Assembly (NCBI GenBank): GCA_004298505.1
Contig: SCRO01000116.1
Coordinates: 1-64,000 of the forward strand
Reading direction: 5' to 3'
Length of the DNA stretch: 64,000 nt
Source of the DNA: Rhodanobacter sp.
Lineage (GTDB): Bacteria > Pseudomonadota > Gammaproteobacteria > Xanthomonadales > Rhodanobacteraceae
In this document: piece after piece, positions 1-64,000 of the stretch
Layout: every line of letters starts with the position of its first letter
Numbering within the stretch: the first letter of the stretch is position 1
The notes under the pieces: generated by a model
Databases searched by the model: none
Told to the model about the DNA's origin: nothing
Seen by the model: only the letters and a program-made list of their open reading frames with translations
Program-made: the position numbers and the translations under genes

Positions 1-123
1 TGCGGTCCATATTTCCGCCGCTTTTTGACCCATAGAACCACTATGGGCCTGCAAATCGTCGAAAATCTGTCCTCGCACAGCTGAATTTTCGCCTCAACCG
101 GCAAAGTCCGACAGGCTCCTAGC
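1..123. repeat. Dispersed palindromic element, copy A (cut by window edge)
   Basis: This stretch aligns, in reverse orientation, with the element at 27076-27241. Both contain the 17-mer CCATAGAACCACTATGG (here at 30-46), which is itself a short hairpin. Both also share GGTCCATAT upstream, a TCCTCRCACAGC block downstream, and an end reading AAAGTCCGACAGGCTCCTAG or close to it. The left part of this copy lies outside the window. No protein is encoded. Length and palindromy suggest a MITE-like or large REP-like element. It sits directly against the broken 5' side of the POT transporter pseudogene, so it may mark the point where that gene was damaged (inference). Confidence 0.6.
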
Positions 124-126
124 GCA

Positions 127-975
127 TTTGACGATGGCGTGGACTCCGGTTACATCCGGTCGTCGTATTTCCTTTCGATCGGCCGGAAACACAGGTCTTC
201 GACACGAAGCAGCAGGACAACTATCACGTGGTGTTCGCCGCGTCCGGCGTGGACATGCTGATCAGCGTGGTGTGGTTCTGGTTCGGTCGGCGCCAGCTCG
301 GCGAGGTGGGTCGGTCGGCGCCGGAAATCGCCAACCCGATGCGCGTGGTCTACGTGGCGATCGGCGTGCTGGTGGCCATTCCGCTGGTCTACCTGCTGAT
401 GGATCGCGCCGGGGCGTTGATGCTGCAGTGGCTGCTTACTGCGTTGTTCCCCGGGGGGGCGCGATACTGGTGATCGAGGCGATTCGAACCGACCGGGTGC
501 AAATCCAGCAGGTGATCGCGATGCTGATCATATTCGCCTTCAACATGCTGTTCTGGATGCCCTTCGAACAGGCCGGCAGCTCGTTCAACTTCCTGGCCCA
601 TCACATCGTCGACCGCAATCTGAGTCGCTGGGAGTTCCCGATCAGCTGGTTCCCGTCGGTCAATCCGCTGGCGATCGTGCTGCAGACCGTCGGTGAGTTG
701 TGTCTGTCGCCGATCAGCCTGTCGATGGTCACCAAGCTGGCGCCGCCGCGACTGGTCGGTGCGGCGATGGGCGGCTGGCTCCTCACGCTGGCCGTGGGCG
801 GCAATCTGTCCGGCTTGCTGGCCAGCTCGATCAGCGGCGCAAGCGGCATGACCGCGAGCTCGGCGCTGTCCGGCTTCACCTTCGGCTGCTGGCTGCTGGC
901 GGGAGCGGGCGTGTTGCTGCTGCTGATCTCACCGCTGATCAACAAGCTGATGCACGGGTACGTTGAGGGCCGCGA
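127..975 (+). pseudogene. POT/PTR2-family peptide transporter, frameshifted and 5'-truncated
   Basis: Proton-dependent oligopeptide transporter of the major facilitator type, inner membrane. Recognisable sequence runs through three frames: DGVDSGYIRSSYF in frame 1 near 133, then RPETQVFDTKQQDNYHVVFAASG in pieces in frame 3 to about 455, then frame 2 with FAFNMLFWMPFEQAGSSF and several membrane segments to about 960. The second shift lies at a seven-G run near 452-458, a typical slippage site. The N-terminal half is missing or lies left of the window, and the frame 2 reading runs on without a stop into the next gene. With two shifts it cannot make a normal transporter. The 579-residue ORF in the track is a composite of this gene, spacer and the next gene. 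Confidence 0.75.
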
Positions 976-1047
976 ATGGCGGGTGGGGAATAGGGAATCG
1001 TTGCAAGCAAAAGCCAGCGATATGCTTTTGCGACTCCCCCTTCCCGT
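974..1047. repeat. REP-like hairpin repeat
   Basis: A G-rich left arm (GGGAATAGGGAATCG) and a C-rich right arm (CGACTCCCCCTTCCC) flank the complementary pair GCAAAAGC/GCTTTTGC. The whole can fold into an imperfect hairpin. Similar GGGAAT...CCC intergenic palindromes are common in Xanthomonadales genomes (general knowledge). It separates the two pseudogenes. Confidence 0.45.
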
Positions 1048-1134
1048 CACAACGGCAATCGACTGCCGCATTGCGAAGTCGCTTGACTGCCCGATACCTT
1101 TGGCGCTGAAAAAGACGACACAGGATCATCAAAC

Positions 1135-2108
1135 GTGGACGATATTTTCATCGAACCGGCCATGCAACCCATCCTCAACGGGCATGCGGGCCGCGGCTTC
1201 GGGGCGCGCGTCAGGACCGCCGGTGACGCCGGAGCAGATGCGCCTTCGGGTCGCCAGTCAGTTCGAGGCGTGGAATCGTCAGCCGCCTCCACTCGAGAGC
1301 ATGCGCGATCTGGATATTCCCAGGGGCGCCGGCATGCGACGGGCACGTTGGTACGATCCGGATGGGCGCGCGCACGCGCCACTGCTGCTCGACCTTCACG
1401 GCGGCGGCTGGGTGGTGGGTGACCTGGAAATCGAGGATCGGGCGCTGCGCATGCTGGCGCTGGAAAGCGGCGCAAAAATCGTCTCGCTCGACTATCGTTT
1501 GGCACCCGGACATCCCCGTTCCCCGCCGCCATCGAAGATACGATGGCGGCCCTCGAATGGTTGCGCGAGCACGCGCAGGAACTTGGCGGGTCTGCACGGG
1601 CACTGGCGTTGGGCGGGGCATCGGCAGGCGCCAACATTGTGCTGGCCGTGGCACTGCGGCTGCGCGATGAAACCCTGCCATTGCCGGCCCAGCTGGTGCT
1701 CTTTTACGGCGTCTATGGAGTCGACCGCAACACCGAATCCGATTGTTTGTTCGGCACCCCCGAGTTCAGTGGTCCGCTTACCAACATGGAGCTTTTCTAT
1801 ACCTCGTATGCGGGTTCGCCGGAGCAAAGGCGCGATCCACTGGTGGCGCCGCTGCTGGCGGACTTGAAAGGTCTGCCGCCGACCTTCCTCAATGCCGCCG
1901 GGATAGATCCGCTGCGGGATGACAGCCGGCGACTGCGCGACAGATTGCAGCAATCGGGTGTTCCGGTCAGCTACCTCGAATACCCCGGCGTGCTGCACGG
2001 ATTTACGCAATTCACGTTGACCAGTGCCACCGCGCGCAAGGCACAGAGCGACGCCGGTGTCGCGATCAGAGAGGCGCTGGCAGACGTGGCCAGACATGGC
2101 CAGACGTG
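1135..2108 (+). pseudogene. HSL-type alpha/beta hydrolase with compensating frameshifts
   Basis: Carboxylesterase of the hormone-sensitive-lipase group. The oxyanion motif LDLHGGGWVVG, the nucleophile elbow GGASAGA, the acid region GIDPLRDD and the histidine region VLHGF are all readable. They lie in two frames: the start (GTG at 1135, MDDIFIEPAMQPILN) is in frame 1, the HGGGW part in frame 2, and the rest from about 1520 back in frame 1. The shifts fall near 1180 and near 1515-1525, in a C-rich run. The normal C-terminus (ADVARHG) is reached near 2100 but no stop follows until 2409, so the frame runs antisense into the LuxR gene. Either a decayed gene or, less likely, sequencing slippage. 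Confidence 0.7.
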
Positions 2109-2109
2109 C

Positions 2110-2889
2110 CTAGCGCTGCAGCAGGCCGGACTGGAAACCAATGGCGACGGCATGACAGCGGTTGCGTGCTCCCAGCTTTTCGAACAGGTTGCCGAGGTGG
2201 AAGCGAACGGTAGATGCGGAGATCGACATGGCGTCGGCAATCTGGGTGTCGCCATGGCCGCTGGCGAGGCATTCGAGAATGGCAACTTCGCGCTGACTCA
2301 GGTTGGGAAACACCGGCTCCGGCAGCAACACACGCATCAGTGCCTGATACAGCATCGGGCGCAAGGCGCGCAGAACCAGTGGTGCGCGTTGACTGCCCTG
2401 GTCCAGTGAGGTGACCACCGAGCACAGTGCAATGCGACCATTGAACACCACTCCGCTGGCGAACCCGTAGCTGAGGCGGCGATAGTCTTGCGCCGCCTCG
2501 ATAAAGCGCTCTAGCGTGAGTCTGTGCGGCCTTGATTTGGCGACCGCGTTGTTCTCGGCTATCGCCCGCGACCGGCTTAGGAACCGTTGGCCGTTGACGA
2601 TTGCCCGGACTATCGGGTCGACCAGGACAAACTTCTCGCGCAAATACAACTCCATCCATTCCGGGTCGTAGCCGGAACCAATGACGCACGCATCCGGCAA
2701 CGTCTCGATCGTGCCGGTAGCCACCACAATCTCACTCACGTCGAGCCATGCGCGTAGGCTGCCCAGGCAATTGGCCAGATCGCTGCGACTGGACAACGAC
2801 AGAAGTTCTTCCCCATGTGCAAACAATTGCATGCGGTCACTGGCACACAGTTCGTTGCTTGCTTCGTTGACCATCAGTGACTGCGTCAT
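2110..2889 (-). CDS. LuxR-type quorum-sensing regulator, apparently a solo
   Basis: Transcription factor of 259 residues with an N-terminal autoinducer-binding domain and a C-terminal LuxR/FixJ helix-turn-helix (LSQREVAILECLASG...STVRFHLGNLFEKLG). In the ligand domain WMELY is followed by VDP, giving the W57/Y61/D70/P71 pattern (TraR/LuxR numbering) of true acyl-homoserine-lactone receptors, not the altered pattern of OryR-type plant-signal receptors. No LuxI synthase is in the window, so it looks like a solo. The start was placed at MTQSLM rather than the longer ORF start because the upstream stretch is low-complexity and Arg/Ala-rich. A lux-box-like palindrome lies at 6810-6829 in the same gene group, so the TonB receptor and hydrolase are plausible targets (inference). 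Confidence 0.85.
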   Translation of the reverse strand: MTQSLMVNEASNELCASDRMQLFAHGEELLSLSSRSDLANCLGSLRAWLDVSEIVVATGTIETLPDACVIGSGYDPEWMELYLREKFVLVDPIVRAIVNGQRFLSRSRAIAENNAVAKSRPHRLTLERFIEAAQDYRRLSYGFASGVVFNGRIALCSVVTSLDQGSQRAPLVLRALRPMLYQALMRVLLPEPVFPNLSQREVAILECLASGHGDTQIADAMSISASTVRFHLGNLFEKLGARNRCHAVAIGFQSGLLQR

Positions 2890-2993
2890 GAAGTTTCCGT
2901 CCACGGCATGCGATGAAGCGCGGGCCGGCGTGCGGGCGCGTGTCGCCGGCACCTCCACGCTATCACAATGCCATGGCGCGGACAGGCCTCGGG

Positions 2994-4439
2994 TCACCCG
3001 GGTATGTCACTGCCGGATTCCACGAAATCCGCGCGCTTGAGGCGATACGCGTGAAGCAGCCAGGCCATCACCGGCAGCAACAGCAGCATCAGTAGCGCGG
3101 GATAGACCGCCAGATCGTAACGGGTCGCTGCCGTCTGGACGGAGGTGCTGCTTTGGTACCCGATGAAGCCCAGCAAGGCGCCGCTTCCGGCGATGCTCAG
3201 GCTGCCGCCCAGCTTGTAGGCGAAGATATACAGCCCGGTGTATGTGCCGGTCAGATTGCTGCCGCCAGTGCGTTCGCGCGCGTGTGCGCAATCGGTGACC
3301 ATGGCGTAAGGCAGCGACCAGAAAGCCCCGTTGCCCAGGCCGGCGAGTATCTGAAACGGCAGCAGGGTGGCGACCAGATGCGCCGAGGGCTCAAGCGGGA
3401 ACCATTGCCAGACCATGTGGGTCAGCGGTGCGCCGACCAGTCCGATGGCGGCCAGGACAATGGCCGCATACAGCGCGGGTTTCTTGTCAAAGCGCCGGCT
3501 CACCCTGATCCATAACGGTTGCGCCACGATCGCCGAGAGCAGCAAGGCCACGGCAAGGATGGCGATTTGCGGGCCAGACAGGCCGTAGGTAAAGGTGTTG
3601 ATGTGGAACCCCAGTGCCACGGTGAGCTGCACGCCGATCTCGGTTACCAGGATCATCAGCACCAGCGCGCGCAGATTGCGGTCGCGCAGGACGCCGCGGA
3701 TCGCGTGCCAATCCAATCTGGGAGTGTCACGCTCGGCGCGCATTCGCGGTATGAAACGCCAGGTGCTGGTCACGGTAACCAGGGTTACCCCCAGCACCAG
3801 GATGGCGCAGGCCCAGCCCATCGGTGCGTAGACCGCGGGGTTGAGCTGGCCTTGTGGAAACGCAGCCGTGGGCCGAAAGAACCAGGCACTGCTGCCGACC
3901 AGTGCCAGCGCCATTCCGAGCACCTGGAAGGTGGCCCGATAGCCTTGCGCGACTGTACGTGCATCGTAAGTGGTGACCAGATCGCCACCCATGGCGGTGT
4001 GCGGTACCACGAAGGTACTGATGGCGGTCTTCAGCCCCATCAGCGCCACGGCCAGCCAGGTCGTCTTGACCCACAAGTCGAGCCCTTCCGGGATGGACCA
4101 CAGCAGCACGCTCAGCGCGGCTATGGCAACCCCGCCAATGATCAGGAATGGATGGCGGCGACCCAGGCGTTGCGAGCGCGTGTGGTCGGACATCCAGCCG
4201 AGCGGCAGATCGACCAGCGCATCCCACAGCGTCGACGCCGCCATCACCAGGCCCGCGATATCGGGTGGTACGTGCAGGATGGCGGTCGCGTAGAACAGGA
4301 ACGAGGCGCTGACCAGATAGTAGGCCGCCAGCACCATGCTGCCGCTGCCGTAACCGGCCAGCTGCCACGGCCGCAGCGCAGGGGCGCTTATCCTGGCATC
4401 GTGTCGGATTGCACGAGTGTCCGGGTCCGTAGCTGTCAC
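2994..4439 (-). CDS. GPH/MelB-like MFS sugar transporter
   Basis: Inner-membrane symporter of 481 residues with about 12 hydrophobic segments. WDALVDLPLGWMSDHT followed by GRRHPFLIIG is the loop 2-3 signature of the glycoside-pentoside-hexuronide group (MFS_2). Substrate cannot be read from sequence; the GH78-like enzyme in the same region makes a glycoside or its sugar plausible. It lies 22 bp downstream of the TonB receptor on the same strand, so the pair may be one operon for uptake across both membranes. Length is normal for the family. Confidence 0.85.
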   Translation of the reverse strand: MTATDPDTRAIRHDARISAPALRPWQLAGYGSGSMVLAAYYLVSASFLFYATAILHVPPDIAGLVMAASTLWDALVDLPLGWMSDHTRSQRLGRRHPFLIIGGVAIAALSVLLWSIPEGLDLWVKTTWLAVALMGLKTAISTFVVPHTAMGGDLVTTYDARTVAQGYRATFQVLGMALALVGSSAWFFRPTAAFPQGQLNPAVYAPMGWACAILVLGVTLVTVTSTWRFIPRMRAERDTPRLDWHAIRGVLRDRNLRALVLMILVTEIGVQLTVALGFHINTFTYGLSGPQIAILAVALLLSAIVAQPLWIRVSRRFDKKPALYAAIVLAAIGLVGAPLTHMVWQWFPLEPSAHLVATLLPFQILAGLGNGAFWSLPYAMVTDCAHARERTGGSNLTGTYTGLYIFAYKLGGSLSIAGSGALLGFIGYQSSTSVQTAATRYDLAVYPALLMLLLLPVMAWLLHAYRLKRADFVESGSDIPG

Positions 4440-4461
4440 GTCAGGAAGCGTCCATCATTAA

Positions 4462-6756
4462 TCAGAACCGGTAGCGCAAGTCGACGCCGAACGTGCGCAG
4501 CGCGGGTGCATTGACCAAGGCCTGGAACAATTGGAGTCCGGGCCGCTGGCGGGTGGCGAACTGGAATGTCGTTGCCGGGTCACCGGTGAATACCGCACCG
4601 GGTGCATCCTTGTTGTTGAATATGTTGTCGACCCACAACGACACGCGCAACTGATTGATGTCGAGGCTGGTGTTGAGGTTGAACAGTGCCGCGGACGGGA
4701 TGGTCGCCGTACCCGTCTGGATTGCGGCCATGTCCGTTCTGTACTGGCCGTCCAGCCGGGTGGTCCACGTCCAGCCGTTGCTGAGCGTCTGCCTGTTGAT
4801 CACGCTCATGTTGGCGGTATAGCGCGGTGCGTATTGAAGCCGCACACCCGCCAGGTTGGGGTTGCCGCCGAGGACGGCGACGATCGGAAACATGTACTCG
4901 TCGTACTTGGCATCGTTGTAGGTGCCTCCCAGCTTGAACGACCAGTTTTGATTGGCATCGTACTGGAGGTTGGCTTCGACGCCTTTCGAGGTGGTTTGAC
5001 CGGCGTTGGTGTTCAGCAACGCACCCATCGAGCCGACGGTACGCACAATCTGGTCCCGCCAGTTGATGCGGTACACGTCCATATCGAGCAACATGCGCCC
5101 ATCGAGCAGACTGAATTTTGCGCCAAGCTCGTAGTTCGTGCTTCGCTCCGAATCGTAGGAGCGCTCGTCCGGCGCAATGGCGCCGTTGGCCGTGAACGTG
5201 TTGAATCCACCAACCTTGATGGCCTTGACAGCGCTGGCGTAGAACGTGCTGTTCCGGGAGGGCTTGTAGGTCAGGTACAGGCCCGGTGTGAACGGTGTGA
5301 ACGTGCGTGATGCGCCGAACAAGGCGATCGACCCGGCGGGATTGGCGGCGCTGGGCAGGCTGGTCGTGGTGGCATCGGCCGACTTGGTTTCCCGGGTATA
5401 GCGCATTGCCAGACCCAGATCCCACTTGGGCGTCATGTGCCAGGTCGCCGTGCCGTACACCGCGGCGCTGCGAGTGCGCTCGCGGTTGTCGCTGCTCAGG
5501 CCGCCCAGCGGAGCTGCCGGGCCCATGTACTGGCTGTCGTCGACGTGGTCGTCGCTGAGGTGGTAGTAGTACACGCCGAGCAGCCAGTCGAAGTGCTCGT
5601 TTGATGGCGAAACCAGGCGAAAGTCCTGGCTGATCGAGGTCTGGGGGCCGTGAGTTCCTGCCGTGGCGATCTGCGCTGCCGAGTAGTCCGAGTCGTAGTC
5701 GTAATCGAGCTTGAGATGGTTATAGGAGGTCACCGACGTCAGGGTGGCCCAATCCATATCGTAGTTTACCGTCAGCGATGCCAGGATGCTGTCGCGATCG
5801 AAGTGACCGGGCGTGACCGCAAAGCCATTCGTCAGTGACGGCACATCGCCGAAATACTGCTGGTTGTCATTGAAATGGGGTACGAATCCGCCGTTGTTCG
5901 ACACGAACTGTTGCGCGAAATCACGCCGCCGCATGCCGTCGTAGATCACATTGACTTGCCCGTTCAGACGGTCCGTGGGCGCGCCGTCCAGGGTCAGGAA
6001 GGCGCCACGGGCGCTGGTCTTGTCCAGCTTTTTCCCGGTCAGTTCGTTGCGGTAAAAGCCACCGAAGTCGTTGCGCGCCACACCCACGCGGTAATGGTAG
6101 GCGGATCCGTCGGAGAATGGGCCGGACGCGACGGCTTTGGCGTCACGGCGATCATAATTGCCGAGGCCGACGCTGATCGAACCTTCTTGCTTGTTGCTTG
6201 GCGCTTTGGTGATGAAGTTGACCGCACCGGCAAAACTGTTGCGACCGTACAGGGCATACTGCGGCCCCTTTGCCACTTCGATGCGCGCAATATTGTCAGC
6301 CAGCATGAAATCGAGCGCGTTGCGCGAGGGAATGTACACGCCGTCGATGAAGAAACTGACGTTGGGCTCGCCGATAGTGGTCGACAATCCGCGTATGACC
6401 ACGTTCGATGCCGCCGGACCAGCCACCGGGATCATGGTAATGCCCGGGACCAGCATAGGCAGGTCAGCCGCACTAGTCAGTCCTGCCGACTCGATGTCCT
6501 GCGCTGTCACCACGTCGACGGCAATGGGCACATCCTGCATCAGTTCGACGCGCTTGGTAGCGGTGACCGTGATGGCCGCCAGATTCGTCGGCTGCCCGGC
6601 CTTGGTCTGCGCAGGCGCAGTCTGATCTTCGGCGAGCTGCCTGTTTCCGGTTTCGGAAGTCGTCGCGTCGGCTTTCCCGTTCTGCTGCGCATAGGCAGGC
6701 TGGAGGGCAAGAACCGCAACGATGGCAAAAGTCAGCCTGTTTGGCTTGGTGTTCAT
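4462..6756 (-). CDS. TonB-dependent outer-membrane receptor
   Basis: Receptor of 764 residues. A signal peptide is visible (LTFAIVAVLALQPAYAQ), followed by a TonB-box-like ITVTATKR, a plug domain (DVPIAVDVVTAQDIESAG, IRGLST, FIDGVYIPSRNA, RIEVAKGPQYALYGRNSFAGAVNF) and a long beta-barrel ending in ...VDLRYRF, with the terminal aromatic residue expected for outer-membrane insertion. It would import a bulky substrate using the TonB-ExbBD system. The 3' neighbour is an MFS transporter, and the divergent neighbour is a dienelactone-hydrolase-like enzyme. Substrate unknown; the FVDG-type plug resembles receptors found with catabolic clusters rather than siderophore loci (inference). Confidence 0.9.
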   Translation of the reverse strand: MNTKPNRLTFAIVAVLALQPAYAQQNGKADATTSETGNRQLAEDQTAPAQTKAGQPTNLAAITVTATKRVELMQDVPIAVDVVTAQDIESAGLTSAADLPMLVPGITMIPVAGPAASNVVIRGLSTTIGEPNVSFFIDGVYIPSRNALDFMLADNIARIEVAKGPQYALYGRNSFAGAVNFITKAPSNKQEGSISVGLGNYDRRDAKAVASGPFSDGSAYHYRVGVARNDFGGFYRNELTGKKLDKTSARGAFLTLDGAPTDRLNGQVNVIYDGMRRRDFAQQFVSNNGGFVPHFNDNQQYFGDVPSLTNGFAVTPGHFDRDSILASLTVNYDMDWATLTSVTSYNHLKLDYDYDSDYSAAQIATAGTHGPQTSISQDFRLVSPSNEHFDWLLGVYYYHLSDDHVDDSQYMGPAAPLGGLSSDNRERTRSAAVYGTATWHMTPKWDLGLAMRYTRETKSADATTTSLPSAANPAGSIALFGASRTFTPFTPGLYLTYKPSRNSTFYASAVKAIKVGGFNTFTANGAIAPDERSYDSERSTNYELGAKFSLLDGRMLLDMDVYRINWRDQIVRTVGSMGALLNTNAGQTTSKGVEANLQYDANQNWSFKLGGTYNDAKYDEYMFPIVAVLGGNPNLAGVRLQYAPRYTANMSVINRQTLSNGWTWTTRLDGQYRTDMAAIQTGTATIPSAALFNLNTSLDINQLRVSLWVDNIFNNKDAPGAVFTGDPATTFQFATRQRPGLQLFQALVNAPALRTFGVDLRYRF

Positions 6757-6809
6757 GCACCCCTCCGCAAAGTTTCACACCGAGCATAGCCATGTGAATC
6801 AGGCGGCAT

Positions 6810-6829
6810 AACTGTCAAAAATGACAGGT
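6810..6829. promoter_or_regulatory. Lux-box-like palindrome
   Basis: AACTGTCAAAAATGACAGGT is a 20-bp dyad with perfect CTGTCA/TGACAG arms and a 4-bp centre. It matches the symmetrical outer positions of the lux-box consensus (CTGT...ACAG with R/T ends) but not the central GAT. It lies in the 107-bp gap between the divergent TonB receptor and hydrolase genes, 53 bp before the chosen hydrolase start. A LuxR-type gene lies 4 kb away in the same group. Confidence 0.45.
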
Positions 6830-6881
6830 ACCCGGGAACTGAGCTAGTCGCTAGCATCGAGGCATGCCAGAGAGGTCCGAT

Positions 6882-7718
6882 ATGCCCCAGATCCAGCTTC
6901 GTCCACAGCCCCGGGTGTCCTACGTCACGTTTCCGAACGCGTCGCAGGAGCATCCCTTGACCATCGCCGCACAGATGCGTGTCCCTACGCGCGCCGGCAA
7001 CGTTCCTGTCGTGGTGGTGGTGCACGGCACCAGCGGCGTGGACAGTCGTGGCGGCTACCATGCCCAGGCGCTCAACGATGCGGGTATCGCCACGCTAGAA
7101 CTGGACATGTGGTCGCCACGCGGACTGCACGGGGGCGCGGGACCTGGCGGGCGCCCGGAGAGCGTCCCTGAAACGCTGCCGGACGCCTACGGCGCGCTTC
7201 TGTATCTCGCCTCGCGTCCGGGGATTGATCCGCAGCGCATCGGCATCACCGGGTTTTCCTGGGGCGGAGTGGTGTCGATGTTGACGGCAACACGGCCGTA
7301 TAGCGAGTTGTACATGGGCGCCAATCCGCTGCGCTTCGCGGCACACGCACCGTTCTATCCGGTGTGCTGGGGCTACAACAAGATTCCCGGTTACGAATTT
7401 GCCGAGCTCACCGGTGCACCGGTATTCATCCAGAGCGGAGAGTGCGACGCGTATGATGAGCCCGGTACATGCACGGAGCTGGTGAAAGGCCTGCCCGAGC
7501 AGGCGCGACGTCGGGTCACGGTCACGATGTATCCCGAGGCGACGCATGGGTTCAATCGACTCGAACCGGCGCAAACCGTGAGCGATCCCTTTGCTCATCT
7601 CGGGCGAGGCGGTGAGGTAAGACTCGAAGCCAACCTGGATGCCGCGGCCAGGTCACGGCAGGCCACGGTGGATTTCTTTGAGTGCGCTTTTGCTGCCGTC
7701 GGGCAGGCCAACGACTGA
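6882..7718 (+). CDS. Dienelactone-hydrolase-like alpha/beta hydrolase
   Basis: Soluble alpha/beta hydrolase of 278 residues. The core VVVVVHGTSGVDSRG gives the oxyanion region, GFSWGG holds the nucleophilic serine, GECDAYDEPGTC supplies the probable acid, and EATHGFNR the histidine. The spacing fits the DLH family. The physiological ester or lactone is unknown. An in-frame ATG exists at 6864, but AGAGG at 6871-6875 is better spaced for the ATG at 6882, which I chose. It is divergent from the TonB receptor and shares its regulatory gap. Confidence 0.8.
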   Translation: MPQIQLRPQPRVSYVTFPNASQEHPLTIAAQMRVPTRAGNVPVVVVVHGTSGVDSRGGYHAQALNDAGIATLELDMWSPRGLHGGAGPGGRPESVPETLPDAYGALLYLASRPGIDPQRIGITGFSWGGVVSMLTATRPYSELYMGANPLRFAAHAPFYPVCWGYNKIPGYEFAELTGAPVFIQSGECDAYDEPGTCTELVKGLPEQARRRVTVTMYPEATHGFNRLEPAQTVSDPFAHLGRGGEVRLEANLDAAARSRQATVDFFECAFAAVGQAND

Positions 7719-7778
7719 TTACACCACTACGACGCGCGAAGCCAGGAGCCTATCGAACTTCGGGAATGCTGCAAGCAA

Positions 7779-10106
7779 ATGACGGAGAAAAATTTTTCGC
7801 GCCGTGCCGAATGGATCTGGTGTCCACGCCAACTCGATGGGGCCGCGCTCGCGACGGAAGGCTTCCGGGCCGGTGAAGAGGCCAATCGCCACGTCTATTT
7901 TCGCCTGACCATCCAGCTCCCTGGCACGGTCGAGTCGGCGAAATGCCTTGCCTCGGCCGACGGGCGCTACCGTCTGCATGTCAACGGAGCGTTTGTCGGC
8001 CGCGGCCCCAGTCGTTGCAGCCCGTTGCAGCAGTCGCTGGATGACTACGATCTGACCGGATATCTCAAGCCCGGGGGCAACGTGATCGCCGTGCTGGCGC
8101 ATGCCTATGGCCGGCACACGGCCTGGTACGAACTGCCGGGGTGGGGGCACGGCCGCGCATTCGGTTGCGGCGGTTTCTTTCTGCAGGGCGAAGCCATCAC
8201 CGATTCCGGCATCGTGCGTCTGGACACGGGGCCAAACTGGCGCTGCCTGGAGTCAACCGCATGGCGCCGCGACGTACCCTCCAACAGCCTGGGCTGCATG
8301 GAGCATTACGATGCACGCCTGGCGCCGTCCGGATGGACGGACGCGGGTTACGACGACCGCGAATGGCCCGCGGCGCAGACACTGCGAATGTCGGGACGCA
8401 ACTTCTCCGGCGACGTGGTGCCCTTCGCTGCGATGGTGCCGCGGCGGATTCCGCCGATGCGTGAAGCGATGTCCGCGCAGGCGCGGGTTGTCGCCGTTCA
8501 CGAAGTTGTCGAGGTGCTGGCGGATGACCTCGCCGAGCAGATCTCCAGCGAACGACTGCGTGCGCTGACGCATTATGCGGCCAGCCAGCAGCCCACGACG
8601 GTTCGAACCGAAGATGGTTGTGCGGTAGTGATCGTCTACGACTTCGGTGAAATACTCGCCGGCTATATCCACCTTGAACTTGACGGTCCCGCTGGGGCCA
8701 TCGTCGACTTCGTGCATGGCGAACAGTTGCTAGCCGACGGGCGCGTACGGATCTTCGGTGGCATCGACGGTTTCGACGCGGTCCCCGCGCACCGTTATGT
8801 ACTGCGCGAAGGGGCACAGTCGTGGGAGCGCTTCGAATGGAGCGGGCTGCGCTATCTGCAGCTGACCATCCGGCATTGCCCGCGACCGCTGCGGGTGGAC
8901 AAGGTCGCGCTGCGTGAGACCGGCTACCCGGTCGAGGCCATCGGCGCTTTCGAGTGTTCCGATCCATGGCTCGTTCGGATCTGGCAGGCCGGTGTCACCA
9001 CCTTGCGCCGCTGCATGCACGATGGCTACGTCGACTGTCCTTCGCGTGAGCAGCGCCAGTGGATGGATGGCTACGTCAGCGCACGCATCAACTACGTCGC
9101 GTTCGGCGATGCACGGCTGGCGGCACAGATGTTGCGCCAGGTCGAGCAGTCGCAACAACCGGATGGCCTGACCATGATGACCGCCCCAGGCGATTTCGCG
9201 CGTTTAGGCTTTACCAACATCCCGGATTTCTGCCTGTACTGGGTCATGATGATCGACGACGTCGTCCTGTACACCGGCGACTTCGGGATCGCGCGCGAAC
9301 TTTTCCCATCGGTGGTGCGCGCGCTGCGCTGGTTCGAGCGCCACCTCGACAACGATGATCTTCTGGCCGACCTGCCGCATTGGGTGTTCGTCGACTGGGC
9401 GGAACTGGACAAGCGCGGTCAGGTGACGGCATTGAACGCCCACTTCGTTGGCGCCTTGCGGGCGGCCGCGCGACTCGCGGATGTCTGTCGGCACCCACAT
9501 GAATCGACGCATTTCGACGCGCTGGCCGAACGAATCTCCACCGCCGTGAATACCCTGCTGTGGGATCAGCAGCGCCAGCTATATGTCGATGCACGGCAGC
9601 ATGGCGTGCGCGGACGGCGAACCAGTCAACAGGCCAATGCGGCGGCGATTGCGTACGGCGTAGCGCCGCGCGAGCGCTGGCAGTCGATGCTGGATTCCAT
9701 GCTCGATGAAGATCGGCTGGTGCTGACCCGCTGCTTGGAACGGGAGCGTGCCACGCCAGTCTTCGACGAGGAACGCAATGTCACGCTGGCGCAACCGTTT
9801 TTCATGCACTTCGTGCATCGCGCGCTGCGCATGGCCGGACAGCAGGATCGGGTTGTCGACAATATCCGCAAGCGCTGGGTCGGCCTGTTCGCCGAGGGCG
9901 AAACCACGCTGCGCGGACTGGTGGACATCGACTGGCGCCTGGACGACGCCCTGTTCCGGATCGAGCTTCGACTACCCGATGGGTGCGGGGCTGACTGCAT
10001 CTGCCCATCGCTGTACCACTGGCAAACGATCAACGGAGCGCCGACAGCCGACGCCTTGCTGATGCTGAAACCCGGCAGCCATTGTCTGGCTGCATCATTC
10101 AGGTGA
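7779..10106 (+). CDS. GH78-like alpha-L-rhamnosidase, probably internally shortened
   Basis: Glycoside hydrolase of 775 residues. The N-terminal half has the beta-sandwich carbohydrate-binding features of GH78 (YRLHVNGAFVGRGP, WTDAGYDDREWPAA). The catalytic (alpha/alpha)6 region includes YVDCPSREQRQWMDGY, a hallmark of the family. No signal peptide is seen, so it is probably cytoplasmic or exported by another route. Near the end, GETTLRG is followed almost at once by DIDWRLDDALFRIELRLPDG, which looks like the final beta domain. From memory of the family, some 70 residues (the block around the HxWSATP-type motif) are normally between them. If so, an in-frame deletion removed part of the active-site rim. 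The downstream ligase pseudogene starts 6 bp after its stop. Confidence 0.7.
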   Translation: MTEKNFSRRAEWIWCPRQLDGAALATEGFRAGEEANRHVYFRLTIQLPGTVESAKCLASADGRYRLHVNGAFVGRGPSRCSPLQQSLDDYDLTGYLKPGGNVIAVLAHAYGRHTAWYELPGWGHGRAFGCGGFFLQGEAITDSGIVRLDTGPNWRCLESTAWRRDVPSNSLGCMEHYDARLAPSGWTDAGYDDREWPAAQTLRMSGRNFSGDVVPFAAMVPRRIPPMREAMSAQARVVAVHEVVEVLADDLAEQISSERLRALTHYAASQQPTTVRTEDGCAVVIVYDFGEILAGYIHLELDGPAGAIVDFVHGEQLLADGRVRIFGGIDGFDAVPAHRYVLREGAQSWERFEWSGLRYLQLTIRHCPRPLRVDKVALRETGYPVEAIGAFECSDPWLVRIWQAGVTTLRRCMHDGYVDCPSREQRQWMDGYVSARINYVAFGDARLAAQMLRQVEQSQQPDGLTMMTAPGDFARLGFTNIPDFCLYWVMMIDDVVLYTGDFGIARELFPSVVRALRWFERHLDNDDLLADLPHWVFVDWAELDKRGQVTALNAHFVGALRAAARLADVCRHPHESTHFDALAERISTAVNTLLWDQQRQLYVDARQHGVRGRRTSQQANAAAIAYGVAPRERWQSMLDSMLDEDRLVLTRCLERERATPVFDEERNVTLAQPFFMHFVHRALRMAGQQDRVVDNIRKRWVGLFAEGETTLRGLVDIDWRLDDALFRIELRLPDGCGADCICPSLYHWQTINGAPTADALLMLKPGSHCLAASFR

Positions 10107-10112
10107 AGCCCC

Positions 10113-11506
10113 ATGTATATCGATATCGGCAACCCGATCCAGCGCACCGAGTCGGCTTACGACTTTCCGCTGCTGATCAAGCAGCTGTGGATCACGCCGA
10201 GGCCGATGTCATTCTGGTCCATCACGAATTCCTGCCCTTGCTGGCCGGCATTCGTGACCAGCTGAAGAAAGCGGTCCAGGTGATCCTGATCCGCGATGGC
10301 GCGCCCGAGCTGGCCGCCGACGATACGGCCTTTGTCGGCGAATACGAAGCGCTGCTGGCCGAGGCCAGCGCAGACTACGAGTTCCCCGATTTCGACGAAA
10401 ACACCCGCGCCACCACGTTCTTCACCACCGGCACCACCGGCGTGCCCAAGGGCTGCTATTACAGCCACCGGCAACTGGTGCTGCACACCATGGCGATTGC
10501 CGGTTGGTTCGGCACGGCGCCGGCGCAGGGCCGCATCCATCGTGAAGACGTCTACATGCCGATCACCCCGATGTTCCACGTGCATGCCTGGGGCGTCCCC
10601 TACGCGGCGACCCTGCTGGGGCTCAAGCAGGTCTATCCGGGCCGCTACGACGCGGCGCTCATGTTGAGGTTGATTCGCGCCGAGGGCGTGACCTTCTCGC
10701 ACTGTGTGCCGACCCTGCTGCAGATGCTGCTATCCCATCCCGAATCGGCGAACACCGACCTGTCGAAGCTGAAGATGGTGATCGGTGGCTCGGCGTTGTC
10801 GCAGGGCTTGTGCCGGATGGCGCTGGAGCGTGGCATCGACGTGTTTACCGGCTATGGCATGAGCGAGACGGCGCCAATCCAGGCCGTCATGCACCTCAGC
10901 AGCGCCGAAGTGGCTGGAGACATCGACAGCCAAGCCGCATTGCGTGTGCGCACTGGCCAGCCTTTCATGCTGTGCGATGTGCGCATCGTCGACAACGAGA
11001 TGAATACCCAGCTCCACGACGGGCAAGCCCAGGGCGAGGTCGTTTTTCGCAGCCCATGGCTGACCCAGGGCTATCTGAAGGAACCGGAAAATTCCCGGAG
11101 CCTGTGGCGAGGCGGTTACCTGCACTCGGGCGACATCGGCAGCATCGACGCGGCCGGCTGGCTGCAGATCCGCGACCGGCTCAAGGACGTGATCAAGACC
11201 GGGGGCGAGTGGGTCAGCTCGCTGGCGCTGGAGGATCTGATCTCGAAGCTGTCCGGCGTCGCTGAGGTCGCCGTGATCGGCGTACCTGATGCCACATGGG
11301 GCGAGCGCCCGCTGGCCCTGGTGGTCCCCCGCGCCGGCACGACACTGGAGTCGCAAGCCATCCGCCAGCACCTCATGGATCTGGCCGACGCTCGCGACAT
11401 CCCGACTTACGCGGTGCCCGACAAGGTTCTTATTGTCGAGGCGCTAGCCAAGACCAGTGTCGGCAAGCTCGACAAAAAAACTCTGCGCAGTACCTACACC
11501 GAATGA
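10113..11506 (+). pseudogene. Fatty-acid/medium-chain acyl-CoA ligase with out-of-frame internal deletion
   Basis: AMP-forming acyl-CoA synthetase. The expected N-terminus MYIDIGNPIQRTESAYDF starts at 10113 in one frame and runs to about 10183, where the sequence jumps into a different frame at HAEADVILVHHEF, normally about 75 residues further on. From there all adenylate-forming motifs are intact: TTFFTTGTTGVPKG, TGYGMSETAP, YLHSGDIG, IRDRLKDVIKTGGEW, and KTSVGKLDKK at the C-terminus. The ORF in the track borrows an unrelated start at 10082. The start frame hits a stop near 10263, so no full-length enzyme can form. An internally started fragment would lack the N-terminal part of the acyl pocket. 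Confidence 0.75.
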
Positions 11507-11995
11507 ATACTTCTCACTTTCCCTGCTGGAACGATAACCACGCACCGGCACCTGGGTGGTCATCATGGCGCCGGGCGCCCCGTTGGCCCGACTCGACCGC
11601 AAACACGATTTCCTCGTCAATGTCTCGGTACGCGGCGAAGCGGTTCCCACGGGCCGCTCGGCAAGCTCGGGCGCGAAGTCTCGCTCGAACAGGGCTATAT
11701 TGCCGCCCGACTGGTTGCGCTCTCCATCCTCGGCAGCCTCCACCGTGCGCTTGGCGACCTTGACCGGGTCGCGGCCTGGTCGCGCGTACTCGGCATGGTC
11801 AATTCGGCGCCCGGCTTCAACCAGCAGCCGAATGTCATCAACGGATTCTCTGATCTCATCCTGGAACTCTACGGCCCTGACAGGGGTGCCCACAGTCGCA
11901 GCGCCGTGGGCCTGGCCGAGCTTCCCTTCAATATTCCGGTGGAGATTGAGGGTGAAGTGGAGCTGATCCGGAATCAGCATCTGCAAGAGGGATGA
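11503..11995 (+). pseudogene. RidA-family (YjgF-like) gene remnant
   Basis: The 3' part reads as a RidA-type enamine/imine deaminase: LGKLGREVSLEQGYIAAR, LGDLDRV, GMVNSAPGFNQQPNVINGFSDL, AHSRSAVGLAELPFNIPVEIEGEVE. This frame has no ATG or GTG before residue MVNSAP at 11795. The matching upstream sequence (VNVSVRGEAVPTG) is in another frame, so at least one frameshift lies near 11660. A start ATG at 11503 overlaps the ligase stop (ATGA), which suggests the two were once translationally coupled. Decay continues the pattern of the preceding genes. Confidence 0.6.
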
Positions 11996-12115
11996 CGATC
12001 GGTCAGGCGTGCATCGCCAAGGAGCGTTACCTATCAGCACAGCAAACGCCTTTACTCGCGTTTCACGCTTTCTATACCACTATCGTCGTAGGGCATCGCT
12101 GCGGGAGGGTCGCAA

Positions 12116-12958
12116 GTGCTGATCAAGAGTTCAAAGCAAGTCTCGCGGTGGCGTACCCCCAAGCGGTTTCCGGTGTCGCGCAACTCGGGCGCCTCGCCCG
12201 CCTCCCGCATCGAACCGGGCGTGAGCTGGCCTGAACCGGAGGGCGCCACCCGGGTGCAGCGCTTCAAGGTGTATCGGCACGATCCCGAGTCCGGAAAGAA
12301 CCCACGCATCGACACCTATGCCATCGACCGCGACAAATGCGGACCGATGCTGCTGGATGCGCTGATCAAGATCAAGAACGAAATCGACCCCACGCTGACG
12401 TTCCGGCGCTCTTGTCGCGAGGGTGTGTGCGGCTCATGTGCGATGAATATCGATGGCACCAACTGGCTCGCCTGCATCCGCTCGCTGGACGAAATCAGTG
12501 AGCCCTCTACCGTGTATCCGCTCAACAATATGGACGTGATCAAGGATCTGGTCGGCGACCAGACCCACGTGCTGGCCCAGTACCAGTCGATCACGCCGTG
12601 GTTGCGCAGCAAGACACCCGCGCCAGCCGGGCACGAGCGACTGCAGTCACCGGAGGAGCGCAAGCGGCTGGACGGCGACTACGAGTGCATCCTGTGTTTC
12701 TGCTGTACCGCCGGCTGTCCCAGTCACTGGTGGAATGGCGATCGTTTTCTGGGGCCGGCAATCTTGCTGCAGGCGCACCGCTGGCTGGTGGACAGTCGCG
12801 ACGAGGCGACCGGTGAACGCCTGGACGAGCTGGAGGATCCGTTCAAGTTGTACCGCTGCCACACCATCCTCAATTGCACCCGTACCTGCCCCAAGGGGCT
12901 CAACCCCGGCAAGAAGATCGCCGAGATCAAGCTGATGATCCAGCAGCGGAGGAGTTGA
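12116..12958 (+). CDS. sdhB: Succinate dehydrogenase iron-sulfur subunit
   Basis: Electron-transfer subunit of complex II, 280 residues, peripheral on the inner membrane. All cluster ligands are present: the [2Fe-2S] site [16 protein letters not shown] with a later AC, the [4Fe-4S] site [12 protein letters not shown], and the [3Fe-4S] site [17 protein letters not shown]. The GTG start at 12116 follows a strong GGGAGGG 8 bp upstream. The N-terminus is longer than usual by about 20 residues. The style ([19 protein letters not shown]) resembles alphaproteobacterial SdhB. The gene heads a B-C-D order and no flavoprotein gene sdhA is in the window, which is unusual; sdhA would have to be elsewhere or lost. 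Confidence 0.92.
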
Positions 12959-12961
12959 GCG

Positions 12962-13354
12962 ATGACCACGGCAAAACTGCGTCCGCGCTCCCCTGACGTC
13001 CAGATCTACAAGCCGCAGTTGACTTCGGTGCTGTCGATCGTGCACCGGATGACCGGCGTGTTCCTCAGCCTGGGCAGCGTGCTGCTGGTGGCGTGGCTGG
13101 TCGCGGTGGTGGACGGGGGCGACACTTATGCCATGGTCGAGCGCTGGTTGCGTTCGTGGATTGGCCTGCTCTTGCTGCTGGGCTGGACCTTCGCGCTGTT
13201 CTACCACCTGTGCAACGGTATCCGGCATCTGGCCTGGGATCTGGATTTCGGTTTCGAACTGCGCAGCATCTATCTTTCCGGCTGGACCGTCGTGGCGGCC
13301 AGCATGATCCTGACCGTGCTGACCTGGACGCTCGGCCTCGCCGTGCTGGAGTAG
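12962..13354 (+). CDS. sdhC: Succinate dehydrogenase cytochrome b556 subunit
   Basis: Membrane anchor of complex II, 130 residues with three transmembrane segments. RPRSPDVQIYKPQLTSVLSIVHRMTGV is the conserved N-terminal SdhC signature (quinone-site Ser and Arg). FYHLCNGIRHLAWDLDFG carries the heme-b-ligand histidine region. It begins 3 bp after sdhB and ends 4 bp before sdhD, a tight operon. Confidence 0.9.
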   Translation: MTTAKLRPRSPDVQIYKPQLTSVLSIVHRMTGVFLSLGSVLLVAWLVAVVDGGDTYAMVERWLRSWIGLLLLLGWTFALFYHLCNGIRHLAWDLDFGFELRSIYLSGWTVVAASMILTVLTWTLGLAVLE

Positions 13355-13358
13355 GCGC

Positions 13359-16681
<3,323 letters not shown>

Positions 16682-16688
16682 GCTGCCT

Positions 16689-16719
16689 CACCCCGGCCGT
16701 GCAACTGGCGGCCGGGGTG
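16689..16719 (+). terminator. Hairpin after acnA
   Basis: CACCCCGGCCG and CGGCCGGGGTG form a perfect 11-bp stem with a 9-nt loop, starting 7 bp after the acnA stop. There is no clear T run after it, so it may be an mRNA-stabilising or factor-assisted terminator rather than a classical intrinsic one. Confidence 0.5.
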
Positions 16720-16764
16720 CCTTGATGCGGGGTGCGCCGTCAGGCGACTGGCCATTGCCGATTA

Positions 16765-17235
16765 TCAGCCGCCCTCGCCCAGCAACTTGTCCAGAATCCG
16801 GGTCAGCCATGCACGCTCTTGCGCGTCGAGTTTCGCCAGCAACTCGCGTTCACGCATGCGCGCCATCGGCGCCACCTCATTATGCATGCTCCAGCCAGCG
16901 TCGGTCAGGCTGAGTACCGAGCGGCGTCGGTCACCACCGTGTGTGGCGCGGTTCACACGCCCGGCTTCGACCAGCCGCGCCAGCGCCCGGCTTACCGCCA
17001 CCTTGTCCATCGCTGTGCGCTCGGCCACTTCGCGCGCGGAAAGCCCCTCGAAGCGTGCCAGTACCGCCATCACTCGCCATTCCGTCATCGGGATGTCGTA
17101 GCGGCTCTGGTAGTCGCTCGCGATCGCCTGGCTGATCGTGTTGGACAGGATCGACAGTTGATAGGGTAGGAAGTGTTCCAACTGCAACGGCGCGTGCTCG
17201 GCCGTAACGGGGGCGGGCTTGTGTTTGGCGGGCAT
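16765..17235 (-). CDS. MarR-family regulator of the tyrosine operon
   Basis: Winged-helix repressor of 156 residues (start MPAKHKPAPV, with AAGGAG upstream). The helical core ITEWRVM-like IPMTEWRVMAVLARFEGLSAREVAERTAMDKVAVSRALARLVEAG shows the MarR DNA-binding fold with the wing (THGGDRRRSVLSLT). It is divergent from hpd with a 110-bp gap containing a perfect dyad, so control of hpd-hmgA-fahA by homogentisate or an aromatic intermediate is likely (inference). The longer ORF start at 17265 lies within the operator-like site and was not used. Confidence 0.88.
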   Translation of the reverse strand: MPAKHKPAPVTAEHAPLQLEHFLPYQLSILSNTISQAIASDYQSRYDIPMTEWRVMAVLARFEGLSAREVAERTAMDKVAVSRALARLVEAGRVNRATHGGDRRRSVLSLTDAGWSMHNEVAPMARMRERELLAKLDAQERAWLTRILDKLLGEGG

Positions 17236-17258
17236 TGCGGCATAGCTCCTTGCAAATG

Positions 17259-17272
17259 GTTTCACGCGAAAC
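17259..17272. promoter_or_regulatory. Candidate MarR operator
   Basis: GTTTCACGCGAAAC has perfect GTTTC/GAAAC arms around a 4-bp centre. It lies 24 bp upstream of the marR start and 74 bp upstream of hpd, where a shared operator of a divergent MarR/target pair is usually found. Confidence 0.45.
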
Positions 17273-17345
17273 TATAACTCCGGGTTACCACCGATGGTGG
17301 CACGCTCGCGAGCAGCCATCGTGCACCGACACTCAGGAGAGCGCC

Positions 17346-18440
17346 ATGAACGCCCAATCCAACCCCGGCATCCAGGTCACCACGTTCGAGAACCCGATGG
17401 GTATCGACGGTTTCGAGTTTGTGGAGTTTGCCGCGCCGAAAGGGCCTGCTTTCGAGCTGCACGATCTGTTCAAGCGGATGGGTTTCAGCGCGGTGCTCAA
17501 GCACAAATCCCGTGCGATCACGGTATATCGCCAGAACGGGGTGAACTTCCTGGTCAACGAGGATCCGGATTCGTTCGCCGCGGACTTCGCCGCCAAACAC
17601 GGTCCATGCGCCTGCGGGTTCGCGATCCGCTTCAAGAAGCCGGCCATCGAGGTACTGTCCAGCGTGCTCGGCAACGGCGGTGCGGCGGTCGCGCACAAGG
17701 AAGCGAGCAAGGCGGTGTCCGCGCCGGCGGTCCAGGGCATCGGCGATTGCATGCTGTATCTGGTCGACCGTTACGGCGACGCCGGTAGCATCTACGACGG
17801 CGACTACGCGCCGATCGAAGGCGCGGATCGGAACCCGGCCGGTTTCGGCCTGACCTTCATCGATCACCTGACCCACAACCTGTACTTCGGCAATATGCAG
17901 AAATGGTCGGACTACTACGAGAAGCTGTTCAACTTCCGCGAGATCCGCTACTTCGACATCAAGGGCGCCAAGACCGGCCTGGTGTCGAAGGCGATGACCG
18001 CGCCAGATGGCATCGTGCGCATTCCATTGAACGAGTCGAACGACCCGAAGAGCCAGATCAACGAATACCTCGACGCGTACAAGGGCGAAGGCATCCAGCA
18101 CATTGCCTGTTTCACCAACGACATCTACACGACGGTCGAGAAGATGCGCGTGGCTGGCGTCGATTTCCTCGACACGCCGGACACTTATTTTGAGGTTATC
18201 GACGAGCGCATTCCGAATCACGGCGAAGACGTACCGCGGCTGGAAAAAAACAAGATTCTGATCGACGCCGACAGGGAAACCGGGAAACGCCTGTTGCTGC
18301 AGATCTTTACCCGGAACGTGATTGGTCCGATCTTCTTCGAGATCATCCAGCGCAAGGGCAACGAAGGCTTCGGCGAAGGCAACTTCCAGGCGCTGTTCGA
18401 GTCGATCGAGCGCGACCAGATGAAGCGCGGATTCCTCTGA
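17346..18440 (+). CDS. hpd: 4-hydroxyphenylpyruvate dioxygenase
   Basis: Non-heme Fe(II) enzyme converting 4-hydroxyphenylpyruvate to homogentisate, the second step of tyrosine breakdown. 364 residues. Two vicinal-oxygen-chelate domains are visible, and the facial triad lies in [16 protein letters not shown] and [12 protein letters not shown]. The start MNAQSNPG follows CAGGAGAG; the longer ORF start at 17235 would overlap the operator. It is first gene of the tyrosine operon and ends 10 bp before hmgA. Confidence 0.95.
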
Positions 18441-18450
18441 GGAGAGCGTC

Positions 18451-19848
18451 ATGGAGATCGAGAGCAGGGGTTATCAATCCGGCTTCGGCAATGAGTTCGC
18501 CAGCGAGGTCATCGCCGGCACTTTGCCGGGCGGGCAAAACTCGCCGCAGCGCGTGGCGCATGGCCTGTACGCGGAGCAGTTGTCGGGCACCGCGTTCACC
18601 GCGCCGCGCCATCTCAACCGGCGCAGCTGGCTGTACCGGATCCGCCCGGCAGCCGTGCACGAACCGTTCCAGCCGCTGGCGCACGCCACCTTCCACAATC
18701 GCTTCGACGAGGCGCCAGCCACGCCCAACCAGCTGCGCTGGGACCCGCTGCCGATGCCGCAGGCGCCGACCGACTTCCTCGATGGTCTGGTCACCCTGGC
18801 CGGTAACGGCAGCGCGGCCGAGCAGGGCGGTATCGGTATTCATCTGTACACAGCGAACCGCTCCATGCAGGGCCGCTTCTTTTACGACGCCGATGGCGAA
18901 CTGCTGATCGTGCCGCAGCAGGGTCGGCTGCGCCTGGCCACCGAGCTGGGCGTGCTCGAGATCGAACCGCAGGAGATCGCGGTGGTTCCACGCGGCGTGC
19001 GTTTTCGCGTCGACCTGCTCGACGGCGAGGCTGCTGCACATGGAGGTGCGAATGCCACGGGCGCAGGCGACGGCATGGATGCCGGAGGTAGAGCAATGCA
19101 TGGAGCGATTGCCGGAAGCGCAGGAGTGGCCCGCGGTTACGTGTGCGAAAACTTCGGTGCGCTGCTGCGCCTGCCCGAGCTTGGTCCGATCGGGTCCAAC
19201 TGCCTGGCGAATGCACGCGACTTTCTCACCCCGATGGCCGCGTACGAGGACGTCGAAGGCCAGTTCGAACTCATCGCCAAGTTCCAGGGTACGTTGTGGA
19301 CGGCATCGATCGACCACTCGCCGCTGGACGTGGTCGGCTGGCACGGCACCTGTGCGCCGTACAAGTACGACCTGCGCCGTTTCAACACGATCGGCTCGAT
19401 CAGCGTCGATCATCCCGATCCGTCGATCTTCACCGTGCTCACTTCGGCCAGCGACACGCCTGGCACGGCGAACATGGATTTCGCGATCTTCCCGCCGCGC
19501 TGGCTGGTGGCGCAGCACACGTTCCGGCCGCCGTGGTTCCACCGCAACGTGGCCAGCGAATTCATGGGCCTGATCAGTGGCATATACGACGCCAAGGCCG
19601 AGGGTTTTGTCCCGGGTGGCGCCTCGTTGCACAACTGCATGAGCGCGCACGGCCCGGATGCGGCCACCTTCGAGAAGGCATCCAACGCGGATCCGTCGAA
19701 GCCGGATGTGATCGAGGGCACCATGGCCTTCATGTTCGAAACGCGCAAGGTGATCCGCCCGACCCGGCAGGCGCTTGCGGCGCCACAGCTGCAAGACGAC
19801 TACCAGCACTGCTGGCAAGGCCTGCACAAACATTTCGAGGCGCCTTGA
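18451..19848 (+). CDS. hmgA: Homogentisate 1,2-dioxygenase with a Gly/Ala-rich insertion
   Basis: Ring-cleaving Fe(II) dioxygenase that opens homogentisate to maleylacetoacetate, 465 residues. The iron site is readable: [16 protein letters not shown] supplies His and Glu, [11 protein letters not shown] the second His. The N-terminal [23 protein letters not shown] is typical. It is about 30 residues longer than usual because an [14 protein letters not shown]-type low-complexity stretch is inserted between DLLDGEA and [10 protein letters not shown], where the family normally joins directly. The insertion is in frame and probably a surface loop. Second gene of the hpd operon. Confidence 0.95.
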
Positions 19849-19856
19849 TGAATTGA

Positions 19857-19883
19857 CATCATGATGCGTTCGTATCATGATGC
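19857..19883. promoter_or_regulatory. Paired ATCATGAT palindromes upstream of vapB
   Basis: ATCATGATGC occurs twice, at 19858-19867 and 19874-19883. Each copy contains the self-complementary octamer ATCATGAT, 16 bp apart centre to centre. The spacing and position (29 bp before the antitoxin start) fit an autoregulatory operator for a ribbon-helix-helix antitoxin. A TATACT at 19891-19896 could be the -10 box. Confidence 0.5.
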
Positions 19884-19911
19884 ATACGTCTATACTGGCC
19901 GGAAGCGGATC

Positions 19912-20154
19912 ATGCGTACCACTTTGGACATTCCCGAACGCGAGCATGTCTTGTTCACCAGCCTGGCGCGCCAGCAGGGCGTCAGCTTCAGCAAGCTGGT
20001 GGTGGAGCTGGCGCTGCGCGGGCTGAAGGCGCCAGCCCATGTGGCGGACGCGCCGGGCAACTACGATGTCGACCCCGAAACCGGGCTTGGCGTATTCCGC
20101 ACGGGCCGGCCAGTCACCATCGACGAGGTCAGGGCGCTGGACGACGAATGGTGA
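19912..20154 (+). CDS. VapB-like antitoxin
   Basis: Small protein of 80 residues beginning MRTTLDIPEREHVLFTSLARQQGVSFSKLVVELALRG in pieces, a ribbon-helix-helix DNA-binding start typical of VapB antitoxins for PIN toxins. The C-terminal tail would wrap the toxin. It overlaps the toxin gene by 7 bp (classical toxin-antitoxin coupling). The ORF-track start at 19861 runs through the operator repeats and was rejected. The pair interrupts the tyrosine operon between hmgA and fahA. Confidence 0.8.
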   Translation: MRTTLDIPEREHVLFTSLARQQGVSFSKLVVELALRGLKAPAHVADAPGNYDVDPETGLGVFRTGRPVTIDEVRALDDEW

Positions 20155-20552
20155 CGCGCCTACTGGATGCCAACGTCTTGATCGCGCTGTTCGCAGGCGA
20201 CCACGTGCACCACGCCATCGCCCGCAACTGGTTCGTAGCCCTGCGCGGGGAATTTGCCACCTGCCCGGTGGTCGAAGGCGCGCTGACGCGCTGGATCGTG
20301 CGCATCAGCGAACACGACGGTATGCGCGATGCGCAGCGCGAACTGGGCAAGCTTGCCGCCGACCCGCGGCACTGCTTCTGGCCGGACGATTTGCCATATG
20401 CCCAAGTACGCCCGCACGGCGTGCTCGGTCACAAACAGGTGACCGACGCCTACCTGGCCGCGCTGGCGCGCAAGCACAACGGGCGCCTGGTCACGCTCGA
20501 TCGCGGCCTGGCGGCATTGCACGACGATATCGCCGAACTGATACCCACCTGA
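20148..20552 (+). CDS. vapC: VapC-type PIN-domain toxin
   Basis: PIN-domain RNase toxin of 134 residues. Acidic Mg-binding residues appear in LLDANVLIALF, VVEGALTRW and QVTDAYLAALA...LVTLDRGLA. The family cleaves tRNA or rRNA; the exact target is unknown. The start ATG overlaps the antitoxin stop. fahA begins 9 bp after its stop, so fahA expression may depend partly on the toxin-antitoxin transcript. Confidence 0.85.
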   Translation: MVTRLLDANVLIALFAGDHVHHAIARNWFVALRGEFATCPVVEGALTRWIVRISEHDGMRDAQRELGKLAADPRHCFWPDDLPYAQVRPHGVLGHKQVTDAYLAALARKHNGRLVTLDRGLAALHDDIAELIPT

Positions 20553-20561
20553 GGACTTTGC

Positions 20562-21548
20562 ATGAAACTCGGATCCCTGAAGCAGGGCGGCCGCGATGGC
20601 ACGCTGATCGTCGTCAGCCGCGACCTTGCCCGTGCGGTGAAGGCCGCTGACATCGCGCCGACGCTGCAGGCAGCGCTGGAGGACTGGTCGAACGCGGCGC
20701 CGCGATTGAATGCCTTGTCGGAGCAACTCAACGCGGGCACGGCCGCCGGCGCGTTCGCGCTGGACCTGAGCGCGCTGGCCTCGCCGCTGCCGCGCGCTTA
20801 CGAATTCGTCGATGGCTCGGCCTATCTGCCGCATGTCGAACGCGTGCGCCGCGCCCGCGGTGCCGAGGTGCCCAAATCGTTCTACACCGATCCGCTGATG
20901 TACCAGGCCACCAGCGCCGGGTTCCTCGGCCCGCGCGATCCGGTGCTGGTGCCCAGCGAAGAGTTCGGCATCGATCTGGAAGCCGAGGTGGTGGTGGTCA
21001 CCGACGACGTGCCGATGGCGGCGACGCCGGCGCAGGCCTCAGACCACATCCAGCTGATCGGCTTGATCAACGATGTCAGCCTGCGCGGCCTGATCCCCGG
21101 CGAGCTGGCCAAGGGTTTCGGTTTCCTGCAGTCCAAGCCGCGCTCGGCACTGTCGCCGGTGCTGGTAACGCCAGACGAGCTGGGCGATGCCTGGCACGGC
21201 GACAAGCTGCATCTGCCGATGCGCACCTGGCTCAACGACCAGTGGCTCGGCGAGGCCGAATGCGGCGTCGACATGCAGTTCAGCTTTGCCGAGCTGGTCG
21301 CGCACGTCGCGAAGACGCGCCCGCTGACGGCCGGCACCATCGTCGGCTCCGGCACCATCGCCAATGAAGATACGTCCAGGGGCGCCTCCTGCCTGGCCGA
21401 GCAGCGCACCGTGGAGACCCTGCGCGACGGCAAGCCGTCGACGCCATTCCTGAAGTTCGGTGACCGTCTGAAGATCGACATCACCGACGCCGCCGGTGCT
21501 TCGATCTTCGGCTCGATCGAGCAGCAAATCGAGCCATACCGATCCTGA
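20562..21548 (+). CDS. fahA: Fumarylacetoacetate hydrolase
   Basis: Last enzyme of tyrosine catabolism, splitting fumarylacetoacetate to fumarate and acetoacetate; 328 residues. FAH-superfamily landmarks: AYEFVDGSAYLPHVERVRRARGAEVP-type entry, metal site EFGIDLEAEVVVVTDD, IGLINDVSLR, and TAGTIVGSGTIANED. It matches the short bacterial FAH type. No maleylacetoacetate isomerase gene is in the window. Confidence 0.92.
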   Translation: MKLGSLKQGGRDGTLIVVSRDLARAVKAADIAPTLQAALEDWSNAAPRLNALSEQLNAGTAAGAFALDLSALASPLPRAYEFVDGSAYLPHVERVRRARGAEVPKSFYTDPLMYQATSAGFLGPRDPVLVPSEEFGIDLEAEVVVVTDDVPMAATPAQASDHIQLIGLINDVSLRGLIPGELAKGFGFLQSKPRSALSPVLVTPDELGDAWHGDKLHLPMRTWLNDQWLGEAECGVDMQFSFAELVAHVAKTRPLTAGTIVGSGTIANEDTSRGASCLAEQRTVETLRDGKPSTPFLKFGDRLKIDITDAAGASIFGSIEQQIEPYRS

Positions 21549-21653
21549 CTACAACCGGTAGATACCGTCTCGACTCTTGTTATGCAACTGCGCAACTCGG
21601 CGATGCGTGCGGCGGTGCCGTGCGGTGGTCGTGCGCCGACCCCACACTCCGTC

Positions 21654-21731
21654 GGTAGGAGCCCGCTCGCGGGCGATGCCCTTGCCCTGGGTGTCCGACA
21701 ACAAGAGCATCGCCTGCAAGTAGGCTCCTAC
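21654..21731. repeat. REP doublet (REPIN-like), copy 1
   Basis: The left arm begins GTAGGAGCCCGCTCGCGGGC. The right arm is an inverted, diverged version ending GTAGGCTCCTAC, giving two head-to-head REP units around a short centre. The same left arm recurs at 29145. It fills much of the fahA-hemN gap. Confidence 0.7.
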
Positions 21732-21765
21732 GATAATGGGTGCGTCGGTGGGATAGCGGCTGTAG

Positions 21766-21779
21766 TTGACGCGGATCAA
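21766..21779 (+). promoter_or_regulatory. FNR/Anr box upstream of hemN
   Basis: TTGACGCGGATCAA matches the FNR consensus TTGAT-N4-ATCAA with one mismatch. It lies 35 bp before the chosen hemN start. hemN is a classic FNR/Anr target, and an FNR-type gene follows hemN directly. Confidence 0.65.
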
Positions 21780-21814
21780 GGCAAGTGCGCGGCATAGTCG
21801 ACAGACTCTCTACC

Positions 21815-23215
21815 ATGACTACCATCATCACTCCCCCTGAATTCGACGCGGCCCTGATCGCCCGTTACGACGTGGCCGGGCCGCGCTATACCAGCTATCC
21901 CACTGCACCGCACTTCGCTGCCGAGTTCGACGAGACGGCATTGCGTGGCGTCATTCGCACCTCCAACGAAGAGCCGATCCCGCGGCCGCTGTCGGTGTAT
22001 GTGCACGTACCGTTCTGCACGAGCCCGTGTTTCTACTGCGGCTGCAACCGGATCATCACGCGCGACGCCACCCAGGCCGACCGCTATCTCGAGCGGCTGT
22101 ACCGCGAGATCGAGCTGATCGCGCCGTTGTTCGATCGCGACCGGTCGCTATACCAGCTGCATTTTGGCGGCGGTACGCCGAACTTCCTCGGTATCACACA
22201 AATGGGCGAGCTGCTGGAATCGCTGCGGCAACACTTCAGCTTCAGCCACGTCGCGGATCGCGAATACGGTATCGAGATCGATCCACGCTTTGCCGATGGT
22301 GCCTACATACGCGGGCTGGGTGAATTGGGTTTCAACCGGATTTCGGTCGGTGTCCAGGATTTCGACCCAGTGGTGCAGAAGGCGATCAACCGCATCCAGA
22401 GCTTTGAGCAGACCCGCGAGGTCCTGGATGCGGCGCGCTTGTCCGGGTTCCGTTCGGCCAGCGTCGACCTGATCTATGGCCTGCCGCGGCAGACCGTCGA
22501 GGGCTTCAGCCGCACGCTGGACCAGGTGGTGGCGCTGAATCCCGACCGCGTGGCCGTGTACGGCTATGCGCACCTGCCGGAGATGTTCAAGGCACAGCGG
22601 CAAATCGCCGCAGCCGACATGCCGGATCCGGCGACGCGGCTGGCCCTGTTCGGTTGCGCCATGGCCCAGCTGTCGGCGGCCGGTTACGTCTATGTCGGCA
22701 TGGATCACTTCGCCAAGGCCAGCGATGAACTGGTGCAGGCACAGCGCGCCGGCACCCTGCAGCGCAACTTCCAGGGTTACTCGACACATGGCGATTGCGA
22801 CATCGTGGGGCTGGGCGTAAGCGCAATCGGTCGGGTCGGCGACAGCTACAGCCAGAACGCGCGGGACCTGATCGGCTACTACGCGGCGCTGGATGCCGGA
22901 CGCCTGCCGGTGGTGCGTGGCCTGAAGCTGGACGAAGACGACCTGATCCGGCGCGAGCTGATCGGCGAGCTGATGTGCCATGGTGTCGTCGACAAGCAAT
23001 ATTTCGGTGCACGCCATCGGTTGCTGTTCGACGAATATTTCGTGCAGGGACGGCAGCGGCTGGTGCCGCTGATCAAGGATGGCCTGGTGCTGGAAGACGC
23101 CCGTGCGATCCGGGTGACCTCGCGGGGAAGGCTGCTGTTGCGTATCATTGCCATGTGCTTCGACGCCTATCTGGACGACGCGGCACAGGCGACGCGCTAT
23201 TCGCGCGTGATTTGA
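21815..23215 (+). CDS. hemN: Oxygen-independent coproporphyrinogen III oxidase
   Basis: Radical-SAM enzyme for anaerobic heme synthesis, 466 residues, cytoplasmic. YVHVPFCTSPCFYCGCNRI contains the CxxxCxxC cluster motif plus the extra cysteine of HemN. FGGGTPNFL and GIEIDPR follow in the expected order. The RYDVAGPRYTSYPTAPHF start is characteristic of true HemN rather than HemW. The start at MTTIITPPEF was chosen; ORF-track start 21785 adds a poorly supported 10 residues. The aerobic counterpart hemF is at 28243. Confidence 0.95.
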   Translation: MTTIITPPEFDAALIARYDVAGPRYTSYPTAPHFAAEFDETALRGVIRTSNEEPIPRPLSVYVHVPFCTSPCFYCGCNRIITRDATQADRYLERLYREIELIAPLFDRDRSLYQLHFGGGTPNFLGITQMGELLESLRQHFSFSHVADREYGIEIDPRFADGAYIRGLGELGFNRISVGVQDFDPVVQKAINRIQSFEQTREVLDAARLSGFRSASVDLIYGLPRQTVEGFSRTLDQVVALNPDRVAVYGYAHLPEMFKAQRQIAAADMPDPATRLALFGCAMAQLSAAGYVYVGMDHFAKASDELVQAQRAGTLQRNFQGYSTHGDCDIVGLGVSAIGRVGDSYSQNARDLIGYYAALDAGRLPVVRGLKLDEDDLIRRELIGELMCHGVVDKQYFGARHRLLFDEYFVQGRQRLVPLIKDGLVLEDARAIRVTSRGRLLLRIIAMCFDAYLDDAAQATRYSRVI

Positions 23216-23249
23216 TCCACGCAGCCCGACCAGGCACCCCCCCCGCATC

Positions 23250-24011
23250 ATGCAATCCAAGCACCCGGCAGGTCGCCTGCCCGAGCCGCCCAGCCCGATT
23301 GCCGACGACGGCGACGAGACGCATTTTTGCGGCACCTGTGCGTTCTCCAGTGCCTGCATTGCGGCCGGCTACCACAAGCCCGAGCTGGCCGAGCTGCAAT
23401 GTCTGGTCGAGCATGTGGGGCCATTCCGTGCGGGCGAGCACATCTTCCGCACCGGCGACCCGTTCCGTGCGATCTTCGCGGTGCGTTCGGGTACGGTGAA
23501 AACCCGCATGGTCGACAAGGAAGGCCGCGAGCAGGTGCTCGGCTTCTATCTGCCCGGCGAGGTAATTGGCCTCAACGCCATCTACCCCGAGCACTTCCCG
23601 TGCGACGCGGTGGCGCTGGATACCACATTCTTCTGCCGTTTCTCGTTCCCGGCGATGAGTGCGCTCGCCTCGCGGGTGCCGGCGGTGCAGAAGCACCTTT
23701 TCCGCATGCTGAGTAAGGAGTTGGGCAGTGCCAGCCTGCTGGCCGGCGACCACAGCGCCGACGAGCGCGTGGCGGCCTTCCTGATGGATCTGGCCGGGCG
23801 CTATGCCGCGCGCGGATTCTCCGCCACCCGCTTCCACCTCAGCATGTCGCGCGGCGACATCGCCAACTATCTGCGCCTGGCTGCCGAAACGGTGAGTCGC
23901 GTGCTCAGCCGCTTCCGCAGCCAGGGCCTGATCCAGATCGAGGGGCGTGAGCTGGAACTGCTTGATCCGCCAGGACTGCGCCAGACCGGACAGGCCTTGC
24001 TGCCGCGTTGA
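23250..24011 (+). CDS. fnr: FNR/Anr-type oxygen-sensing regulator
   Basis: Crp/Fnr-family transcription factor of 253 residues. Cysteines in HFCGTCAFSSAC plus the later HFPCDAVALD give the four ligands expected for an oxygen-labile [4Fe-4S] cluster. A cyclic-nucleotide-type beta-roll (FRTGDPFRAIFAVRSGTVKT) and a C-terminal helix-turn-helix (MSRGDIANYLRLAAETVSRVLSRF) follow; ETVSR is the FNR-type recognition helix core. It lies 34 bp after hemN, whose promoter has an FNR box. Confidence 0.92.
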   Translation: MQSKHPAGRLPEPPSPIADDGDETHFCGTCAFSSACIAAGYHKPELAELQCLVEHVGPFRAGEHIFRTGDPFRAIFAVRSGTVKTRMVDKEGREQVLGFYLPGEVIGLNAIYPEHFPCDAVALDTTFFCRFSFPAMSALASRVPAVQKHLFRMLSKELGSASLLAGDHSADERVAAFLMDLAGRYAARGFSATRFHLSMSRGDIANYLRLAAETVSRVLSRFRSQGLIQIEGRELELLDPPGLRQTGQALLPR

Positions 24012-24267
24012 AGATGGCAGCGACCGTGCTGCCTCGCGGGTCGCAAACGTCGAAGCTGGACCCCGGCAGGGCGTCGGCTTGCGGGTTCATGAACAGGGCT
24101 GTCGCTCCAGGTTACGCCGCGAACCACAACGGGCCGCATGCGCGCCTGTGCCAGATCGTGCATGTCCGCCGAGGACCGCCGCATCGTGCGCCGTCTCGCT
24201 CACAAACGCTGCGCTTCGTCGGTCAGGTTCCGATCGTACCTTGTTCTCGGCGCACTGCAGCGTGGCG
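24012..24267. other. Gap between convergent fnr and glycosyltransferase genes
   Basis: 256 bp without a recognisable gene. Several short frames are open on both strands but none has a ribosome site or a family resemblance I can name. I see no strong hairpin either. Confidence 0.4.
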
Positions 24268-25035
24268 CTATTCGAGAGCGGTGGAACCTGCCGCCTCGAT
24301 CACCCGTGGTTGCGCGCGCGAGCGGCGATAACTGGCGGCGACGTCGCCGTAGTGGATGATCCGGCCGATCGTATATGTGGTGATGCGGGTAACGTCGCGC
24401 ATCGGGCTGAGGTGGCTGGCACGGAACGCGCCGTGGTAGCGCGAGGCGATCGGCACCGAGACGATGCCCAGATGCTTCTCGCGCGAGGCCGCGATCAGGA
24501 TGGCTGCCTCGAACACGAAGTTCTCCGCCGGCAGGTCGACCAGTTCCAGCGCCGCACGGGGGTACCAGCGCTGGCCGCTCTGGGTATCTGCGACGGGTTG
24601 CGCGCAGGCCCAGGAAATGCCCCAGTCGGCCACCGCATTGGCACGGCGGCGCCCCTTGGGCTGCTGCGCCTTGTCCAGCAGGCGCGCACCGATCACGATG
24701 TGATCCGGACGGCTTGCGGCCGCTGCCACGATACGTGGTATGTCGCTGGCCAGATGCTGGCCATCGCCATCCATCGTCAGCACGGCGTCGTAGCCCTGGC
24801 GCGAGGCCTCGCGAAAACCGTAGCGCAAGGCCTCGCCCTTGCCGCAGCGTCGAGCGTGGCGCAGCAGGGTTACCGGCAACGTCGCGACGATGTCCGCAGT
24901 GCGGTCATCCGAGCCGTCGTCGACCACGATGACCGGCGCGCCGAGTGCGAGCACGGAGCCGAGCACGGACTTGATCGCCGCTTCCTCGTTGAGGCATGGA
25001 ATCAGCACGCACCAGCGCGCTGTCGTGTTGTTCAT
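24268..25035 (-). CDS. Family 2 glycosyltransferase
   Basis: GT-A fold transferase of 255 residues. CVLIPCLNEEAAI, VIVVDDGSDDRT and the DXD-like VLTMDGDGQH are the nucleotide-sugar and metal motifs of dolichyl-phosphate-mannose-synthase-like GT2 enzymes. No membrane anchor is seen. Its ATG overlaps the stop of the upstream ketosynthase-like gene (ATGA), so it belongs to the same operon. GT2 genes of this type occur in aryl-polyene and xanthomonadin clusters (general knowledge), where they are thought to help attach the polyene to a lipid headgroup. Confidence 0.85.
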   Translation of the reverse strand: MNNTTARWCVLIPCLNEEAAIKSVLGSVLALGAPVIVVDDGSDDRTADIVATLPVTLLRHARRCGKGEALRYGFREASRQGYDAVLTMDGDGQHLASDIPRIVAAAASRPDHIVIGARLLDKAQQPKGRRRANAVADWGISWACAQPVADTQSGQRWYPRAALELVDLPAENFVFEAAILIAASREKHLGIVSVPIASRYHGAFRASHLSPMRDVTRITTYTIGRIIHYGDVAASYRRSRAQPRVIEAAGSTALE

Positions 25036-25841
25036 CCGGCAAGCTCCTTGTCGATACGCAGCATATCAATTTGTATGCCGAGCGTCGCCGCCGCTGCCGC
25101 CAGCCGACAGCGACCGGAACCCTGGCTCAGCCGTGCCAGCAGGGCCAGGCTGGTCGCTGCGGGATTTCCGCGGCGCCAACCGGCCAGCGGCTCGGGCAGT
25201 GGGGTATCGGCATGGTCGGCGAGCAGCTGCAGATCGAGCGCAGCGATGCTCGATGGGCCGGCCGTTGGCGCCAGCACCAGAGCGCAGCCGAACGCCTGTT
25301 CGCAGCCGGTGACTTCGCGCAGCGGCCCGCTGCCCGCGCTGTCGCTGCATACCAGCAGCACGGCGCGCTGTTCGGCCAGCACCTGGCTTACCGCTTCCAG
25401 CAGGCCGGCACCGAAGCTGGCGCGCTGCGCGGCTACCGAGGTGGATGGTGCATGGCAATGGCTGGACATCGTCCAGTAGCCGACCGGCGCGTTGTGCACC
25501 GAGTTGTGGAAGCGGATCGGCGACAACTCGGCCGGTGCCTTGGCCAGGGTGGCGCACATGTAATCGGTGATCGGCTGGTCCCCGTGCGCGGAGGCGAACA
25601 CGCAGGCCAGGGTGGCTGCATCGCGAGTACTCATCGTCACTGCCTGGTCCGCCACCTCGACCGCCAGCAATACGCTCTCGGGCGCACGGCGACGCTCGTT
25701 CGGCAGCAAGCTGGCAGCCGCAGGACGCGCTGCTGGAGGCGTCGGCATGCGGCCGTCGAGCACGCTGCGCAACGCGGCGAAATTGCCCAACTGCGGCGAC
25801 CACAGGCCAACGCCTTCCACCCACACCCGCAACGCACTCAT
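25032..25841 (-). CDS. Ketosynthase-like (chain-length-factor-type) protein
   Basis: 269 residues beginning MSALRVWVEGVGLWSP. FHNSVHNAPVGYWTM followed by HAPSTSVAAQRASFGAGLLEA is the signature of the short beta-ketoacyl-synthase N-terminal family (Ketoacyl-synt_2) found in aryl-polyene loci. It lacks a thiolase-fold active-site cysteine in the usual setting and probably partners the full ketosynthase upstream. The start is set by an ATGA overlap with that gene; the 513-residue ORF in the track extends antisense-like through it in the wrong frame. Confidence 0.8.
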   Translation of the reverse strand: MSALRVWVEGVGLWSPQLGNFAALRSVLDGRMPTPPAARPAAASLLPNERRRAPESVLLAVEVADQAVTMSTRDAATLACVFASAHGDQPITDYMCATLAKAPAELSPIRFHNSVHNAPVGYWTMSSHCHAPSTSVAAQRASFGAGLLEAVSQVLAEQRAVLLVCSDSAGSGPLREVTGCEQAFGCALVLAPTAGPSSIAALDLQLLADHADTPLPEPLAGWRRGNPAATSLALLARLSQGSGRCRLAAAAATLGIQIDMLRIDKELAG

Positions 25842-27043
25842 GCGGCGAATCCAGCCCGCGCGAACGCGAGGCAGGCGTTGTTGCCGCCGAAGCCGAACGA
25901 ATTGCTCAACGCCACGTCGATGCGTTGCTGCTCGTTGCGCCACGCGAACGAGGCGCCACAATCGGGATCGGGCGACTCGCCGCCGAGGTTGCCCGGCACC
26001 AGGCCATGCTCGATCGCCAGCAGGGCGACCACCGCCCCGACGATGCCGGCGGCACCCAGCGTGTGGCCGGTGTAGCCCTTGGTGGAACTGGCCCGCGTGG
26101 TGGCCGGAAAGCTGCGGTTGATCAGTGCCGCCTCGACTTCGTCGTTCTTCTGGCTCGCGGTGCCATGCAGGTTGATGTAGTCGACCTGGGCTGCCTCCAG
26201 TCCGGCGCGAGCCAGCGCATCGCGCAGCGCGAGTTCCGCGCCGAGCCCCCGCGGGTGCGGCGTGGACATGTGGTATGCGTCGCTGGCTTCGCCGTAGCCG
26301 AGCAGTTGCGGCGCCGCGGGAGCCAGCCCGGCCCGCTCGAGCAGGGCGAAACCGGCCGCCTCGCCGATCGAGATACCGTCGCGTCGCGCATCGAAGGGCC
26401 GACACGGCGTGGCGGAGACCAGCTCCAGCGCATTGAAGCCGAACAGGACGCTGTCGCACAGCGTGTCGACCCCGCCGACCACGGTCGCATCGACCAGGCC
26501 AAGCCGGATCATCCGCGCGGCACTGGCAAACACCTTGGCGCTCGACGAACACGCGGTGGAAACGGTCAGGCACGGGCCGCTCAGGTCGAGTGCGGCGGCG
26601 ACGAACGCGCTCAGTGAATGCGGCGTGTGGAGCGCCGGTCGCAGCATGTCGTCGGGCAGGCCGCCATCGGCGTCAAGCTGGCGATAGGCTTCCTCGGTGG
26701 CGCCGATACTGGCCGTGGAGGTGCCCAGCAGGAGGGCGATGCGGCTGGTGCCGTAACGTGCGCGGGCGATGGCTACCTTGTCGATGAAGTCGTCCTGTTG
26801 CAGGCCAAGCCAGGCCAGCCGGTTGTTGCGGCAATCCCAGTCGGCCCGGGCGGCGGGAAGCGTGGCGGCCTCGACGCCATCGACCCGGCCGATCCAGCAT
26901 GCCAGCGGTGCGCTGCTGATGTCGTTCGGGCGCAGGCCGCTGCGACCGTTGGCGAGGGCATCAAATTGCGCCGCCAGGCCGTGGCCAAGCGCGGAAGTAG
27001 CGGTGTACGCGGTGACCGCGAGTGGTGTTGTCGACATGGGCAT
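25838..27043 (-). CDS. Beta-ketoacyl-ACP synthase (aryl-polyene type)
   Basis: Condensing enzyme of 401 residues. The catalytic triad is intact: Cys in TVSTACSSSAKVF, His in NLHGTASQKNDEVE and His in GYTGHTLGAAG. Sequence style is KAS II/FabF-like. With the short ketosynthase-like partner and GT2, all overlapping by ATGA, it forms a three-gene piece of an aryl-polyene or xanthomonadin-like pathway. The carrier proteins, dehydratases, ketoreductase and exporter of such clusters are not here, so this is a remnant or a satellite operon. The palindromic element 27076-27241 lies just upstream. Confidence 0.85.
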   Translation of the reverse strand: MPMSTTPLAVTAYTATSALGHGLAAQFDALANGRSGLRPNDISSAPLACWIGRVDGVEAATLPAARADWDCRNNRLAWLGLQQDDFIDKVAIARARYGTSRIALLLGTSTASIGATEEAYRQLDADGGLPDDMLRPALHTPHSLSAFVAAALDLSGPCLTVSTACSSSAKVFASAARMIRLGLVDATVVGGVDTLCDSVLFGFNALELVSATPCRPFDARRDGISIGEAAGFALLERAGLAPAAPQLLGYGEASDAYHMSTPHPRGLGAELALRDALARAGLEAAQVDYINLHGTASQKNDEVEAALINRSFPATTRASSTKGYTGHTLGAAGIVGAVVALLAIEHGLVPGNLGGESPDPDCGASFAWRNEQQRIDVALSNSFGFGGNNACLAFARAGFAA

Positions 27044-27075
27044 CGTGAAAGCCTAGCGGGCGTACCCGGGATTGC

Positions 27076-27241
27076 CTAGCAGCTTGTCGGGCTTTGGTGG
27101 CCGAGGCGAGAATTCGGCTGTGTGAGGATAGATTCCTGACGATTCGTCGGTCCATAGTGGTTCTATGGACCGACGAATCGGCGGGGATATGGACCACCCA
27201 GGCGGATTCGCAGGCCGGCCAGCCAAAGTCCGACAGGTTCC
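27076..27241. repeat. Dispersed palindromic element, copy B (complete)
   Basis: About 166 bp with inverted ends (TTGTCGGGCTTTGG on the left, CCAAAGTCCGACAGG on the right). A perfect central hairpin has 18-bp arms at 27140-27157 and 27163-27180 around a TGGTT loop. It matches copy A at window position 1 in reverse orientation over most of its length. It has no coding capacity. It sits in the promoter region between the ketosynthase gene and ydcF. Confidence 0.7.
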
Positions 27242-27349
27242 CGGTTTCAGGTATCTGGGCATCGTCGCCAGCGCAGCATGAAGATGCCGCGAACGGTACC
27301 ATCGCCGGTTAAGCTGGGCGCTCCTGCAACAATCCGTCATGCCGTGTCC

Positions 27350-28048
27350 ATGAACCCCGCCATCTCGCCTCGCCATCGGCGCTACCTGCGTGATCCCGAC
27401 GTGCTGCACGCCGGGCTGGTGAGCTTGCTGGTGCTGTTGCTGAGCGGCGGACTGGTGTGGCTGGCCTATTTGATCCACGTGTGCCGCATCGCGGCGCGTA
27501 GTCCCCTGGTGCCGCCGCGGCGGATGGTGACGCTGGTGTTCGGGCGCCGGCTGCAAGGCGGCCGGCCGGAGCACGATTATCGCCAGCGCCTGCAACGGGC
27601 GTTGGCCCTGGTGCAGGGCGCGCGGATCGATCATCTGTTGTTGCTCGGCGGGTGTGGCGCCGGACAATGCAGCGAAGCGGCGGTAGGCAAGGCGTGGTTG
27701 CTGCAGCACGGCCTGCCGCGACAGATCCGGGTTGAACTGGAACAGGACTCGACCGATTCGCTGGAAAACTTGCGCCACGCACGCTGCCTGTTGCAGGCGG
27801 GGACCGAGCACGCCGAACCACCGCCGGTGGCGCTGGTGACCAGCCGCTATCACCTGGCCCGCTGTCTGTTGCTGGCCCGGCGGCTGGGTTTCGACGGTGT
27901 ACCGGTGGCTGCCGAGGCCACGTTGCCGCTGCGGCCTGGTTATCTGGGTCAGCTGCTGACGGAGGCCAGCTACCTGATGTGGATCGACCTGGGGATGCGC
28001 TGGGCGGGCCTGATCGGACATCGACGCATGGCCGCGCGGATAAGTTGA
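27350..28048 (+). CDS. YdcF/ElyC-like DUF218 membrane protein
   Basis: 232 residues with one N-terminal membrane segment (LVSLLVLLLSGGLVWLAYLI) and a DUF218 domain: VTLVFGRRLQGGRPEHDYRQRLQRAL, LLLLGGCGAGQCSEAA, QDSTDSLENLRHAR, LVTSRYHLARC. Related proteins (SanA, ElyC, YdcF) act in envelope maintenance, but the reaction is unknown. The start MNPAISPRHRR was preferred to the ORF-track start at 27278, which lies close to the repeat. Confidence 0.8.
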   Translation: MNPAISPRHRRYLRDPDVLHAGLVSLLVLLLSGGLVWLAYLIHVCRIAARSPLVPPRRMVTLVFGRRLQGGRPEHDYRQRLQRALALVQGARIDHLLLLGGCGAGQCSEAAVGKAWLLQHGLPRQIRVELEQDSTDSLENLRHARCLLQAGTEHAEPPPVALVTSRYHLARCLLLARRLGFDGVPVAAEATLPLRPGYLGQLLTEASYLMWIDLGMRWAGLIGHRRMAARIS

Positions 28049-28212
28049 CGCCGCAGACAGGCTCCTGGGGCATCGGGCGCAACCCGCAACTGATCTCGGC
28101 GAACTGGTCCGGCCGCGCCGGCGGCACCGGGCGAGACCGCTCGGCGCAACCTGATCCAGCGCAGTTCACCGCGGCGCCGCAACGCCGCGATGGGCCCGGT
28201 CGATCTTGCTAA

Positions 28213-29229
<1,017 letters not shown>

Positions 29230-29487
29230 GCGGGTGCGGTGGTTATTACCGATCTGCGCACGGTCGCTGACCTTCGGCTCCACCTCGCGCTTGAATTCCC
29301 GCGGGCCCTGCACCAGGGCGCGCAAGTCGACGCATGGCTATCTCCTTCAGTGGTGAAGCAGTGATGGACAACGCGCTGGATGCACCAACCGACGGACGGG
29401 TTTGGCGTGACCTGTGGCGGTGGCATTTGACGCTGGCGGAGTCGGCCTTCACCATTCGCGGCTGACCTCACTGCGATGAACATCATC
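29230..29487. other. hemF-gpmA gap with a short gene-like remnant
   Basis: No confident gene. A 33-codon frame (29363-29464, MDNALDAPTDGRVWRDL) is open on the plus strand. On the minus strand a run reading LRALVQGPREFKREVEPKVSD looks coding but has no start in frame, so it may be a decayed gene end. The gpmA promoter must lie here; no clear -35/-10 pair stood out. Confidence 0.3.
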
Positions 29488-30231
29488 ATGCACAAGCTCG
29501 TACTGATCCGCCACGGCCAGTCCCAGTGGAACCTTGACAACCGTTTCAGTGGCTGGGCCGATGTCGACCTGACCGCACAGGGCATGGTCGAGGCGCGCGA
29601 GGCCGGCCAGCTGCTGCAGGCCGAGGGTTTCAGCTTCGACGTGGCGCATACCTCGGTGCTCAAGCGCGCGGTGCGCACCTTGTGGGGCGTGCAGGATGAG
29701 ATGGACCTGATGTGGTTGCCGGTGCATACCGACTGGCGCCTCAACGAGCGCCACTACGGCGGGTTGACCGGGCTCAACAAGGCCGAGACTGCGGCGAAGT
29801 ACGGCGAGGATCAGGTCAAGATCTGGCGCCGCAGCTACGATATCCCGCCGCCGCCGCTGGAGCGCAGCGCGAACGAATCCGTGCATGATCCGCGCTATGC
29901 CGCACTCGAGCCCAAGGACATCCCCGATACCGAGTGCCTGAAGGACACGGTGGCCCGCGTGCTGCCGTATTGGCATGCAGTGCTGGCGCCAGCGATCAAG
30001 GCCGGTCGGCGCGTGCTGGTGGTCGCGCACGGCAATTCGCTGCGCGCGCTGGTGAAATACCTCGATGGCATTTCCGATCAGGACATCGTGGGCGTGAACA
30101 TCCCCAATGGCGTGCCGCTGGTGTACGAGTTCGACGATGCGTTGAAACCGCTGCGCCACGAATACCTGGGCGACGCCGCGGCAATTGTCGCCAAGATGGC
30201 CGCCGTAGCGAACCAGGGCAAGGCAAAATAG
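29488..30231 (+). CDS. gpmA: 2,3-bisphosphoglycerate-dependent phosphoglycerate mutase
   Basis: Glycolytic enzyme interconverting 3- and 2-phosphoglycerate, 247 residues. The phosphohistidine motif [24 protein letters not shown] and the second histidine [11 protein letters not shown] are all present. The start [10 protein letters not shown] matches family length; an in-frame ATG 12 bp upstream (29476) is possible. Convergent with zapE. Confidence 0.93.
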
Positions 30232-30281
30232 GCACGCGATGTGAGTGCCGATCGCCCGCCTGGAGAATCATGCTACCTCGC

Positions 30282-31397
30282 TCACTCCGGTCGGTGCGGC
30301 AGCGCCAGGTATTCCTCACTTTGCATCTCGATCAGGCGCGATTCGGTGCGGCCGAATTCGGCGCGCAGGCGCTCGCCATCGTAGAGCTCGGTGATTGGCG
30401 CTGCGGCAGTGAGCACCAGCTTGACCCGCCGGTCGTAGAACTCGTCGACCAATTGCACGAAACGCTTGGCCGCGTCTTCGCCGTAAATGGTGAACTGCGG
30501 CACGTTGGCGATGATGATGGCCGGGCCGGCCTTGGCCAGCGCGATGTAGTCGGCCACCGCGCGCGGGCCTTCGCACAGCGCGGCGAATTCGAACCACAGG
30601 ATATTCTTGGCGCGCTTGTGAAACAGGATGGCGCGGGCGTTGATGTGCAGCACACCGTCCTGCTCGATCGCGCCGTGGGCCTGGCTGGCGAAGATGCGCT
30701 CCAGCGCGCGATGCGCCTCGGCCCCCGGCGGGGTCAGGTAGACCGAGGCCTGGGCCAGCGCGCGCAGGCGCCAATCGTGCGACGACGTCAGCTCAAGCAC
30801 ATGGCAGTGTTGTTCGATCAGCGCGATCGCAGGCAGGAAGCGGGCGCGCTGCAGGCCGTCGCGGTACAGGTTGGCTGGCGCGGTATTGGACGTGGTGACC
30901 AGGCTGACACCGCGCTCGAACAGGGCCTCGAGCAGGTTGGCCAGGATCATCGCGTCGCCGATGTCGTTGACCAGGAACTCGTCCAGGCACAGCACACGGC
31001 AACGCCCGGCGATGCTGGCGGCGACCTCGATCAGCGGGTTCTGCCGCTCGCCGAGTTCACGCAGGTGTGCGTGGACTTCGCCCATGAAACGGTGGAAGTG
31101 CCGGCGCAGCGCCACGCCGTGCGGCAGGCTGGCTGCGAACAGGTCCACGAGGAAGGTCTTGCCGCGACCGACCGCGCCGCACAGGTACAACCCGGGTACC
31201 GGCGCGGGGTCGTTGCCGAGCAGCGACTTGAGGCGGCCGAACAGGCCGTTCTCGGTGGTGGGCCCGGTGCACAGGGCGGCGTGCATGCGGTCGAACTCGG
31301 GCAGCAGCGCCAGCTGGGTCGGATCCGATTCCCAGCGATGTGCGGCAACGCCCTCCTCGTAACGCGCGCTGGGCGCGAGTAATGGGGTTTCACTCAT
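30282..31397 (-). CDS. zapE: Cell-division ATPase ZapE (AFG1-like)
   Basis: AAA-type ATPase of 371 residues that acts at the division ring in Gammaproteobacteria. Walker A is GAVGRGKTFLVD, Walker B VLCLDEFLVND, with sensor-like LVTTSNTAPANLYRDGLQR. FHRFMGEVHAHLRELGE is the conserved family stretch. Full length. The downstream hydrolase is transcribed from the same strand just upstream in the map (8-bp gap), so they may be co-transcribed. Confidence 0.92.
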   Translation of the reverse strand: MSETPLLAPSARYEEGVAAHRWESDPTQLALLPEFDRMHAALCTGPTTENGLFGRLKSLLGNDPAPVPGLYLCGAVGRGKTFLVDLFAASLPHGVALRRHFHRFMGEVHAHLRELGERQNPLIEVAASIAGRCRVLCLDEFLVNDIGDAMILANLLEALFERGVSLVTTSNTAPANLYRDGLQRARFLPAIALIEQHCHVLELTSSHDWRLRALAQASVYLTPPGAEAHRALERIFASQAHGAIEQDGVLHINARAILFHKRAKNILWFEFAALCEGPRAVADYIALAKAGPAIIIANVPQFTIYGEDAAKRFVQLVDEFYDRRVKLVLTAAAPITELYDGERLRAEFGRTESRLIEMQSEEYLALPHRPE

Positions 31398-31405
31398 GGA
31401 TCGGG

Positions 31406-32095
31406 TCAGGCCTGGCGTAGTGGTGGCAGCCAGCCGCGTACGGCATGCTTGATGGCGCCGCGCAGGTCCATCAGTCGGCGATGGAAGAAGTGGCTGGTCT
31501 CGGGCATGCGCACCAGCTCGGGCTTGTGCGCCATGGAGTCGACCCAGTCGAACACCGCCTGCGGCTCGACCACCTCGTCGGCCTCGCCCTGCACGATCAG
31601 CCAGGGGCAGGTAGGCAGCGCGATGGTATCGAGTTCATAGTGGCCCGCGGGCGGCGCGATGCTGATCAGCGCATCGGCATGCAACGGCACCGCCTGGCTG
31701 ATGCTGACGTAGCTGCCGAACGAGAAGCCGGCCAGCCACAGCGCGTCCTGCGGGCGCACGCGGCGTACCCACGCCACCACCGCAGCCAGATCCTCGCGTT
31801 CGCCGCGTCCCTTGTCATAGCTGCCCTCGGAATTACCGGCTTCGCGGAAATTGAAACGCACGGTGTCCAGCCCGGATTCGCGCAGGGCGCGCTCGACCAT
31901 GGTCACCACCTTGTTGTGCATGCTGCCGCCCTCGCTGGTCAACGGGTGGCAGATCACGGCCACGCCGCCGCGTGCACCGGCGGGCGCGGCGAGGTCGGTG
32001 GCGGTCTCCAGCTTGCCGACCGGGCCGGCCAGCATGAAACTGGCAGCCACGTCCGGGAAACTGGCAGGGTCGGCGGGAAATTCGGTGGGATTCAT
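31406..32095 (-). CDS. Alpha/beta hydrolase of the YheT-distant/OsmC-neighbour type
   Basis: Small hydrolase of 229 residues. GGVAVICHPLTSEGGSMHNKVV, LDTVRFNFREAGNSEG, the nucleophile elbow LAGFSFGSYVS, acid region QGEADEVV and ETSHFFHRRLMDLR give a complete catalytic set. This is the widespread 'CHPHPLxGG' group of uncharacterised hydrolases, whose substrate is not known. The start at MNPTEFPADP was chosen; the 289-residue ORF adds an unsupported leader overlapping the acpH promoter. Confidence 0.8.
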   Translation of the reverse strand: MNPTEFPADPASFPDVAASFMLAGPVGKLETATDLAAPAGARGGVAVICHPLTSEGGSMHNKVVTMVERALRESGLDTVRFNFREAGNSEGSYDKGRGEREDLAAVVAWVRRVRPQDALWLAGFSFGSYVSISQAVPLHADALISIAPPAGHYELDTIALPTCPWLIVQGEADEVVEPQAVFDWVDSMAHKPELVRMPETSHFFHRRLMDLRGAIKHAVRGWLPPLRQA

Positions 32096-32137
32096 GCAAA
32101 CGATCATAACCGCGACGCCGGTTCGGTGCTCACGCGG

Positions 32138-32731
32138 ATGAATCATCTGGCGCACGCCTGGCTGGCTGGTGACGACGATGCCCTGCGCCTGGGCGGGATG
32201 CTCGGCGATTTCGTGCATGGCCAGCCCGATCCGGCGTGGTATCCGCCACGGGTGATCAGCGGCATCCGCCTGCATCGAGCCATCGATTCATATACCGACG
32301 CCCATCCCGAGGTGCTGGCGGCCAAGGCCTGCTTGCCGCCACCCTACCGGCGCTACGCCGGGATCCTGCTCGACATGTGGTTCGATCATTGCCTGGCGCG
32401 CAGTTTCACACGGTGGAGCCGCCAGCCATTGGCAGAATATTCGGCGGCGCTGCGCGGCCTGCTACGGCGGCGTGATGCCTTGCTGACGCCCGCCTTGCGG
32501 CGGTTTCGCGGGTACATGGAGGCAAACGACCTGCCGGCCGGCTACGCCGATCGCGCCGTGCTGGAGCTGGCGCTGGTCGGGATCGGGCAGCGCCTGAGCC
32601 GCGCTAATCCGCTGGATTCGGCGTTGCCGGTACTGGTGGCGCATGAGGCGGAGCTGCAGCGGCGATTCGAGGCGTTTTTCCCGCAACTGCAGGGGTTTGT
32701 GCAGGCTTGGATGGCGGAGCATTTGGGGTGA
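32138..32731 (+). CDS. acpH: Acyl-carrier-protein phosphodiesterase
   Basis: Removes the phosphopantetheine arm from holo-ACP; HD-like fold, 197 residues. MNHLAHAWLAGDDDALRLGGMLGDFVHG and IRLHRAIDSYTDAHPEV carry the metal-binding His/Asp pattern of DUF479/AcpH. The ORF in the track starts 700 bp too early, antisense to the hydrolase. Convergent with the cytochrome c gene, separated by a strong terminator. Confidence 0.88.
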   Translation: MNHLAHAWLAGDDDALRLGGMLGDFVHGQPDPAWYPPRVISGIRLHRAIDSYTDAHPEVLAAKACLPPPYRRYAGILLDMWFDHCLARSFTRWSRQPLAEYSAALRGLLRRRDALLTPALRRFRGYMEANDLPAGYADRAVLELALVGIGQRLSRANPLDSALPVLVAHEAELQRRFEAFFPQLQGFVQAWMAEHLG

Positions 32732-32933
32732 GAGTGGGGCTCTGGCCGGCTCTTTTGGCGGCGGCGGGCGGGGCTGGAAACCTTCCCGCAGCTGTCTTTT
32801 GATCACCTCTTGCGTTAGTGCAGGAAGAGCCGGCGGGCACGGCCCGCCGGCCGTTGCCTCGATATTCAATCGAGGTCTGAGCAAGAGACAGCACCCGCAG
32901 CGGGACTCCGGTTGGTCGCTGCGGGGAGAGCGA

Positions 32934-32974
32934 CCAAAGCCAAATGCCGCCCAGTGGGCGGCATTTGGCTTTGG
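32934..32974. terminator. Bidirectional terminator between acpH and cytochrome c
   Basis: A perfect 19-bp stem (left arm 32934-32952, right arm 32956-32974) with an AGT loop; its inner part reads AAATGCCGCCC/GGGCGGCATTT. Outer A/T-rich steps give TTT on each strand. It lies 18 bp beyond the cytochrome c stop and serves both convergent genes. A second GC-rich hairpin (CCGGCGGGC/GCCCGCCGG) lies at 32830-32850. Confidence 0.75.
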
Positions 32975-32992
32975 CTTTATTGAAGTCGAGGC

Positions 32993-33526
32993 TTACTTGG
33001 CCTGGTCGACGATCCAGTGCACCGCGGCCTTGATCTGCTCGTCGGTGAGCGCCGGGTTGCCGCCCTTGGGCGGCATGAAGTTGCCATCCGGCCCGTGGTA
33101 GCCCTCGGTGGCATGCTTGACGAGGGTATCGAGACCTTGCTTGATGCGTGGGCCCCACATCGCCTTGTTGCCCAGCTTCGGCGCGCCCGCGATACCGGCG
33201 GTGTGGCAGCTGGTGCACAGGTGATCGTAGATTTCCTTGCCGTTGGTGGTGCCACCGTAGGCGACCTGGGAGGCGGCAGCCTTGGCAGCCTTGGCGGCGG
33301 AGGCCTGCATGGCGGCGCGACCGGTGTCGCCAGCATAGACGGCACCTGCCGGAGCGATCCGTTCGGCGACCTTGGCCGGCTGGTTGGGGTTGGTTTCCTT
33401 GGGCTCACGGTTGTTGATGGCCAAGGCTGACAGCACCAGGATCACGGTGAGTAGCACCAGGCCGCTGATCGTCACGGTAAACTGGCGCAGGAAGCTCTGG
33501 TCGGACTTGCTAAGGGAACCGCTCAC
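32993..33526 (-). CDS. Membrane-anchored c5-like cytochrome c
   Basis: Electron carrier of 177 residues. One N-terminal membrane segment (FTVTISGLVLLTVILVLSALAI), an Ala/Lys-rich linker, then a single heme domain with CTSCHTAG and the axial methionine region GNFMPPKGG. The GTG start at 33526 has AGGAG 8 bp upstream and was chosen over the longer ORF. It likely passes electrons in the periplasm to a terminal oxidase. Confidence 0.88.
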   Translation of the reverse strand: MSGSLSKSDQSFLRQFTVTISGLVLLTVILVLSALAINNREPKETNPNQPAKVAERIAPAGAVYAGDTGRAAMQASAAKAAKAAASQVAYGGTTNGKEIYDHLCTSCHTAGIAGAPKLGNKAMWGPRIKQGLDTLVKHATEGYHGPDGNFMPPKGGNPALTDEQIKAAVHWIVDQAK

Positions 33527-33991
33527 GCACGTACTCCTGTCAGTGGGCGGGCCGGGCCGCCTGATTGCCTGTACTGTCACGCCGGATTGGCGAAATCGTT
33601 GCAGCGGCCAGGGTCGAACGTGTCGACGCACCCCTCAGTCCTTGCCACCGGCTGCTGCATCGCGCCCCCGGCGCGCAGACAACCCGCCCGGCATTATAAA
33701 CGAAGCATGCGTCAAAGTTTGAGGCTTGCCGAGGGGTTCGTGCCAGCGTGCCGGCCAGGAACATTGCCCCATTGGCCCGGTCTGGGTTGCATTGGGGGCA
33801 AAACCCTGCCATCGGTCATGGCCTACCCCTGTCAACCGGCATTGTTCAAAGGGGTTTCAGTGCCCCTATGCTTCGGGCATGCGGGCGCGTTTGCTTGCGT
33901 GGTTTCGGCGTGGGCCGCCAGATCGGTCGCCGCAGGTCGGTTGGCAAGTCCGGGTGCCGTTTGAACGCATGGTTCAATCCAGGAGTTTTGC
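33527..33991. other. 465-bp intergenic region
   Basis: It lies between the divergent cytochrome c and RND-pump genes. Small open frames exist but none has a ribosome site or family resemblance. CCAGGAG at 33979-33985 is the ribosome site for the next gene. Both promoters should be here, but I could not pick them with confidence. Confidence 0.4.
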
Positions 33992-35212
33992 ATGTCGCGT
34001 TTTTGGAAGATCGCGTTGGTCGTACTGGCCGTGGTCATAGTGGCCATCGTCGGTATCCGCGTGCTGCACAAGCCGGCCGGTGCCGCGTCACAGGCCAGCG
34101 GCAACGGCAAGGATGGCGATACGCCGCCGGTGCCGGTCACGGTGGTGCCGGTGGTGAAGCAGAACGTGCCGGTCTACCTGACCGCGCTGGGTACGGTGCA
34201 GGCGCTCAATACCGTCACCGTGGTCCCACAGGTGGGCGGCCTGCTGCTCAGCATCAACTTCAAGGAAGGCCAGCCGGTGACAAAGGGCCAGCTGCTGGCG
34301 CAGATCGACCCGCGCACGTTCCAGGCCAGCTACGACCAGGCGGTGGGTCGGCGCAACCAGGACCAGTCCCTGCTGGCCACGGCGCGCAGCAACTACCAGC
34401 GATCGCAGGATCCCAAGTACAGCCAGTACGTGGCCAAGATCAACCTGGTCACCCAGAAGAACACCGTGACCCAGTACGAGGCGGCGGTGGCAGCCGATGA
34501 CGCGGCGATCCGCGATGCGAAGGTGCAGCTTGACTACACCCATATCCGCTCGCCGATCGATGGCCTGGCTGGCATCCGCGCGGTGGACCCGGGCAACGTG
34601 GTGACTACCTCCACGCCGATCGTCACCCTGACCCAGCTGCACCCGATCAACGTGATGTTCACCCTGCCCGAGCAGAACCTCGACATGGTCCGGCGCGCCG
34701 CCCAAGGAGATCAGCCGCTGCAGGTCACCGCGCTGGATCGGGTCGATGCGCACCCGATCGCCAGCGGCGGCGTGCTCAAGGTGATCGACAACCAGATCGA
34801 CACCAGCACCGGCACGTTCCGGCTGAAGTCGGAGTTCAACAACGAGCACAATGAGTTGTGGCCGGGCCAGTTCGTCAACGTGCAGTTGCTGGTGAACACG
34901 GTCGATGGCGGCCTGGTGATTCCGTCGCAGGCGGTGCAGCGCGGGCCGGACGGTGATTATGTCTACCAGGTGCAGGGCGACAACACGGTCAAGATGCAGC
35001 CGATTGTGGTGGCCGGCGAGGTCGGCGATAGCCACGTGATGGTCGGCAGCGGGCTCAAGGTTGGCGAGCAGGTGGTGACCGAGGGCCAGTTTCGGCTCAA
35101 GCCCGGCAGCAAGGTCAACCCGCTCAAGCCCGGTGAAGTGCCGGCCGCGCCCACCGCGGCGGAGCTGCAGAAGGCGAAGAAGGACAACGCCGGTGGCCGC
35201 CGTCGCCACTGA
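33992..35212 (+). CDS. RND efflux periplasmic adaptor (MdtA-like)
   Basis: Membrane-fusion protein of 406 residues. An N-terminal membrane anchor (IALVVLAVVIVAIVGI), a barrel-sandwich half VTVVPQVGGLLLSINFKEGQPVTKGQLLAQIDPRTFQASY, an alpha-hairpin, the second lipoyl half LDYTHIRSPIDGLAGIRAVDPGNVV, and a beta-barrel domain. It links an inner-membrane RND pump to an outer-membrane channel. Two RND pump genes follow directly, the MdtABC arrangement. No TolC-like gene is in the window. Confidence 0.9.
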   Translation: MSRFWKIALVVLAVVIVAIVGIRVLHKPAGAASQASGNGKDGDTPPVPVTVVPVVKQNVPVYLTALGTVQALNTVTVVPQVGGLLLSINFKEGQPVTKGQLLAQIDPRTFQASYDQAVGRRNQDQSLLATARSNYQRSQDPKYSQYVAKINLVTQKNTVTQYEAAVAADDAAIRDAKVQLDYTHIRSPIDGLAGIRAVDPGNVVTTSTPIVTLTQLHPINVMFTLPEQNLDMVRRAAQGDQPLQVTALDRVDAHPIASGGVLKVIDNQIDTSTGTFRLKSEFNNEHNELWPGQFVNVQLLVNTVDGGLVIPSQAVQRGPDGDYVYQVQGDNTVKMQPIVVAGEVGDSHVMVGSGLKVGEQVVTEGQFRLKPGSKVNPLKPGEVPAAPTAAELQKAKKDNAGGRRRH

Positions 35213-35296
35213 TGAGCGCGCATTCCCCGGCGTGTCGCCGGGGGCCGCGCGAAGCATGATCACGGCGCGAGCCGCTCCATTTCGTCACGGATAGCC

Positions 35297-38200
35297 ATGG
35301 GATTCTCCACCCTCTTCATTCGCCGGCCGATCGCCACCTCGCTGCTGATGGTGGCGGTGTTGCTGCTCGGTATCCTCGGCTTCCGCCAGTTGCCGGTGTC
35401 GGCGCTGCCGGAGATCGAGGCGCCGAGCCTGGTGGTGACCACCCAGTATCCCGGTGCCAGCGCCACCACCATGGCGACCCTGATCACCACGCCGCTGGAG
35501 CGCAACCTCGGGCAGATCTCCGGCCTCACCATGATGAGTTCGGACTCCTCGGCCGGGCTGTCCACCATCGTGCTGCAGTTCAACATGGGGCGCGACATCG
35601 ACATCGCCGCGCAGGACGTGCAGGCGGCGATCAACCAGGCCAAGGGCACGCTGCCCGGCAACCTGCCGTATCCGCCGGTATACAACCGGGTCAACCCGGC
35701 CGATGCGCCGATCCTTACCCTGTCCTTGCAGTCGGACAGCCGCCCGCTGCGCGACGTCAACGACCTGGCCGACTCGATCCTGGCGCAAAAGCTGTCGCAG
35801 GTGCAGGGCGTGGGCCTGGTCTCGATCGCCGGCAACGTGCGCCCGGCGGTGCGCATCCAGGTGAACCCGGCGCAGCTGGCCAACCTCGGCCTGACCATGG
35901 AGGATGTGCGCTCGGCGCTGACCCAGGCCAACGTCAACGCGCCCAAGGGTACGTTGAACGGCAAGACGCAGAGTTACTCGATCGGCACCAATGACCAGCT
36001 GGCCGATGCGGCCGCCTACAAGAGCACGATCATCAGCTACAAGAACAATGCGCCAGTACGTCTGTCCGACGTGGCGAAGGTGGTCGACGGGGTCGAGAAC
36101 GACCAGCTCGCCGCCTGGGCCAACGGCAAGCCGGCGGTGCTGCTGGACATCCGCCGCCAGCCCGGCGCCAACATCGTCGACACGGTGGAGCAGATCCGCC
36201 GGATCCTGCCGGAGTTGCGCAGTGCGCTGCCGGCCGACGTGCACCTGGACGTGTTCGCCGACCGCACCGTGACCATCCGCGCTTCGGTGCACGACGTGGA
36301 GTTCACCCTGATCCTCACCGTGTTCCTGGTGGTGGGCGTGATCTTCGTGTTCCTGCGCCGGCTGTGGGCGACCATCATTCCGGCCACGGCGGTACCGCTG
36401 TCGCTGCTGGGCACGTTCGGGGTGATGTCGTTCACCGGCATGTCGCTGGACAACCTGTCGCTGATGGCGCTGACCGTGGCCACCGGTTTCGTGGTCGACG
36501 ATGCGATCGTGATGATCGAGAACATCGTGCGTTATATCGAGCAGGGCATGGACGGGCCCGAAGCAGCCGAAGTCGGCGCGAAGGAGATCGGCTTCACCGT
36601 GCTGTCGCTGACCGTGTCGCTGGTGGCGGTGTTCCTGCCGCTGCTGCTGATGCCCGGCGTCACCGGCCGCCTGTTTCACGAGTTCGCCTGGGTGCTGACC
36701 CTCGCGGTGAGCATCTCGATGCTGGTCTCGCTGACCCTGACCCCGATGATGTGCGCCTATCTGCTCAAGCCCGACCAGTTGCCCAGCACGGATCAAAGCC
36801 GGGGCGATGATGCGCCGGGGCGCGCCGCGGCCTCTGGCAAGCGCACGCTATGGTTGCGCTCGGTCGCGTTGTATGCAGACACGCTGGACTGGGTGCTCGT
36901 GCACCAGCGCCTGACCGTGCTGGTGGCCGCCGCCGCGTTGGTGCTTACCGTGTTTCTGTACATCGTGATCCCGAAAGGCTTGTTGCCGGAGCAGGACACT
37001 GGCTTGATCACCGGCGTGGTGCAGGCCGACGACAACATCGCGTTCCCGGCCATGGAGCAACGCACCAAGGCGGTCGCCGAGGTGTTGCGCAAGGATCCGG
37101 CGGTGGCCGGCGTAGCGGCGTTCATCGGTGCCGGCACGATCAACCCCACGCTCAACCAGGGCCAGCTCAGCATCGTGCTGAAAGATCGTAGCGACCGCGA
37201 TGGCCTGGACCAGCTGTTGCCGCGCCTGCAGAAGGCCGTAGCGGATATCCCGGGCGTGGCGCTGTACCTGAAGCCGGTGCAGGACGTGACCCTGGACAGC
37301 ACCGTGTCCGCCACCGAATACCAGTACGCGATGTCGGAGGTAAACTCGACCGAACTGGCCAAGTACGCTGGCGAGATGACCCAGGCGATGCGCCAGCGGC
37401 CGGAACTGGCCGACGTGGACAACAACCTGGCCGACCGCGGCAATGCGCTCAAGCTCACCATCGACCGCGAAAAGGCCAGTCGCATGGGCGTGCCGGTGCA
37501 GACCATCGACGACACCTTGTATGACGCCTTCGGCCAGCGCCAGATATCCACCATCTTCACCCAGCTCAACCAGTACCGCGTGGTGCTGGAAGTGGCGCCG
37601 GAGTTTCGCAACAGCACCGATCTGCTCAACAAGTTGACCGTGCGCGGCAACGGCTCTGGCGCGCTCACCGGCAGCAATGCGACCAGCTTCGGCCAGGTCA
37701 AGTCGAGCAATTCGGCGACGCCCAGCGGTATCGGCAATACCGGCAACATCGGCATCGCGCTCGGCGGCGGCGGCACTATCCCGTTGTCTTCACTGGCCAG
37801 TGCCGAGGTCACCAGCGCACCGCTGGTGGTGAGCCACCAGCAGCAGCTGCCGGCGGTGACGCTGGCATTCAACGTGGCGCCGGGCTATTCGCTGTCCAAC
37901 GCGGTGGATGCCATTCACCAGGTCGAGCAGCAACTCAAATTCCCGCCGCAGGTGCGCGGCCAGTTCATCGGCAAGGCGGCCGAGTTCAACTCCTCGCTCG
38001 GCGACGAGGTGTTGCTGTTGCTGGCGGCGATCGTGGTGATCTACATCGTGCTGGGCGTGCTCTACGAGAGCTACATTCATCCGCTGACGATCATCTCCAC
38101 ACTGCCGCCGGCCGGTGTGGGCGCTTTGCTCGCGCTGATGCTGTTCGGCATGAGCCTGTCGGTGGACGGTATCGTCGGCATCGTGCTGCTGATCGGCATC

Positions 38201-38551
38201 GTCAAGAAGAACGCGATCATGATGATCGACTTCGCGATCGAGGCGCGCCGCGCCGGCCTGAATGCGCATGACGCGATCCGTCGGGCCTGCCTGCTGCGCT
38301 TTCGCCCGATCATGATGACCACCTTTGCGGCGATGTTCGGCGCGCTACCGCTGGCGCTGGGCAACGGCATCGGCGCCGAGCTGCGCCGACCGCTGGGCGT
38401 GGCAATCGTCGGCGGCCTGCTGCTGTCGCAGCTGCTGACGCTGTACACCACGCCGGTGATCTATCTGTACATGGAGCGCTTCTCCGACTGGCTCGCGGCG
38501 GGGCGCGAGCAGCGTGCCTTGAGCCGCGCGCGCGCCGGCAGTGCGGCGTGA
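35297..38551 (+). CDS. RND multidrug transporter, first pump subunit (MdtB-like)
   Basis: Proton-driven inner-membrane exporter of 1,084 residues. It starts FSTLFIRRPIATSLLMVAVLLLG, the RND helix 1. VATGFVVDDAIVMIENIVRY in helix 4 carries the two aspartates of the proton relay. The repeat half begins near 960 bp further with a second helix-1-like segment after a soluble linker. GIVKKNAIMMIDFAIEARR is the conserved helix 10-11 loop. A Ser/Gly/Asp-rich linker (about residues 497-515) separates the halves. Probably works as a heteromer with the next gene. Confidence 0.9.
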   Translation: MGFSTLFIRRPIATSLLMVAVLLLGILGFRQLPVSALPEIEAPSLVVTTQYPGASATTMATLITTPLERNLGQISGLTMMSSDSSAGLSTIVLQFNMGRDIDIAAQDVQAAINQAKGTLPGNLPYPPVYNRVNPADAPILTLSLQSDSRPLRDVNDLADSILAQKLSQVQGVGLVSIAGNVRPAVRIQVNPAQLANLGLTMEDVRSALTQANVNAPKGTLNGKTQSYSIGTNDQLADAAAYKSTIISYKNNAPVRLSDVAKVVDGVENDQLAAWANGKPAVLLDIRRQPGANIVDTVEQIRRILPELRSALPADVHLDVFADRTVTIRASVHDVEFTLILTVFLVVGVIFVFLRRLWATIIPATAVPLSLLGTFGVMSFTGMSLDNLSLMALTVATGFVVDDAIVMIENIVRYIEQGMDGPEAAEVGAKEIGFTVLSLTVSLVAVFLPLLLMPGVTGRLFHEFAWVLTLAVSISMLVSLTLTPMMCAYLLKPDQLPSTDQSRGDDAPGRAAASGKRTLWLRSVALYADTLDWVLVHQRLTVLVAAAALVLTVFLYIVIPKGLLPEQDTGLITGVVQADDNIAFPAMEQRTKAVAEVLRKDPAVAGVAAFIGAGTINPTLNQGQLSIVLKDRSDRDGLDQLLPRLQKAVADIPGVALYLKPVQDVTLDSTVSATEYQYAMSEVNSTELAKYAGEMTQAMRQRPELADVDNNLADRGNALKLTIDREKASRMGVPVQTIDDTLYDAFGQRQISTIFTQLNQYRVVLEVAPEFRNSTDLLNKLTVRGNGSGALTGSNATSFGQVKSSNSATPSGIGNTGNIGIALGGGGTIPLSSLASAEVTSAPLVVSHQQQLPAVTLAFNVAPGYSLSNAVDAIHQVEQQLKFPPQVRGQFIGKAAEFNSSLGDEVLLLLAAIVVIYIVLGVLYESYIHPLTIISTLPPAGVGALLALMLFGMSLSVDGIVGIVLLIGIVKKNAIMMIDFAIEARRAGLNAHDAIRRACLLRFRPIMMTTFAAMFGALPLALGNGIGAELRRPLGVAIVGGLLLSQLLTLYTTPVIYLYMERFSDWLAAGREQRALSRARAGSAA

Positions 38552-38707
38552 TCCGGTCAAGCCTGCACTACCGCAGCTGCGATGCGGCAGCGGCGGCGTT
38601 CTGCGCCATGCCGATCAACCGTTTTGCAGTTCGTGCGTTGAGGGTGGAATGATCCGTTCACGTCCCAGGCGGCATCGCGCCGCCCGCATCACGGTTGTCT
38701 TCGCTGC

Positions 38708-41700
38708 ATGAATGTCTCCGGCCCGTTCATCCGCCGCCCGATTGGCACCTCGTTGCTGGCCATGGGACTCTTTGTCGGCGGCATGCTCTGCTACTTCCTG
38801 CTCGGCGTGGCGGCGCTGCCGAACATGCAGTTTCCGGCCATCTTCGTACAGGCCAGCCAGGCCGGCGCCGATGCCAGCACCATGGCCTCGACCGTGGCCG
38901 CGCCGCTGGAGCGGCACCTGGGCCAGGTGCCCGGCATCACGCTGATGCGCTCGCACAGTGCCGAGGGGAGCACCTTCGTATTCATGCTGTTCGATACCGG
39001 CACCGATCTGAACTCGTCCGCGCGCGAAGTGCAGGCGGCGATCAACGCGGCCATACCGGACCTGCCCAGCGGCCTCAACGGTGCGCCCAGCTACCAGAAG
39101 GCGAACCCGAACGACGACCCGGTGATTGCGTTCGCGTTGACCTCCGACACGCAATCGGCGGCCGATCTCTACAACGTCGCCGATTCGCTGCTGGCACAGC
39201 GCTTGCGCCAGTTGCCCGGCGTGTCGTCGGTGGAGATCGCTGGCGCGGCGACACCCGCGATCCGTGTCGACGTGAACCTGCGTGCGCTTAACGCGATGGG
39301 CATTTCGCCGGACCAGCTGCGCAACGCGTTGACCGCGGCCAACGTCACCGCACCGCAGGGGTTTCTCAGCAACGGCAAGACCCGCATGGCGGTCGATGCC
39401 ACCACCGCGCTGCACGACGCGGATGACTTCGCCAGCCTGGTGATCGCCAGCCACAACGGCACGCCGGTGCGATTGTCCGATGTGGCGCACGTCTACGCCG
39501 GCACCGAGGATGCCTATCAGGCTGCATGGTTCCGTGGCAAGCCAGCGGTGCTGATGTACGTCTACAAGAAGTCCGATGCCAATGTCATCGCCACGGTCGA
39601 CCGGGTCAAGGCACAGTTGCCACCGCTGCGCAGCTTCCTGCAACCGGGCACCGAACTGACGCCGTTCTTCGACGGCACGCCGACCATCCGCGCCTCGCTG
39701 CGCGAAGTGCAGGCAACCCTGCTGATCTCGTTGGCCATGGTGATCCTGACGATGGCGCTGTTCCTGCGCCGGCTCGCGCCGACCCTGATCGCCGCAGTGG
39801 CGGTACCGCTGTCGCTGGCCGGCGCCTTCGTGGTGATGTACATCCTCAACTACACGCTGAACAACCTGACGCTGCTGGCGCTGGTGATCGCAATCGGCTT
39901 CGTGGTGGACGATGCGATCGTGGTGATCGAGAACATCATCCGGCACATCGACGACGGCATGAGCCGGATGCAGGCCACGCTCGCCGGCGCGCGCGAGATC
40001 GGGTTCACCATCATCTCGATCACCGCCTCGCTGATCGCGGTGTTCATCCCGCTCTTGTTTGCCGGCGGCATCACTGGCATGTTCATGCACGAGTTCGCGG
40101 TGACCCTGGTGGCGGCGATCGTGGTGTCGGCGGCGGTGTCGTTGACGCTCACTCCCGCGCTGTGCGGGCGCTTCCTCGGCGCGCATCGTGTGCGCGAAGC
40201 ACGCGACCGCCAACCGGCAAAACCACATGCACTGGACCGGTTTCATGCCGGCATGCTGCGCGTCTACAGCAGGGCCCTGAATTTTTCGCTACGCCACGCC
40301 CTGCTGTTCGCGCTGACTCCGCTGGCACTGATCGTGGCCACCCTCTATCTGTTCACCGTGGTCAAGACCGGGCTGTTCCCGCAGCAGGACACCGGCCTGA
40401 TCTGGGGTCGCGCCAATTCCAGTGCCACGGTGTCGTTCGACGAAAGCCGGCAACGGCTGCAGCGGCTCACCGCGATGCTGTTGGCCGACCCCGACGTGGC
40501 CAGTGTGGGTGCACGCCTGGGCAGCAGCCGGCAGGGCACCAGTGGTTCGTTCAACATCGACCTGAAGACCCGCGCCGAGGGGCGCAAAGACAACACTTTT
40601 GCCGTGCTGGCGAGGTTGAGTGCGAAAGCCGCCAAGTATCCCGATCTGAACCTGCGTCTGCGGCCGGTGCAGGATCTGCCTAGTGCTGGCGGTGGTGGCA
40701 CCAGCCAGGGCGCGCAATACCAGATCTCGCTGCAGGGCAACGACCTGGCCAGCCTGCAGTTGTGGCTGCCCCGACTGGTCGCCGAACTGAAGAAGAACCG
40801 CATGCTGCGTGATGTCGGCAGCGATGTGGACGAGGGCGGTTTGCGCCAGAACATCGTGATCGACCGCGACAAGGCAGCGCGGTTGGGCATTTCCGTGGGC
40901 GCGGTTGACGGCGCGCTGTATGACGCCTTCGGCCAGCGCCGGGTATCCACCATCTATTCGGACATCAACCAATACCAGGTAGTGGTCAACGCCTTGCCTG
41001 CGCAGACCGCCACGCCAGATGCGCTCAATCGCATCTACGTGAGATCGAACAGCGGCAAGATGATCCCGATCACCGCCTTTACCCGACAGGAGCCAAGCCT
41101 GGCGCCCTCGGAGATCACCCACGAGAACCAGTACACGACGATGGATCTCAGCTTCAATCTCGCGCCCGGCGTGAGCATGGGCCAGGCCTTGCAGATCATC
41201 CAGTCGACGGCCAGCAACATGCGCATGCCCGGTGACATCAAGCTCAATGTCGGTGCCGATTTCCGCCGCTTCCAGCAATCGCAGAGCGGCATGCTGTGGC
41301 TGGTGCTGGCCGCGGTGGTCACCGTCTACATCGTGCTGGGGATGCTGTATGAAAGCCTGATCCACCCGGTGACGATCCTCTCTACCCTGCCGGCCGCCGG
41401 TGTTGGTGCCCTGTTGGCGCTGTGGCTGACCAACACCGAGCTGTCGGTGGTGGCGCAGATCGCGCTGGTGCTGCTGATAGGCATCGTCAAGAAAAACGCG
41501 ATCATGATGATCGACTTCGCCCTGGTCGCCCAGCGCGAACACGGCAAGAACCCCCTCGAAGCCGTGCGCGAAGCCTGCCTGGTGCGCTTCCGCCCGATCA
41601 TGATGACCACCATGGTGGCGATCCTCGCCGCGCTGCCGATCGCCATCGGCCTGGGCGAAGGCAGCGAACTGCGCCGCCCGCTCGGCATCGCGCTGATCGG

Positions 41701-41857
41701 CGGCCTGCTGATCTCGCAAAGCCTGACCCTGCTCAGCACGCCGGCGCTGTATGTGATTTTCTCGTGCCTCGCAGCGCGGCGCAAGGCGTGGAGTGCGCGG
41801 CGGCGCGAGCGCAGGGCGGTGCGTCGGCGGCTGACGGAAGCCCAAGTCAACGGATGA
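38708..41857 (+). CDS. RND multidrug transporter, second pump subunit (MdtC-like)
   Basis: Inner-membrane exporter of 1,049 residues: SGPFIRRPIGTSLLAMGLF at the start, VIAIGFVVDDAIVVIENIIRH with the proton-relay aspartates, GIVKKNAIMMIDFALVAQRE near the end. Substrates of MdtABC-type pumps in E. coli include bile salts and novobiocin; here unknown. The 156-bp gap after the first pump gene has no terminator that I see, so the three genes are probably one transcript. Its stop marks the left border of the defence island. Confidence 0.9.
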   Translation: MNVSGPFIRRPIGTSLLAMGLFVGGMLCYFLLGVAALPNMQFPAIFVQASQAGADASTMASTVAAPLERHLGQVPGITLMRSHSAEGSTFVFMLFDTGTDLNSSAREVQAAINAAIPDLPSGLNGAPSYQKANPNDDPVIAFALTSDTQSAADLYNVADSLLAQRLRQLPGVSSVEIAGAATPAIRVDVNLRALNAMGISPDQLRNALTAANVTAPQGFLSNGKTRMAVDATTALHDADDFASLVIASHNGTPVRLSDVAHVYAGTEDAYQAAWFRGKPAVLMYVYKKSDANVIATVDRVKAQLPPLRSFLQPGTELTPFFDGTPTIRASLREVQATLLISLAMVILTMALFLRRLAPTLIAAVAVPLSLAGAFVVMYILNYTLNNLTLLALVIAIGFVVDDAIVVIENIIRHIDDGMSRMQATLAGAREIGFTIISITASLIAVFIPLLFAGGITGMFMHEFAVTLVAAIVVSAAVSLTLTPALCGRFLGAHRVREARDRQPAKPHALDRFHAGMLRVYSRALNFSLRHALLFALTPLALIVATLYLFTVVKTGLFPQQDTGLIWGRANSSATVSFDESRQRLQRLTAMLLADPDVASVGARLGSSRQGTSGSFNIDLKTRAEGRKDNTFAVLARLSAKAAKYPDLNLRLRPVQDLPSAGGGGTSQGAQYQISLQGNDLASLQLWLPRLVAELKKNRMLRDVGSDVDEGGLRQNIVIDRDKAARLGISVGAVDGALYDAFGQRRVSTIYSDINQYQVVVNALPAQTATPDALNRIYVRSNSGKMIPITAFTRQEPSLAPSEITHENQYTTMDLSFNLAPGVSMGQALQIIQSTASNMRMPGDIKLNVGADFRRFQQSQSGMLWLVLAAVVTVYIVLGMLYESLIHPVTILSTLPAAGVGALLALWLTNTELSVVAQIALVLLIGIVKKNAIMMIDFALVAQREHGKNPLEAVREACLVRFRPIMMTTMVAILAALPIAIGLGEGSELRRPLGIALIGGLLISQSLTLLSTPALYVIFSCLAARRKAWSARRRERRAVRRRLTEAQVNG

Positions 41858-42081
41858 GCTTCCGTCGGCTCGATGTGAATCTGAATTCATATTTTCGACA
41901 CTGCGAACATTCCACGAAGACGTGCGGTATGCGGAACCGATATCGCAGCCAGCGCGCACGCAGAAGCTTTCCCATCGTTGCTGCCCTGCAACGATTCTTT
42001 GCGTGAGACCGCGTAGCGTCATACAGTCCGCAAGGTAGTATTTACGGTTGCACGCCGGAACTTGCAGGAATCAGGGGCGAC
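41858..42081. other. Border of the defence island
   Basis: 224 bp between the RND operon and the restriction gene. It is lower in GC than its neighbours and must hold the promoter for the restriction gene. No integrase, tRNA or attachment-site repeat was recognised here. Confidence 0.35.
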
Positions 42082-44820
42082 ATGGAAAACCAGTTCTTCG
42101 AGCGGCCGATCCTCAATTCGCCGTACGACTACCCAGCCCATCACTGGGAACTCGACAAAAGCGGCCAGCCCACCCAGAAGGTGCTCGACAGCCGTCGCAC
42201 GGCTGACTTCGTCACGCCCATTCCCAAACCGCGCAAGCACCAGGGCAAAGCTGAACAGGCCAGCCTGCTCTTCAACGAAGGCAAGGGGCTCTCGTCCGAC
42301 GTCATGGCCATGTTGATCGCCTGGCAGACTGTCAACGCCGTGCGTCACCCCAACAGCAAACGCTTCACCCGCGGCTTTTTGATTGTCGCCCCCGGCATCA
42401 CCATTCGGGACCGCCTGCGCGTGCTGCAGCCGAACGATCCGTACAGCTATTACAAGAGCCGCGAGCTGGTGCCCGCTGACGTGATGGGCGACCTGGAGCG
42501 TGCCAAGATCGTCATCACCAACTACCACGCGTTCAAGCCACGCGAGCGGCTGGAGCTGTCCAAAGGTGGCCGGCGTTTGCTGCAGGGTAAAGATGGCGCA
42601 CCCCTCGAAACGCGGGAAACCGAAGGTCAGATGATCCAGCGCGTCATGCCCGACCTGATGGGCATGAAAAACATCCTGGCCATCAACGACGAGGCCCACC
42701 ACTGCTATCGGGAAAAGCCCGGCGCCACCGACCTTGACGAGCTGAAGGGCGACGACAAGGAAGAAGCGAAGAACAACAACGAAGCCGCCCGCCTGTGGAT
42801 CTCCGGTCTGGAAGCGGTCAATCGCCAGCTCGGCATCAACCGCGTCATCGACCTGTCCGCCACACCGTTCTTCCTCAGCGGCTCGGGTTATGCCGAAGGC
42901 ACCCTGTTCCCGTGGACCATGAGCGACTTCTCGCTGATGGATGCCATCGAATGCGGCATCGTCAAGTTGCCGCGCGTGCCGGTGGCCGACAACATCCCCG
43001 GTGGCGAAATGCCCAAGTTCCGCGAGCTGTGGAAGCACATCGGCAAGAAAATGCCGAAGAAGGGCCGCGGCAAGGGCAAGGCATTGGACCCGCTCAGCCT
43101 GCCGGTGGAACTGCAGACCGCGCTAGACGCCCTGTACGACCACTACGCGCGAACGTTCGAACTGTGGAATGAGGCCGGCATCCGCGTGCCGCCGTGCTTC
43201 ATCGTGGTATGCCAGAACACCGCGATCTCCAAGCTGGTGTACGACTACATTTCCGGCTTCGTGCGCGAGAACGACGACGGCAACGGCGAACTCATCAATG
43301 GCCGCCTGCCGCTGTTCCGCAATTTCGACGAACACGGCAACGCCATCCCGCGCCCGCACACCTTGCTGATCGACAGTGAGCAACTGGAATCAGGCGATGC
43401 GCTGGACAAGGATTTCCGCACCATGGCGTCCGACGAACTCGAACGTTTCAAGCGCGAGATCATCGCCCGCAACAACGACCCGCGTGCTGCGGATGCCATC
43501 ACCGACCAGGACCTGCTGCGCGAAGTCATGAACACCGTCGGCCGCGCCGGTCACCTGGGCGAGTCCATCCGCTGCGTTGTCTCGGTGTCCATGCTCACCG
43601 AAGGCTGGGACGCCAACACCGTCACCCACGTGCTCGGCGTACGTGCCTTCGGCACGCAGTTGTTGTGCGAACAGGTCATCGGCCGCGCGTTGCGCCGCCA
43701 GTCCTACGAACTCAACCAGGAGGGCCTGTTCGACGTCGAATACGCCGACGTGCTCGGCATTCCGTTTGACTTCACCGCCAAGCCGGTGGTGGCACCACCG
43801 CAGCCGCCGCGCGACACCGTACAGGTCAAGGCTGTGCGTCCCGAACGTGATGCCTTGGAGATCCGCTTTCCGCGCGTGCTTGGTTACCGCGTGGAACTGC
43901 CCGAGGAGCGCCTGAGTGCCAATTTCGACGACAACTCGGTGCTGACGCTGACCCCGGACCTGATCGGCCCCTCCATCACTCGCAATGCCGGCATCGTCGG
44001 CGAAGGCATCGACCTCAGTCCCAAGTATCTGGGCGACATGCGCCTGTCCACCGTGCTGTTCCACCTGACCCAGCGGCTGCTCTACACCAAATTGCGCGAT
44101 TCCGACCAGCATCCCCGCCTCAACCTGTTCGGTCAGGCCAAGCGCATCACCCGCCAGTGGTTGGACACCTGCCTGGTCTGCAAGGGTGGCACCTACCCGG
44201 CGCAACTGATGTACCAGGAGCTGGCCGACATGGCCTGCAACAAGATCACCGCCGCCATCACTCGCGCCCACATGGATCAGCGGCCCATGAAGGCCATGCT
44301 CGACCCGTACAACCCGGTCGGCTCCACCCGCCACGTCAACTTCCACACCTCACGTACCGAGCGCTGGGAAACCGATGCGCGCCGCTGCCACGTCAACTGG
44401 GCCATCCTCGACAGCGATTGGGAAGGCGAGTTCTGCCGTGTCGCCGAAGCCCATCCGCACGTGCGCGCATACGTCAAGAATCGTAACCTGGGTCTGGAAG
44501 TGCCGTACCGCTTCGGCTCCAAGAACCACATCTACATCCCCGACTATATCGTCCAGGTGGACGATGGACAGGGCGACGACGATCCGCTCAACCTCATCGT
44601 CGAGATCAAGGGCTACCGCCGCGAGGACGCCATCGAAAAGAAAGCCACCATGGACACCTACTGGGTGCCCGGTGTCAACCATCTCGGCAGCCACGGCCGT
44701 TGGGCCTTCGCCGAATTCACCGACGTCTACGCCATGCAGGAAGACTTCGCCAAGAAGATCGAGGCTGAGTTCGACAAGATGATCCGAGTAGTCACCGAAG
44801 ACACAGCCACGGAGGCTTGA
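42082..44820 (+). CDS. Type III-like restriction helicase/nuclease (Res) lacking its Walker A block
   Basis: Res-like protein of 912 residues, of the widespread family that travels with a Mod methylase and a UvrD-type helicase. DEAH-type motif II is INDEAHHCY, motif III LSATPFF, motif VI QVIGRALRRQ, and the C-terminal nuclease is IPDYIVQVDDG followed by LIVEIKGYR (PD-ExK type). However, the N-terminal part jumps from FNEGKGLSS straight to VMAMLIAWQTVNAVR. In relatives I recall, about 100 residues lie between, ending in an ATGAGKT-like Walker A immediately before VMAM. No P-loop is seen anywhere else. The deletion is in frame, so a protein can be made, but ATP binding and therefore restriction should be lost. 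Confidence 0.75.
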   Translation: MENQFFERPILNSPYDYPAHHWELDKSGQPTQKVLDSRRTADFVTPIPKPRKHQGKAEQASLLFNEGKGLSSDVMAMLIAWQTVNAVRHPNSKRFTRGFLIVAPGITIRDRLRVLQPNDPYSYYKSRELVPADVMGDLERAKIVITNYHAFKPRERLELSKGGRRLLQGKDGAPLETRETEGQMIQRVMPDLMGMKNILAINDEAHHCYREKPGATDLDELKGDDKEEAKNNNEAARLWISGLEAVNRQLGINRVIDLSATPFFLSGSGYAEGTLFPWTMSDFSLMDAIECGIVKLPRVPVADNIPGGEMPKFRELWKHIGKKMPKKGRGKGKALDPLSLPVELQTALDALYDHYARTFELWNEAGIRVPPCFIVVCQNTAISKLVYDYISGFVRENDDGNGELINGRLPLFRNFDEHGNAIPRPHTLLIDSEQLESGDALDKDFRTMASDELERFKREIIARNNDPRAADAITDQDLLREVMNTVGRAGHLGESIRCVVSVSMLTEGWDANTVTHVLGVRAFGTQLLCEQVIGRALRRQSYELNQEGLFDVEYADVLGIPFDFTAKPVVAPPQPPRDTVQVKAVRPERDALEIRFPRVLGYRVELPEERLSANFDDNSVLTLTPDLIGPSITRNAGIVGEGIDLSPKYLGDMRLSTVLFHLTQRLLYTKLRDSDQHPRLNLFGQAKRITRQWLDTCLVCKGGTYPAQLMYQELADMACNKITAAITRAHMDQRPMKAMLDPYNPVGSTRHVNFHTSRTERWETDARRCHVNWAILDSDWEGEFCRVAEAHPHVRAYVKNRNLGLEVPYRFGSKNHIYIPDYIVQVDDGQGDDDPLNLIVEIKGYRREDAIEKKATMDTYWVPGVNHLGSHGRWAFAEFTDVYAMQEDFAKKIEAEFDKMIRVVTEDTATEA

Positions 44821-44962
44821 GCATGCATCGCAACTTCGACGATTTATGTGTCCCCGCTCTGTTATCCCGGCGCACGCCGGGATCCAGCGCCTGTGGTTCT
44901 CGGAACCATTCTCCCGAGACCGGGAAAATGGTCGGAGTGATGCCGGGGTACCGCGCGGGGTG

Positions 44963-44994
44963 CGACCATCTTGTTGACGTCAACAAGATGGTCG
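44963..44994. promoter_or_regulatory. Perfect 32-bp palindrome
   Basis: A loopless dyad whose right half is GTCAACAAGATGGTCG and whose left half is its exact reverse complement, centred on GACGTC. Loopless symmetry of this length favours a dimeric DNA-binding protein or a cleavage/recombination site over an RNA hairpin. It lies upstream of the NYN-Mod genes. Confidence 0.7.
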
Positions 44995-45067
44995 ACCTGA
45001 ACCTGGATCGCCTCTGTTCGGCTAGCTGGGTGCGAGGTGTCTGCTGTCTACGCCGCCCGCAACAAAT

Positions 45068-45110
45068 CAATAGCGCTGCTATTGACCAAATCGTCAGCCG
45101 CCGGTACCGT
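45068..45110 (+). promoter_or_regulatory. Candidate promoter overlapping an inverted repeat
   Basis: TTGACC at 45082-45087 and TACCGT at 45105-45110 are separated by 17 bp. The -35 box overlaps the right arm of CAATAGC-GCT-GCTATTG (45068-45084), where a repressor could act. The -10 match is weak (3 of 6). Confidence 0.3.
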
Positions 45111-45235
45111 AAGCCGCACATCCGCCCCTTGGCAGTACGCCCGCTCAACTATCCTGAGCGTGAGCCGACCCCTTGGGGCTTTCTTTTTTCCGACACTGGA
45201 AAAACGAGGGCGGCCCCTTCGCAAGAGAGGTCGCC

Positions 45236-46102
45236 GTGACCACGCGCCGCATCGCGATCCTCATCGACGGCGGCTTTTTCCTCAAGCGTCTGCCGCGTCT
45301 CGTCAAACCCGAGTTTTGCGCTACGCCAGATGGTATCGCCGGCTGCATACGTCATCTATGCTGCAACCATGTGAAGAATCTCACGGGTTGTAGCAGCAAC
45401 GACTGGAATACACACGTCTATCGCATCTTCTACTACGACGCGATTCCCTACGACGGCAAGGCACACCACCCGATCGACAACCGCTCGATCGACTTCGCCA
45501 AATCAGATGTCGTCACCCAGCGACTGGCGCTGTTCGACTGTCTGCGCAGACAGCGCAAGGTGGCGCTGCGGCTCGGCAAGGTCAATCGCGATCATGACTG
45601 GGCCATCAAGCCGGAGCTGACCAAGAAACTGTTGCACACGCGCACGGCGCTGGATGTCCTGTCCCGCTTGCCGGAACCGTCGCCAGCCGACGATGTCGCC
45701 GCGCCCGTCACGTTGACGCTTTCCAGCGACGAGCATCGCAACCTGCTCGCGCTGCGCGCTGCCTGGCAAAGCCTTGATGGCGGCTCGGTCGCGCTCGGCC
45801 TGCGCCAGAAAGGCGTGGACATGCGCATCGGCGTCGACATTGCAGCGCTCGCGCTCAAGAAACAGGTGGACACCCTGGTCCTCGTCGCCGGCGACAGTGA
45901 CTTTGTCCCTGCGGCCAAGCTCGCGCGCCGTGAGGGTATCGATTTCATTCTCGATCCGCTCTGGCAGCAGATCAACGCCGATCTGTTCGAACACATCGAC
46001 GGACTGCATTCTGGCCTGCACAAGCCCGGCCAGACGCACGTCGCCCCACAGCCGGCGCAGGGCGCTGCCGCAACGAACCAAGAGCATGCCGATGGCCCGT
46101 AA
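45236..46102 (+). CDS. NYN-domain (LabA/DUF88-like) putative RNase
   Basis: 288 residues. ILIDGGFFLKR gives the first acidic residue of the PIN-like NYN fold, and GVDMRIGVDIAALALKKQVDTLVLVAGDSDFVP gives the others; the order and spacing fit NYN nucleases. The C-terminal 25 residues are low complexity. The GTG start at 45236 follows AGAGAGG; the ORF-track start 45173 reads through the terminator-like T tract. It overlaps the Mod start by 11-17 bp, so it is coupled to the methylase. NYN proteins process RNA; in an R-M locus its role is unknown (a damage-response effector is one possibility). Confidence 0.75.
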   Translation: MTTRRIAILIDGGFFLKRLPRLVKPEFCATPDGIAGCIRHLCCNHVKNLTGCSSNDWNTHVYRIFYYDAIPYDGKAHHPIDNRSIDFAKSDVVTQRLALFDCLRRQRKVALRLGKVNRDHDWAIKPELTKKLLHTRTALDVLSRLPEPSPADDVAAPVTLTLSSDEHRNLLALRAAWQSLDGGSVALGLRQKGVDMRIGVDIAALALKKQVDTLVLVAGDSDFVPAAKLARREGIDFILDPLWQQINADLFEHIDGLHSGLHKPGQTHVAPQPAQGAAATNQEHADGP

Positions 46103-46826
46103 ACCCACCACCCCCAAGACCATCGCCACCCTCAAGCACAAAGAGGCCAGGCGCAAGAACATCCCCACCGCCGAATACCAGTCGGTGATGCAGAAGGAGG
46201 AGCAGGCGCCGGTCAAGGTCGCCTACGCGCGCACCGCCAAGGGGCTGGACGAGGAGAAGCAGGCGCGCAACCGCGACCTCGATCCGCAGTTGGTCTGGCG
46301 CGGCAAGGACCAGCAGGACTGGTCGGACCTGGTGGTCAACGCGCCGCCGCTGTACATCCAGGAAAAGGTCAACCCCAAGGTCTTGATCGACGACCTGCAG
46401 CGCGAAAGCCAGGCCGGCGCGCAGATGCAGTCCGGCGCCATGGCCGACCTGTTCGGCGACTTCAACGGCCTGCCCGAAGGCGCCGACAAGACCGACTTCT
46501 ACCAGTACGACGGTAACTGGCAGAACCGCATGATCCTCGGCGACTCGCTGCAGGTCATGGCCAGCCTGGCCGAGCGCGAGGGTCTGCGCGGCAAGGTGCA
46601 GTGCATCTATTTCGATCCGCCCTACGGCATAAAATTCAACTCCAACTTCCAGTGGTCCACCACCAGCCGCGACGTCAAGGACGGCAACGCGGAGCACATC
46701 ACCCGCGAGCCGGAGCAGGTCGAGGCGTTTCGCGACACATGGCGCGACGGCATTCATTCCTTACGTCGAAGTGGCACCGAGTCGGATCAAACTCCGGGCC
46801 TACCGTGGTCGGAGACTGCTCGATGA
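46086..46826 (+). pseudogene. Type III-like DNA methyltransferase (Mod), N-terminal fragment
   Basis: About 225 residues of true Mod sequence: an N-terminal KPTTPKTIATLKHKEARRKNIPTAE-type start, then MILGDSLQVMASLAERE and the catalytic motif IYFDPPYGIKFNSNFQ. After TWRDGIHS (about 46760) the family sequence stops abruptly and a short foreign tail leads to TGA at 46824-46826. The AdoMet-binding FxGxG-type region and target-recognition domain are missing. The matching C-terminal end reappears at 48113. The cut-off N-part keeps DPPY but cannot bind cofactor normally. Confidence 0.8.
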
Positions 46827-47743
46827 AATTCTGGGTTGGAGTTACTGATAACCGTTGGTACGAGTTCCTTGCGCAACGGCGCTTGGACGAAGTCAACTTC
46901 TGGCAGCCGAGCGCAACTCCACCTTTCAAGGGAGCTCCGGTAGGTATGCCTTTTCTGTTCAAGCTGAAGCGGCCGAACAACCATATCGCAGGAGGTGGTT
47001 TCTTCGTTACCTATAGCACGTTGCCAGTGCCTTTGGCGTGGGAGATTTTTGGTGAAAAAAACGGGGCAGCGGCGTTGGACGAATTCTTCGCACTACTGGG
47101 CCCGCTTGCGTCTGGCCGGGGGCTGAGTGGCGCCATCGGCTGCACGGTACTAACGAATCCATTTTTCCTTCCTGCTGAAAGGTGGGTAGAGCCACCAGGT
47201 TGGGCACCGAATATCGTGCGCGGAAAGATGTATGAAACCAGCTTGGATGATGGATCAGCGTTGTGGGCTGCTGTCGCGCGAAGCCTTAGCCAAGAGAGGG
47301 CCCAGGTGATGACGCCAGAAGGAATCAGCGAGGAGGAAGCGAAGTATGGACCCGCTGTGCTGGTATCGCCGAGGTTGGGCCAAGCATCCTTCAGAGTGCT
47401 GATTACAGATGCCTACAAACGCCGATGCGCTATTACTGGGGAAAGTACCCTCATCGCACTCGAGGCAGCTCACATAGTTCCATACGCGCATGAGGGTACG
47501 CACGACGTACGCAATGGCCTCCTTCTCCGAGCAGACTTTCATCGTTTGTACGATGCTGGCTTAGTCTCCGTAACGCCAGGGTTGCGCATCAAGATAAGTC
47601 CACGAATCCATGAGGCTTATTTCAATGGGAAGGCGTATTACCGAATGAATGATGCCTCCTTGACACAGATTCCTGACCGCCCGGAACAGCGACCTGACCC
47701 GGACCGCCTCAACTGGCATTACAAGAATTGCTTTCAAGCATGA
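46823..47743 (+). CDS. HNH endonuclease with a PUA/EVE-like N-terminal domain
   Basis: 306 residues. The C-terminal half holds the HNH_2 core: RCAITGESTLIALEAAHIVPYAHEG followed by NGLLLRADFHRLYDAGLV. The N-terminal MKFWVGVTDNRWYEFLA...PFLFKLKRPNNHIAGGGFF resembles PUA/EVE-type readers of modified bases (my fold guess). A modified-DNA-dependent, Type IV-like restriction role is therefore plausible. Its base composition is clearly lower in GC than the flanking Mod pieces. The ATG overlaps the TGA of the Mod fragment (ATGA), and the MazG-like gene starts 9 bp after its stop. Confidence 0.75.
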   Translation: MKFWVGVTDNRWYEFLAQRRLDEVNFWQPSATPPFKGAPVGMPFLFKLKRPNNHIAGGGFFVTYSTLPVPLAWEIFGEKNGAAALDEFFALLGPLASGRGLSGAIGCTVLTNPFFLPAERWVEPPGWAPNIVRGKMYETSLDDGSALWAAVARSLSQERAQVMTPEGISEEEAKYGPAVLVSPRLGQASFRVLITDAYKRRCAITGESTLIALEAAHIVPYAHEGTHDVRNGLLLRADFHRLYDAGLVSVTPGLRIKISPRIHEAYFNGKAYYRMNDASLTQIPDRPEQRPDPDRLNWHYKNCFQA

Positions 47744-47752
47744 GGGTTGGTC

Positions 47753-48103
47753 ATGTTGGTCATCACCGATGAAATCGTGCAGCAACTTCTCGAATTTCGG
47801 AGAGTACGAGAGTGGAAGCAATTCCATACCCCGCGAAATTTGGCAGCTTCGCTCGTGATTGAGGCCTCGGAGCTGCTTGAGTGCTTCCAGTGGGCTCGGG
47901 ACGCGGAACTACCTGATCTTGTTGCCCGTGAGCAAGAACACATTGAGGACGAGCTTGCTGACGTCGCGATTCTCTTGACCTATCTGTGTGTGGATATGGG
48001 GGTGGATATCGGCTCAGCCATGAAGCGCAAGATTCAGAAGAACAATGAGAAATATCCCGTAGAGCTTGCCCGCGGAAATGCCAAGAAATATGACCGGCTT
48101 TGA
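47753..48103 (+). CDS. MazG-like nucleotide pyrophosphohydrolase
   Basis: 116 residues, all-alpha MazG/dCTPase family. ASLVIEASELLECFQW and EDELADVAILLTYLCVDMG give the ExxE...ExxD metal-binding pattern. Such enzymes hydrolyse (d)NTPs, often aberrant or modified ones. It follows the HNH gene in the same lower-GC block; the last base of its stop precedes the point where Mod sequence resumes. Pairing with a putative modified-DNA nuclease suggests one module: one protein attacks modified DNA, the other the modified precursors (hypothesis). Confidence 0.75.
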   Translation: MLVITDEIVQQLLEFRRVREWKQFHTPRNLAASLVIEASELLECFQWARDAELPDLVAREQEHIEDELADVAILLTYLCVDMGVDIGSAMKRKIQKNNEKYPVELARGNAKKYDRL

Positions 48104-48112
48104 TCAAACTTT

Positions 48113-48653
48113 GGTGAAGTCGTCGTCAAGCGACTACATCTTCAACCACGATTCCATGTCCTCCGAGTTCGGCAAACTCGGCCGCATCCCCGTGCTGAAA
48201 GCCCGCATGAACGCCGGCCTGCACATGGCCGGCGACCTCAAGAACACCGGCAAGGGCAACCTCTTCGTCATCTTCGGCGAGCCCGACATCGCCATCCTCG
48301 ACGCCGGCGCAGACGGCGAACCCGGCCAGGTCCGCGTCAAGGTCAACGGCGTCGACGTCTTCCACCCCAACACCGGCGAAGTCCGCAGCGACGGCGCCGA
48401 GGGCATAGCCTGCTGGTTCATCGACACCGACTACAACGAAGAAAGCTTCTTCGTCCGCCACGCCTACTTCCTTGGCGCGAACGACCCTTACAAGTCTCTC
48501 AAGACCACCCTCAAGGCCGAAATCAACGAGGAAGCTTGGTCCACCTTGAACAGCGACACCTCCCGCCCGTTTGAGAAACCCAAGTCGGGGCGCATCGCCG
48601 TCAAGGTCATCAACCATCTCGGTGATGAAGTCATGAAGGTCTTCAAGCTATGA
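48113..48653 (+). pseudogene. Type III-like DNA methyltransferase (Mod), C-terminal fragment
   Basis: About 180 residues that continue the same Mod family: HDSMSSEFGKLGRIPVLKARMNAGLHMAGDLKNTGKGNLF in pieces, then IFGEPDIAIL and the terminal GRIAVKVINHLGDEVMKVFKL. GC content and codon use return to the island's GC-rich style. The track ORF begins at 48066 inside the MazG gene and has no proper start. Together with 46086-46826 it shows that one Mod gene was split and its middle (roughly 600 residues by family length) replaced. Confidence 0.75.
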
Positions 48654-48687
48654 TGGGGCTGTATTTGCCACTCACTGGGAGAACGTC

Positions 48688-49692
48688 ATGGCCAGTGCTG
48701 AGCAGCTGAAAGCGTTAGTCAGGTCACATCTGGAGGGCGATGATCAGCACTTCTTTTCGGTGGCCATGCAGCTTGCTGCCCATGAGGCGAAGCTTGGCCA
48801 TGGAAAGCTCGCGGAGGAACTCCGAACGCTCGTCGATCAGGCGAAGGCGCGGCGAAGCTCCGCGCACCACGGATTGGATCAGGCTATTCCGATCAGTCGC
48901 CCACGTGGCGATCTGGCAGGCCTGCTTTCCGTTTCGTATCCCAAGACGAGGCTTGGGGACATGGTCTTGGACGATATGCTCTCGGAACAACTGGCGCGCG
49001 TCGTGCGAGAGCAGCGCCAATCGGCTCAGATTCTTGCTCACGGACTGAGCCCAAGGCGCAAGTTGCTGTTGATGGGAGCGCCGGGAACTGGCAAGACAAT
49101 GACCGGAGCGGCGCTTGCGGGCGAACTAGGTCTCCCCTTGTTCCAAGTTCGGCTGGACGGGCTGATTACCAAGTTTATGGGGGAGACGGCGGCAAAACTC
49201 AGGCAAGTGTTTGAGGCGACAGATCGAACGCGTGGGGTTTATTTTTTTGATGAGTTCGATGCGATTGGATCGCAGCGGGGGCTCGCGAATGACGTCGGCG
49301 AAATCAGGCGCGTCCTGAATAGTTTTTTGCAGATGATTGAGCAAGACCAATCTCACAGTTTGATCATGGCTGCAACGAACCATCCTGAAATACTGGATCA
49401 TGCGTTGTTCCGACGGTTTGATGACGTACTGCTTTATGAGCTGCCGGATTTTGCGCACATTGCTGAAGTTCTGAAGTCGCGTCTCGCGCGCATGGCGGTC
49501 AAGGGTGTTTCGTGGAAACGTCTTGCCAACGAGTTTATCGGGCTCAGCTATGCAGAGTTAATGCGCGCCTCTGATGAGACCTTGAAAGAAGCGTTGATTG
49601 AGCAGCGAGATCAATTTACCGAGGGTGACATTCGTCGGATGCTGGAGGAACGTCAGCGGATTTCCAGGCGTTTGACGAACAAGATTCGATAA
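48688..49692 (+). CDS. ietA: IetA-like AAA+ ATPase
   Basis: AAA+ ATPase of 334 residues. Walker A GAPGTGKTMTGAALAGE, Walker B VYFFDEFDAIGSQRG, sensor-1 MAATNHPEILDHALFRRFDD and a C-terminal lid. With the subtilisin-like protease next to it, it matches the two-gene IetAS defence/toxin-antitoxin arrangement known from Agrobacterium plasmids and from bacterial defence-system screens. GGGAGAA precedes the ATG. Lower GC than Mod and the helicase on either side. Confidence 0.8.
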   Translation: MASAEQLKALVRSHLEGDDQHFFSVAMQLAAHEAKLGHGKLAEELRTLVDQAKARRSSAHHGLDQAIPISRPRGDLAGLLSVSYPKTRLGDMVLDDMLSEQLARVVREQRQSAQILAHGLSPRRKLLLMGAPGTGKTMTGAALAGELGLPLFQVRLDGLITKFMGETAAKLRQVFEATDRTRGVYFFDEFDAIGSQRGLANDVGEIRRVLNSFLQMIEQDQSHSLIMAATNHPEILDHALFRRFDDVLLYELPDFAHIAEVLKSRLARMAVKGVSWKRLANEFIGLSYAELMRASDETLKEALIEQRDQFTEGDIRRMLEERQRISRRLTNKIR

Positions 49693-49714
49693 TTACGCGA
49701 GCTAAGGATGGCCA

Positions 49715-52222
49715 ATGGCGCAGCAGGACGGTCAGAAAAGAAAGCATTTCATCTTGTCAGGCACAGCGGAAGCTGAGCAGTTTCGATCGGCGGGCGGAGG
49801 TGGCGACGGCCCTGCGATACCCGCACGAGATCGAAACCAGCATGGTGCCGCCTTATTACGCCAGGTTCGTGGCTTGGCGGCTGATATCGAAAGTGCACGG
49901 ATAGCACAGGAAGCTGCCGGACTCGAAGAGGGCTTCGGCCTGCAAATCGCGTTTGAAAGTTTCCCGGACGTGGAATTTGCGTTTGAGTCTTTGGGCCGAG
50001 CATCTTCTGGCATCGAGTTGCTTAACGTCCGCTACGAAGGCGAACGACCGCTTGCAACGGTGTTTATCCCTGACGGGAAGCTTGGTGTGTTCGAGGGCTT
50101 GATCGGCGCTTACCTCGACGAGTCGCGGGATGGGAAAAAAGGGCCAAGAAACCGTGCGCTGCTTGACACGATTGCGGAGATTCGAGCGGCGACGCTCGAA
50201 GAGCTCTGGACCGACGACCCGTCGACTTTGCCTCGATCTGATAATGAGGCGTTCTGGTGGGAAGTGTGGTTGCCCGTGCGCGATGACCGCACGGCGGTTG
50301 CTAGCGGGTTCAAGCGGTTGGCGCGAGGTTTGGACTTTCTTGTCGCGGATGGAGAGCTACAGTTTCCGGAGCGCACCGTTTTGCTGGTCTACGGTTCGGC
50401 CGGGCAAATGAAACGGTCCGTGCTGATCCTCAACAGCATTGCCGAATTGCGGCGGGCCAAGGACACCGCGGAGTTTTTTGACTCGCTTCGACCTGACGAG
50501 CAGTCGGCATGGCTGGACAACCTGCTGAACCGGATGACTGTCCCAGAGCCGGGCGCGGAGGTGCCGCATGTCTGCCTCTTCGACACGGGTGTCAATCATG
50601 GCCACCCGCTTGTGGAGCTGGCGCTTGATAGCCGTGATTTGCACGCTGTTGAGCCTGCGTGGGGCGTTGATGACGGCGATGGCCACGGTACGGCTATGGC
50701 TGGGCTGGCTCTGGTCGGGAACCTGACGGAAGCACTCGCGTCACAGGAGCCGATCCAAATCGATCACCGCCTTGAGTCCGTCAAGTTGATACCGCGAGAT
50801 GGTGCCAATGGGGGTGACGCCAAACACCACGGCTATCTGACGATAGAGGCCGTGGCTCGGCCTGAGGTCACAGCACCTAGGCGGCATCGCGTGTTCAGCA
50901 TGGCAGTCACTGCACGAGACAACCGCGATCGTGGTCGTCCATCGTCTTGGTCTGCCGCGATCGATCGATTGGCGGCCGACGCGGATGGTCAGGGGCAAAC
51001 TCCGCGGCTGTTTGTGATATCGGCGGGAAATGTGAATGATCGTGCGGCTTGGGCGACTTATCCAGACAGCAACGGCACTGATGGTATTCACGATCCTGGG
51101 CAGAGTTGGAATGCGTTGACGGTTGGCGCCGCCACAGATCTTGTGCAGATCACTGAGGCCAACACCGATGGGTATCAGCCCATAGCTCCGGCTGGCGGGC
51201 TCAGCCCGTTCAGTACGACATCACTCACTTGGCAATCGCATTGGCCACTAAAGCCCGACGTTGTGTTTGAAGGCGGCAACGCAGCCAAGGACCCGCTTGG
51301 GGAAATGCTGACCATGACCAGCCTCAGCCTCATTACGGCCAACTCGGCGATTCAGGACCGACTGTTCACGACTGCAACTGCTACCAGTGCCGCGTCCGCA
51401 CTCGCAGCGAGGATGGCTGCCCAGTTGATGGCGGAATACCCGGAGCTCTGGCCGGAAACCATCCGTGCCTTGATCGTACATTCGGCGGAATGGACGAAGG
51501 CAATGCGCGAAGCGTTCTTGCCGAAGAACGGGCACCCAACGAAAGGAGAGATCGTTAGGCTCATTCGTCATTGCGGCTTTGGAACGCCAAACCTGGACCG
51601 AGCCATGTGGAGTGTCGAAAACTCGTTGACAATGGTTTGCGAGGAACAGTTGCATCCGTTCAAGCGCGAGCAGGGCAAGGAGCCCTCGGCGCGCGATATG
51701 AATCTGCACCGGCTCCCCTGGCCTTTGGAGGAGCTTGAGGCGCTAGGGCAGACGGAAGTGGAGATGCGAGTTACGCTTTCGTATTTTATCGAGCCAAATC
51801 CGTCGGCTCGTGGCATCAAGTCTCGCTACCGATATGAGTCGCATGGGCTGAGGTTTGACGTAAAGCGTCCGCTCGAGTCTGAGGCGGATTTTCGTGCGCG
51901 TATTAACGTTGCTGCACGTGATGGGGAAGAACAGACGCGAAGCGGTGGCATCGACCAAGACTGGGTCATTGGTACACAAGGCAGACACAAAGGGTCGCTA
52001 CATTCGGACATCTGGCGCGGAAGTGCCGCTGACCTCGCGAGTCGAAGCGTGCTGGCGGTGTATCCGGCACTTGGTTGGTGGAAGACGCGCCCTCGCCTCG
52101 AACGGTACAACACCGCGGCGCGATACGCCCTTGTGGTTTCAATTCGCGCTCCCGAAGTCGATGTTGACCTTTATTCGGCGGTTGCCGCCAAGGTGGCTGC
52201 GGTCGTGACGATACAAACGTGA
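49715..52222 (+). CDS. ietS: IetS-like subtilisin-family (S8) protease
   Basis: 835 residues. The S8 triad is readable: Asp in HVCLFDTGVNHGHPL, His in DGDGHGTAMAGLAL, and Ser in TATATSAASALAARMAAQ. The first 270 residues and last 250 are family-specific. No signal peptide, so it acts in the cytoplasm, as expected for a protease effector controlled by the partner ATPase. AAGGA precedes the ATG. The TGA overlaps the ATG of the helicase gene (TGATG), giving translational coupling across what looks like a cassette border. Confidence 0.8.
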   Translation: MAQQDGQKRKHFILSGTAEAEQFRSAGGGGDGPAIPARDRNQHGAALLRQVRGLAADIESARIAQEAAGLEEGFGLQIAFESFPDVEFAFESLGRASSGIELLNVRYEGERPLATVFIPDGKLGVFEGLIGAYLDESRDGKKGPRNRALLDTIAEIRAATLEELWTDDPSTLPRSDNEAFWWEVWLPVRDDRTAVASGFKRLARGLDFLVADGELQFPERTVLLVYGSAGQMKRSVLILNSIAELRRAKDTAEFFDSLRPDEQSAWLDNLLNRMTVPEPGAEVPHVCLFDTGVNHGHPLVELALDSRDLHAVEPAWGVDDGDGHGTAMAGLALVGNLTEALASQEPIQIDHRLESVKLIPRDGANGGDAKHHGYLTIEAVARPEVTAPRRHRVFSMAVTARDNRDRGRPSSWSAAIDRLAADADGQGQTPRLFVISAGNVNDRAAWATYPDSNGTDGIHDPGQSWNALTVGAATDLVQITEANTDGYQPIAPAGGLSPFSTTSLTWQSHWPLKPDVVFEGGNAAKDPLGEMLTMTSLSLITANSAIQDRLFTTATATSAASALAARMAAQLMAEYPELWPETIRALIVHSAEWTKAMREAFLPKNGHPTKGEIVRLIRHCGFGTPNLDRAMWSVENSLTMVCEEQLHPFKREQGKEPSARDMNLHRLPWPLEELEALGQTEVEMRVTLSYFIEPNPSARGIKSRYRYESHGLRFDVKRPLESEADFRARINVAARDGEEQTRSGGIDQDWVIGTQGRHKGSLHSDIWRGSAADLASRSVLAVYPALGWWKTRPRLERYNTAARYALVVSIRAPEVDVDLYSAVAAKVAAVVTIQT

Positions 52223-54300
52223 TGGACTTCCGCATCGCCGACACCTTCACTGACAGCCTCGCCCGCCTCACCGGCGACGAGCAGAAGGCCGTGAAGACGA
52301 CAGCCTTCGACCTGCAGATGAACCCGGTCAACCCGGGCATGAGCTTGCACAAGCTCGACCGCGCGCGGGATCCGAATTTCTGGTCGGTGCGGGTCGGCAG
52401 CGATGTCCGGCTGATCGTGCACAAGACCGCGGCGAGCCTGCTGCTTTGTTATGTGGATCACCACGACAAGGCCTACCAGTGGGCCGAGCGTCGCAAGCTG
52501 GAGACGCACCCGAAGACCGGTGCCGCGCAGTTGGTGGAGATTCGCGAGCGGGTCGAGGAAATCGCCGTCCCGAAGTACGTCGAGGTCGAACAGCCGGCTC
52601 CCGCTAAGCCAATGCTTTTTGCGGGCGTGGCCGACGGCGACCTGCTTGCCTACGGCGTACCGGAGGAATGGCTGCCGGATGTGCGTGCGGCCAATGAGGA
52701 CACCCTGCTCGAACTGACCGATCATCTGCCGGCCGAGGCGGCGGAGGCGTTGCTGGAACTGGCGACGGGTGGGCAACCCATGTCGGCGGTCGTGGCGGTG
52801 GCGGAAGCCAGCCCGTTCGAACACCCGGACGCGCAGCGCCGCTTCCGCACCATGAACGATGTGGACGAGCTGGAGCGCGCGCTGGCGTTCCCGTGGGACA
52901 AGTGGACGATCTTCCTGCACCCGGCGCAGCGCGAATGGGTGGAGAAGGATTACAGCGGTCCGGCGCGCGTGTCCGGTTCGGCCGGCACCGGCAAGACCAT
53001 TGTGGCGCTGCATCGCGCGGTGCATCTGGCGCGCGCGAACCCTGAGGGTCGCATCCTGCTGGCCACGTTCTCCGACACGCTGGCCCATGCGCTGCGCATC
53101 AAGCTGCGCCGGCTGATCAGCAATACGCCGATGCTGGGCGAGCGCATCGAAGTCCAAGCGATGAATGCCATCGGCGAACGGCTGTACGAACTGCAATTCG
53201 GCCGGCCCCGGCTTGCCAGCGCGGACGAGATCCGCAGCCTGCTGGACGCGGCATCGGCGGCGCATCCTGAACATCGTTTCAGCGCCGCGTTCCTGCTGTC
53301 GGAATGGCAGGACGTGGTCGACGGCTGGCAATTGGGCAGCTGGGAAAGCTACCGCGACGTCCAGCGGCTAGGCCGCAAGACGCGGCTGCCGGAGGCACGC
53401 CGTGCGCTGCTCTGGTCGATCTGCCAGGACGTGCGCGCCGAGCTGCAGCAGCGCGGATGGACAACGCGCGCCGGCATGTTCGGGCGGCTGGCGAACGAAC
53501 TGCCCGGCTGCCGCCATCCGCCGTTCGATTTCACGGTGATCGACGAGGCGCAGGACATCAACGTGGCGCAGCTGAAGGTCTTGGCCGCGTTGGGTGCCGA
53601 TCGGCCGAACGCCTTGTTCTTCGCTGGCGACCTGGGCCAGCGCATCTTCCAGCAGCCGTTCTCGTGGAAGTCGCTGGGCGTGGACATCCGCGGTCGCTCG
53701 CGCACGCTGCACATCAACTACCGCACCTCGCACCAGATCCGCATGCAGGCCGACCGCCTGCTGGCACCGGAGGTGTCCGACGTGGACGGCAACGTCGAGC
53801 AGCGCCGCGGTACGGTCTCGATATTCAACGGCCCCGTACCGACGATCAGCTCGTTCCCCTCGGCGGATGTTGAGTCCGCCGCCGTCGGCGATTGGCTGCA
53901 CCAGCGCGTCAACGAAGGCATCGCGCCACAGGAACTGGGCGTGTTCGTGCGCTCGTGCGCCGAACTGGATCGCGCCCGCAAGGCATTGGCGAGCGCGGGT
54001 CTGCCGTTCAAGGTGCTGGATGACCACACCCAGACCGCGCCCGGCCACGTATCCCTCTGCACGAGGCACCTGGCCAAGGGCCTGGAATTCCGCGCCGTGG
54101 CCGTGATGGCCTGCGACGACGAAGTGGTGCCGCTGCAGCAACGTATCGAGTCGGTCACGGACGATGCCGACCTGGAAGAGGTCTACAACACCGAACGGCA
54201 CCTGCTGTACGTCGCCTGCACTCGCGCCCGCGACCAGCTCATGGTGTCAGGCGTGGCTCCCGTGTCGGAATTTCTGGATGACCTCACCAGCGCAAGGTAA
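52222..54300 (+). CDS. RelE-like/UvrD-like fusion helicase
   Basis: 692 residues. The first 90 or so (FRIADTFTDSLARLTGDEQKAV, HKLDRARDPNFWSVRVGSDVRLIVH) have the fold signature of a RelE/ParE mRNA-interferase-type domain. After a linker comes a superfamily-1A helicase: Walker A GSAGTGKTIVALHRA, Walker B FTVIDEAQDI, INYRTSHQIR, HLAKGLEFRAVAVMACDDE and LLYVACTRARDQLMV. The fusion occurs with Res/Mod loci elsewhere (from memory). Start may be GTG 52219 or ATG 52222. GC content is high like Mod, so it belongs to the older island layer. Confidence 0.82.
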   Translation: MDFRIADTFTDSLARLTGDEQKAVKTTAFDLQMNPVNPGMSLHKLDRARDPNFWSVRVGSDVRLIVHKTAASLLLCYVDHHDKAYQWAERRKLETHPKTGAAQLVEIRERVEEIAVPKYVEVEQPAPAKPMLFAGVADGDLLAYGVPEEWLPDVRAANEDTLLELTDHLPAEAAEALLELATGGQPMSAVVAVAEASPFEHPDAQRRFRTMNDVDELERALAFPWDKWTIFLHPAQREWVEKDYSGPARVSGSAGTGKTIVALHRAVHLARANPEGRILLATFSDTLAHALRIKLRRLISNTPMLGERIEVQAMNAIGERLYELQFGRPRLASADEIRSLLDAASAAHPEHRFSAAFLLSEWQDVVDGWQLGSWESYRDVQRLGRKTRLPEARRALLWSICQDVRAELQQRGWTTRAGMFGRLANELPGCRHPPFDFTVIDEAQDINVAQLKVLAALGADRPNALFFAGDLGQRIFQQPFSWKSLGVDIRGRSRTLHINYRTSHQIRMQADRLLAPEVSDVDGNVEQRRGTVSIFNGPVPTISSFPSADVESAAVGDWLHQRVNEGIAPQELGVFVRSCAELDRARKALASAGLPFKVLDDHTQTAPGHVSLCTRHLAKGLEFRAVAVMACDDEVVPLQQRIESVTDDADLEEVYNTERHLLYVACTRARDQLMVSGVAPVSEFLDDLTSAR

Positions 54301-54441
54301 TCATCGCATGCTCTCCCGCAACGCCTTCAACTGCCGCTTGGCGGAATGAAACGTCACTTCGCCGGCATCGAACGCCTTGGGATCGAAGTCCGGGCCGAGC
54401 CGTTTCAGCAGTTCTTCGTTGCGCTCTTTTTCATCGGTCGA
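54301..54441 (-). pseudogene. Short C-terminal gene remnant (possibly pRiA4b ORF-3-like)
   Basis: About 45 codons read ERNEELLKRLGPDFDPKAFD and a basic tail ending ALRESMR, closing with TGA right at the helicase stop on the other strand. No start codon is available before the upstream stop. The LG-x-DFDPxAFD pattern recalls the end of plasmid pRiA4b ORF-3-type proteins. Treated as a leftover of a deleted gene. Confidence 0.35.
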
Positions 54442-54468
54442 ACGGGATCATAACGATGCAAAGAGGGT

Positions 54469-54505
54469 GTCGCACGCTCGTGCGCGAGCGGGCGCGGATT
54501 GAAAC
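54469..54505 (+). CRISPR. Solitary CRISPR-like repeat, different type from the main array
   Basis: A 37-nt unit starting GTCGCACGCTCG, with a 10-bp stem (CGCACGCTCG/CGAGCGGGCG, one mismatch) around a TGCG loop, and ending GCGGATTGAAAC. The GTCGC start and ATTGAAAC 3' handle are typical of Type I-C and related repeats. Only one copy was found nearby, so it is an orphan or the last trace of an older array. Confidence 0.45.
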
Positions 54506-54595
54506 ATGCATGCCAAAACGAGCGCCACTAACGGATCTGACGTCCGAGCGGCATCTTGCGCCCCATGGATTGCTGCCTGTGTCGCACCGCCACCG

Positions 54596-55363
54596 TCAAC
54601 CGGTACGCGATTCCACGACGGGGAGCACCCTGCGCCACGGAACGCCATCGGGCAGGGCGTAGAAGCCGCGCGGCTCCTCGACCGTCCAGCGCAACTTGCG
54701 CGCAATCAGCGGACCGATACCGTCCACCTCGGCCAGTGCATCCGCATCGGCGACGATCGCCGCTTCGATACTGCCGAAGCGCTGGATCAGGCGCGCCGCC
54801 CGTTGCGGGCCGACACCCGGTAGCCCCTGCAAGACATGCGATTGCAGCGCAGCCTTGCCCTTGGGGCGGCGACCTCGGCGTGGCAACGCGCCGCTGGTCA
54901 TGGCACGCCGCTGTTGCGCGGCATAGCGCAGCGTGCGCACCGTATCCTCGGCGTCGTGCGTGCGCAGCACCGGCAGGCCGATGAACAGCGATACCGTGAC
55001 CAAGGCACCCCGGATCGCCTCGACGCGCATGCCGCTGGAGGCCAGATCGCGAGCGCTGCCTTCGAGAATCAGCGCCGCGGGAAGCTTCGCTTTCGCCAGT
55101 CGCAAGGCTTGCGCGAAAAGTCGCCCATCCTTGATCGATGCCGCCAAGTCGAGCAGCGTCTTGCGCTCGAACAACAGCGCATTGTCGACGCAGTAGTCGC
55201 CCACCGGCAGGCGCCGGATTTCGATGGCGAACGTGTCGCAGGCGGCAAGTGCGACCCGCATCGCCCCCCTGCATTCGCGGTCGTCGACGAGCAGCCGCAG
55301 CTGGCTGCCACGCTTCGCGTCTGCTTGCATCGAATGATCATCCACTGCGTCTTTCAAGCGCAC
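54596..55363 (-). CDS. XPF/ERCC4-type nuclease with helix-hairpin-helix domain
   Basis: 255 residues. The ERCC4 nuclease core is clear: LRLLVDDRE, then VGDYCVDNALLFERKTLLDL, matching GDx(n)ERKx3D of XPF/Mus81 enzymes. The C-terminal part is a tandem helix-hairpin-helix (LQGLPGVGPQRAARLIQRFG and EVDGIGPLIARKL). Such proteins cut branched or flapped DNA. It stands alone 111 bp from the trailer end of the CRISPR array, transcribed away from it. Start may be MRLK (55363) or MQAD (55330). Bacterial members are uncommon and mostly uncharacterised. Confidence 0.8.
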   Translation of the reverse strand: MRLKDAVDDHSMQADAKRGSQLRLLVDDRECRGAMRVALAACDTFAIEIRRLPVGDYCVDNALLFERKTLLDLAASIKDGRLFAQALRLAKAKLPAALILEGSARDLASSGMRVEAIRGALVTVSLFIGLPVLRTHDAEDTVRTLRYAAQQRRAMTSGALPRRGRRPKGKAALQSHVLQGLPGVGPQRAARLIQRFGSIEAAIVADADALAEVDGIGPLIARKLRWTVEEPRGFYALPDGVPWRRVLPVVESRTG

Positions 55364-55387
55364 CTCGAAAAACTCGATACCGCCTCG

Positions 55388-55462
55388 CCATCCCCGCGAG
55401 TGCGGGGATCCAGCGACCCGGGGGGAAAGGTACTGGATTCCCGCTTTCGTGGGAATGACGGC
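55388..55462. repeat. REP-type hairpin pair before the array
   Basis: Two hairpins: ATCCCCGC-GAGT-GCGGGGAT (55390-55409) and ATTCCCGCTTTCGTGGGAAT (55437-55456). They resemble the common GGGAATGACGG REP of this lineage and the one at 44864. They separate the nuclease gene from the last CRISPR repeat. Confidence 0.6.
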
Positions 55463-55474
55463 GAAAGAACGGTT

Positions 55475-58400
55475 TTTCTGAGCTGCCTATGCGGCAGCGA
55501 ACCATGCTTCAATGAGGCGGCAGCGAATCGCTGCTTTCTGAGCTGCCTACGCGGCAGCGGACAGCAGGGTAGTGCCGACACGCGCGCCCGTCAGTTTCTG
55601 AGCTGCCTACGCGGCAGTGAACTGGTGACCGGCAATGTCTATACGTCGCTGGTTTTTCTGAGCTGCCTACGCGGCAGCGGACCTATCCACCGAGCAAAGC
55701 CGCAGCGCGCTGCTTTTCTGAGCTGCCTACGCGGCAGCGGACGGCACCCCTGCAACGGATTCGTGCCGGTCGGCTTTCTGAGCTGCCTACGCGGCAGCGG
55801 ACACGAAGTCGCAAAGCGCGTCAAGCTGGCCTTGTTTCTGAGCTGCCTACGCGGCAGCGGACTCAATCATCACGCAGAAGTCTGATATGCGCATTTTCTG
55901 AGCTGCCTACGCGGCAGCGGACACGCCAAGCGGTGCATCCTGGCCGACTTCAACTTTCTGAGCTGCCTACGCGGCAGCGGACTTGCTCATGTGAGTGTCC
56001 TGAGGTTGTGGGAGTTTCTGAGCTGCCTACGCGGCAGCGGACGGCTCACTGGGCAGCCACACGCTGGCCCGCGTTTTCTGAGCTGCCTACGCGGCAGCGG
56101 ACGATACAGCTGCCAGCCAATCGTAGCCGCGCTTTTTCTGAGCTGCCTACGCGGCAGCGGACTAGCTACGAGGCCCACGGGTGCGCCGACCATTTTTCTG
56201 AGCTGCCTACGCGGCAGCGGACGCCATGACCCAATCCCACGGTCGCTTCTGGAAGTTTCTGAGCTGCCTACGCGGCAGCGGACTGTTCGTTTCTCCGGTG
56301 GGTTGTCTCGCTGTATTTCTGAGCTGCCTACGCGGCAGCGGACGCATCGGATTGCGCCACCAGCGCATCGATGCTTTTCTGAGCTGCCTACGCGGCAGCG
56401 GACTGATTGTTCGATGCACTTTGCTTACATCCCTTTTTCTGAGCTGCCTACGCGGCAGCGGACTACGGCGCCCGCTGTATCGTGGAACTTCGATTTTTCT
56501 GAGCTGCCTACGCGGCAGCGGACAGTGGGGCGAAGAAGGCGGGGATGATTACGCGTTTCTGAGCTGCCTACGCGGCAGCGGACACTGGATGGTTTTCATG
56601 CGGCCTAACGAATGATTTCTGAGCTGCCTACGCGGCAGCGGACTGCGAGACACGTACGGCATCGATGTTCATCGTTTTCTGAGCTGCCTACGCGGCAGCG
56701 GACATCTTGAGGATTCCAACTCCTGCCACGTCACTTTTCTGAGCTGCCTACGCGGCAGCGGACGATGCCCCACTCTTGTTTTTGATGCGGTTGATTTTCT
56801 GAGCTGCCTACGCGGCAGCGGACGCTGCGTGACTTAGTGGTGAGCTTTGCCATGTTTTCTGAGCTGCCTACGCGGCAGCGGACTTGTGAAGTGGAGGTCG
56901 ATCGGGGTATGAACATTTCTGAGCTGCCTACGCGGCAGCGGACGTCGGGCTTCATGCGCGTTCCCGCATGTCATTTTTCTGAGCTGCCTACGCGGCAGCG
57001 GACCTGGCCGTATCGCTCAAGGGCTAGCGGACTTATTTCTGAGCTGCCTACGCGGCAGCGGACGTCTGCTTGATGGTGGAGCGGTTGCGGCTGATTTTCT
57101 GAGCTGCCTACGCGGCAGCGGACCACTTGTCGCCCAGCCCATAAGGCGGATCAGTTTTCTGAGCTGCCTACGCGGCAGCGGACCCCGACTTTATCCCCGC
57201 CTTTTTCATCTTGATTTTCTGAGCTGCCTACGCGGCAGCGGACAGCGATGGTGATGTCGCCATCGCGCTCGGGCTTTTCTGAGCTGCCTACGCGGCAGCG
57301 GACCGCGCCGCCGGGCTGATGCGCGTTTCACCCAATTTCTGAGCTGCCTACGCGGCAGCGGACTCGGCAGGCAGTAGAACTGCCGAGCTTTCGTTGTTTC
57401 TGAGCTGCCTACGCGGCAGCGGACCGACAACACCGGCAGCGAGGGCATTGCCCACTTTTCTGAGCTGCCTACGCGGCAGCGGACGTCCCAAGGCAACGCA
57501 CACCCATCGCTCGGCATTTCTGAGCTGCCTACGCGGCAGCGGACCGGGTAATTGGTATTCGTGTTCGGGCACGCCATTTCTGAGCTGCCTACGCGGCAGC
57601 GGACATCTGTTCACCGACTTTCTTGACGAGTACACAGTTTCTGAGCTGCCTACGCGGCAGCGGACTGGGTGCCGTATAGCGCGATGGCTTCTTGCTTTTT
57701 CTGAGCTGCCTACGCGGCAGCGGACGGCAATGTGTATTTTCGCAACGCGTAGGTGCTTTTCTGAGCTGCCTACGCGGCAGCGGACAAGATCGACGCAGAC
57801 AAGCTGCGGAACATCAATTTCTGAGCTGCCTACGCGGCAGCGGACAAAACACATCCATGTACCGGTCAAACACGTCATTTCTGAGCTGCCTACGCGGCAG
57901 CGGACGTCTTTCAGGTGTTGCGCCACCTTTCCAGTTATTTCTGAGCTGCCTACGCGGCAGCGGACTGGCACTGGCTGCTGAAGCGAGGGGACTTGTTTTT
58001 CTGAGCTGCCTACGCGGCAGCGGACTCTGTCGATCTAAGGACTGCGGCGACCGTCGATTTCTGAGCTGCCTACGCGGCAGCGGACTATCGACGGGGTTAT
58101 GCACAGTGACCGGGTCTTTTCTGAGCTGCCTACGCGGCAGCGGACGCAGAACATGGCAGCGTCGCCAGTAGTGTGCCTTTCTGAGCTGCCTACGCGGCAG
58201 CGGACGCAACGGACAAGGCACGCGGGAAAGCGGCACATTTCTGAGCTGCCTACGCGGCAGCGGACTCACCGAAGATGTGCGGAAGCTTGCCCATCACTTT
58301 CTGAGCTGCCTACGCGGCAGCGGACGCAACCGATGTGCACGCACACGCTGCGTTTTCGTTTCTGAGCTGCCTACGCGGCAGCGGACGCCATCGTCGCCGC

Positions 58401-61400
58401 TGGCACTTTCGACGTGACTTTCTGAGCTGCCTACGCGGCAGCGGACCCTTCCGCAGCTACTGGCGCAACGAGGTAGAGTTTCTGAGCTGCCTACGCGGCA
58501 GCGGACCTGCCACTTTCCCTTGCAGCCTGTATTGCAGATTTCTGAGCTGCCTACGCGGCAGCGGACGCACGATCTGCGCGTGAAGCTTGCCGCGGCTGTT
58601 TCTGAGCTGCCTACGCGGCAGCGGACCACGAACAGCGCTGTGACATCCGACGCGTAGTTTTCTGAGCTGCCTACGCGGCAGCGGACGCTGCGGTGTTGCT
58701 ACCAGTGCCTGACGCTGTTTTCTGAGCTGCCTACGCGGCAGCGGACAAGACGCATGTGCGCATGGCCTGGTCGATGGTTTTCTGAGCTGCCTACGCGGCA
58801 GCGGACAAATACAAAAGACCGCACATCGGCGGGAAATATTTCTGAGCTGCCTACGCGGCAGCGGACACTGTCCGCGGCGATACGATCAGTATTTATCATT
58901 TCTGAGCTGCCTACGCGGCAGCGGACTGTTCAACGCCATGCCATGGCCGCGCGAGTCATTTCTGAGCTGCCTACGCGGCAGCGGACGCTGAGTCCGTACT
59001 TGCGAGGTACGGAGGAAATTTCTGAGCTGCCTACGCGGCAGCGGACCGCCTCGCCACGCACTGCACAGCGTGATCTCTTTTCTGAGCTGCCTACGCGGCA
59101 GCGGACTCTATCCTCCGCGTGCAATAAATCCCGCACGCTTTCTGAGCTGCCTACGCGGCAGCGGACGTGTCTGCCGCATGCGAGTTGCCGCGCCCGATTT
59201 TCTGAGCTGCCTACGCGGCAGCGGACTAATCTATACCCATGCCAGCCAATACCGGCGCTTTCTGAGCTGCCTACGCGGCAGCGGACAGCGTGAAGCTCAG
59301 CGACTTGGTGTAGTTCGATTTCTGAGCTGCCTACGCGGCAGCGGACGTGTCTGCCGCATGCGAGTTGCCGCGCCCGATTTTCTGAGCTGCCTACGCGGCA
59401 GCGGACCGTTCTCAGTCGTCATCATGCGTGAGCTGTAGTTTCTGAGCTGCCTACGCGGCAGCGGACGTGGTCAGCATCACCTCGGCTACCAGTGTTGCTT
59501 TCTGAGCTGCCTACGCGGCAGCGGACATAGCTCGGCACCGCGAACCGTCGCCCCTTTTTTTCTGAGCTGCCTACGCGGCAGCGGACGTCGGGTTTCATCG
59601 CTTGGTTCTCTTCGTGACTTTCTGAGCTGCCTACGCGGCAGCGGACGCAATGCGCAGCCGCAGAACCTGATCTTTGCCTTTCTGAGCTGCCTACGCGGCA
59701 GCGGACGCGATGGCAGCACTACCCTGGCCGCCGGTACCTTTCTGAGCTGCCTACGCGGCAGCGGACTAGCCGGATTTTTGGAGTTTCGCGAGGGCTTCTT
59801 TCTGAGCTGCCTACGCGGCAGCGGACAGCAATGCGCAGCCGCAGAACCTGATCTTTGCCTTTCTGAGCTGCCTACGCGGCAGCGGACGAGAAGCTGGAAG
59901 CGTCCAGCGTCGCGCACAATTTCTGAGCTGCCTACGCGGCAGCGGACTGAGCTGGACGAGCGCGGAGAACCCGCAGTATTTTCTGAGCTGCCTACGCGGC
60001 AGCGGACCCATGACCGTCCGCTGCGCCGACTGCCGTTACTTTCTGAGCTGCCTACGCGGCAGCGGACGGCGGCGATTGGCGCGTTCGCGACCAGCATATT
60101 TTCTGAGCTGCCTACGCGGCAGCGGACCCGGTGATTGCGGATATCGTCCGCCGTCGATCTTTCTGAGCTGCCTACGCGGCAGCGGACAGTGCAGCTTTGA
60201 ACGTGTCGGCTGTCGTGGCTTTCTGAGCTGCCTACGCGGCAGCGGACGTACCGCCAGCACTAGCGCGGGCTGCGCCGATTTTCTGAGCTGCCTACGCGGC
60301 AGCGGACGCAGCCGATACTTCGAATAGCCTGCCGTGACTTTTCTGAGCTGCCTACGCGGCAGCGGACGGGCTTAGCTTCTACGGTTCCGATGCTTTGCAT
60401 TTCTGAGCTGCCTACGCGGCAGCGGACTGGCAGATCGGATGGACGCGGATGCCGTGATGTTTCTGAGCTGCCTACGCGGCAGCGGAGGATGCGTTCATGG
60501 CGATATTTGGGCTGCGGAGTTTCTGAGCTGCCTACGCGGCAGCGGACCTTTTCGGCCGCCGTGACTCGCGCGGGAGCTTTTTCTGAGCTGCCTACGCGGC
60601 AGCGGACTTGACGGGCACCGACACGATTGCAAGCATCACTTTCTGAGCTGCCTACGCGGCAGCGGACACACGCTACTACATCGGCTAAGCCGAACAAAAT
60701 TTCTGAGCTGCCTACGCGGCAGCGGACGTGCCCGCGGTCCGGCATCGGGTACTTCTTCTTTTCTGAGCTGCCTACGCGGCAGCGGACATGTATACCGACC
60801 GCGTTGAACTGAGCGGAAATTTCTGAGCTGCCTACGCGGCAGCGGACAGGTAGGTCTTACCGACAGTCCCTAGGCCGATTTTCTGAGCTGCCTACGCGGC
60901 AGCGGACGCAGGATCGGTGGCCGCAGCGGCATCCATCCATTTCTGAGCTGCCTACGCGGCAGCGGACCCAGAAGATGGCGCGTGCCGCGTTGATCGCCTT
61001 TTCTGAGCTGCCTACGCGGCAGCGGACGCTTCGTCGTTCATGTCGTTCTCCCGGTTGATTTTCTGAGCTGCCTACGCGGCAGCGGACCGTCACGACCTGA
61101 AGATTCCACGGAACATGTATTTCTGAGCTGCCTACGCGGCAGCGGACGAGCTGCACAGGTGCGATGAGTTCAGCGACAATTTCTGAGCTGCCTACGCGGC
61201 AGCGGACATGCATACCACCTTGTACTCGCCACGCTTGCTTTTCTGAGCTGCCTACGCGGCAGCGGACTTTCAGCAGGTCATAGATACTGATGCCAAGGTT
61301 TTCTGAGCTGCCTACGCGGCAGCGGACAATCAAGTCGCTGGAAGACTTCAAACGGGCATTTTCTGAGCTGCCTACGCGGCAGCGGACTCAGAGCGGGCGA

Positions 61401-64000
61401 TGGACTGGATATCGATGCTTTTCTGAGCTGCCTACGCGGCAGCGGACCGTGGTCTTGATGTCCTGCAGGTCTTTCAGCATTTCTGAGCTGCCTACGCGGC
61501 AGCGGACATGACGGGCAACAGGTCGCCAAGGATCGACTGTTTCTGAGCTGCCTACGCGGCAGCGGACGCTGTTAACTGGTTGGACCGCGATAGTTGCCAT
61601 TTCTGAGCTGCCTACGCGGCAGCGGACCCGAGGTCTGTGGAGCTTGAGCCGCCACCCTTTTTCTGAGCTGCCTACGCGGCAGCGGACATCAATGGCTCAT
61701 CGGACATCATGGTTCCTTTTTTCTGAGCTGCCTACGCGGCAGCGGACCGGATATCTCCGAACACGACGCGCGGTCTGCAGTTTCTGAGCTGCCTACGCGG
61801 CAGCGGACAAAGACCAGGCTGAAGCCATCCGCCAGACTGATTTCTGAGCTGCCTACGCGGCAGCGGACCATTGTGTTTGTCTCCAGTCAGGCGGCGAGAA
61901 TTTCTGAGCTGCCTACGCGGCAGCGGACTGCCGCGTGACCACGTCGGCGGGCGTTGGTGTTTTCTGAGCTGCCTACGCGGCAGCGGACCACCACGTTGGC
62001 GAACATCCATTCGCCGGCCATTTCTGAGCTGCCTACGCGGCAGCGGACTGTATGCCACCTCGAGCGGACCATAGCCATACTTTCTGAGCTGCCTACGCGG
62101 CAGCGGACTCCGGTGACAAGGTACACATTGCCGCGCAACATTTCTGAGCTGCCTACGCGGCAGCGGACATGACTGGTCAAGCCACGGCTCCGATGCGTTC
62201 TTTCTGAGCTGCCTACGCGGCAGCGGACGGTTCTTCAGTCGCGTTGCATTGGCGCCGAGTTTTCTGAGCTGCCTACGCGGCAGCGGACGCGGAAAGTACG
62301 GCATCCGTGGAACGATTGAATTTCTGAGCTGCCTACGCGGCAGCGGACTGTAGTTCGAAGCTGACATCAGTTGCCTCCGCTTTCTGAGCTGCCTACGCGG
62401 CAGCGGACAACCAGCGGCTGCAGATGGCAAGCAGCTCGATTTTCTGAGCTGCCTACGCGGCAGCGGACTCGCGGGCGGTCGGCGCCGCAACAGTTTCGAA
62501 GTTTCTGAGCTGCCTACGCGGCAGCGGACCAAGACGCTTTCGACGACGCGCATTCTGAGGATTTCTGAGCTGCCTACGCGGCAGCGGACTTGTCGCAGAT
62601 GAGCCGCGCGCGCTGTACGTCTTTCTGAGCTGCCTACGCGGCAGCGGACTGGCACTCCTGCCGCGCGTCGTCCAGCATACGTTTCTGAGCTGCCTACGCG
62701 GCAGCGGACGCTCCACGACCTATCGAGGGCCAGACTCAGGCTTTCTGAGCTGCCTACGCGGCAGCGGACGAACGTGGTATCGCCACCCGTCGTGCCCGGC
62801 TTTTCTGAGCTGCCTACGCGGCAGCGGACTTGCCTGCGCAAACATCGGCCGATCCTTTATTTTTCTGAGCTGCCTACGCGGCAGCGGACCCAACAATAAG
62901 ATCGCCCTGCGCCGATGTGATTTTCTGAGCTGCCTACGCGGCAGCGGACGTCGCCATATTGCGTGAACTGCCATGGCGACGTTTCTGAGCTGCCTACGCG
63001 GCAGCGGACGATCAAGTCGCTGGAAGACTTCAAGCGGGCTTTTTCTGAGCTGCCTACGCGGCAGCGGACCCGACGCTGGCAGCGGAATCTACCGCCGAGT
63101 TTTTCTGAGCTGCCTACGCGGCAGCGGACGGTGAACAGCCGTTTCTTCATCTCGGCGTCAATTTCTGAGCTGCCTACGCGGCAGCGGACAGGTACACATT
63201 GCCGCGCAACAAGAGAAAGAGTTTCTGAGCTGCCTACGCGGCAGCGGACTCGGCCAGCATGCGCGCCATCATCTCGACCTTTTTCTGAGCTGCCTACGCG
63301 GCAGCGGACGTGCTTTGGCGTTTGCGGCGTGAGCCTTGTTGTTTCTGAGCTGCCTACGCGGCAGCGGACCTTGCCATAGCTGACGCTTGAGGTTACCGCA
63401 TTTTCTGAGCTGCCTACGCGGCAGCGGACAAACGTTTCGTCCGCGCCTCGCCTGACTCCATTTTCTGAGCTGCCTACGCGGCAGCGGACTGGTCGTGTGG
63501 CTTTCTGTACGCGCAAGTTTATTTCTGAGCTGCCTACGCGGCAGCGGACTTCAGCCTGTCGGCAGTCGCCTGACAATCTGATTTCTGAGCTGCCTACGCG
63601 GCAGCGGACAACTTTGCCGGCTTCGGCGCTGTGCTGGCGACTTTCTGAGCTGCCTACGCGGCAGCGGACTTGCCGCGCCCGTCGATGGACGCACGGCCAG
63701 CGTTTCTGAGCTGCCTACGCGGCAGCGGACACGCCAAGCGCTGCATCCTGGCCGACTTCAATTTTCTGAGCTGCCTACGCGGCAGCGGACTTCTGGTGGA
63801 ACAGGTTTCCGACGCCGTTGGCTTTCTGAGCTGCCTACGCGGCAGCGGACCGACGGCACCCCTTACCGCCTTGGTTGCTCTTTTTCTGAGCTGCCTACGC
63901 GGCAGCGGACGATGACACGCCCTCCACGAGCCACGAGAGAAATTTCTGAGCTGCCTACGCGGCAGCGGACATTTCCGATGACCTGATCCGCATGGTGCGA
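55475..64000 (-). CRISPR. Type I-F CRISPR array, at least 142 repeats, open at the right edge
   Basis: Repeats of 28 nt recur every 60 bp. On the plus strand each starts TTTCTGA and contains CTGCCTACGCGGCAG. The reverse complement (starts GTCCGCTGCC, ends GGCAGCTCAGAAA) matches the Type I-F repeat plan, so transcription is leftward. I counted 142 repeats (first 55475-55502, last 63943-63970), 141 full spacers and one cut spacer. Spacers are 32 nt, but eight are 33 nt (units ending before 56256, 57397, 57638, 58359, 59860, 61781, 62502 and 63703). Variant repeats sit at the left end (55475, 55595) plus one end-base change at 60460, so the left is the old, leader-distal end. No cas gene is in the window; leader and cas should lie to the right. 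Confidence 0.97.

Follow-up and report, generated by a model that had tools for sequence, protein, structure and literature searches.

The closest described relatives of the nuclease considered here are the EVE-HNH enzymes VcaM4I, TspA15I and CmeDI, proteins of about 300 aa that join an N-terminal PUA-superfamily domain to a C-terminal HNH domain. VcaM4I flips 5mC or 5hmC into a pocket, both VcaM4I and TspA15I act on DNA carrying these bases, and in E. coli TspA15I, a relative of VcaM4I, gives protection against T4gt, weaker protection against T4 and none against lambda (PMC7897488). Other work bears on the company that such enzymes keep: some restriction-modification complexes carry inserted homologues of mcrBC (Fukuda et al. 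2008, PMC2614495), and SauUSI homologues adjoin MutT homologues (Bell et al. 2020, PMC7641849). Enzymes of the dCTP pyrophosphatase 1 (dCTPP1) type, for their part, are pool sanitisers with 5-methyl-dCTP hydrolase activity (PMC10742078).

We describe a locus, in a 64,000-nucleotide stretch of DNA from Rhodanobacter sp. (hereafter the window), that resembles each of these and differs from each. Its nuclease has VcaM4I as its best PDB match by sequence and by fold, but its N-terminus is not detectable as an EVE domain by sequence, and it has a MazG partner. That partner matches dCTPP1 (RS21-C6) across nearly its whole length with the catalytic region aligned, yet it sits beside a nuclease in a defence island and is not a lone housekeeping gene. 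As with SauUSI and MutT, a predicted type IV restriction enzyme lies next to a nucleotide pyrophosphohydrolase, although both families are unrelated to theirs. As with the McrBC insertions, a putative modification-dependent nuclease is nested in a restriction-modification locus; there, however, the enclosing complex is type I or IIG and the insertion is read as gain of a helper, whereas in the window the Mod core has been replaced and the system destroyed, and among relatives of this nuclease such destruction has happened on several occasions. The host of the insertion is a type III-like system of the BPTD_3080 family, both of whose subunits are predicted to be inactive in the window. Among the open-access papers searched we found none that combines MazG with type IV restriction and defence systems, an absence that is not proof, and the EVE census does not mention MazG. 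The most interesting addition to what is known is the recurrent replacement of methyltransferase cores.

The nuclease and its MazG-like partner

The nuclease gene lies at 46823..47743 on the forward strand (ATG at 46823, stop at 47741-47743) and encodes 306 aa. Nine base pairs after its stop, and in the same direction, the ATG at 47753 opens a gene for a MazG-like NTP pyrophosphohydrolase of the dCTPP1/RS21-C6 type (47753..48103). The first-pass annotation had described just such a pair, an HNH nuclease with a possible modified-base-binding domain and, 9 bp away, a nucleotide pyrophosphohydrolase; both genes are present as described, the identity of the second is borne out by its Pfam family, and the binding domain holds as a fold match.

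The C-terminal HNH_2 domain (aa 176-305) is matched by PF13391 above the Pfam cut-off (E 1.1e-13, aa 202-250), and its H217, N231 and H240 are intact and, across 54 homologues, invariant or nearly so. The N-terminal half matches no Pfam, PADLOC or NCBIfam model, the PUA, EVE and ASCH models of Pfam included. An AlphaFold model built on the 54 homologues (mean pLDDT 86.7) nevertheless gives this half, at about aa 1-140, a PUA/ASCH/EVE-like fold. Foldseek ranks VcaM4I first among PDB structures (6yex, E 2.1e-9), followed by Z. mobilis ASCH domains (~1e-5) and TagI (5e-5), all with a probability of 1.00, and then, more weakly, by N-terminal domains of McrB. Whole-chain TM-scores are low (~0.3) because the domains are placed differently. 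By sequence, VcaM4I is the sole PDB relative, through its HNH domain. The locus thus has what would be expected of a type IV PUA-HNH enzyme: a PUA-superfamily sensor domain, seen by fold and not by a sequence model; a C-terminal HNH domain with its H, N and H; and no cognate methyltransferase at the locus, the enclosing Mod being without its core. As modelled, the architecture is that of the PUA-superfamily modification-dependent restriction enzymes. We also considered a phosphorothioate-dependent (SBD-HNH) restriction enzyme and rejected it: NF045808 scores 60.8 bits against a cut-off of 180 and covers the HNH part only.

The partner matches PF12643 with 66.3 bits against a curated cut-off of 27 (E 3e-18), and its nearest named solved structures are human and mouse dCTPP1 (E 2e-20, PDB). 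An ExxE...ExxD metal-binding arrangement is recognizable, in that the EASE/ELLE and EDEL/ELAD region aligns with dCTPP1. The protein has no match in PADLOC 2.0.0. By analogy with the dCTPP1-type enzymes, its substrate would be dCTP and/or 5-modified dCTP.

On balance, we lean towards reading the pair as a compact, horizontally moving cassette for type IV restriction, to which a dNTP pyrophosphohydrolase belongs as an accessory and which often lands in restriction-modification genes. With its PUA/EVE-like domain the HNH protein would most likely bind a modified base of incoming DNA (probably a 5-substituted cytosine), and the HNH domain would then cut near the bound base. MazG would most likely hydrolyse dCTP, 5-modified dCTP or both to monophosphates; as an accessory that is not obligate, it would reduce the pool on which a modified-DNA phage depends. 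In the window, the cassette would have replaced the catalytic core of mod, leaving the host restriction-modification system dead and itself in that system's place. The surroundings, a defence island that includes IetA/IetS, UvrD and a CRISPR locus resembling type I-F, favour this reading, as do the two protein families, the fold matches, the recurrence and co-divergence of the pair, the broken Mod and Res, and the precedents named above. Against it stand the N-terminal half that no sequence model recognizes and the low whole-chain TM-scores; in addition, two thirds of the nuclease family have no adjacent MazG, with no compensation elsewhere, and MazG also occurs beside Schlafen-group-3 helicases without HNH, so that its role need not involve the nuclease. 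An attack at both the DNA and the nucleotide pool would, moreover, be partly self-defeating, since progeny DNA made from a pool stripped of modified dCTP would lack the mark that the nuclease reads. If the two proteins do cooperate, a simple two-gene module would join the restriction of modified DNA to control over the pool of modified dCTP.

Recurrence of the pair

Four homologues from the window's genus were aligned and used as a query against 84,980 species genomes, which yielded 241 relatives of the nuclease. The best 80 of these 241, together with other loci, gave 94 distinct full-length homologues, of which 25 have a MazG gene of the same subfamily within 320 nt and 69 have no adjacent MazG. 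By record title, the paired loci come from gamma-, beta- and deltaproteobacteria, Acidobacteriota (Bryobacterales), Rubrobacteraceae, Flavobacteriales and Nitrospinales, and many of the genomes are metagenome-assembled. MazG mostly lies downstream of HNH; it is upstream in L049 and divergent in L079, while in L050 a Schlafen-group-3 helicase gene separates the two. Within the sample of the window's genus, all five genomes with a full-length HNH gene (that of the window, G006, G020, G031 and G033) have MazG adjacent to it, and only two other members (G021, G025) carry such a MazG.

Same-subfamily MazG genes are found in 89 of 274 genomes of the class (~32%), about one in each, and we estimate the chance of HNH-MazG adjacency to be of the order of 1e-4 per locus. 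Set against this background, pairing at 25 of 94 loci is co-occurrence far beyond chance. The MazG label changes 12 times on the nuclease tree, and the distances between HNH proteins correlate with those between their MazG partners (Mantel r 0.57 for 23 pairs, a value reached by 0 of 5000 permutations). A search for recurring pairs was one check named in the first-pass annotation, with mere chance co-occurrence as one outcome that would count against it; recurrence and co-divergence both emerge instead. The pairing is real and maintained, yet not obligate. Among 50 genomes with HNH only, 35 carry no such MazG anywhere and 15 (30%) carry one, compared with the 32% background, so supply of MazG in trans in these genomes is not supported. 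The earlier idea of a two-gene defence module is supported in part, as regards nuclease architecture, MazG type, recurrence and co-divergence. A strict need for both genes is made less likely by the facts that most of the wider HNH family is without an adjacent MazG and most HNH-only genomes are without any.

These distributions bear on what MazG might do for its neighbour. It could protect the host from the nuclease by clearing 5-modified dCTP, so that the host's own DNA gains no marks for HNH to cut. The sanitising activity of dCTPP1-type enzymes (PMC10742078), the short spacing of the pair and its co-divergence would all fit, and the contradiction of removing the very mark that the nuclease reads would be escaped. 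An obligate antidote is nonetheless unlikely across the family, given the 35 HNH-only genomes without such a MazG and a carriage rate no different from background, and we regard self-protection as doubtful overall, although it could still hold in the paired subclades. We give similarly little credence to the view that two unrelated defence genes simply travel together in islands, with MazG depleting or cleaning nucleotide pools and no cooperation between them. In its favour, most HNH genes do without MazG, and MazG of this type is also found where HNH is absent, next to Schlafen-group-3 helicases and in the vicinity of hsdM-like genes. Tight spacing in many contexts, co-divergence, and the repeated association implied by the 12 label changes speak against it.

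The Schlafen-group-3 helicases (PF09848) adjoin HNH in L022, both HNH and MazG in L047, L049, L050 and L079, and MazG alone in L287 and L289, which suggests that HNH, MazG and these helicases form a small set of interchangeable modules. Helicase genes were located at L022:7914-9905, L047:8304-10211, L050:2455-4380 and L289:1858-3324; that of L022 matches the candidate PDC-S41 with 943 bits. A bolder version of the cassette reading, which we put forward tentatively and hold to be less probable than the cassette reading itself, is that HNH(PUA) and MazG make up an anti-phage system of two genes that is distinct and so far undescribed. It would tie the recognition of modified DNA to control over the pool of modified dCTP, have the Schlafen-group-3 helicases as a third interchangeable module, and spread as a bare cassette by replacing type III methyltransferase cores time and again, so that immunity based on modification gives way, at the same site, to modification-dependent immunity.

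Regarding carriage, no homologue covering 80% of the query was found in 50,697 phage records, and four plasmids carry homologues of the nuclease at 44-46% identity. One IMG/VR viral contig (65%) has an HNH-MazG pair (L188 5001-6283) nearly identical to that of L028; by inspection its flanks hold a transposase-like frame, and it may be cellular DNA. In three loci of the window's genus (L002, L004 and L005, from G031, G033 and G020) the pair lies downstream of one and the same chromosomal gene, which by inspection is fabV, and the sequences after the pair differ, making this site a possible hot spot.

Replacement of type III methyltransferase cores

The first-pass annotation had overlooked that the pair is nested inside a broken type III mod gene. 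PDLC03632, the PADLOC model for type III methyltransferases (983 positions), matches the window twice, at 46092-46826 with its positions 10-242 (E 5.5e-113) and at 48066-48653 with positions 799-983 (E 1.6e-87). Compared with the intact mod gene of G465, the window is homologous up to 46761 and again from about 48131 onwards. The gene thus survives as a 5' remnant (46092..46761, +), which encodes Mod aa 1-223 with DPPY kept, and a 3' remnant (48131..48653, +), which encodes about its last 170 aa; the two parts are 82% (against G465) and 91% identical in amino acids to intact Mod. Between them lies the cassette (46762..48130, +), whose limits were set by comparison with four intact mod genes and which consists of a 61-bp leader, HNH, MazG and a tail of about 27 bp, and nothing else. 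These ~1369 bp stand in for ~1.64 kb of mod, and about 550 core residues, including the SAM-motif region, are gone. GC3 is 0.56-0.59 in the cassette genes and 0.92 in the Mod 5' part. The frame of the 5' remnant runs into the cassette and ends in a TGA that overlaps the HNH start (ATGA), an arrangement compatible with translational coupling. Scans of 45900-48700 returned no sigma-70 promoters or terminators.

Upstream, the BPTD_3080-family Res gene (42082..44820, +; NF046055, 1188 bits) has a 378-bp in-frame gap relative to G465 that removes the GAGKTT Walker A motif, and the window protein contains no GKT or GKS. With neither a complete Mod bearing its SAM motif nor a Res bearing Walker A, the features looked for in an active system of this type, both subunits are predicted from their sequences to be dead, and with them the host type III system. 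Res genes are also internally deleted or truncated in L034, L044 and L180. Between Res and Mod the window has an NYN-domain gene (45173..46102, +; PF01936, E 3.8e-9), and this slot is variable, holding Fic or Bro-N/DinD-like genes (by inspection) or ORF6N (by Pfam) elsewhere.

The nesting is not peculiar to the window. Collinear, co-oriented remnants of the same Mod family adjoin homologous nucleases in 12 further loci (L021, L023, L024, L027, L029, L034, L040, L042, L044, L046, L060 and L132/L137), two of which, L042 and L060, have the 3' part only, from a more distant Mod. Where N-terminal parts are retained, they end between about residues 37 and 223, usually with the HNH ATG within ~25-110 bp of the break. 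In R. lindaniclasticus (L003/L055) the Mod before the pair belongs to another type III family (PDLC03645) and breaks off at residue 174; a truncated type III Res comes after the pair. In L074 the nuclease follows a 5' remnant of Res. Under a strict definition, the Mod label changes 9 times on the nuclease tree. On the Mod tree, the L132 remnant falls in a separate, well supported clade; the remaining ones are dispersed between intact genes, in positions that are less well supported. Some loci may share a single insertion event: L023 and L024, which are sisters and break at the same point, and possibly the window and L021, which are sisters but break at different points, and of which the L021 remnant has stop codons.

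Random landing in mod at such a rate is not credible, as we estimate well under one expected case per 94 loci. The nuclease is not, however, exclusive to broken mods. A sample of 399 genomes from the order holds 24 Mod genes, 20 with long open frames and four with short ones. Among these four, those of the window and G507 hold HNH-MazG, one is at a contig end, and that of G718 is broken without HNH. A family search added G546, which is the same contig as L021, as a third case of HNH-MazG in Mod. Internal breaks without HNH occur in G240, G718 and probably G191, the others being contig ends. It follows that mod genes are disrupted in several ways, the HNH family being one frequent occupant. We saw no common flank among the loci that would mark a mobile element whose ends are shared. 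Further links of HNH homologues to restriction-modification loci come from Mesorhizobium amorphae plasmid pM0123d (L326), where a type ISP restriction-modification gene has one directly downstream of it, and from L085:7503-8480, where one lies upstream of a type II methyltransferase gene.

The replaced cores invite two other explanations. One is that the nuclease cuts the mark made by the enclosing Mod, so that only insertions that kill mod survive. The recurrence of core replacement would suit this, and McrBC, which kills cells acquiring a methyltransferase (PMC2614495), offers a precedent. Yet long open Mod frames of the close type coexist with HNH in 6 of 50 HNH genomes, with 3 more of divergent type, against a background of 24 of 369 for any match in the class sample, counts for which errors in metagenome binning are a caveat. 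Coexistence is thus not below background, mutual exclusion of HNH and Mod is not supported, and we consider this explanation very improbable. It is simpler to suppose that, within mobile defence islands, restriction-modification loci serve as landing sites, for which the inserted mcrBC homologues (PMC2614495) are a precedent. Least probable of all is that the HNH protein is no restriction enzyme and inserts itself into mod genes as a nuclease of the homing type: its repeated presence there, always co-oriented and usually with a left edge ~25-110 bp before the ATG, would be in keeping with homing, but the insertion points vary widely (Mod aa 37 to 223) and come with large deletions, no conserved ends were seen, other sites are unrelated (beside fabV or housekeeping genes, for instance), and the protein shares its domain architecture with modification-dependent restriction enzymes.

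Read as a restriction cassette, the nested position represents a recurrent route, taken on several separate occasions, by which one kind of restriction replaces another: a modifying system is destroyed, and a nuclease predicted to read modification is installed in the same gene. There is also a practical consequence, in that annotation pipelines may count the broken Mod and Res as a working type III system.

The rest of the neighbourhood continues the defence island. Region 48688-54300 holds an IetA-/IetS-like pair (AAA ATPase and subtilase), whose NCBIfam scores fall below the equivalog cut-offs, and then a UvrD-like helicase gene. A UvrD gene is also found downstream of mod in G465 and G423, and IetAS therefore looks like a later insert. 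On the reverse strand, 54596-55363 encodes a stand-alone ERCC4-nuclease and helix-hairpin-helix protein next to a CRISPR array. This type I-F-like array extends from 55475 to the window's end at 64000 and on to ~64184 in the contig, with 146 copies (142 of them inside the window) of a 28-bp repeat at a period of ~60 bp. Downstream of it, the contig has a Csy1-like frame at 66933-68321 (by inspection) and a large Cas2-3-like frame at 69122-72667.
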